Source: an uncultured Flavobacteriales bacterium (GTDB taxonomy: Bacteria; Bacteroidota; Bacteroidia; Flavobacteriales_D; CAJJDF01). From it: DNA of 33,123 bases. Of the stretch, positions 1-33,123 are shown piece by piece; position 1 is the first letter of the stretch; each line of letters begins with the position of its first letter. The DNA is taken from positions 1 through 33,123 of the forward strand of contig CAJJDF010000014.1 in assembly GCA_905182785.1 (NCBI GenBank), in the 5' to 3' direction. The translations under genes were made by a program, and so were the position numbers. The notes under the pieces were generated by a model. It was given only the letters and a program-made list of their open reading frames with translations. It did not search any database and was not told where the DNA came from.

Positions 1-1
1 G

Positions 2-85
2 TACTCGAGACGGGACTTGAACCCGTACGTCCCAGGGGACACAAGATTTTAAGTCTTGCGTGTCTACCAATTCCACCACTCGAGC
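2..85 (-). tRNA. tRNA-Leu (anticodon TAA)
   Basis: The reverse complement folds as a class II tRNA. It has a 7-bp acceptor stem beginning GCTCGAG, a D arm with GGTAGAC, an anticodon stem CAAGA/TCTTG around the loop CTTAAAA (anticodon TAA), a long variable arm typical of leucine tRNAs, and a T arm ACGGG/CCCGT with loop TTCAAGT. The first acceptor pair is a G-U wobble and the discriminator is A. The 3' end lies at the window edge, so whether CCA is encoded cannot be judged. Confidence 0.95.
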
Positions 86-88
86 ATA

Positions 89-110
89 TCTAGTAGTTTG
101 CACTACTAGA
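89..110. other. hairpin in the tRNA spacer
   Basis: A perfect 9-bp inverted repeat (arms TCTAGTAGT and ACTACTAGA, 4-nt loop) lies between the two tRNA genes. It has no T-tract, so it is more likely a processing or structural element of a shared tRNA precursor than a terminator. The role is inferred. Confidence 0.4.
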
Positions 111-168
111 TTCACATAAATTCTGCCGACATGCAGAACCTGTGGTTTGGCATTTTAAATATGTTACG

Positions 169-240
169 AGCGAAAGACGGGATTCAAACCCGCGACCCTC
201 ACCTTGGCAAGGTGATGCTCTATCACTGAGCTACTTTCGC
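169..240 (-). tRNA. tRNA-Gly (anticodon GCC)
   Basis: The reverse complement gives a complete cloverleaf. The acceptor stem GCGAAAG pairs with CTTTCGC, the D arm is GCTCAGTGATAGAGC, the anticodon stem TCACC/GGTGA encloses TTGCCAA (anticodon GCC), and the T arm contains TTTGAAT. The discriminator is T. CCA is not encoded, so it would be added after transcription. It is on the same strand as the downstream tRNA-Leu, 83 nt away, and the two may be co-transcribed. Confidence 0.95.
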
Positions 241-270
241 TTTTTTGTTATTGAACGGATGCAAAACTAA

Positions 271-298
271 ACATTTTTTTGATTAATAAAAAAAATGT
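271..298 (-). terminator. weak AT-only hairpin after rocD
   Basis: A 10-bp inverted repeat ACATTTTTTT/AAAAAAATGT with an 8-nt loop lies between the rocD stop and tRNA-Gly. It is made almost entirely of A/T pairs and would be weak, so it is only a possible terminator or pause site. Confidence 0.25.
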
Positions 299-322
299 GT
301 GTCTTATTTTTACTTTTTTTTC

Positions 323-1582
323 CTATATTTTATATTCAGTAATTGTTGTCTTAATTATCTCGATACAATCCATCAGTTCTTCCTCTGTAATAACTAAAGG
401 TGGGGCAAATCTTATAATATTACCGTGAGTTGGTTTTGCTAATAATCCGTTATTCTTAAGGTTCATACAAATATTCCAAGCTGTTTTACTATCTTCTGTA
501 TCATTAATAACAATTGCATTTAATAATCCTTTCCCTCTCACTAGGTTTACTAATTCATTTGTTTCAATGAATTTATTCAATTCATTTCTAAAAATTTCTC
601 CTAGCTTATAAGCTCTTTCAGATAATTTTTCATCTCTAACAATCTCCAAGGCAGCAATTGCCACTTCACATGCTAATGGATTTCCTCCATAAGTAGAACC
701 GTGCTCTCCTGGCTTTATTGATAACATAACTTCATCATCTGCTAAAACTGCAGAGACAGGAAGTGCTCCTCCAGAAAGTGCCTTCCCTAAAACTAAAATA
801 TCAGCCCTTGTTTGTTTTTTATCTTCACAAAACCCTTCGCAAGTACAATTTCCACAAGTAGCTAAAAGCCTTCCTGTTCTTGCTATTCCTGTTTGAACTT
901 CATCTGCAATAAACAAAGCATTGTTGTCTTTACAAACTGTAAAGCAATCGCTCAAATAATTTTCATCTGGCACTACTACTCCTGCTTCTCCCTGAATTGG
1001 CTCTACCATAAATCCAATAACATTTGAATTCTCTTTAAAAGCTTTCTTCAAAGCATCCAAGTCATTGTAAGGTACTTTTATAAATCCTGGAGTAAACGGC
1101 CCGTATCCTTTGTAAGAATCTGGATCACTAGAAAAAGAAACAATAGTGGTTGTTCTTCCATGAAAATTTTGTTCGCACACAATTATTTTTGCAGAATTTT
1201 CAGGAATTGATCTATGTGTATAAGCCCATTTTCTTGCTAATTTTATTGCCGTCTCAACAGCTTCTGCACCTGTATTCATTGGCAATACTTTATCATATCC
1301 AAAATACTCGGCCATGAATTTAGAATAATTCCCTAAAGATGTATTATAAAAAGCCCTAGAAGTAAGTGTCAATTTTTGAGCTTGCTCAATCAAGACTTTA
1401 GTAATCTTTGGATGACAGTGGCCTTGATTTACAGCAGAATAAGCTGATAAAAAATCAAAATACTTCTTCCCTTCAGCATCCCAAACATAAACTCTTTCAC
1501 CTCTTTCCAAAACTACTGGCAATGGATGGTAATTATGTGCTCCGTATTTATTTTCTAATTCTATTGATTGTTCTGATGTCAT
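323..1582 (-). CDS. rocD: ornithine--oxo-acid aminotransferase (class III PLP aminotransferase)
   Basis: This 419-residue cytosolic enzyme transfers the delta-amino group of ornithine to 2-oxoglutarate, giving glutamate semialdehyde and linking arginine/ornithine catabolism to proline and glutamate. The N-terminus, with [11 protein letters not shown] and [15 protein letters not shown], matches ornithine aminotransferases very closely and separates it from acetylornithine aminotransferases. The PLP-binding Asp is in IADEVQ (about 227) and the Schiff-base Lys is K267 in LGKALSGG. The frame is open a further 63 codons upstream, but that extension is hydrophobic and unlike the family, so I start at the ATG at 1582. 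Residues 243-252 carry four cysteines (CxxCxCxxxC) in a loop that is short in the human enzyme. It stands alone, upstream of the tRNAs. Confidence 0.93.
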
Positions 1583-1625
1583 ATCGTTTGCTATATAATT
1601 TAGGGGGATGTCTTGTAATAAAAAT

Positions 1626-1656
1626 CTAAAGTATGAAATTAGACAACAACTATCAA
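1626..1656 (-). promoter_or_regulatory. candidate Bacteroidota promoter for rocD
   Basis: On the minus strand, TTG (1654-1656) is followed after 20 nt by TACTTTAG (1626-1633), one mismatch from the phylum's -7 consensus TAnnTTTG. The implied leader is about 35-40 nt to the ATG at 1582. This is a pattern match only. Confidence 0.4.
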
Positions 1657-1852
1657 GAAAGTGAATGTTTATTGAGCACAAATATAAAAGCCCTCCCCAT
1701 ACAATGAGATAAAACCTAATACTTAAATCTCCTTTCTTTTTTTGTCTAAAACAAATCCAAATCGTTAGCATAAAATGCTCAGAAAAAGTTTTTTTTAATA
1801 TTTTATAAAGAAAAGTGAAACTTTTATAGTTAGAAATAAGTACATTACAATT

Positions 1853-2758
1853 ATGAAGGCTTTAGTAATATCAGGAGGAGGAAGCAAAGGAGCATTTGCT
1901 GGAGGAATTGCACAATATTTAATTGAACAAAAGAAGAGAAAGTACGATCTTTTCGTAGGCTCATCTACTGGAAGTTTACTTATCCCCTTACTTGCATCAA
2001 ACAACTTAACCAAAGCTCATGAAGTTTATACAACTATCTCTAACTCCGACATTTTTACACTGAGTCCTTATAAACTAAAAAAAAGAAGGGGTGTTGAGTT
2101 CATTAGAATGCATCACATTAATGTACTTAGGTCTTTTTTAAGAGGAAACAAAACTTTTGGCGATACACAAAGTTTACGAAAAACTATTACTTCTTTTTTC
2201 AATGAAAAAGATTTTGAATTCGTCAAAAAATCAAATCAAGATGTAGTTGTTACGGTTTCAAATTTATCCACACAAGAAGTAGAATATAAATCTATAAATG
2301 ATTGTAGCTACGAAGATTACTGCGACTGGATATGGGCTTCGGCCAATTTTATTCCATTTATGAGCTTAATGGTGAAAAACCACATGGAATATGCTGATGG
2401 GGGTTTTGGAAACAATGTTCCTGTGCAAGCTGCCATTGATAGAGGTGCAACAGAAATAGACGTGATAATTTTAGATCCTATTCAGAGATTAACCAACAAA
2501 ATACAATCTACCAATGCTTTTGATTTAACATTTAAATTATTAGATTTTTTATTGGACCAAAATCATCAAAATAAATTAGAAATTTCTAAACTAAAAGCTC
2601 AAAACAAAAAAGTTCAAATTAATAGGTATTACACCCCTACTCAACTAACCGAAAACTCATTAATTTTTAACAAAGTAAAGATGGAGAATTGGTGGAAGAA
2701 AGGGTTTGAATTTGCTGAAAAATCTCATCCAAAAGGAGCCGTTATTATCCCTCATTAA
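1853..2758 (+). CDS. patatin-like phospholipase family protein
   Basis: A 301-residue protein of the patatin/RssA-like serine hydrolase family, which cleaves acyl esters of lipids with a Ser-Asp dyad. The glycine-rich oxyanion loop is [11 protein letters not shown] near the N-terminus (residues 8-18). The nucleophile elbow is GSSTG (36-40, Ser38). The catalytic Asp is D182 in [10 protein letters not shown]. No signal peptide or membrane segment is evident, so it is probably cytosolic or peripheral. It is monocistronic: rocD diverges upstream and the helicase gene downstream has its own promoter-like element. The physiological substrate cannot be told from sequence. Confidence 0.88.
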
Positions 2759-2806
2759 AGGAAAGAATCTTTTCCAAAAAAAATTGTTAACATATAAAAA
2801 TATAAT

Positions 2807-2840
2807 TTGGCATAGTAATTCTATTTAAATTGTATTTTTG
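2807..2840 (+). promoter_or_regulatory. Bacteroidota-type promoter for the helicase gene
   Basis: TTG (2807-2809) and a perfect TAnnTTTG -7 element, TATTTTTG (2833-2840), are separated by 23 nt, at the upper limit of spacings I know for flavobacterial promoters. The -7 element overlaps the alternative TTG start at 2838. That argues that translation begins downstream at 2871, where GAGGATAAAA precedes the ATG. Confidence 0.55.
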
Positions 2841-2870
2841 AGAATTACCGAACATTTTAAGAGGATAAAA

Positions 2871-5120
2871 ATGGGCTATTTAGACGAACTAAATCCACAA
2901 CAACACGAAGCTGTAACTAATACCGAAGGACCATGCATGGTTATTGCTGGTGCAGGGTCAGGAAAAACTCGTGTTTTAACATATAGAATTGCACACCTAA
3001 TAGAAAAAGGTGTGGATCCTTTTAGCATTCTTTCTTTAACTTTTACCAACAAGGCGGCAAAAGAAATGAAAGAAAGAATTGGCAAAGTAATTGGCGGAAC
3101 CGAATCTAGAAATATTTGGATGGGAACTTTCCACTCTGTATTTGCAAGAATTCTTAGGACAGAAGCTCACCACATTGGGTATCCACAAAACTTTACAATT
3201 TACGACACACAAGATTCTAAGAATCTTATTAAATCTATTGTAAAAGAGTTTGGGCTGGATGACAAACTATACAAAGTTGGGATTGTATACAACAGAATCT
3301 CTTCAGCCAAGAATAACTTGATTTCTGCTCAAAATTATTTGCAAAATGCAGAATTAATGGGAGACGACAGAAGCTCTGGAAGACCAAAAATTGGAGAACT
3401 TTACAAAGCTTATGCTTCTAGATGTTTTAGAGCTGGAGCAATGGATTTTGATGATTTATTGTTCAAGACGAATGTACTTTTTAGAGATCATCTAGATGTA
3501 TTATATAAGTATCAACATAGATTTAAATACCTATTAGTAGATGAGTACCAAGATACAAACTACTCTCAATACTTAATTGTAAAAAAACTAGCGGCAGCCA
3601 ATGAAAACTTAGTAGTTGTAGGTGATGATGCTCAAAGTATTTATGCTTTTAGAGGAGCAAATATTCAAAATATATTAAACTTTAAAAAAGATTATCCTGA
3701 CTACAAATTGTATAAACTAGAACAAAACTACCGTTCTACAAAAATGATTGTACAGGCTGCAAATAGCGTTATAAAAAAGAACAAAGACCAAATAAAGAAA
3801 AAAGTTTGGACAGACAATGAAAGCGGAGAAAAACTAAAGGTAATAAGAACATTATCTGACAATGAAGAAGGTTTTGCTGTTGCAAACTCTATTTATGACA
3901 CCATAAAAAACGAATCGGCATCCAATAAAGATTTTGCGATTTTGTACCGAACAAATGCACAGTCTAGATCTTTTGAGGAATCACTAAGAAGATTGAATAT
4001 TCCTTATAGAATATTTGGAGGTCTTTCGTTTTACCAAAGAAAAGAAATAAAAGATTTACTTTCCTATTTCAGGTTAATTGCTAATCACAATGACGAAGAA
4101 GCATTTAAAAGAGTAATAAATTACCCAAAAAGAGGAATTGGAAAAACTTCGATAGAATCATTGATTGTAATTGCAAACGAACAAAACCAATCGCTTTGGG
4201 ATATCGCTTGCAACTTACATGAATTTGATGTCAAAATTAATAAGGGTGCTATAACAAAGATTCAGGAGTTTTGTACTATGATACAAAGTTTTACCGTGCG
4301 ATTAGATACAGAAAACGCATATGAATTGGGGAAAGAAATTGCCACATCTACAGGGATAACAAGAGATTTACATGCCGATAAATCGCCCGAAGGAGTAAGT
4401 AGATACGACAACATTCAAGAATTACTAAATGGATTAAAAGAGTTTTCAGTAAAAAATGAAACCGAAGAAAGTCCTGGAACTTTAAGTGATTTCTTAATAG
4501 ATGTAGCCTTGCTTACCAATGCGGATAACGAAAAAGAAGGAGACAATGACAAGGTAGCAATGATGACTATTCATTCTGCTAAAGGATTGGAATTTCCTTA
4601 CGTTCATATTGTAGGGTTAGAAGAAAATTTATTCCCTTCACAAATGTCATTGACTACCAGAGATGATCTAGAAGAAGAAAGAAGGCTATTTTATGTAGCG
4701 ATAACAAGGGCAGAGAAAAAGGCAACTTTATCTTATGCAACAAGCCGATACAAATGGGGAAATCTTACCTCTTGCGAGCCTAGTCGATTCATTGAAGAAA
4801 TTAGCCCTGAATTTCTTGAAATTCCAGAAGCTGCAGTCCCAAGACAAAAAGCGACTGAAGTGAAAACTGGATTTGAAATGAAATTCAACAAACCACAGGC
4901 TGGACTCAAAAATTTGAAAAAAGTTACTTCTACTTCTACTGGTGGATCGGATAATAAAGACATGGTAGTAGGAGTTAATGTAAAACATGCTAAATTTGGA
5001 AAAGGAAAAATAGTAAACATAGAAGGAACTCATCCTAATAGAAAAGCTACTGTATTCTTTCCAAATGTTGGTCAGAAACAATTATTACTTAAATTTGCTA
5101 AACTAGAAATCCTAGATTAG
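2871..5120 (+). CDS. ATP-dependent DNA helicase, UvrD/PcrA type
   Basis: A 749-residue superfamily 1A 3'-5' DNA helicase acting in nucleotide excision repair, replication restart and RecA-filament removal. Visible elements are the Q-motif LNPQQHEAV (8-16), Walker A GAGSGKT (27-33), Walker B DEYQD (224-228), motif III GDDAQSIYAFRG, motif IV QNYRST, motif V TIHSAKGLEF and motif VI YVAITRAEK. The C-terminus GVNVKHAKFGKGKIV is the Tudor-like RNA-polymerase-binding domain typical of PcrA/UvrD. The start at 2871 is chosen because it has a good ribosome-binding site (GAGGA) and the TTG at 2838 lies inside the -7 promoter element. It is followed 24 nt later by the DUF4290 gene, and the two are probably co-transcribed with murA. 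Confidence 0.95.
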   Translation: MGYLDELNPQQHEAVTNTEGPCMVIAGAGSGKTRVLTYRIAHLIEKGVDPFSILSLTFTNKAAKEMKERIGKVIGGTESRNIWMGTFHSVFARILRTEAHHIGYPQNFTIYDTQDSKNLIKSIVKEFGLDDKLYKVGIVYNRISSAKNNLISAQNYLQNAELMGDDRSSGRPKIGELYKAYASRCFRAGAMDFDDLLFKTNVLFRDHLDVLYKYQHRFKYLLVDEYQDTNYSQYLIVKKLAAANENLVVVGDDAQSIYAFRGANIQNILNFKKDYPDYKLYKLEQNYRSTKMIVQAANSVIKKNKDQIKKKVWTDNESGEKLKVIRTLSDNEEGFAVANSIYDTIKNESASNKDFAILYRTNAQSRSFEESLRRLNIPYRIFGGLSFYQRKEIKDLLSYFRLIANHNDEEAFKRVINYPKRGIGKTSIESLIVIANEQNQSLWDIACNLHEFDVKINKGAITKIQEFCTMIQSFTVRLDTENAYELGKEIATSTGITRDLHADKSPEGVSRYDNIQELLNGLKEFSVKNETEESPGTLSDFLIDVALLTNADNEKEGDNDKVAMMTIHSAKGLEFPYVHIVGLEENLFPSQMSLTTRDDLEEERRLFYVAITRAEKKATLSYATSRYKWGNLTSCEPSRFIEEISPEFLEIPEAAVPRQKATEVKTGFEMKFNKPQAGLKNLKKVTSTSTGGSDNKDMVVGVNVKHAKFGKGKIVNIEGTHPNRKATVFFPNVGQKQLLLKFAKLEILD

Positions 5121-5144
5121 ACACACACATACAAATACAATATT

Positions 5145-5798
5145 TTGGAAGGATTAAATTACAACACAACAAGGGAAGAATTGCAAATCCCAGAGTACGG
5201 CAGAAATATCAAAAACATGATAGAATATGCTATATCTGTCGCAGACAAGGAAGAAAGACAAAAAGTTGCTAATGCAATTATATCGGTAATGGGCCAGCTG
5301 AATCCTCACTTGAGAGACATCACAGATTATACTCATAAATTATGGGATCATTTGTTTATTATTTCAAATTTCAAATTAGATGTAGATTCTCCTTACCCAA
5401 AACCAATAGAAGGTGAAGTCGCAACTAAGCCAGATTTGCTTACCTATTCCGAAGGAAAAAGAAAAATAAAGTATGCTTATTATGGAAAATCTGTTTCCAT
5501 GTTTATTAAAGAAGCAATCGCCCTAGAAGACGAAAAAGAAAAAGAAGTGTTGACTGAAGCAATTTGCAACTTGATGAAAAAATCATTCCTAACTTGGAAC
5601 AAAGATTTTGTAGAAGACGAAGTTGTTTTTAAGCATTTGAAAGAATTATCAGAAGAAAGATTAGTACCAAAAGAAGGATTAGTATTAATCTCAGTAGATG
5701 AATTAATGAAATCTGTACCTAAGGTTAAACCTTTGAAAACAAACAATAAAAAAGGAAAAAATAACAACAATAACAAACACAGATACACAAAAAAATAA
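5145..5798 (+). CDS. DUF4290 domain-containing protein
   Basis: A 217-residue cytosolic protein of unknown function. It matches the Bacteroidota family DUF4290, with the hallmark N-terminus YNTTREELQIPEYGRNI and a helical body. The last 30 residues are a Lys/Asn-rich, probably disordered tail (KGKNNNNNKHR), which might bind nucleic acid. There is no ATG near the conserved N-terminus. The most upstream usable start after the helicase stop is TTG at 5145, three codons before the family's usual first residues. The gene lies between pcrA and murA, an arrangement I associate with this phylum, and it ends 10 nt before the murA ATG, so co-expression with murA is likely. No function should be assigned from position alone. 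Confidence 0.8.
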   Translation: MEGLNYNTTREELQIPEYGRNIKNMIEYAISVADKEERQKVANAIISVMGQLNPHLRDITDYTHKLWDHLFIISNFKLDVDSPYPKPIEGEVATKPDLLTYSEGKRKIKYAYYGKSVSMFIKEAIALEDEKEKEVLTEAICNLMKKSFLTWNKDFVEDEVVFKHLKELSEERLVPKEGLVLISVDELMKSVPKVKPLKTNNKKGKNNNNNKHRYTKK

Positions 5799-5808
5799 AC
5801 CATTGAAT

Positions 5809-7113
5809 ATGAATATTTTTGAAATAAATGGAGGTAAAAAATTAAAAGGAGAAATTATTCCACAAGGAGCAAAAAACGAAGCACTACAAATTTTATGTGC
5901 CGTGCTATTGACTCCAGAAAAAGTAATAATTGATAACCTACCCAACATTATTGATGTAAATAAATTGATTGATTTATTATCATCAATTGGAGTTACAGTT
6001 GAAAAACTAAGCGACTCTAAATATTCATTTAAAGCAGATCAGGTAGACGTAGATTATTTAATCTCTGACGAATTTAAACAAAAAGGCTCAAGCCTTAGAG
6101 GTTCAATTATGATATTGGGACCCCTATTGGCAAGGTATGGAAAAGGATACATGCCAAAACCTGGTGGAGATAAAATTGGAAGAAGAAGATTAGATACTCA
6201 CTTTATTGGATTTGAAAAACTAGGAGCAACTTACCGTTACGATTCTAAAGAATTTTTCTACGAAGTAAAAGCAGACAAATTAACCGGAGCATTTCTTCAT
6301 TTGGATGAAGCTTCAGTTACAGGAACTGCAAACATAGTAATGGCAGCCTGTATGGCTGAAGGAACAACCACAATTTACAATGCAGCTTGCGAACCTTATT
6401 TGCAACAATTATGCAAAATGATAAATTCTATGGGAGGGAAAATCTCTGGAATAGGATCAAACATGATTACGATAGAAGGAGTAAAATCATTGGGAGGATG
6501 CGAACACAGAATACTACCCGACATGATTGAAATTGGTTCTTTCATTGGTCTTGCAGCAATGACTGGATCAGAAATTACTATAAAAGATGTTTCTTATGAA
6601 AACTTAGGAATCATACCTGATACTTTCAGAAAGTTAGGAATAAAAATAGAATTACAAGGAGATGATTTATTCATCCCAGCTCAAGATCATTATGAAATTG
6701 AATCGTACATTGATGGGTCCATCATGACAATTTCTGACGCACCTTGGCCAGGATTTACACCCGATTTATTGAGTATTGTTCTTGTTGTAGCAACCCAAGC
6801 AAGAGGAAGTGTACTGATACACCAAAAAATGTTTGAAAGTAGATTATTCTTTGTCGATAAATTGATTGACATGGGAGCAAAAATAATCTTATGTGACCCA
6901 CACAGAGCAACCGTAATAGGACTGGATAAAAAATACCCACTAAGAGGAATAAAAATGAGTTCTCCAGATATTAGAGCTGGAGTATCATTACTGATTGCTG
7001 CACTATCTGCCGAAGGAAAAAGTCAAATTAGTAACATCTCACAAATAGATAGAGGATACCAAAATATTGACACTAGACTTCAAAATATTGGAGCAGATAT
7101 CACCCGGTTGTAA
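5809..7113 (+). CDS. murA: UDP-N-acetylglucosamine 1-carboxyvinyltransferase (MurA)
   Basis: A 434-residue cytosolic enzyme of the EPSP-synthase fold. It transfers enolpyruvate from PEP to UDP-GlcNAc, the first committed step of peptidoglycan synthesis. K22/N23 in GAKNEAL are the conserved substrate-binding pair. The active-site loop reads KPGGDKIGRRRLD, with Asp121 at the position of the catalytic Cys (C115 in E. coli) that fosfomycin alkylates. MurA enzymes with Asp here are known to work and to be intrinsically fosfomycin-resistant. The ATG at 5809 is preferred to the in-frame TTG at 5803, because the protein then begins MNIFEINGGKKLKG as in the family. It is probably co-transcribed with the DUF4290 gene 10 nt upstream. 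Confidence 0.96.
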   Translation: MNIFEINGGKKLKGEIIPQGAKNEALQILCAVLLTPEKVIIDNLPNIIDVNKLIDLLSSIGVTVEKLSDSKYSFKADQVDVDYLISDEFKQKGSSLRGSIMILGPLLARYGKGYMPKPGGDKIGRRRLDTHFIGFEKLGATYRYDSKEFFYEVKADKLTGAFLHLDEASVTGTANIVMAACMAEGTTTIYNAACEPYLQQLCKMINSMGGKISGIGSNMITIEGVKSLGGCEHRILPDMIEIGSFIGLAAMTGSEITIKDVSYENLGIIPDTFRKLGIKIELQGDDLFIPAQDHYEIESYIDGSIMTISDAPWPGFTPDLLSIVLVVATQARGSVLIHQKMFESRLFFVDKLIDMGAKIILCDPHRATVIGLDKKYPLRGIKMSSPDIRAGVSLLIAALSAEGKSQISNISQIDRGYQNIDTRLQNIGADITRL

Positions 7114-7153
7114 TTTGGTATAATTGTTGTTTTAAGAAAGAAAAATAATTAAA

Positions 7154-7711
7154 ATGAAAAAATCAGCATTAAGCTTAGCCCTAATTTCGATATGTTTTAT
7201 TTCATTCAATTTCATATCCACTTCAAAGGCGGAAGAAATCCCAGTAATAGAACCAAAAGTAGGAACTGAAATTGGGGACATAGCACCTGAAATAAAATTC
7301 AAAAACCCAAATGGAAAAACCTACAAATTATCTTCGTTACGAGGGAAATATGTATTAATTGATTTTTGGGCTTCATGGTGTGGACCTTGTAGAAAAGAAA
7401 ATCCAAATATCGTGTCAGCTTATGCCAAATACAAAGATGCTAGTTTCAAAAAAGGAAAAGGATTCGAAATATTTAGTGTTTCCCTGGATAATAATACTGC
7501 AAAATGGAAAAACGCCATTAAAAAAGATAAATTAACTTGGAAATATCACGTGAGTGATTTAAGAGGTTGGAATTCTGGAGCTGCTAGATTGTATGGAGTA
7601 TCATCTATACCGCAAAGTTTCTTAATAGACCCTAAAGGAAAAATTGTATCTAAAAATCTAAGAGGAATGAAATTACATACTACTTTGGATAAATATGTAG
7701 AAAGCTTCTAA
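7154..7711 (+). CDS. TlpA-like thioredoxin-family protein, exported
   Basis: A 185-residue protein with a typical N-terminal signal peptide (KK, then a hydrophobic run to about residue 25) and an AhpC/TSA-TlpA thioredoxin domain. The redox motif is WASWCGPC (Cys76 and Cys79). The domain starts at GDIAPEIKFKNPNGKTYKLSS, and the cis-proline is in VSSIPQSFLID. It should act in the periplasm as a thiol-disulfide reductase, for example in cytochrome c or secreted-protein maturation. A peroxidase role is less likely because the motif is CGPC. It begins 40 nt after murA and is followed by a strong terminator, so it closes this transcription unit. Confidence 0.88.
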   Translation: MKKSALSLALISICFISFNFISTSKAEEIPVIEPKVGTEIGDIAPEIKFKNPNGKTYKLSSLRGKYVLIDFWASWCGPCRKENPNIVSAYAKYKDASFKKGKGFEIFSVSLDNNTAKWKNAIKKDKLTWKYHVSDLRGWNSGAARLYGVSSIPQSFLIDPKGKIVSKNLRGMKLHTTLDKYVESF

Positions 7712-7735
7712 ACGAGAAGAACAAAAAATTACTTA

Positions 7736-7783
7736 AACCTCATAAAATTGGCAGACCTCTGACAATTTTATGAGGTTTTTTAT
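7736..7783 (+). terminator. strong rho-independent terminator
   Basis: A 15-bp perfect stem (7736-7750 with 7763-7777) with a 12-nt loop is followed by a T-tract to 7783. It ends the pcrA-DUF4290-murA-tlpA unit and insulates grpE. Confidence 0.9.
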
Positions 7784-7804
7784 TTAATCTATGTCAGATT
7801 GGCT

Positions 7805-7812
7805 TAGATTTG
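7805..7812 (+). promoter_or_regulatory. -7 element (TAGATTTG) for grpE-dnaJ
   Basis: TAGATTTG is an exact TAnnTTTG match between the upstream terminator and grpE. No clear TTG -33 partner is seen at the expected distance. It overlaps the TTG at 7810 that would otherwise extend grpE, supporting the downstream start at 7864. Confidence 0.45.
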
Positions 7813-7863
7813 CGAATGGCAAAAAAATTGAAGGTATTCAACCGAAAAAACAAAAGAGGTAAA

Positions 7864-8448
7864 ATGAACAGTGAAAACGAAAATACAGAAGAATTGAACA
7901 GTGAAAACGAAACTATAGAGAACTTGAACGAAGAACAAACTCTAGACGAAACTCAACAAAACGAAGAAGTTGTGGTTGAAGAAGTAGTAGAAGAAAGATC
8001 GGAGCTAGAAATAGCTAAAGACGAAGCGGCAACTGCCACTGACAAATACTTGAGGTTATATTCTGAATTTGATAATTTCAGAAAAAGATCAGCTAAAGAA
8101 AAAATTGACCTGATAAAATCGGCTAGCCAAGATGTGATTAAAAACATGTTGCCAATAGTAGATGATTTTCAAAGAGCCATGGCTTCTAATGCAGAAATAA
8201 ATGATGCTGAATCAATTAAACAAGGATTTGAATTGATATACAATAAGCTTTACAATTCTTTGGAAGCAAAAGGATTGAAAAGGATTGAAGCACAAGGCGA
8301 GGTTTTTAATGCTGATATTCATGAAGCAATCACCAACATTCCAGCATCAAGCGAAGACATGAAGGGAAAGATTATGGATGTGGTAGAAGAAGGTTATTAC
8401 TTAGGTGAAAAAATAATTAGATTCCCGAAAGTAGTTATAGGACAATAA
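7864..8448 (+). CDS. grpE: nucleotide exchange factor GrpE
   Basis: A 194-residue homodimeric co-chaperone that releases ADP from DnaK. The first ~60 residues are acidic and low-complexity (repeats of NSENE, then EEVVVEEVVEE). Next comes the long dimerisation helix containing YLRLYSEFDNFRKRSAKEK, and then the beta-domain with FNADIHEAI and a C-terminal GYYLGEKIIRFPKVVIG. The ATG at 7864 follows an excellent site, AAAGAGGTAAA. An upstream in-frame TTG/ATG (7810, 7816) would overlap the promoter element and add a basic extension foreign to the family. dnaJ follows after 11 nt; dnaK is not in the window. Confidence 0.93.
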   Translation: MNSENENTEELNSENETIENLNEEQTLDETQQNEEVVVEEVVEERSELEIAKDEAATATDKYLRLYSEFDNFRKRSAKEKIDLIKSASQDVIKNMLPIVDDFQRAMASNAEINDAESIKQGFELIYNKLYNSLEAKGLKRIEAQGEVFNADIHEAITNIPASSEDMKGKIMDVVEEGYYLGEKIIRFPKVVIGQ

Positions 8449-8459
8449 GTTAAAACAAC

Positions 8460-9575
8460 ATGGCGAAAAGAGATTATTACGAAATATTAGGAATTAGCAA
8501 AAATGCAGACGCAAGCGAAATTAAAAAAGCTTACCGTAAGCTTGCTATAAAATATCATCCCGATAAAAATCCGGACGATCCAAAAGCCGAAGAGCAATTC
8601 AAAGAAGCTGCTGAAGCTTATGAAATGCTTAGCAATACCGAAAAGAAACAAAGGTATGACCAATTTGGACATGCAGGTATTGATGGACAAGGAGGATTTG
8701 GTGGCGGTGGCCATGGAGGAATGAATATGGATGATATATTCAGTCAATTTGGTGATATTTTTGGTGGCGGAGGAGGTGGTGGTTTTGGAAGAAGCCAAGG
8801 AAGAAGAACCGTGAAAGGAACCAACCTAAGAGTAAGACTTAATTTAACTCTAGAAGAAATTGTAAACGGAGTTGAAAAGAAAATAAAAGTAAACAAGCTT
8901 GTACAAGCTGAGGGTGTAGAATACAAAACATGCTCAACTTGTAAAGGAAGTGGACAAGTAACTAGAATTGTAAATAGTTTCCTTGGTCAAATGCAAACTG
9001 CAGCAGCTTGTCCTACTTGTAGTGGAACTGGACAGCAAATTGGTAAAAAACCAGCTGGAAGTGACCAAAACGGAATGATGAGGAAAGAAGTTGTAATCCC
9101 AATAGAAATTCCAGCTGGTGTGGAAGATGGAATGCAATTGAACGTTCGTGGAAAAGGAAATGACGCTCCAGGAAATGGTGTAGCAGGCGATTTATTAGTT
9201 GTAATTTCGGAAGTAGAGCATGAATCTCTAAAAAGAGAAGGACAAAACTTACACTTTGATTTATACCTAAATTTTGCTGATGCAACTTTAGGAACTACAG
9301 CAGAAATTCCTGTTGTGGGAGGTAACGTAAAATTTAAAATTACAGCAGGAACACAAAGTGGAAAAACATTAAGATTGAAAGGAAAAGGAATCCCTTCACT
9401 TAATGGCTATGGAAAAGGAGATATTCTTGTACATGTGAATGTATGGACTCCACAAAACTTATCTAAAGAAGAGCAAAAAACTTTAGAATCCTTACAAGAA
9501 TCTGAAAATTTCGCTCCTAATCCTTCCAAAAAAGACAAAGGATTTTTTGATAGAGTAAAAGATGTTTTTAGTTAA
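8460..9575 (+). CDS. dnaJ: molecular chaperone DnaJ with a reduced zinc-binding domain
   Basis: A 371-residue Hsp40 that delivers substrates to DnaK and stimulates its ATPase. It has a J-domain (1-70) with the HPD motif at 33-35, a G/F-rich linker (about 74-112), a zinc domain, and two C-terminal beta-domains with [17 protein letters not shown]. Canonical DnaJ has four CxxCxGxG repeats. Here only two are present: CSTCKGSG (158-165) and CPTCSGTG (184-191). By spacing and the intervening LGQMQT these match repeats 2 and 3 (zinc centre II). The expected repeat 1 is absent, and the repeat 4 region reads [12 protein letters not shown] with no cysteine. It remains type I in layout. It forms an operon with grpE and is followed by a two-way terminator. 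Confidence 0.95.
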
Positions 9576-9597
9576 TTAAAACTAACAGTTTAAAATT

Positions 9598-9636
9598 AAA
9601 AGAGCCTAAAGTTTTAAAAAGCTTAGGCTCTTTTTT
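9598..9636. terminator. bidirectional terminator between dnaJ and tsaD
   Basis: A 12-bp stem, AAAAGAGCCTAA with TTAGGCTCTTTT (9598-9609 and 9623-9634), is flanked by T-runs when read on either strand. It can therefore serve the convergent genes dnaJ and tsaD. Confidence 0.85.
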
Positions 9637-9656
9637 ATTCAAATATTTTAACCTAA

Positions 9657-10685
9657 TCAAAACTTTAATCTAGCATTAGCTGTCACCTCCTGCCCTACAA
9701 AATCTTTTTCCAAAAACTTGAAATATCCTGCCATAGCAATCATTCCTGCATTATCGGTACAATATTGAAAATCAGGAATAAAAACATGCCATCTTCTCTT
9801 TTTTCCTAAAATGCCTAGATCACGTCTCAATTGGCTATTTGCAGAAACACCACCAGCAATTGCCACTTGATTGATATCAAAATCATCTGCTACTTTTTTC
9901 AATTTAGAAAACAAAGTTTTGATAATAGTATCTTGGATACTTGCACAAATATCTGCTTTATTTTTCTCTACAAAATTTGGATCATCTCCTTCGCAATTTC
10001 TTATAAAATTGACAAATTGAGTTTTCAGTCCACTAAAACTATAGTCGTAGTTTCTTGTTCTTGGGTGAGTAAATTGAAAACGAGTTGCATCCCCTTCTTT
10101 GGCATGTTTATCAATTAATGGGCCTCCAGGATAAGGAAAATGAAGTACTTTTGCCATTTTATCAAACGCTTCTCCTGCAGCATCATCCAAAGTACTGCCT
10201 ACAATTTCCATGTCGAAATAGTCATTTACTTTTACCAATTGAGTGTGACCACCAGATACAGTTAAACAAATAAAAGGAAAACTAGGTTTCTTCTTATTCT
10301 CTTCGGGTTTTTCTATAAAATGAGCCAAAATATGACCTTGCATGTGGTTTACTTCCATCAAAGGAATATTAAGGCTTAAAGCCAAAGATTTTGCAAACGA
10401 AACTCCCACAAGTAACGCTCCCATCAATCCTGGTCCTGCTGTGAATGCAATTCCAGATAATTCTTCCTTGGTTATGCCAGCTTGCTTTATTGCTGCATCT
10501 ACCACAGGTATTATATTTTGCTGATGAGCTCTAGATGCTAACTCTGGCACTACACCTCCATATTGCTCATGAATAGCTTGTTGAGCGATAACATTCGATA
10601 ATATTTTTCCATTTTTGATTACAGAAGCTGAAGTATCATCACAAGATGATTCAATTCCTAATATCACTGTATTTTCTTGTTGCAT
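9657..10685 (-). CDS. tsaD: tRNA N6-adenosine threonylcarbamoyltransferase TsaD
   Basis: A 342-residue member of the Kae1/TsaD (ASKHA-fold) family. With TsaB and TsaE it transfers the threonylcarbamoyl group to A37 of ANN-decoding tRNAs. Diagnostic features are the N-terminus ILGIESSCDDTSASV, ASRAHQQNIIP, the metal-binding HMQGH (H114 and H118), SGGHTQL, the nucleotide-binding GGVSANSQLR and a C-terminal CTDNAGMIA. The length is normal. It diverges from the TamB-like gene, an arrangement I associate with Bacteroidota, with a 133-nt shared promoter region. tsaB and tsaE are not in this window. Confidence 0.97.
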   Translation of the reverse strand: MQQENTVILGIESSCDDTSASVIKNGKILSNVIAQQAIHEQYGGVVPELASRAHQQNIIPVVDAAIKQAGITKEELSGIAFTAGPGLMGALLVGVSFAKSLALSLNIPLMEVNHMQGHILAHFIEKPEENKKKPSFPFICLTVSGGHTQLVKVNDYFDMEIVGSTLDDAAGEAFDKMAKVLHFPYPGGPLIDKHAKEGDATRFQFTHPRTRNYDYSFSGLKTQFVNFIRNCEGDDPNFVEKNKADICASIQDTIIKTLFSKLKKVADDFDINQVAIAGGVSANSQLRRDLGILGKKRRWHVFIPDFQYCTDNAGMIAMAGYFKFLEKDFVGQEVTANARLKF

Positions 10686-10808
10686 GTTATAAGCAGTATT
10701 AACTATTGATTCTCAGTAACTATCTTTTTCTATACCCGATAATGAATCAAAATTAGTTAATTTAGTTCTATTAACTTCGGATAGGCTCAATTTTTGATTA
10801 AATAAAAG

Positions 10809-10821
10809 AAAGGATAACATT
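10809..10821 (+). promoter_or_regulatory. ribosome-binding site and ATT start of the TamB-like gene
   Basis: AAAGGA (10809-10814) lies 4 nt before an in-frame ATT (10819). No ATG, GTG or TTG occurs in this frame between the upstream TGA (10795-10797) and the GTG at 10921. Starting at ATT gives a MKKIKN-type N-terminus followed directly by a hydrophobic anchor, as expected for the family. The spacing resembles GAGGATAAAA-ATG at the helicase start. Confidence 0.6.
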
Positions 10822-13800
10822 AAAAAAATAAAAAACATAGCACTCTTTGGATTACTCCCAATACTAGAAATAGCAATATTTCTAGTAACGGCCAGCACCC
10901 TTAGTTTACGTTTTGAAAAAGTGCAAACAACTATTGCACAATATGCTACCGAAAGACTATCCAAAGATTTAAACACAACTATTCATGTTGGAAAAGTAGA
11001 AATCACTCCTCTAAACTCTATAAATCTTGTCGATTTTTATGCCCTAGATTTAGAAAAAGACACCATAATAAAAACCAAAAGCTTATCCATTTTAATGAAA
11101 AACATTGATTTGGGTAAAAATGAAATAAAAATAAAGAAAGTTACTCTTAACAATGCGGATATCCAACTGATAAAAAGAGCTGGAAAAAGAGGGTTTAGTT
11201 TTCAGTTTATTTTAGATTATTTTTCTGCTGAAAACAAGAAGAAAGACAATGGAAAGGAACCTGTAATCACAGCCAATTCAATTGAGTTAACGAATAGCCG
11301 ATTTAGATTCAAAGATTACCGAGCAAAATCGATCTATTTCGGAATGGACTTTACCGATTTGGATGCAAAAAACATCAACCTTACTTTTTCTGATTTTAAG
11401 AATAAAGGGAGTAACACAAAACTAAAAATTAAGCATTTATCCTCTTTAGAAAAAAGTGATTTTGACTTAAGAAACTTAACAGGGAATTTGGAAATGGATT
11501 CAAATTTTGTGCTCATAGATAGCTTACATATTGTGACAGCCAACTCCAATTTGGTGACCGATTATTTTAGATTTGATTTTCAAGACCCTTCCCAATTTGA
11601 AGAAGATTTTGAAGAAAAAGTAAAAATGACTACTTACTTCAGGGAATCTAAACTGAACTTCAAAGACATCGGATATTTTACTTCTTTCTTTGAAGGAATA
11701 GACAGAACTGCTGAAATTTCTGGGAAATTTGAAGGAACAGTTGCCGATTTCAAATCAAAAAATTTGAGAATAAAGTTAGACAACAACACATTGTTTAAAG
11801 GAAACCTTGACATGAAAGGATTACCGTTTACTGAGAAAACAACTTTTAAAATAAAAATAGACAAATTTACCTCCAACGAAAAAGAATTAGCAAATTTAGA
11901 TATCCCTCCTTTTACCGAACACAAAAAACTATCTTTACCCAAGGAAATAAAGGGAATGGGAGAGTTGGATATAACAGGACTATTAGTTGGGAAATTTAAT
12001 GATTTCAAAGGGAATTTGATTGCCATAACTTCTCAAGGAAAAATAGAAACAGAAGCAAGATATTGGGAAAGAGATAAAACAACTTTACTGGATGGAAAAG
12101 TGATTGTAAAGAACCTAAACCTGGGTGTGTTTATTGACGAAGATTTAGGGATGATGGATGCTAACTTAGATTCTAAATTTTCTTACAATTCTGAGACAGG
12201 GATAGAATTAAGTACAAAAGGAGAGCTACCTCAATTTAGCTACAAAGGCTATAATTACAAAAACATAAAGGTAGACGGAGACTTTATCGAAAAATCATTT
12301 GAAGGAAAAGCTTCTTTAAAAGATAACAATGGAATTGTAGATTTTATTGGGTTAATCAATTTTGAAAGTAAAATTCCAAAATATGATTTTAAATCAGAAA
12401 TTAAAAAACTAAACCTCTCTAAACTTAAAATTGTAAATGATACGCTAGAACACATTGTATCTGCTGCATTATGGATAAAAGGAGAAGGCTCAAACATTGA
12501 TAATTCGAATGGAAATGCAATCATTTCTAATTTGGAATATTTACAAAATGGGGAGCTTTATACCAACAAAAAAATTGAAATTAGCTCTCAACAATTTGAC
12601 AGTATCAAGGAAATTAAATTAGCTTCGGACATTGCTGATGTAAACGTTAAAGGGCAATTTTTAATTTCAGAACTTCAAAAAACATTAGACATCATTGGGC
12701 AAAAAGTTGTTCCTGCTTTATACACCTCAATAGACACAGTTTCTTTAGAAAAACAACTGTTTGAATTTGATTTACTTCTAAAAAATTATTCTCCAATAAA
12801 CAAACTATTTACTCCTGCTATCCAGGTAGCAAGTAATACAATTGCAACAGGAGATTTTTCTTCAGAGAATCAAATATTTAATCTAACTATTGAATCTGAT
12901 TCTATTCAATATTTATCTAATCGATTATTGCATATAAATGCAAGTCTTAAAAAACCTACTGATATTTTAAATTTGAAAATTGAAATTGAAAATACACATA
13001 TCGGCAGTGATTTATCTCTTGATAATATGGAAATTACCTCTTTGATAAAAGATGACCACATTATGCCAAGCATAAAATGGAGGTCACCAGATGGGGAAAG
13101 CTATGGGGAAATTCAAGGGGATGGGTATTGGTATTCTGAAGATTATTTCGATTTCCTTATTTTGCCTTCTTACTTCCATTTTAAAGACCGAGATTGGGTA
13201 ATAAAAGAAGATGCAACTCTGATTGTTGATTCCTCTTCATTCAATTTTAATGGAATTGAAATTTCCAATAATTTTAATGAAGTATTTTCTGTTGTTGGAA
13301 ATATTTCTTCCAACCCTGAGGATGTACTGAAAGTATATTTGGACAATTTTAATCTAGAAAACATTAATCCTTTCATAGGAAATAGCACAACCAAATATCA
13401 TGGAAATATAAACGGAAGTGCTTGTATTAATAATGTTTACGAACAGATAGAAATTATTTCGGATTTTTACATTGATGTGCTTAAAGTAAATGATGAATTA
13501 GTAGGTGATATTGCATTAAATACCGATTGGATTAACTCTAAAAAAGGAATGCATATTAAAGGTGAGTTATTGAGAGACAAACTCAATACATTTGATTTCA
13601 TTGGTTATTACTTTCCTTTTGAACACAGCAATTCATTAGACTTTAAATGCATACTTACAAATACAGATTTAGCTTTTCTAAATCCCTATGTAATTGACCA
13701 AGGCATTACTAGAATTAACGGAAAAGCAAAAGGAGAAGTAAAAGTAACTGGAGAGCCAGAGTCGCCACTTCTAGAAGGAAGCGTTTCGTTAATGCGAACT

Positions 13801-15342
13801 GGATTTAACGTAGATTATTTGAATACTCATTACGACTTTTCTGGGTTAATGATAATAGAAAATAACGACATTTTTACGGATAATATTATAGAAATAAGAG
13901 ACCAGGAAAACAACTTAGCCTATTTCAATGGTGCAATTTATCACGAGAATTTTAAAGATTTTGATTTTAACGTATACATAGAAATCCCAAAAATAGTTTT
14001 TGTAAAAGGAGATAAAAAAGAGCTTAGAACATTTGAAGGAGCAAAAAAAATTGAGAATAAATTTATCAGTTTAAATACAAATGTTAATTTAAACACTGAT
14101 TTTTATGGGAAAATATATGCTACAGGAGATATAAACATTGAGGGATACCAAGACGAGATAAACATTGCAGTAAATGCTAAAACAGAAAAAGGAAGTGATT
14201 TTACATTGCCTCTTTATGGTTCTTCAGAAATAGAGCTAGAAGATTACGTAGTATTTATAAACAAAGACTCTACTTATAACGAAGAAGAGACAATAGATCT
14301 AGAAGGAATAAATCTAGATATAAATGTAGAGGTTACACCTGAGACAAAACTTCAATTGATATTTGATGAAGTATATGGCGATATAATTACAGCTACTGGT
14401 TATGGAAACTTATCCATGACGGTAGATAAATTTGATCAATTCAACCTAACAGGAAAATACACCATAGACGAGGGAGATTATCTTTTTACTCTTGGTCTCA
14501 AGCGATTTGAAAATTTAATAAACAAGAAATTTGAGATTGCAAATGGAAGTACCATAAATTGGTATGGAAACCCTTATAATGCTGGAATTGATATTAATGC
14601 GATTTATAAACTGAAAGCCTCTTTGTATGAAATAATGCCTCAACTGACAGAAGATGTAAGCCAATACAAAAAAAGAAGAGACGTGAATTGCATCATGAGA
14701 TTAACCGACAATTTAATGACCCCAACTATTGATTTTGCAATAGAATTACCAAGAGCAAATGAAACGGAAAGAGCTGTAATTGCAAACCTAATGGAGACAA
14801 AGCAAGAGATGAACAAACAGATATTCTCTTTGCTCCTACTTAATCGTTTTTTACCTTCAGCAAATAACACCAGTAACAGTGATGATGTCGGAAGAGGAAA
14901 CTCAGGAGCAGTTTCTACTACGGCTAGTGAAATATTATCCAATCAATTGAGCAATTGGTTATCAAAACTAAGTAGCGACATAGATATTGGCTTAAACTAC
15001 CGCCCTGGAGATAATATTACCAGTGATGAAATTGCAGTAGCACTTTCTACTGAATTACTGAACGACAGACTTGTAATCAGTTCAAATTTTGGAGTTTCTC
15101 AAGGAAATGAAATCAACCAAAATGAAAATGCATTAATTGGAGATGTAAACGTAGAATACAAACTAAACGAAGATGGAACTTTTAGAGTCCGTGTATTTTC
15201 TCGTACCAACGAGTATGACATTACAAACGCAACTCAATCGCAAACAACAAGTGGTGTTGGATTATATTACAAAAAGGAATTCAATAATTGGAAAGAGTTC
15301 ATCACACCAAAAAAGAAATTGAAACAGAGAAATCTAAAATAA
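10819..15342 (+). CDS. TamB-like translocation and assembly module protein
   Basis: A very long (about 1507-residue) inner-membrane-anchored periplasmic protein of the TamB/AsmA-like family, whose members span the periplasm and support outer-membrane protein or lipid delivery. Residues ~8-30 form a single N-terminal anchor. Next comes the conserved FEKVQTTIAQYATERLSKDLNTTIHVGKV and then more than 1,000 residues of beta-rich repeats. The C-terminal DUF490-like region (roughly 1100-1470) includes TGKYTIDEGDYLFTLG and ASEILSNQLSNWLSKLSSDIDIGLNYRPG. A start at the GTG at 10921 would delete the anchor, so I extend upstream to ATT at 10819 (see the start-site entry). The 4.5-kb frame is intact. It is divergent from tsaD and monocistronic. 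Confidence 0.88.
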   Translation: MKKIKNIALFGLLPILEIAIFLVTASTLSLRFEKVQTTIAQYATERLSKDLNTTIHVGKVEITPLNSINLVDFYALDLEKDTIIKTKSLSILMKNIDLGKNEIKIKKVTLNNADIQLIKRAGKRGFSFQFILDYFSAENKKKDNGKEPVITANSIELTNSRFRFKDYRAKSIYFGMDFTDLDAKNINLTFSDFKNKGSNTKLKIKHLSSLEKSDFDLRNLTGNLEMDSNFVLIDSLHIVTANSNLVTDYFRFDFQDPSQFEEDFEEKVKMTTYFRESKLNFKDIGYFTSFFEGIDRTAEISGKFEGTVADFKSKNLRIKLDNNTLFKGNLDMKGLPFTEKTTFKIKIDKFTSNEKELANLDIPPFTEHKKLSLPKEIKGMGELDITGLLVGKFNDFKGNLIAITSQGKIETEARYWERDKTTLLDGKVIVKNLNLGVFIDEDLGMMDANLDSKFSYNSETGIELSTKGELPQFSYKGYNYKNIKVDGDFIEKSFEGKASLKDNNGIVDFIGLINFESKIPKYDFKSEIKKLNLSKLKIVNDTLEHIVSAALWIKGEGSNIDNSNGNAIISNLEYLQNGELYTNKKIEISSQQFDSIKEIKLASDIADVNVKGQFLISELQKTLDIIGQKVVPALYTSIDTVSLEKQLFEFDLLLKNYSPINKLFTPAIQVASNTIATGDFSSENQIFNLTIESDSIQYLSNRLLHINASLKKPTDILNLKIEIENTHIGSDLSLDNMEITSLIKDDHIMPSIKWRSPDGESYGEIQGDGYWYSEDYFDFLILPSYFHFKDRDWVIKEDATLIVDSSSFNFNGIEISNNFNEVFSVVGNISSNPEDVLKVYLDNFNLENINPFIGNSTTKYHGNINGSACINNVYEQIEIISDFYIDVLKVNDELVGDIALNTDWINSKKGMHIKGELLRDKLNTFDFIGYYFPFEHSNSLDFKCILTNTDLAFLNPYVIDQGITRINGKAKGEVKVTGEPESPLLEGSVSLMRTGFNVDYLNTHYDFSGLMIIENNDIFTDNIIEIRDQENNLAYFNGAIYHENFKDFDFNVYIEIPKIVFVKGDKKELRTFEGAKKIENKFISLNTNVNLNTDFYGKIYATGDINIEGYQDEINIAVNAKTEKGSDFTLPLYGSSEIELEDYVVFINKDSTYNEEETIDLEGINLDINVEVTPETKLQLIFDEVYGDIITATGYGNLSMTVDKFDQFNLTGKYTIDEGDYLFTLGLKRFENLINKKFEIANGSTINWYGNPYNAGIDINAIYKLKASLYEIMPQLTEDVSQYKKRRDVNCIMRLTDNLMTPTIDFAIELPRANETERAVIANLMETKQEMNKQIFSLLLLNRFLPSANNTSNSDDVGRGNSGAVSTTASEILSNQLSNWLSKLSSDIDIGLNYRPGDNITSDEIAVALSTELLNDRLVISSNFGVSQGNEINQNENALIGDVNVEYKLNEDGTFRVRVFSRTNEYDITNATQSQTTSGVGLYYKKEFNNWKEFITPKKKLKQRNLK

Positions 15343-15379
15343 AAAATTATCCATTATCAATTATTCATTGTTAATTAAT

Positions 15380-16123
15380 CTACCCTTTCCTCATAGCTTC
15401 ATACATCATAATACCAGAAGCTACCGACACATTCATAGAAGCAATACCTCCAGACATAGGAATTTTTCCTACATATTGAGAACGGTTTATCAAGTCATTT
15501 GAAATTCCTGTTTCTTCGTCTCCCATCAAGATTGCTAAAGGTCCTTTGTACTCAAAATCATAAATAGAATCCTCTGTTTTTTCTGTACAAGCATAAATTG
15601 TAACGCCTGAGTTTGCCAAAAAATCCAAAGTCTGTTTTAAGCTATCTACCTTACACACTGGCAAAGTGAGTAAAGCTCCTGCAGAAGTTTTTATTGCATC
15701 AGAGGTAACAGAAGCCCCTCCTTTTGCAGGAATAATCATTCCATTAAAACCAAGGCATTCAGCAGTTCTTGCAATAGACCCAAAGTTTCTTACATCCGTT
15801 ACACCATCCAAAATCACAAATTTTGGCTCTTTTCCTTGCTCGTATAATAAAGGAACTAAATTTTCTATGTCGTGGTAAGTCACTGGAGAAATAAATGCTA
15901 TTACTCCTTGGTGATTTTTTCTAGTTATCGAATCCAATTTTTGGATAGGAACTAATTGAATATTAACCAAAGAATGCCTTAACATTGCTCTCAATTCATG
16001 AAAAAGATTTCCTTGCAATCCTTTCTGAATCATGATTTTGTTAATCTCTTTCCCACTTTTTATGGCCTCCATTACTGGGTGCAATCCAAATACTACATCT
16101 TCGTTTTTTTTGTTATCTCTCAC
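15380..16123 (-). CDS. rlmB: 23S rRNA (guanosine(2251)-2'-O)-methyltransferase RlmB, TrmH/SpoU family
   Basis: A 247-residue SPOUT methyltransferase that 2'-O-methylates G2251 in the peptidyl-transferase P-loop of 23S rRNA. The N-terminal substrate domain begins VVFGLHPVMEAI. The SpoU motifs are DGVTDVRNFGSIARTAECLG (motif 1), ILMGDEETGIS (motif 2) and IPMSGGIASMNVSVASGIMMYEAMR (motif 3, trefoil knot). The start is GTG at 16123; its upstream AAGGA lies within the stop region of the preceding gene, only about 2 nt from the GTG, so the exact start is slightly uncertain. It is the last gene of a four-gene minus-strand operon, 5 nt after the GWxTD gene. TrmH specificity is possible, but length and motifs favour RlmB. 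Confidence 0.9.
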   Translation of the reverse strand: MRDNKKNEDVVFGLHPVMEAIKSGKEINKIMIQKGLQGNLFHELRAMLRHSLVNIQLVPIQKLDSITRKNHQGVIAFISPVTYHDIENLVPLLYEQGKEPKFVILDGVTDVRNFGSIARTAECLGFNGMIIPAKGGASVTSDAIKTSAGALLTLPVCKVDSLKQTLDFLANSGVTIYACTEKTEDSIYDFEYKGPLAILMGDEETGISNDLINRSQYVGKIPMSGGIASMNVSVASGIMMYEAMRKG

Positions 16124-16128
16124 TGTCC

Positions 16129-17418
16129 TTAGTTATAATTGTAAATTCTACCCTGCCTCCAACTTTCGCAGGCTCTGTACCAATAATCACGGTAAGTTCT
16201 ATACCTCACCAATTGGTAATCGTTATTATTTTTATCTGTATTCTCTTTATTAAAATTAAAAGTAAGAGACATCATCATGTTGTTTGGAGTTCCATAAATC
16301 CAGGTTTCTCCGTTATTCGTTTTGTAAATCGTTTTTGGTAATCCCATTACTATCGATAACATTCCTCTGTCTGTTTTCCATCCTTCTTTGTAAGAAGTGA
16401 AAAACTTATTTGCCAACTCCACTCTTCTGTAATATTCTTCTATAACTACCCTTGCTCTTTCCTTGGAGCCTCCTACTCTAAGCCAAAATCTCTCGACTGC
16501 TTCACGCTTATTTTCTGCGGTAGACAAAGCTGTATACTCACCCGAAGTGCAAATATACTTCAAAGGTCCTATCATTCCCATGTAATTGTAGAACGAATTA
16601 AAATTTGAATCCAACTTTTGCAAAGTAAGGCAATAATTACTTGAATCTATTGATCTAATAAAATAACTTCCTTGCTTGTCTAGAGTTATGCCTCCCAGTT
16701 TATTCTCTATCGAAAGTAAAAAAAGTGAATCTCTATTTTGTGGAATCTCTACTACTCTGTTTCTAGAAAATGGAGGAATAGAAGCAGGATAATTCGTGTT
16801 GAAAAAATCTACCATGAAATCTTCATCCCTGTTATAGTCGGATTCTACTGTCAAACTATCTACAGAAGAAATGTAAGAATTAAAACATACATTTCCTGTC
16901 AGTTTCTGTTTCAATAAGAAAAATTGTTCCGAATAATTATCCGATTTATTAATTTCAAGAACAGATTCTGATTGTATCTTTTTGTTTACATCATAAGCTA
17001 TTATTTTTATAATTGCATTACTTCCGTAATTTATTGCCAGAGGAATTCTCGCCAAAATTCTTTTGTTCCTTACCTCTGTTTTATAATCATAAAAAACCTT
17101 AAAATCACTATCTATCAATACTTTCCCTTTGTAATCTTCGTAAATCTCATAGCTAAATTTTACCTCAGACTCAAAAGGCATTTTACTACTTTCTCTCACA
17201 TACAACAATTCTTTGGTAGCAATCTCTAGGTACAAATAAGACAAAGAATCATTGGTGTGATACACCAAATACTTTGGGTTTAAATCATTAATCTTATTGT
17301 CGTACTGATAATTAGTTTCTTGAGGAATAATTTTATTGGTATTACAACCCACAAAAATAACTAGCATTGTAAAAACCAATGCAACTCTAAAAATTGATAT
17401 GGAAGTCAGTTTATTCAT
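16129..17418 (-). CDS. GWxTD domain-containing lipoprotein
   Basis: A 429-residue predicted lipoprotein of unknown function. The signal peptide ends in a lipobox-like IFVGC, so Cys25 should be lipidated. The C-terminal ~140 residues contain GWKTDRG (346-352) followed by GLPKTIYKTNNGETWIYG, the hallmark of the GWxTD domain found across Bacteroidota. The middle part is beta-rich and not recognised. Its ATG overlaps the end of rmuC by 8 nt, indicating translational coupling, and rlmB follows after 5 nt. The protein presumably acts at the periplasmic face of the outer membrane; its role is not known. Confidence 0.85.
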   Translation of the reverse strand: MNKLTSISIFRVALVFTMLVIFVGCNTNKIIPQETNYQYDNKINDLNPKYLVYHTNDSLSYLYLEIATKELLYVRESSKMPFESEVKFSYEIYEDYKGKVLIDSDFKVFYDYKTEVRNKRILARIPLAINYGSNAIIKIIAYDVNKKIQSESVLEINKSDNYSEQFFLLKQKLTGNVCFNSYISSVDSLTVESDYNRDEDFMVDFFNTNYPASIPPFSRNRVVEIPQNRDSLFLLSIENKLGGITLDKQGSYFIRSIDSSNYCLTLQKLDSNFNSFYNYMGMIGPLKYICTSGEYTALSTAENKREAVERFWLRVGGSKERARVVIEEYYRRVELANKFFTSYKEGWKTDRGMLSIVMGLPKTIYKTNNGETWIYGTPNNMMMSLTFNFNKENTDKNNNDYQLVRYRTYRDYWYRACESWRQGRIYNYN

Positions 17419-18772
17419 TATCCTCCAAGAATTTTTCTGGGATTTGTTTCTGTCCCTTTGCCCCTAATTTTTTCAATTTCTCTGCTCTTCGTATCAAGTT
17501 CCCAGAACCTGTTTTCAGTTTATTAATGGCATTTTTATAAGCTCCATCTACTTGAGAAATTCCTCTCTCAATTTTTTCCATGTCATCCAAGAACCCCACA
17601 AATTTATCCATCAAAGAGCCGGCTTGCTTAGCAATTTCAATCGAATTTCTATTTTGCTTTTCTTGCTTCCAAATAGAAGCAATTGTCCTTATGGTTGCCA
17701 ACAAAGTAGTTGGACTCACAATCACAATATTTCTAGACCAAGCGTATTGGTATATCTCTTTGTCTTTTTGCATAGCCAAGCTAAAAGCTGGCTCTATCGG
17801 CATAAACAACAACACAAAATCTGGCGAATTTATAGTCAATCCAGTTTGGTAGTTCTTCTCACTCAGTAGTTTTATATGACTTCTTACCGATAAAATATGA
17901 GCTTTTAAAAATGCCTCTTTCTCTGCTTCATCTTCCGAATTTACAAACTGCTCATAAGCAACTAACGACACTTTAGAATCAATTATTATATGCTTGTTGT
18001 CTGGTAATTTTATCAAGAAATCGGGTTGAATTCTTTTCCCTTCTTCGTTATTCGTACTGTGTTGTTTGCTGTATTCTTCTCCTTCTGTTAATCCCGATTC
18101 TTTCAATATTTTTTCAAGAATCAATTCCCCCCAGTTACCTTGCGTTTTGTTATCGTGGGTAAGCGCACGAGTCAAGTTTTGTGCATCTTTACTCAAAGTT
18201 TGGTTCAAGTTACTGAGTTGAATCACTTGCTCTTTCAGTTCCGATCTTTCTTTCAATCCTTTCTCGTAAGTATCCTGTACTTTCGTTTCAAAACTCTTTA
18301 GTTTTTCGCTCAATGGAGCCAATACACTATCAATGTTTTCTTTGTTTTGAGCCGTAAATTTTACCGATTTCTCTTCCAGAATTTTGTTTGCAATGTTCTC
18401 AAATTCTGTCGAGAATTTCTTTTGCATGTCTTCAATCTCTAGCTTTTGGCTAGCCAGTTTTTCATGAATGTTTTTCAAATTGGTTTGTGCCTCAGTAAGT
18501 TCTTGCGATTGATGCTTATTTATTATTTCCTGCTCGTCTATTTTTTCTTTTTGTTCAGAAAAATATTTCTCGGCATTATTCAGTCTTTCTTGCAATACCT
18601 CTTTGCTTTTATCAAGCTCCATGTTATCCAAAGAAAGTTGAGAGTTAGAAACTTCTAATTCCTCTAGCCTAGCTTTTACTTCATTTGGCAACTCATTTTT
18701 ACGAACAAGAAAAAAAAGGAATGCTATGATTCCTCCAATTACTAATCCTATGATTAACCAAATTACCTCCAT
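17411..18772 (-). CDS. rmuC: DNA recombination protein RmuC
   Basis: A 453-residue protein with an N-terminal membrane anchor (about residues 3-23, EVIWLIIGLVIGGIIAFLFF), a long coiled coil to roughly residue 170, and a C-terminal RmuC domain. The predicted nuclease-like core is RIQPDFLIKLPDNKHIIIDSK, a PD-(D/E)xK-type arrangement, followed by YQTGLTINSPDFVLLFMPIEPAFSLA. RmuC proteins limit recombination at inverted repeats and have been linked to cleavage of foreign DNA, but the mechanism is unsettled. The gene starts 16 nt after the 92-residue CxxC protein gene and overlaps the lipoprotein gene by 8 nt. Confidence 0.92.
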   Translation of the reverse strand: MEVIWLIIGLVIGGIIAFLFFLVRKNELPNEVKARLEELEVSNSQLSLDNMELDKSKEVLQERLNNAEKYFSEQKEKIDEQEIINKHQSQELTEAQTNLKNIHEKLASQKLEIEDMQKKFSTEFENIANKILEEKSVKFTAQNKENIDSVLAPLSEKLKSFETKVQDTYEKGLKERSELKEQVIQLSNLNQTLSKDAQNLTRALTHDNKTQGNWGELILEKILKESGLTEGEEYSKQHSTNNEEGKRIQPDFLIKLPDNKHIIIDSKVSLVAYEQFVNSEDEAEKEAFLKAHILSVRSHIKLLSEKNYQTGLTINSPDFVLLFMPIEPAFSLAMQKDKEIYQYAWSRNIVIVSPTTLLATIRTIASIWKQEKQNRNSIEIAKQAGSLMDKFVGFLDDMEKIERGISQVDGAYKNAINKLKTGSGNLIRRAEKLKKLGAKGQKQIPEKFLEDNE

Positions 18773-18788
18773 TTTTTATATCCTCTTT

Positions 18789-19067
18789 TTAATACCAATC
18801 TTTAGCTGTATACACGTCTTTTTCTCCCTTGTCTTTCCCTGTCAAGTCTTTCCAAAAAGTAATGAGTTTTCCTCTAAAAATAAAGATAGCAAAGGATGCC
18901 AACAAAATATACGGAAAAATCATAATGTATTCAATTCCTGCATTAAGTCCACCCCCCACATCTGGATTACTCTCGGCAGTAGCTTTACACATGGCACACT
19001 GCGCATTGGCAGAAACCTGAATCATTAAGAAAAATAATACGGCAATTAATTTATTAATTTGTTTCAC
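18789..19067 (-). CDS. small membrane protein with N-terminal CxxC
   Basis: A 92-residue protein, first gene of the rmuC operon. It has a signal peptide (about 1-22, ending SANA-Q), the motif QCAMCKATAES right after the cleavage site (Cys24 and Cys27), one transmembrane helix (about 45-64) and a charged cytoplasmic tail rich in Lys and Asp. I know similar short 'QCAMC' proteins in Bacteroidota, without an assigned function. The paired cysteines on the periplasmic side suggest a redox or metal-binding role, which is inference only. The start is GTG at 19067, supported by the promoter just upstream and by the signal-peptide context. Confidence 0.75.
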   Translation of the reverse strand: MKQINKLIAVLFFLMIQVSANAQCAMCKATAESNPDVGGGLNAGIEYIMIFPYILLASFAIFIFRGKLITFWKDLTGKDKGEKDVYTAKDWY

Positions 19068-19095
19068 TTTTTTTGGGTTTACTGTGTTGATACCA

Positions 19096-19129
19096 CAAAG
19101 ATACGAAAGGAAACATTAATTTACCTCAA
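19096..19129 (-). promoter_or_regulatory. promoter of the CxxC-rmuC-GWxTD-rlmB operon
   Basis: On the minus strand TTG (19127-19129) is followed after 23 nt by TATCTTTG (19096-19103), an exact TAnnTTTG -7 element. Transcription would start near 19089 and give a leader of about 20 nt before the GTG at 19067. Spacing equals that of the helicase promoter. Confidence 0.6.
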
Positions 19130-19377
19130 ATTTCTTTTCGGCTTTCCCATTTAGACCTTCCTCTTTTTCAAAAACACACCCTCCCCTGTTAAGCCATAGT
19201 TTTACAACACACCTACTAGAAGATAGCGTAAATCTAAGAACTACATAAGTATTGCAAGGACACTCCAGTTCAAAACACGGAGATTTATAATAAATTAGCA
19301 ATCAACTAGTTAATTGCTATAAATAATCCTTTAGATTCATTACATTTGGAAAACAACAAACAAAATACACAGTGGAT

Positions 19378-19400
19378 ATATAGTTAACAGTTAACTATAT
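19378..19400. repeat. perfect 11-bp inverted repeat with 1-nt centre
   Basis: ATATAGTTAAC and its exact reverse complement flank a single A at 19389. The near-match continues outward (GGA on the left, TCC on the right) with one bulge. There is no T-tract, and the 1-nt centre makes an RNA hairpin awkward. A dimeric DNA-binding protein site fits better. It contains two GTTAAC hexamers. Confidence 0.7.
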
Positions 19401-19426
19401 TCCATTGTTAGGCAAAATTAGAGAAA

Positions 19427-19531
19427 ATGAGTGAAATTCACGTAAACCATATAAAACCTCATATCGAAAAAGATAATAACAAAATAAAAAGTTTTGACTA
19501 TGTGCGTTATCGAAAGTTTCGTTACTTTTAA
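19427..19531 (+). CDS. possible 34-residue small protein (very uncertain)
   Basis: A short plus-strand frame starts at ATG 19427 and ends at TAA 19529-19531. It encodes a basic, His/Lys/Arg-rich peptide (starts MSEIHVNHIKPH, ends YVRYRKFRYF). It lies 27 bp downstream of the palindrome, which could be its operator. There is only a weak purine-rich stretch (AGAGAAA) before the ATG. A frame of this length can occur by chance in AT-rich DNA, so this is a candidate only. Confidence 0.15.
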   Translation: MSEIHVNHIKPHIEKDNNKIKSFDYVRYRKFRYF

Positions 19532-19592
19532 TCCGTACTAACCATATTTTAAACGTTATAACCAACTACAATTACTCCCAAAAATAGAACAC

Positions 19593-19618
19593 AAAAAAAG
19601 CCCTCTTGCGAGGGCTTT
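19593..19618 (-). terminator. rho-independent terminator of the collagen-like operon
   Basis: On the minus strand a 9-bp stem, AAAGCCCTC/GAGGGCTTT, with loop GCAA is followed by a run of T (19593-19599 region). It lies about 20 nt after the stop of the collagen-like gene. Confidence 0.9.
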
Positions 19619-19637
19619 CAATTTATAAATTTAGTCA

Positions 19638-21344
19638 CTAGTGCATGTTCTGCCATCCGAAAGAACCAGCAAGAGGCTGAATATATACCCTAAAGACTAA
19701 ATCATCTTGAGAACTTGGTGAAGAAAAAATTGCCTTAAAACAACTTCCATTGGGATAATTACTGTTGGTTGCAAAAGTCCATTCATCGGCTCTACAAAAT
19801 TGTAAAACAGTAGTTACTCCAGCGGAAACAGGCATAGGACTCGCTAAATTAAAAGTAAACCAAGTAAAACTTGAATAAGAAGGAATTATAAATGACTCCG
19901 GTGACGCACCAAAGAAATCAATGGTGCTTGGGCCAGTTTGCCCGGGACCATCTTTTAAAAGCAGCTCTATGGCAATAATTTGTCCGGCTATAGGAGATGT
20001 AATAACCTGATCAATACAAAACTCATTACTCAATCCCGAACCGGCATAAATTTCATTAAAGACTTCACCGTTATCGGTTAGCATGGCATATACCTGCAGT
20101 TTACGCATGTCGGTATTAAACTGCACCATTCCCTCAACTGGAGTTACAATTCCGTTTACTTCGGCTTGAGTCATAGAAGGAAAAATAACAGGAAGAGGAG
20201 TGCTAATTTCCATGGAAGATTCAGTGTTTGGTGTTATAGTACCAATACCAATTTGGCCTGTGTTTACAATGCTGTTTCCACCAGCATCATTACCAACAAC
20301 CAATACTTGACCTAAACTTGGCTGTATTTCTAATCTACCAAACTCATCGCATCCGTCTCCGTTAACTGTATTGCCATCATCACATATCTCACAACATGTA
20401 TCTAAAATTCCATCTCCCATATTTGGCGGTGGAAAATTTGTAGATACTGTATATGGATCTCCTGTTGTTCCAGTTCCTGTGATTATAACATTCGTACCTG
20501 CAGCTTGTGTAACGCCACCTTGACCAGCTGCTCCGGCAGGTCCGGTTGAACCTGTATTTCCTTGCGGTCCAATTGCACCCGTAGAACCTTGAGGTCCAGT
20601 TGAACCAGTTACTCCTGTATCTCCTTTGAGACCTTGTATTCCTTGAAGTCCGGCTGAACCTGCTGCTCCGGTTAACCCTATTGGGCCTGTTGCTCCTATA
20701 GGTCCAGTTGCACCTGTATTTCCTTGAGGTCCAATTGCACCCGTAGAACCTTGAGGTCCAGTTGCCCCTTGTGGGCCATTTACACCTGTATTCCCTTGTG
20801 GTCCGGTTGCACCCGTATTCCCTTGCGGTCCAGTTGCACCCTGTGGTCCAGTTGCACCTGTATTCCCTTGTGGTCCAGTTGCACCTTGAGTACCAGTTGC
20901 ACCCTGAGCCCCAGTAGCTCCCTGTGGACCTGGTGTAGAGCTGCCCGATGTTTTAGCATACAAAGCATATGGGACACTCATAAGTTGGCTTGTTCCTGAA
21001 ATACTGTAACTAGTTCCTCCTGTAGGGTCTGTTTCTGTTTTGATAAAATAAGGTCCGCTCGTCCAACTAATACTCGAGAAATTTCCTGAAACAACTGTTC
21101 CTGTTCCTATTTCTAAGCTTACTAATCCATTTATGTTTGTCGTTGTAGAATGAGATTCAGTGTACACAGAACTCCCAGTTACATTCCCTTGAAGGATGCT
21201 AATTCGAACTCCTACAGCACTGCTTGTTACAAGATTGTTACTCGAGTTTCTTATTACCGCTTGGTAACTCATTTTTTCTGGTGCTTGAGCAAAAGAACTT
21301 GCAGTAATTAATACTACAACTATAATTGTGAAAATATTTTTCAT
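19638..21344 (-). CDS. secreted collagen-like repeat protein with cysteine-rich motif
   Basis: A 568-residue exported protein. It has a signal peptide (1-19, ending SSFA) and a beta-rich N-domain starting [18 protein letters not shown] and ending [12 protein letters not shown], a module I know from Bacteroidota surface proteins. Residues 139-273 are an unbroken run of 45 Gly-X-Y triplets (GPQ, GAT, GNT dominate), expected to form a collagen-like triple helix. A cysteine cluster follows, [16 protein letters not shown], resembling the Myxococcus-type disulfide repeat. The C-terminal ~230 residues are not recognised. There is no T9SS sorting domain on this protein; the gene 6 nt upstream has one. 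Probable cell-surface adhesin or structural fibre, by inference. Confidence 0.85.
20526..20930 (-). repeat. collagen-like triplet-coding repeat region
   Basis: 405 bp encode 45 consecutive Gly-X-Y triplets. The DNA itself is repetitive. A 52-bp unit at 20551-20602 recurs at 20713-20764 with one mismatch, 162 bp apart, and shorter units of about 26 bp recur around 20786-20880. Because 162 is a multiple of nine, recombination between the long copies would remove 18 whole triplets and keep the frame. Confidence 0.9.
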
Positions 21345-21350
21345 AGTAAT

Positions 21351-21839
21351 TTAAGATTTAATTATTCTAAATGTTTTTATTAATGCATTGGAATCTTGAA
21401 TTTTCAATAGATATGTACTTGCAGGGAAAGACTCCATCCCTATTTTTGTGATTTTATTTGTTACTCGTTCGCTTTTCAATAACCTTCCTCTCATGTCATA
21501 TAAGTTATAGGTTAACTTTTCATTACTATAATTACCAATGTCAAGCTTAAGAGAATTATTAGTTGGGTTGGGATAGGCTAAGAATTCCAAGTTAATGTCT
21601 TTTATTTCTATTCCTAGTGGAGTTGAAATTTCGTAGGGTTGTTGCACTCCTTGTGCTATCGAAACATTTGCTCCGTTATTAGTAGTGTAAATGACTTGAC
21701 CTAAAGAGTAACTTACAGTTCCTCCAGCTCCTGTAGAATTACCTCCCGAGGTTGTTACAGCTTCTTGAGCATGCAGTGTTCCTATTCCTAATAGGAGAGA
21801 AGCTAAGCCAAGAATTAGTGTAAATAAAAATTTCTTCAT
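21351..21839 (-). CDS. secreted protein with T9SS type A sorting domain
   Basis: A 162-residue protein with a signal peptide (1-24, ending TLHA-Q), a short Gly/Ser/Thr-rich region containing TVSYSLGQVIYTTNNG and IAQGVQQPYEI, and a C-terminal T9SS type A sorting domain (about 88-162). The domain contains FLAYPNPTNNSLKLDI, YNLYDMRGRLLK and a terminal YLLKIQDSNALIKTFRIIKS. It should cross the outer membrane through the type IX system, with the C-terminal domain removed or anchored. The mature part is only about 60 residues. It lies 6 nt upstream of the collagen-like gene and surely shares its transcript, so it may be a partner or anchor of that protein. Confidence 0.88.
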   Translation of the reverse strand: MKKFLFTLILGLASLLLGIGTLHAQEAVTTSGGNSTGAGGTVSYSLGQVIYTTNNGANVSIAQGVQQPYEISTPLGIEIKDINLEFLAYPNPTNNSLKLDIGNYSNEKLTYNLYDMRGRLLKSERVTNKITKIGMESFPASTYLLKIQDSNALIKTFRIIKS

Positions 21840-21902
21840 AATATTAATTTTTGTTTTATAAATTATGATTTAGAGAGTGAATATACAACAAAAAATCCAA
21901 AT
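21840..21902 (-). promoter_or_regulatory. candidate promoter region of the surface-protein operon
   Basis: On the minus strand, TTG followed after about 20 nt by TAATTTAT gives a partial TTG/TAnnTTTG match, 6 of 8 in the -7 element. The CA-rich face of the microsatellite lies just upstream of the TTG. This is pattern matching only. Confidence 0.3.
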
Positions 21903-21933
<31 letters not shown>

Positions 21934-22016
21934 AAGGAAAGAATGGTTATAACAATCGCTAAAAAATCATATCTTACTGAAGCAAGAAACGCTTTTTAGC
22001 AATAACTCACATTAGC

Positions 22017-22469
22017 ATGAATCAATTAAAATATGTTTTTTTTCTATTAGTAAGTATAGTAGGAAATCCTTTCTACCAAATGATATCTTATATTATCTGT
22101 AGCGAGTTAGGTTTTGGAGCGTCTAAAGGCACCAATGTTTATCAAGCAAATCTATTTGCTTTTATTCTAATTTTAGTATTCATCTTCTTGGCTCGGTTAC
22201 TTATTTACGCCCTTGTTTTTTCCTCTAAGGAATATCCTTTTAGTGTAGAAGGAAATAATAGTTTCTTGTACATTTTTTCAGAAAGACATTTATTTCAGGC
22301 GATAGGCCTATTGTCCTTTTTTATATGGATTTCTCCATTGGAAGGAAACATCATTGGATTTATTCTTTTCCCATTAACGGTAATTCTAGGCTTAATAGTC
22401 TCCATAATTACTTTCTATAGACTGCTAAAAACGAAGGAAATATGGATAACAAAAAATAAACAGCATTAA
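22017..22469 (+). CDS. hypothetical integral membrane protein (four helices)
   Basis: A 150-residue protein that I do not recognise. It has about four hydrophobic helices: roughly 4-26, 45-69, 93-106 and 111-135. Short charged loops separate them and the C-terminus is Lys-rich (KTKEIWITKNKQH). There is no signal peptide distinct from the first helix. The upstream gap (21931-22016) holds a weak hairpin, GCTAAAAA/TTTTTAGC. It is on the opposite strand to the surface-protein operon and is divergent from it across the microsatellite, so the TG tract could affect both. Base composition is like its neighbours. Confidence 0.7.
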   Translation: MNQLKYVFFLLVSIVGNPFYQMISYIICSELGFGASKGTNVYQANLFAFILILVFIFLARLLIYALVFSSKEYPFSVEGNNSFLYIFSERHLFQAIGLLSFFIWISPLEGNIIGFILFPLTVILGLIVSIITFYRLLKTKEIWITKNKQH

Positions 22470-22564
22470 AAAAAGGCTGCTTATAAAAACTGTTAATAAT
22501 TTGTAAAAGATTCTTAGAAAAGAAATAATAAGGTAACTTTAAACGTTCACTAGAAAAAACAAAA

Positions 22565-23221
22565 ATGAAATTTACACACATTGCTCTTACCCTATTATTT
22601 ATTTTCTTAGGCACCTATTCTTTAGCACAAATTGAAAAATCTAGGTGGAGTCCTATGGAATATCAAATTCAAAACAGACTCTTTCATAAAGGAATGGGAT
22701 ACCAATCATTTAATACACAAATTGATATTGGATTAGGCGCCAACAAAAAACTAAGACTACAGAATAAGCTACATCTAGATTTTGGATTAAATCTCAATTA
22801 TGGAAGTTTCAAAAGTAAAGCCGAAGGAACATTGTTCATTAGCTCTTTCAAAAGAACAAATATTCACTATTTCAGTCATAAATCAGTAAGTCAACTTAGT
22901 CTGGAAATCCCTCTTGGTTTTCAATTGAATTTACTGAAACTGAATAAAAATAACATCCATTTTACCGCGAAGGTTACACCGCAGATTAGATTATTCACAA
23001 AGCACACTGGAACAAAATGGGATGAAAATTTAACTGTAAGAGAAACACTACTCAGCTCAGACGAACGTTATTTTGAAACCTCTTTGTTGTCTGATATCTA
23101 TTTAAGATCCGGCCTGTCATATTCATTCTACAAGAAAAAGCTTAGTCTTGGATCTGGAGTCGAGTACTCAATGTTTGGTAAATCTATTGGATTATATACT
23201 AAAGTAGGTTTTAGTTTTTAA
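22565..23221 (+). CDS. exported protein, probable outer-membrane beta-barrel
   Basis: A 218-residue protein with a signal peptide (1-21, ending TYSLA-Q). It has many alternating hydrophobic/polar strands with aromatic girdles, for example FNTQIDIGLGANKKLRLQNK, LHLDFGLNLNYG and LSLEIPLGFQLNL, and it ends in Phe (KVGFSF), a typical barrel-insertion signal. It resembles small porin-like or 'outer membrane beta-barrel' proteins of Bacteroidota, but I cannot place it in a named family. No T9SS domain. It is probably expressed from its own promoter in the 95-nt gap upstream. Confidence 0.65.
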   Translation: MKFTHIALTLLFIFLGTYSLAQIEKSRWSPMEYQIQNRLFHKGMGYQSFNTQIDIGLGANKKLRLQNKLHLDFGLNLNYGSFKSKAEGTLFISSFKRTNIHYFSHKSVSQLSLEIPLGFQLNLLKLNKNNIHFTAKVTPQIRLFTKHTGTKWDENLTVRETLLSSDERYFETSLLSDIYLRSGLSYSFYKKKLSLGSGVEYSMFGKSIGLYTKVGFSF

Positions 23222-23317
23222 TAAAAAAAGATTGAATTCAAACAACAAAACACTTCGCGCACCAATGAATAAAACGCATTAAAATACTGTATCCACTTCA
23301 CGTTAAAACAATCAAAT

Positions 23318-23620
23318 ATGAAGAATTTAGACAAACAAGAGATTCAAGAAAGAATGAAAGGTATTGACGCTTCTTGGGTTCTCAAAGGTAAATTCATTCA
23401 TAGAGAACTTATTTTTAAAGATTTTGTAGAAGCATTTTCTTTTATGACTTCAGTCTCAGTAATTGCTGAAAAATTAAAACATCATCCAAACTGGAAAAAT
23501 GTATATAAAAAAGTTAATATTGCTCTTAACACTCATGATGCTGATGGACTCACAGATAAAGATTTTCAATTAGCAAAAGAGATAGATCAACAGACAAGAA
23601 AATATTTTTTATATTTATAA
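23318..23620 (+). CDS. 4a-hydroxytetrahydrobiopterin dehydratase (pterin carbinolamine dehydratase)
   Basis: A 100-residue cytosolic enzyme (EC 4.2.1.96) that dehydrates the 4a-carbinolamine formed by aromatic amino-acid hydroxylases, so that the pterin can be reused. The signature EKLKHHPNW (H55, H56, P57), followed by VNIALNTHDADGLTDKDFQLAKEID with H73, is diagnostic, and the length is normal. In bacteria it commonly pairs with phenylalanine hydroxylase, which is not in this window. The T9SS protein gene begins 13 nt after the stop, so the two may share a transcript without a functional link. Confidence 0.93.
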   Translation: MKNLDKQEIQERMKGIDASWVLKGKFIHRELIFKDFVEAFSFMTSVSVIAEKLKHHPNWKNVYKKVNIALNTHDADGLTDKDFQLAKEIDQQTRKYFLYL

Positions 23621-23633
23621 TATAAATTAGAAT

Positions 23634-25259
23634 ATGATTGATCTTAAACTAACAAAACGTTCGCTTCTTCTGTTGCTTCTTGTTGCATTAAATAATAATC
23701 TAAACACACAAGTGTGGAACAGATCATTTACTGCAGGAAATTATGATTCCAAAAGCAAACTACTGGGAGGATCTGAAGTATTACAGCTGATAGGTCACAA
23801 AAAAATGTTATTTGCGTCTATTGGTTACTGGGAAGATGGCAATAATATCTGGTATGGAGGAAGTAACAATAGCATAGGCTGGGGTCAAATTAATCGATTG
23901 GACAATCCCAATGCAAATTGGCAAGAAGATTTGTTTCTTGGAACAAATTATCTGCGCCCAGAAATATTAAAACAAGTAATATTCACTAAAGATAAACTAG
24001 GCAATCTTTTGCCTAAACCAGATACAGTATTGATATCAGCAGGTTACTCTCCTAATTATTTTACGAGAAAAGTAAACGTAACGAGTTTTGTGAGGAATGA
24101 TTTGAACGGTACATGGGGAGAAAGTCTGATAATAAATGGCGGATTTCCTGCTGGAGGCGACAACTACTCGATTAGAGACCTCCAAATTCACAATGACAAG
24201 CAAACTGGTTTAGAATATATTTTTGCAACCATAGGGACTAAAGGCATATTTAAAGGACAATACAACCCTTTAGTTACAGGAAAAATTGATTGGTTACCCT
24301 TACCTGAATATGGTCCAATAACGGTAAGATCACTGGGTATTGAAATTGCTAATGACACCTTATATTTTTCTTCAGGAGACAAGCTTTATAAGCGAGTAGA
24401 TGGATTAATACCTAGCTATACAGTCGCTCATAACTTTGGTGACCTTGGCGCTAGTATTAATTCTGCTGTTGGTGGTATTAGAGGATTAACAACTATAAAA
24501 AACCCAAACGGCAGCAATGAGACACTGTTGCTTATGTGGTGTCCAAATGGTCAATCTAGTGGGATTATTTATAGACTTGAACCAAATGGACTTGGAGGAT
24601 TTAATCGCATATATGAAACTACAATATCAGTATTAGTAGAAAATTATTTGCCTGGATCAACCGCTAAATATATTCTTGGCGCTTACAATGAATTCTATCA
24701 ATATATTGATCCGTTAACATCTGACACCCTTCATTTAGTAGGTTTTGAAGCTAATGTCATAGGAGGAGGTCACCTAACTTGGAACGGCTATTACAAAGGA
24801 GGTTTGTTTGCAACAAGAAATGCAACTATGCAATACTCTATAGGAGAAATAAATGGCAGCATTGGTCTGAATGATTCTGCTTTAGTTGCTAACAGGTGTT
24901 ATGTAACATCTCCTTTTCCCAATGAAAACGCACTGTATTATGGAGGTTTTGATCCTAATAGCAATAGTTCAACAAACAAAGCTTGGATATTTAAAAATGA
25001 TTTTCAGTTAACTGCTATTAGTGAATTATCGAAACAGGAAAATAAGTATGCCGTATACCCAAACCCAACTCAAAACAATCTTTTTATTGAAAATACAAAA
25101 AGTGAATGCTATCACTATGAAATAATCTCTCTGACAGGAAAAGTGATATCGACAGATGAGAGTTGTATGGATAAACAAATTATTGATGTTTCTAATTTAC
25201 CCCCAAACTTGTACATCATTAGAATAGGAGAAGAATTATTCAAATTCATTAAGATGTAA
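23634..25259 (+). CDS. secreted T9SS type A sorting-domain protein, beta-propeller-like
   Basis: A 541-residue exported protein. After a hydrophobic N-terminal segment (about 10-25) comes a ~430-residue region of repeated beta-strand motifs with Gly/Asn/Trp-rich turns (e.g. FASIGYWEDGNNIWYGG, YIFATIGTKGIFKGQYN, TLYFSSGDKLYKRVDG). This suggests a beta-propeller, but there is no family match I can name. The last ~75 residues are a T9SS sorting domain with YAVYPNPTQNNLFIEN, YEIISLTGKVIS and a C-terminal LYIIRIGEELFKFIKM. It should be secreted or surface-attached. The central region could bind glycans or act as an enzyme; no catalytic motif is visible. Confidence 0.85.
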   Translation: MIDLKLTKRSLLLLLLVALNNNLNTQVWNRSFTAGNYDSKSKLLGGSEVLQLIGHKKMLFASIGYWEDGNNIWYGGSNNSIGWGQINRLDNPNANWQEDLFLGTNYLRPEILKQVIFTKDKLGNLLPKPDTVLISAGYSPNYFTRKVNVTSFVRNDLNGTWGESLIINGGFPAGGDNYSIRDLQIHNDKQTGLEYIFATIGTKGIFKGQYNPLVTGKIDWLPLPEYGPITVRSLGIEIANDTLYFSSGDKLYKRVDGLIPSYTVAHNFGDLGASINSAVGGIRGLTTIKNPNGSNETLLLMWCPNGQSSGIIYRLEPNGLGGFNRIYETTISVLVENYLPGSTAKYILGAYNEFYQYIDPLTSDTLHLVGFEANVIGGGHLTWNGYYKGGLFATRNATMQYSIGEINGSIGLNDSALVANRCYVTSPFPNENALYYGGFDPNSNSSTNKAWIFKNDFQLTAISELSKQENKYAVYPNPTQNNLFIENTKSECYHYEIISLTGKVISTDESCMDKQIIDVSNLPPNLYIIRIGEELFKFIKM

Positions 25260-25664
25260 TAATAGGAGTGATAAAATAATAAATTAAAAAGAGTCAAACT
25301 TTAGGGTGAATACTATCTCATTTCAAAAATTTACAGCTTAGCTTTTTTTTATTAGACTTTTTAAAATTGAATTGGAATACTAAAAAACCTCTAATTTTTT
25401 TCATAATAAGATACAATAAATAATTATTTATGAAATAGCTAGCGTTAATTTTCACAAAACTTAGACCGATGTATAGCCCTACTTTTTTAGCTTATTTTGG
25501 ATAGCTATTCAAAGGAAATTCTCCCAATTAAAAAATATACGAAACGACAAAAAAAATAGAACACTGTATCAAACATTGTAAAAAAATAATGTTTAATTTA
25601 GTACTGTATTAGATAGAAGTAAACTTTTTTTTATAAACAACCAATAGGAGAAACTAGAAAAAAA
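25260..25664. other. 405-nt AT-rich intergenic region
   Basis: No gene, known RNA or mobile-element end is visible. It holds a 16-bp palindrome ATAAATAATTATTTAT (25416-25431) and an inverted repeat AAACATT/AATGTTT (25571-25577 and 25588-25594) about 70 bp before the DUF3050 gene, which could be an operator or leader hairpin. All frames are interrupted often, so it does not look like a decayed coding gene. Confidence 0.5.
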
Positions 25665-26462
25665 ATGAATAGAATAAAGCATATACAAAATGAAATTTCT
25701 GAATTAAGAAATCAATTACAGAACCACAAAATCTATAAAAATTTAAGCAACATAGACGACATAAAAAAATTCATGGAAAATCATGTATTTGCAGTTTGGG
25801 ATTTTATGTCACTTCTAAAAAATCTTCAAATAAATTTGACCAAAGTTGAAACGCCTTGGACTCCCCCAAAAAATCCAACATTATCAAGGTTTATAAATGA
25901 AATCGTTCACGGAGAAGAAAGTGATATTAATGAAATAGGCGAACCAAAAAGTCACTTTGAAATGTACTTGGATGCAATGTCTCAAATAAATGCAAATACA
26001 AATGAAATCAATAAATTTATAAAACTTATTGAAGCAGGAAATTCAATCGCCTTTTCATTAAATGAAATTAATCTGGATAAAAGAGTAGCCGATTTTGTTG
26101 AATTTTCGTTTTCAATTATTGAAACGAATAAGCCACATCTTGTTGCTTCTGCATTTACTTTTGGACGAGAAGATGTTATTCCAGATATGTTTATAGAAAT
26201 TCTAAAAAACTCAAACTCTGAAAACAACTCTTACAACAAACTAACCTACTATCTAGAGCGCCATATCGAATTGGATGGAGATGAGCATGGACCACTCTCA
26301 CTCAAAATGATTTCAGAGCTCTGTAAAGATGATGACCTAAAATGGAACGAAGTATTGACTGTTGCTAAGCAATCTTTAGAAAAAAGAGTTGCACTTTGGG
26401 ATGCTATTAGTGATTTAATTCAAAATAAAAATACGGCTCACAAAACATTTTACAGTTCATAA
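25665..26462 (+). CDS. DUF3050 family protein, heme-oxygenase-like fold
   Basis: A 265-residue all-helical protein matching DUF3050. The conserved blocks are [20 protein letters not shown] (36-55), [13 protein letters not shown] (75-87), [10 protein letters not shown] (96-105), [10 protein letters not shown] (164-173) and [20 protein letters not shown] (196-215). As I recall, the family belongs to the heme-oxygenase/TenA-like superfamily. The conserved acidic/His residues (H40, E84/E85, H97, E169, H200, D204, H208) are arranged much like metal ligands of heme-oxygenase-like diiron oxygenases, though the HxxxDxxxH spacing differs by one residue from the HxxxDxxH I know. No substrate is known. 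An AGGAG site lies about 15 nt before the ATG. It starts a plus-strand run of small membrane-protein genes. Confidence 0.82.
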
Positions 26463-26550
26463 ACCGATTAATTACACCTAAAAACAAGTACAAATAAAAA
26501 TAAAAAAACACTAATTCTAAAATTAATTAAGTACTTTAATAAAAAATAAC

Positions 26551-26736
26551 ATGTTTAAAAAATTTACACTCACAGACAAACTACTCTTTCTTGCCGCTAT
26601 ATTATCTTTGATTTTTTCAGAAATACTCTATTTTCAAGGAGAAAAAGCAGATGGAACTTTTCTTGGAATATGGGTGCCCTCAATATTAGCATTTGGAATT
26701 TATCTAAAACTAATTAATAACACAAAAAATGACTGA
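26551..26736 (+). CDS. small two-helix membrane protein
   Basis: A 61-residue protein with two predicted helices (about 11-28 and 37-54) and short charged ends. The pattern TLTDKLLFLAAILSL, then GTFLGIWVPSILAFG, resembles a conserved short membrane-protein family I have seen in other bacteria but cannot name. The last codons overlap the start of the 29-residue gene by 8 nt, which points to translational coupling. It lies 88 nt after the DUF3050 gene. Confidence 0.7.
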   Translation: MFKKFTLTDKLLFLAAILSLIFSEILYFQGEKADGTFLGIWVPSILAFGIYLKLINNTKND

Positions 26737-26818
26737 TTTAATACCCTACTTCGCAGGTTTAATAACTATCCTTTTTGGCTGCGGTTTTTTCTTGGCAATT
26801 AGAGAATCTAAAAAGTAA
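26729..26818 (+). CDS. 29-residue single-helix membrane microprotein
   Basis: A 30-codon frame (including stop) starts at ATG 26729, inside the end of the preceding gene (ATGACTGA overlap). It encodes one hydrophobic helix (about residues 5-24, DLIPYFAGLITILFGCGFFL) and a charged C-terminus (RESKK). The overlap, the clean transmembrane segment and the positively charged cytoplasmic tail make it resemble regulatory microproteins such as KdpF or CydX, although no sequence relationship is claimed. It is probably a partner of the 61-residue protein. Confidence 0.55.
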   Translation: MTDLIPYFAGLITILFGCGFFLAIRESKK

Positions 26819-26899
26819 ACCAAATAGTAATCTAACGCAAAAAATCTTTAATTAAACAAAGGCCAAAATTCGAAAAAAAGCCACATAAATATTAATAAA

Positions 26900-27238
26900 A
26901 TGGAAGAACTTACACTACTAATACAGTTTATTATAGCTATTTCTGTTGCTTACGTATGGATTTTTAGGTTTCACAATGTTCTTAGAGAGTTTGAAGAATT
27001 CGGATTAAGTAACATAACTAGAAATTTTGTAGGAGCAACTAAAATCTCTTTAGCAACATTGCTTGTTGTAGGTGTCTGGGTGTCTTCCCTAGTTTTTATA
27101 CCAGCTGTTCTTATGGGTCTATTTATGGTAGCTGCTCAATACTTTCACTTCAAACAAAAGAATCCTTTTATTAAACACCTTCCTTCTCTCATTCTTTTAA
27201 TTCTATCTGCTTTTGTTGCATTCGTATCTTTACCATAA
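26900..27238 (+). CDS. DoxX-like membrane protein (copy 1)
   Basis: A 112-residue protein with four predicted helices (about 5-22, 49-66, 67-83, 94-111). It has the DoxX-like loop FHNVLREFEEFGLSNITRNFVGATKI. Members are small quinone- or redox-associated membrane proteins of poorly defined function. The next gene, 6 nt downstream, encodes a protein of identical length and the same layout, including an aligned EFxxFGL, so this is a tandem duplicate pair. It is probably co-transcribed with that gene. Confidence 0.75.
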   Translation: MEELTLLIQFIIAISVAYVWIFRFHNVLREFEEFGLSNITRNFVGATKISLATLLVVGVWVSSLVFIPAVLMGLFMVAAQYFHFKQKNPFIKHLPSLILLILSAFVAFVSLP

Positions 27239-27244
27239 TTTAAT

Positions 27245-27583
27245 ATGGACATAGATAAAATATTAATCCTACTCTCCAGTTTGTCCTTTTTCGGTTATAC
27301 CCTATCCTACCTTATTTCGTCTAATATGAAAAAGGAATTCAAACGGTTTGGCTTAGAGAAATTTGCACCAATAATAATGGTATCACAGTTTGTGGGAGCT
27401 TCAGGCTTAATTATAGGGCTTAAGTTTAATCTAATTTTAACGATTTCATCTTTTGGCCTAGCATTTCTTATGCTAGCAGGATTTACAGTAAGAATGAAAA
27501 TAAAAGATAGCTTTTGGATTTCCTTACCCGCATTGTTTTATATGGGATTAAACACTTACATCTTTTTGTCGTCAATAAATTAA
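27245..27583 (+). CDS. DoxX-like membrane protein (copy 2)
   Basis: A 112-residue protein with four predicted helices (about 5-24, 43-60, 63-81, 91-110). The loop EFKRFGLEKFAPIIMVSQFVGASGL aligns with the EFEEFGL-FVGATK loop of the preceding protein. The two are diverged paralogues sharing length and topology, and may form a heterodimer. The ATG is 6 nt after the stop of copy 1. The function is not established. Confidence 0.75.
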   Translation: MDIDKILILLSSLSFFGYTLSYLISSNMKKEFKRFGLEKFAPIIMVSQFVGASGLIIGLKFNLILTISSFGLAFLMLAGFTVRMKIKDSFWISLPALFYMGLNTYIFLSSIN

Positions 27584-27635
27584 TCAACTATTATTGAGAA
27601 AAAAAAGAATTCGAAAACAGATATGATTTATTAAA

Positions 27636-28238
27636 ATGGATTTATTTAACCCCAATCCAACCTCAAGTATTCTACCCTTTGATGGAGAGGTAAATTATTA
27701 TGGAAAAATACTGAGTCAGGAAAAAGCTCAATATTATTTCAACCAATTATTAAACACTATTGATTGGACTAATGACAAAGCTATCCTTTTTGGAAAATTA
27801 ATTATTACCAAGCGAAAAGTAGCTTGGTATGGCGACAAACCATTTGACTATACTTATTCCAAAACAACTAAATCAGCTTTACCCTGGACCAAAGAACTGC
27901 TCGAGGTAAAAGAAATCATAGAAAATAAGACAGGAGAAACTTTTAACTCTTGTTTACTTAATCTTTACCATACTGGAGAAGAAGGAATGGGCTGGCACAG
28001 TGATGGAGAAAAAGATTTAAAAAAGAATGGAGCGATAGCATCATTAAGTTTGGGAGCTGAACGTAAATTTGCTTTTAAACACAAAGCTACACAACAAACA
28101 ATATCTGTTTTACTAGAAAAAGGAAGCTTATTAGAAATGAAAGGAATAACACAAGAAAATTGGCTACACAGGTTACCTCCTACTAAAAAAGTAAAAATTC
28201 CAAGAATAAATCTGACTTTTAGAACAATTGAAGACTAA
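27636..28238 (+). CDS. AlkB-type 2-oxoglutarate/Fe(II) dioxygenase
   Basis: A 200-residue DNA/RNA repair dioxygenase that removes N-alkyl lesions (1-methyladenine, 3-methylcytosine) by oxidative demethylation. The layout is that of ALKBH2/ALKBH3-like bacterial AlkB. ILFGKLIITKRKVAWYGD is the nucleotide-recognition lid. The iron ligands are H121 and D123 in GWHSDGEKD and H178 in WLHRLPPTKK. R190 and R196 in PRINLTFR bind 2-oxoglutarate. LLNLYHTGEEGMGWHSD is highly typical. There is no ada-like gene nearby. It lies 52 nt after the second DoxX-like gene and could be co-transcribed with it. Confidence 0.93.
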   Translation: MDLFNPNPTSSILPFDGEVNYYGKILSQEKAQYYFNQLLNTIDWTNDKAILFGKLIITKRKVAWYGDKPFDYTYSKTTKSALPWTKELLEVKEIIENKTGETFNSCLLNLYHTGEEGMGWHSDGEKDLKKNGAIASLSLGAERKFAFKHKATQQTISVLLEKGSLLEMKGITQENWLHRLPPTKKVKIPRINLTFRTIED

Positions 28239-28264
28239 GCAAGGATAAAAACTCTAATTATGAT

Positions 28265-28299
28265 ACTCAACTATAGTTTATTGCAACAGACTGTTGAGT
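28265..28299. other. mutually exclusive hairpins after alkB
   Basis: ACTCAAC (28265-28271) can pair with GTTGAGT (28293-28299), while CAACA (28284-28288) can instead pair with TGTTG (28292-28296). The two hairpins compete for the same right arm. There is no T-tract, and the function is unknown. Confidence 0.3.
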
Positions 28300-28365
28300 T
28301 AGGTAAAAAAATTAGACGTTAGGAAAAAATTAAAAATGCAGTTTGATTTGAAATGTATTTTCATA

Positions 28366-28395
28366 AAAAAAGCAACCATTTCTGGTTGCTTTTTA
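28366..28395. terminator. bidirectional terminator between alkB and proteorhodopsin
   Basis: The stem AAAAAAGCAACCA/TGGTTGCTTTTT with loop TTCT (core 28371-28378 with 28383-28390, extended by A/T pairs) carries T-runs on either strand. It lies about 22 nt after the proteorhodopsin stop and serves both convergent genes. Confidence 0.9.
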
Positions 28396-28416
28396 TTACC
28401 TATATATTATTATTAA

Positions 28417-29187
28417 TTAAGCACTCACTGCACTCTTTTTAACTGCTAATGCATAAATAACTAACCCAAATCCAATTTTATTAATTGCATCAGCTATGTT
28501 ATATAATACATCCATGTTTAATCCAAGGTCTCCCATGAAAGAATACCATTGTCCATCTGCTGTACCTACTAAATATCCTAAAGGATAAATAATCCATCCA
28601 ACTAATACGAACCAGCAAAGAACTTTATGCGCAGCTAATACATCACCTCCTGCTTCTTTTGCTAATTTAGCAGCTCCACCTAGCCATATTTCGTAAACGA
28701 TTGCAAAATATGCTGCTGCAGAAAAGAATCCCCAAAGTGCTGCACTACCAGTATAAACAGCTTCTCCTAAATAACCTGTCACTAACATAATAACTGAAAG
28801 TACAATCATTTTAGTCAGTAACGACTTTTTAGCTCCTGCTACTTTTAAAATCAAATAAAATTCAACACACATTAATGGAACTGTTAGGATCCAATCTACA
28901 TAACGAAAGAAAACGGGCGAATCGCCTGTAACTTTTCCTGCTTCGTCAAGCACAACACTTGCCGACCAGTAATCTCTCATGTACATATAATGTACTGCTG
29001 CGATAAATGTAATTAAACCTGAAACTAAGACAGAAGTTCTCCATTTCTTGTCAAATTGGTTTAAAGATAAAAAGAAGAAGGCAGCAGCTGCCATCATTGC
29101 CATACACCCAATAAAGAATGTAAATCCTACGTAATCATTGGCATACATAGTGTTTGAACTCAATAAGCTCATTGTTAAATTTTCCAT
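28417..29187 (-). CDS. proteorhodopsin, light-driven proton pump (green-type)
   Basis: A 256-residue seven-helix retinal protein that pumps protons outward when lit, giving a proton gradient. The helix-C motif RYVDWILTVPLMCVE holds the proton acceptor D98, T102 and donor E109: the 'DTE' set of proton pumps, not the NDQ sodium or NTQ chloride sets. M106 sits at the spectral-tuning site (105 in SAR86 proteorhodopsin), which predicts green absorption. H66 in VHYMYMRD partners the acceptor, and the retinal lysine is K237 in INKIGFG. G153 aligns with the carotenoid-fenestration position of xanthorhodopsin. The loop between helices B and C is about 10 residues longer than in SAR86. Retinal-synthesis genes (blh, crt) are not in the window. 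It is monocistronic with its own terminator. Confidence 0.97.
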   Translation of the reverse strand: MENLTMSLLSSNTMYANDYVGFTFFIGCMAMMAAAAFFFLSLNQFDKKWRTSVLVSGLITFIAAVHYMYMRDYWSASVVLDEAGKVTGDSPVFFRYVDWILTVPLMCVEFYLILKVAGAKKSLLTKMIVLSVIMLVTGYLGEAVYTGSAALWGFFSAAAYFAIVYEIWLGGAAKLAKEAGGDVLAAHKVLCWFVLVGWIIYPLGYLVGTADGQWYSFMGDLGLNMDVLYNIADAINKIGFGLVIYALAVKKSAVSA

Positions 29188-29219
29188 AATTTTTATAGTT
29201 TAATTGGTTTTTTGTTCAA

Positions 29220-29227
29220 CTAATGTA
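29220..29227 (-). promoter_or_regulatory. possible -7 element of proteorhodopsin
   Basis: On the minus strand, TACATTAG is one base from TAnnTTTG. TTG triplets lie 13 and 16 nt upstream, shorter than usual spacing, so this is weak. No Shine-Dalgarno site precedes the ATG at 29187. Confidence 0.25.
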
Positions 29228-29408
29228 CTAAAAAATTGAACAACAACTACTTTTTTTGATTGTTTTTTTTAATGCACATTTAAAAAAATCATGAAAATAT
29301 AAATATTAACAAATAATGAGGTTATTAATTAGAAGAAAAAAGAGGCTAAATAAACTTCCTTATCTTAGATCAGAAAGAAAGAGTTTTAATAGGTACAGCA
29401 AAAAAAAA

Positions 29409-29858
29409 TCACTCCTTCCTCAAAGCTTCCCAAACCAAATTAGACTCAAATCCTTTTTGAATTAAAAAAGCAGCTATTTTACCCTTCTTTTTAAATTCAT
29501 TTTCTTCTTCCACCTCTCTCTCTTTTCGTTCTAGCCAGTAGTGTAAAGTTTCAAAATATTCGGTTTCATCAATTTCTTGCATTCCTTTTTTAATGCAATA
29601 ATCAGAAATGTGTTTTTGTTTCAAATGAGATTTTATCTTCACTCTCCCCCATCTTTTTATTCTAAATTTTCCTGAGACAAAAGCTTGAGCAAAACGCTCT
29701 TCATTCAAAAAATCATCTTGAATAAGTGCGATCAAAACTTGATCTACTTCGTTTTTGTACAATCCTAATTTATATAATTTATCCACCACCTCCTTATGAC
29801 TACGCTCTTGGTAGGCACAATATTTCTTCAGCTTTTCGGTAGCGATTGATGCGGTCAT
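29409..29858 (-). CDS. recX: regulatory protein RecX
   Basis: A 149-residue cytosolic protein that binds RecA filaments and usually inhibits recombinase and coprotease activity. It is all-helical with RecX-type three-helix repeats: YCAYQERSHKEVVDKLYKLG, ALIQDDFLNEERFAQAFVSGKFRIKRWGRVKIKSHLKQKHIS, and a degenerate third repeat near the C-terminus (KKGKIAAFLIQKGFESNLVWEALR). recA is not in the window. The gene diverges from the DegT-family aminotransferase gene across 94 nt, and the 221-nt gap downstream towards proteorhodopsin contains no gene. Confidence 0.9.
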   Translation of the reverse strand: MTASIATEKLKKYCAYQERSHKEVVDKLYKLGLYKNEVDQVLIALIQDDFLNEERFAQAFVSGKFRIKRWGRVKIKSHLKQKHISDYCIKKGMQEIDETEYFETLHYWLERKEREVEEENEFKKKGKIAAFLIQKGFESNLVWEALRKE

Positions 29859-29952
29859 TTAAATGAAGTTAAATTTTATTAAATAATGGTTCTTTTACAT
29901 TTTTCATTAAAAATAAATTCTTACTTTTAAGTACTAAACTTTACAATAATAA

Positions 29953-31164
29953 ATGATTCCATTTTCACCACCAAGAATAGACCAAAAAATAATTGATGAA
30001 GTTGTTGACACCCTAAAATCGGGATGGATAACAACTGGGCCAAAAACCTTGAAATTTGAAAACAACTTAACCGAATATTGTGGCAACAAAGCTACGGTTT
30101 GTGTAAGTGCTGCAACTCCTGGTATTTCTCTACTATTGAGCTGGCTAGGGATAGGCGAAGGAGATGAAGTTATCATCCCCTCTTACACCTATTGCGCTAC
30201 AGGAAATGTGGTAGTTCACAGTGGAGCCAAATTGATAATGGTAGATGTTAATGAAGAGGATTTTAATATCAATATTCAAAAAATAAAAGAAGCCGTTACT
30301 GCCAAAACAAAAGTAATAATGCCAGTAGATATTGGAGGTTTTCCTTGCGACTATGACGAAATATTTGATTTTATAAATAGTCCAGCCATAAAATCTCAGT
30401 ATTCTCCATCCAATTCAATTCAAGAAAAAATGGGAAGAATTGCTGTGATTTCAGATTCTGCTCACAGTATTGGAGCTCGCTACAAAGGCAAAAAATCAGG
30501 AGCCATTGCCGATATCTCTATCTTTTCTTTTCATGCCGTAAAAAATCTTTCTACAGCCGAAGGGGGTGCTATTGCACTTAACTTACCCCCTCCTTTTGAT
30601 AACGAAGAAGTGAGAAAAAAACTAAAAACCATGACACTTCATGGACAAAGTAAAGATGCTTTTAGTAAAATGCAAGTAGGCGCTTGGAAATATGATGTAA
30701 TAGAGTCGGGATTCAAATGCAACATGACAGACATACAAGCTTCAATGGGATTAGTAGAACTCGCTAGATACGGAGAAAACCTTGCCAGAAGAAAAGAAAT
30801 AATGGAGGCTTACCACAAAGGGTTTGAAAACTTAGAATGGGCAAAAGTTCCTGTATTTGAAAACAAAGATAAAACGGGTTCTTTCCACTTGTATTTGTTT
30901 AGAATAAACAACATCACAGAAGAGCAGAGAGACGAAATTATTCGAGAAATCTCTAAATATGAAGTTGCAGTAAACGTGCATTATATGCCAATCCCTATGC
31001 TTACTGCTTTCAAGAAAAACTTTGATATCAAGGACTTTCCGCAGACTTTCAAAAACTATGCTTGTGAAATAACTTTACCTGTTTATTTCACCTTGACAGA
31101 CGAACAAGTGCAAACCGTAATTGAAACGGTTAAAAAATCTGTAACTACTGTTTTAAATAAATAA
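29953..31164 (+). CDS. DegT/DnrJ/EryC1/StrS family PLP-dependent aminotransferase
   Basis: A 403-residue fold-type I aminotransferase of the sugar-aminotransferase group, which makes amino sugars for LPS, capsule or glycoprotein. The N-terminus IPFSPPRIDQKIIDEVVDTLKSGWITTGP is typical. PLP contacts are D168 in VISDSAHSIGARYKGKKSG, and the internal aldimine lysine is K197 in FSFHAVKNLSTAEGG. The substrate cannot be chosen from sequence: 4-amino-4-deoxy or 3-amino sugars are both possible, and there are no sugar-nucleotide genes next to it. It is probably monocistronic, followed by a 79-nt gap. Confidence 0.9.
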   Translation: MIPFSPPRIDQKIIDEVVDTLKSGWITTGPKTLKFENNLTEYCGNKATVCVSAATPGISLLLSWLGIGEGDEVIIPSYTYCATGNVVVHSGAKLIMVDVNEEDFNINIQKIKEAVTAKTKVIMPVDIGGFPCDYDEIFDFINSPAIKSQYSPSNSIQEKMGRIAVISDSAHSIGARYKGKKSGAIADISIFSFHAVKNLSTAEGGAIALNLPPPFDNEEVRKKLKTMTLHGQSKDAFSKMQVGAWKYDVIESGFKCNMTDIQASMGLVELARYGENLARRKEIMEAYHKGFENLEWAKVPVFENKDKTGSFHLYLFRINNITEEQRDEIIREISKYEVAVNVHYMPIPMLTAFKKNFDIKDFPQTFKNYACEITLPVYFTLTDEQVQTVIETVKKSVTTVLNK

Positions 31165-31243
31165 ACGACCACTTTGGCAGTAAATTCCAAATTCTAAAAA
31201 AACCTTCTGACTTTATACTCTTTCAGAAAATAAACAATAAATT

Positions 31244-32866
31244 ATGAAATTATATATCCTATTTATAACTTTTATAGTTCTAATTTCAAATCAAGGGTTT
31301 TCTCAAAAAAATGATGTTTCAGAATTTAAACAAAATCATGTAAACTGGCATTTGAAAAATATTAGCAGCTCAGTAATGGGAACTAATACTCAAAAAGCTT
31401 ATGACGAAATCATTATAAATAAAACCTCGAAGAAGAAAATAATAGTAGCTGTTATTGATGCTGGTGTTGATATTTACCACGAAGATTTGAAAGAAAACAT
31501 CTGGACCAATACTAATGAGATAAAAGGAAACGGAATAGATGACGATAAAAACGGATACATTGATGACGTTCACGGATGGAATTTTCTTGGGAACTCGAAA
31601 GGAGAAAATATTGGCAGAGCAACTTTAGAAAAAACAAGATTATTAAGAGAATTAACTGTAAAATATGGAAGCGGAGTTGAGTTTTTAATTAATGACAAAA
31701 GCAAAGCAGAAAGTGCTTTATACAAAAAACTAAAAGCCGAAATTGACGCAGAGCTTAAAGAAGTAAATGAAATGCTTCTAAACATACAAGCAATCAAAGA
31801 AAATATTAAAAATACTTACGCTTACCTTTCTCAACTATCTGGACAACCAATTAATTCACATGAAGATGTGAAAAATTTGAACCCTGCAGACAAACAGCAA
31901 AAGAAAATAAGAAGAAAGCTAATCTTATACTCCAAAATGGGGTTGACAAAAAAAGCAATGGAGGATTATTACAATCAGCTAAAAGACCAAAAAGAAGCCA
32001 ACTTGAATGTTAATTTTAATCCTAGAAAAGATATTATTGGAGATGATTTATCAAACTTGGCTGACAATAATTATGGAAATCCTAATGTGATTGGACCTGA
32101 TGCTTTTCACGGAACATTTTGTGCTGGAATAATTGGCGCAAGCATCAATAACAAAAAAGGAATAAATGGTGTAGCCAATAATGTATTAATTATGCCAATA
32201 AGAGCAGTTCCTAATGGAGACGAATACGACAAAGATGTGGCGCTTGCAATTAGGTATGCAGTCGATAATGGCGCACAGGTAATAAACATGAGTTTTGGAA
32301 AATCTTATTCTGCCAACAAAGAATTAGTAGATGATGCTTTTGCTTATGCAGAAAAAAATGACGTTTTATTAGTGCAAGCCGCAGGAAACTCTAACGAAAA
32401 CATTGATATCAAACCCAATTTTCCTTCTGACTCTTTGAATAACGGGAGAAAAGTAGCCAATCACATTTGTGTGGGCGCTTCTACTATATCAACAAAGAAA
32501 AGATTGCCAGCTGGATTTTCTAACTATGGAAACAGAACGGTAGATATTTTTGCCCCTGGATTAGATATTGTTTCCACTACTATTGAAAGCCTTTACGAAA
32601 TCTCGCAAGGAACTAGTTTTTCTGCCCCAGTTGTTTCTGGAGTTGCAGCACTTCTTTGGAGTTATTATCCAGAATTAACTGCATTGCAGGTAAAAGAAAT
32701 AATAATGAAATCGGCTACTCCTTTAGGAAGAAAAAGAGTAAGAATCCCCGGAGATAAAAAGAAAACAAGATTCAGAGAATTATCTGTGAGTGATGGAGTG
32801 GTGAATACTTACAATGCTTTTATTATGGCAGAAGAAATGACTAACAAAGAAAATAATGAAAAATAA
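31244..32866 (+). CDS. exported subtilisin-like serine protease (S8 family)
   Basis: A 540-residue secreted peptidase with a signal peptide (1-20, ending QGFS-Q). The catalytic triad is D72 in AVIDAGVDIYH, H289 in FHGTFCAGIIGA and S458 in GTSFSAPVVSG; N381 in AAGNS is the oxyanion-hole residue. The D-to-H segment is about 217 residues, far longer than in subtilisin, and includes a helical, Lys/Glu-rich insert (about 125-250, probable coiled coil). There is a Ca-like DDDKNGYIDD stretch at 99-108. I see no T9SS sorting domain and no C-terminal extension, so it is likely periplasmic or exported by another route. The next gene starts 11 nt before its stop, so the two are coupled. Confidence 0.92.
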   Translation: MKLYILFITFIVLISNQGFSQKNDVSEFKQNHVNWHLKNISSSVMGTNTQKAYDEIIINKTSKKKIIVAVIDAGVDIYHEDLKENIWTNTNEIKGNGIDDDKNGYIDDVHGWNFLGNSKGENIGRATLEKTRLLRELTVKYGSGVEFLINDKSKAESALYKKLKAEIDAELKEVNEMLLNIQAIKENIKNTYAYLSQLSGQPINSHEDVKNLNPADKQQKKIRRKLILYSKMGLTKKAMEDYYNQLKDQKEANLNVNFNPRKDIIGDDLSNLADNNYGNPNVIGPDAFHGTFCAGIIGASINNKKGINGVANNVLIMPIRAVPNGDEYDKDVALAIRYAVDNGAQVINMSFGKSYSANKELVDDAFAYAEKNDVLLVQAAGNSNENIDIKPNFPSDSLNNGRKVANHICVGASTISTKKRLPAGFSNYGNRTVDIFAPGLDIVSTTIESLYEISQGTSFSAPVVSGVAALLWSYYPELTALQVKEIIMKSATPLGRKRVRIPGDKKKTRFRELSVSDGVVNTYNAFIMAEEMTNKENNEK

Positions 32867-33123
32867 ACTATTTTTTATAATTGTATCTATGTTGATTTTT
32901 TCTTGCTCAGAAAAGCTCGAAGAATTAGCGAAAGAAAACACCCTCTTAAAAATCGAATCATTATTTCTTAACGTTACCGATTAAATAGATAAAACAGAAA
33001 GCTTGACACGTTTTCAATACCAAAATCTAACCGTTTGGGGAGAAATTGAAACTTGGTATTTGGACACTACAATTGTAAAAATTAGAGCTATACAAATACC
33101 AGAACTAGGATTTACTGAAACAA
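32856..33123 (+). pseudogene. lipoprotein gene interrupted by an in-frame TAA, cut at the window edge
   Basis: ATG 32856 opens a lipoprotein-type frame with a hydrophobic signal and lipobox (LIFSC, Cys17) and continues for 42 residues to TAA at 32982-32984. The same frame then stays open without a stop for at least 46 codons to the window edge and reads as real protein (DKTESLTRFQYQNLTVWGE, ending IPELGFTET). The simplest reading is one nonsense change in a normal lipoprotein of Bacteroidota. A truncated 42-residue product, or a sequencing error, is also possible. The ATG overlaps the S8 protease stop by 11 nt. Confidence 0.6.

Follow-up and report, generated by a model that had tools for sequence, protein, structure and literature searches.

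A green-absorbing proteorhodopsin with a fenestration glycine and a likely zeaxanthin antenna in an uncultured flavobacterial lineage

The proteorhodopsin gene and its neighbourhood

The window, the whole stretch of 33,123 nucleotides analysed here, carries a proteorhodopsin (PR) gene on the reverse strand at positions 28417 to 29187. The open reading frame starts with ATG, has zero internal stops and encodes a protein of 256 amino acids that matches the Bac_rhodopsin domain of Pfam with an E value of 1.3e-40. It is the sole gene of this family found in the 2.32-Mb genome, the gene content of which was assessed by searches gene family by gene family. A promoter scan at the gene gave a signal no higher than in shuffles, and no terminator-like site was found immediately 3′ of it. 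Neighbouring genes are recX (29409 to 29858, reverse strand; Pfam RecX), which marks the place of the rhodopsin in the genome, and a gene for a DegT/DnrJ/EryC1 aminotransferase (degT; 29953 to 31164, forward strand).

The retinal-binding (Schiff-base) lysine is K237, which lies inside the conserved NKIGFG motif and is invariant. The DTE motif consists of the proton acceptor D98, T102 and the proton donor E109, and M106 occupies the position of residue 105 in GPR, at which L or M tunes PRs to green light (PMC4831467); the DTE motif and M106 are identical in 82/82 nearest relatives. The first-pass annotation had the coordinates and the residues D98, T102, E109 and M106 right, and its proposal of a green-absorbing proton pump agrees with the motif, the tuning residue, the Pfam domain and the placement among PRs. 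Judged by its sequence, the gene product belongs to the PR clade of Bacteroidota and is predicted to absorb green light and to pump protons outward. Its B-C loop region (28919 to 28966, reverse strand) is extended by about 10 residues compared to most close relatives; a longer loop (25 to 28 residues versus 18) was also observed in 5 others of the 82, including Crocinitomicaceae and Polaribacter metagenome-assembled genomes (MAGs). The AlphaFold model of the protein is only of moderate confidence, with a mean pLDDT of 73.8.

The fenestration glycine and the helix-F positions

In a MAFFT alignment with reference sequences taken from PDB chains, G153 of helix E (codon GGA, 28729 to 28731, reverse strand) falls into one column with G156 of xanthorhodopsin (XR), G153 of Kin4B8 and a glycine each in GR and NM-R1, whereas the SAR86 green PR and PsPR have F in this column. 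The alignment thus reproduces the earlier assignment of G153 to XR G156 and to the phenylalanine of SAR86 PR, and a bulky residue at the fenestration site, named beforehand as the finding that would speak against an antenna, was not seen there. A carotenoid site is reported to be recognised first of all by this glycine and next by a tyrosine in helix F, and exchange of G153 in Kin4B8 for a bulky residue prevented carotenoid binding (PMC12308411).

The 82 relatives were drawn from genome contigs and the genus and comprise nearest relatives only, with more distant PRs outside the sample. Within this set, W152, G153, S156, Y205 and T209 are present in every sequence. Since glycine is found in 82/82 while the neighbouring positions 150, 151, 154 and 155 vary, G153 is a fixed trait of the nearest PR group and not a chance occurrence. 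The weight given to the glycine as a noteworthy feature of this particular protein was therefore overstated.

Xanthorhodopsins have W, G and S at the same places of helix E (WGxxS), and this XR-like WGF-S motif, together with a B-C loop that exceeds the length found in most relatives, could be taken to place the protein among the xanthorhodopsins and not the proteorhodopsins. We give this reading practically no credence: the window protein has only 31 to 34% identity to XR, Kin4B8 and GR, compared to 43% to SAR86 PR and 73% to NM-R1, and it branches inside the Bacteroidota PRs. Membership in the xanthorhodopsin family is ruled out by the identities and the tree.

Three helix-F residues have counterparts with a known role in the carotenoid antenna. 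Y205 (28573 to 28575, reverse strand) is the equivalent of Y204 in Kin4B8 and Y207 in XR, the role of which is described in PMC12308411; it is weakly diagnostic for an antenna, since GPR has this tyrosine too. T209 (28561 to 28563, reverse strand) is the equivalent of S208 in Kin4B8 and of a threonine in KR1, and the exchange S208A in Kin4B8 nearly abolished zeaxanthin binding (PMC12308411). A210 (28558 to 28560, reverse strand) corresponds to Y209 of Kin4B8, in which the exchange Y209F lowered energy transfer from ~40% to ~18% (PMC12308411). Both T209 and A210 lie in the stretches of the AlphaFold model with a pLDDT below 50 (residues 208 to 212 and 214 to 216). The non-polar A210 speaks against an antenna, because the tyrosine of Kin4B8 raises transfer efficiency and KR1 has an aspartate at this position; but NM-R1, with T and P at the two positions, was nevertheless deposited as zeaxanthin bound. 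Position 210 varies freely among the relatives (D, P, T, A, E or S). In Kin4B8, N188 and Y191 contact ring B of the carotenoid; the window protein has V189 and W192 instead, which likewise speaks against an antenna, but ring B is judged less important (PMC12308411).

Pigment genes and the proposed antenna

The genome contains both the zeaxanthin genes, crtZ included, and the blh gene for which the first-pass annotation had suggested a search. One contig (C50) carries crtI, crtB, a short open reading frame, idi, crtZ and the gene for a CarR-type lycopene cyclase (crtY) in a single cluster; its CrtZ belongs to PF04116 and has clustered histidine motifs. The blh gene, which scored above the curated cut-off, is located on another contig (C46) and is unlinked to the rhodopsin. 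With crtZ and a cyclase among the cluster genes, zeaxanthin is the product to be expected from the genes alone.

The final pigment might, however, not be zeaxanthin, since CrtI (L004 8968-10467) reached 731 bits, above the cut-off of 640 bits, with NF058655, the model of a bifunctional phytoene/3,4-desaturase. Furthermore, crtY is cut by the end of contig C50, and therefore, further carotenoid genes could follow unseen. Both observations would fit a pump with a different antenna carotenoid in place of zeaxanthin, such as a xanthophyll that is 3,4-desaturated or has undergone further modification. We consider this quite unlikely, because neither cruF nor a ketolase was found in the genome and the sole FA_desaturase match, a protein of 367 amino acids, has acyl-desaturase-like histidine boxes (judged by eye) and is not a CrtW-like desaturase, while crtZ and the cyclase predict zeaxanthin.

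Another explanation is that the protein is an ordinary green PR whose proton pumping in the cell relies on retinal only, with a glycine inherited as a trait of the group and a site that is carotenoid free in vivo. Indeed, a glycine that is invariant among relatives gives no independent signal by its presence, and the non-polar residue at position 210 points in the same direction. On the other hand, crtZ and blh are both in the genome, and the close relatives NM-R1 and KR1 (PMC12308411) bind zeaxanthin. The genus offers a further argument against retinal alone: two of the three other genomes have a rhodopsin (78 to 79% identity), a blh-type domain and crtZ, whereas the third (G003; 90% complete) is without rhodopsin and blh and also without crtZ, but orthologs of both MurF-Alr and degT are present in it. 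With four genomes in the genus and six in the family, this pattern of co-absence carries no statistical weight. Taken together, a PR that works with retinal alone appears unlikely.

In sum, the sequence data make it likely that the gene encodes a green PR with an exposed retinal ring at G153 and a zeaxanthin antenna, its retinal coming from the unlinked blh. In our model, retinal would be supplied by the product of blh, and the lack of a side chain at G153, which is predicted to face helix F, would leave the retinal ring exposed. An exposed ring would in turn allow a 3-hydroxylated carotenoid to lie on the outer face of the protein. This carotenoid, for which zeaxanthin from the crtI-crtB-crtZ-crtY cluster is the most likely candidate, may be held near T209 and Y205 and may pass the excitation energy of blue light to retinal. 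We infer carotenoid binding and energy transfer by the window protein from G153, Y205 and T209, from crtZ and blh, and from the relatives NM-R1 and KR1, all of which lend support to the antenna that had been proposed from the glycine.

The genus-mates have a gene for a fusion protein of 671 to 699 amino acids (L090 298-2313; L091 and L080), which combines an FAD-type lycopene cyclase (PF05834) with Blh (PF15461) and adjoins their proteorhodopsin gene in divergent orientation. No mention of a PF05834-PF15461 fusion was found in the literature in a non-exhaustive search.

Origin of the gene and comparison with known rhodopsins

In the tree, the window rhodopsin groups (support 99/93) with PRs from a set of Flavobacteriaceae MAGs, to which it has 88% identity, while the PRs of the genus-mates are found elsewhere. 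A tree in which the window rhodopsin was constrained to the genus-mates was rejected (AU test, P = 1.6e-5). The rest of the genome, in contrast, follows the genus: the neighbouring, vertically inherited degT is 75 to 79% identical to the genes of the genus-mates and 64% to that of a family-mate, with best matches of 27 to 33% in the Flavobacteriaceae MAGs, and MurF-Alr is 63 to 66% identical to the genus-mates versus ~42% (Alr part) to the Flavobacteriaceae MAGs. The gene order recX-degT-S8 (29409 to 32866), of which recX is likewise vertically inherited, is kept in the genus and the family, and the rhodopsins of the genus-mates lie on other contigs than recX-degT-S8. Hence, it is the rhodopsin and not the contig that looks foreign, and horizontal transfer of the gene, with a Flavobacteriaceae lineage as the donor, is probable. 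The degT identities and the conserved order make it unlikely that the odd rhodopsin phylogeny stems from misbinning of the window contig. Flavobacterial-type PRs were also seen in two MAGs labelled Rhodobacteraceae and Rhizobium (L010 and L031); these records are more likely mislabelled or misbinned than transfers.

In 76 of the 82 loci of the relatives, blh adjoins the rhodopsin gene as detected by HMM (73 by tblastn, all divergent and upstream). The window rhodopsin is without an adjoining blh, and the blh of the genome is only ~31 to 57% identical to the rhodopsin-side blh of the relatives; blh was, therefore, not obviously cotransferred with the rhodopsin. The evidence for transfer suggests that pumps of the antenna type are able to move from one family to another without the partner that makes their retinal. 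A more far-reaching scenario is rather unlikely as a whole: the gene for an antenna-type PR would have moved alone between Flavobacteriales families and replaced the rhodopsin of the genus in a recipient with blh and crtZ, whether these were there before or were gained separately; the foreign pump would dock to the xanthophyll of the recipient, and pump and pigment would be kept or lost as a unit, as the sister genome lacking rhodopsin, blh and crtZ may indicate.

The window protein extends the range of proton pumps with a likely antenna to an uncultured flavobacterial lineage. All of the nearest proteorhodopsins of Bacteroidota have the glycine; should this be true of the clade as a whole, marine and freshwater Flavobacteriia would harvest blue light through xanthophylls as a rule and not as an exception.

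The nearest solved structure, both by sequence (PDB 9jov and 9jou; E ~1e-101) and by fold (rank 1; TMt 0.84), is that of NM-R1, of which 9jou was deposited as the zeaxanthin-bound form. NM-R1 is identical to the window protein at 166 of 226 aligned positions (73%), belongs to the same PR clade and shares the LWG motif, the helix-F residues Y and T, the DTE motif and M at the tuning position. It differs in a B-C loop that is 10 residues shorter, in a P at position 210 where the window protein has A, and in another short loop ahead of helix G. For KR1, likewise the PR of a flavobacterium (Dokdonia eikasta), binding of lutein and zeaxanthin was reported along with energy transfer (PMC12308411). 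At the antenna positions, which the comparison covered, KR1 has the same Y and T in helix F, but Kin4B8 positions 205 and 209 are M and D in KR1 and L and A in the window protein.

The xanthorhodopsins are more distant. Kin4B8 (PDB 8i2z and 7ytb) has the fenestration glycine G153, Y204 and a hydroxyl residue at 208 in common with the window protein but belongs to the other family (31% identity), and its Y209, N188 and Y191 are not kept. The xanthorhodopsin of Salinibacter ruber (PDB 3ddl) shares the WGF-S motif of helix E, G156, Y207 and an alanine at the 209 equivalent; however, it is 31% identical, uses a 4-ketocarotenoid and has a hydrophobic M at the 208 equivalent. SAR86 GPR is similar in its DTE proton pump motif and its proteorhodopsin fold but carries F at the fenestration site in place of G and has 43% identity. 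With NM-R1 (9jou) and KR1, PRs of Flavobacteriia with a zeaxanthin antenna are already known, and the placement of the window protein as an ordinary member of these recently described antenna-type PRs is well supported.
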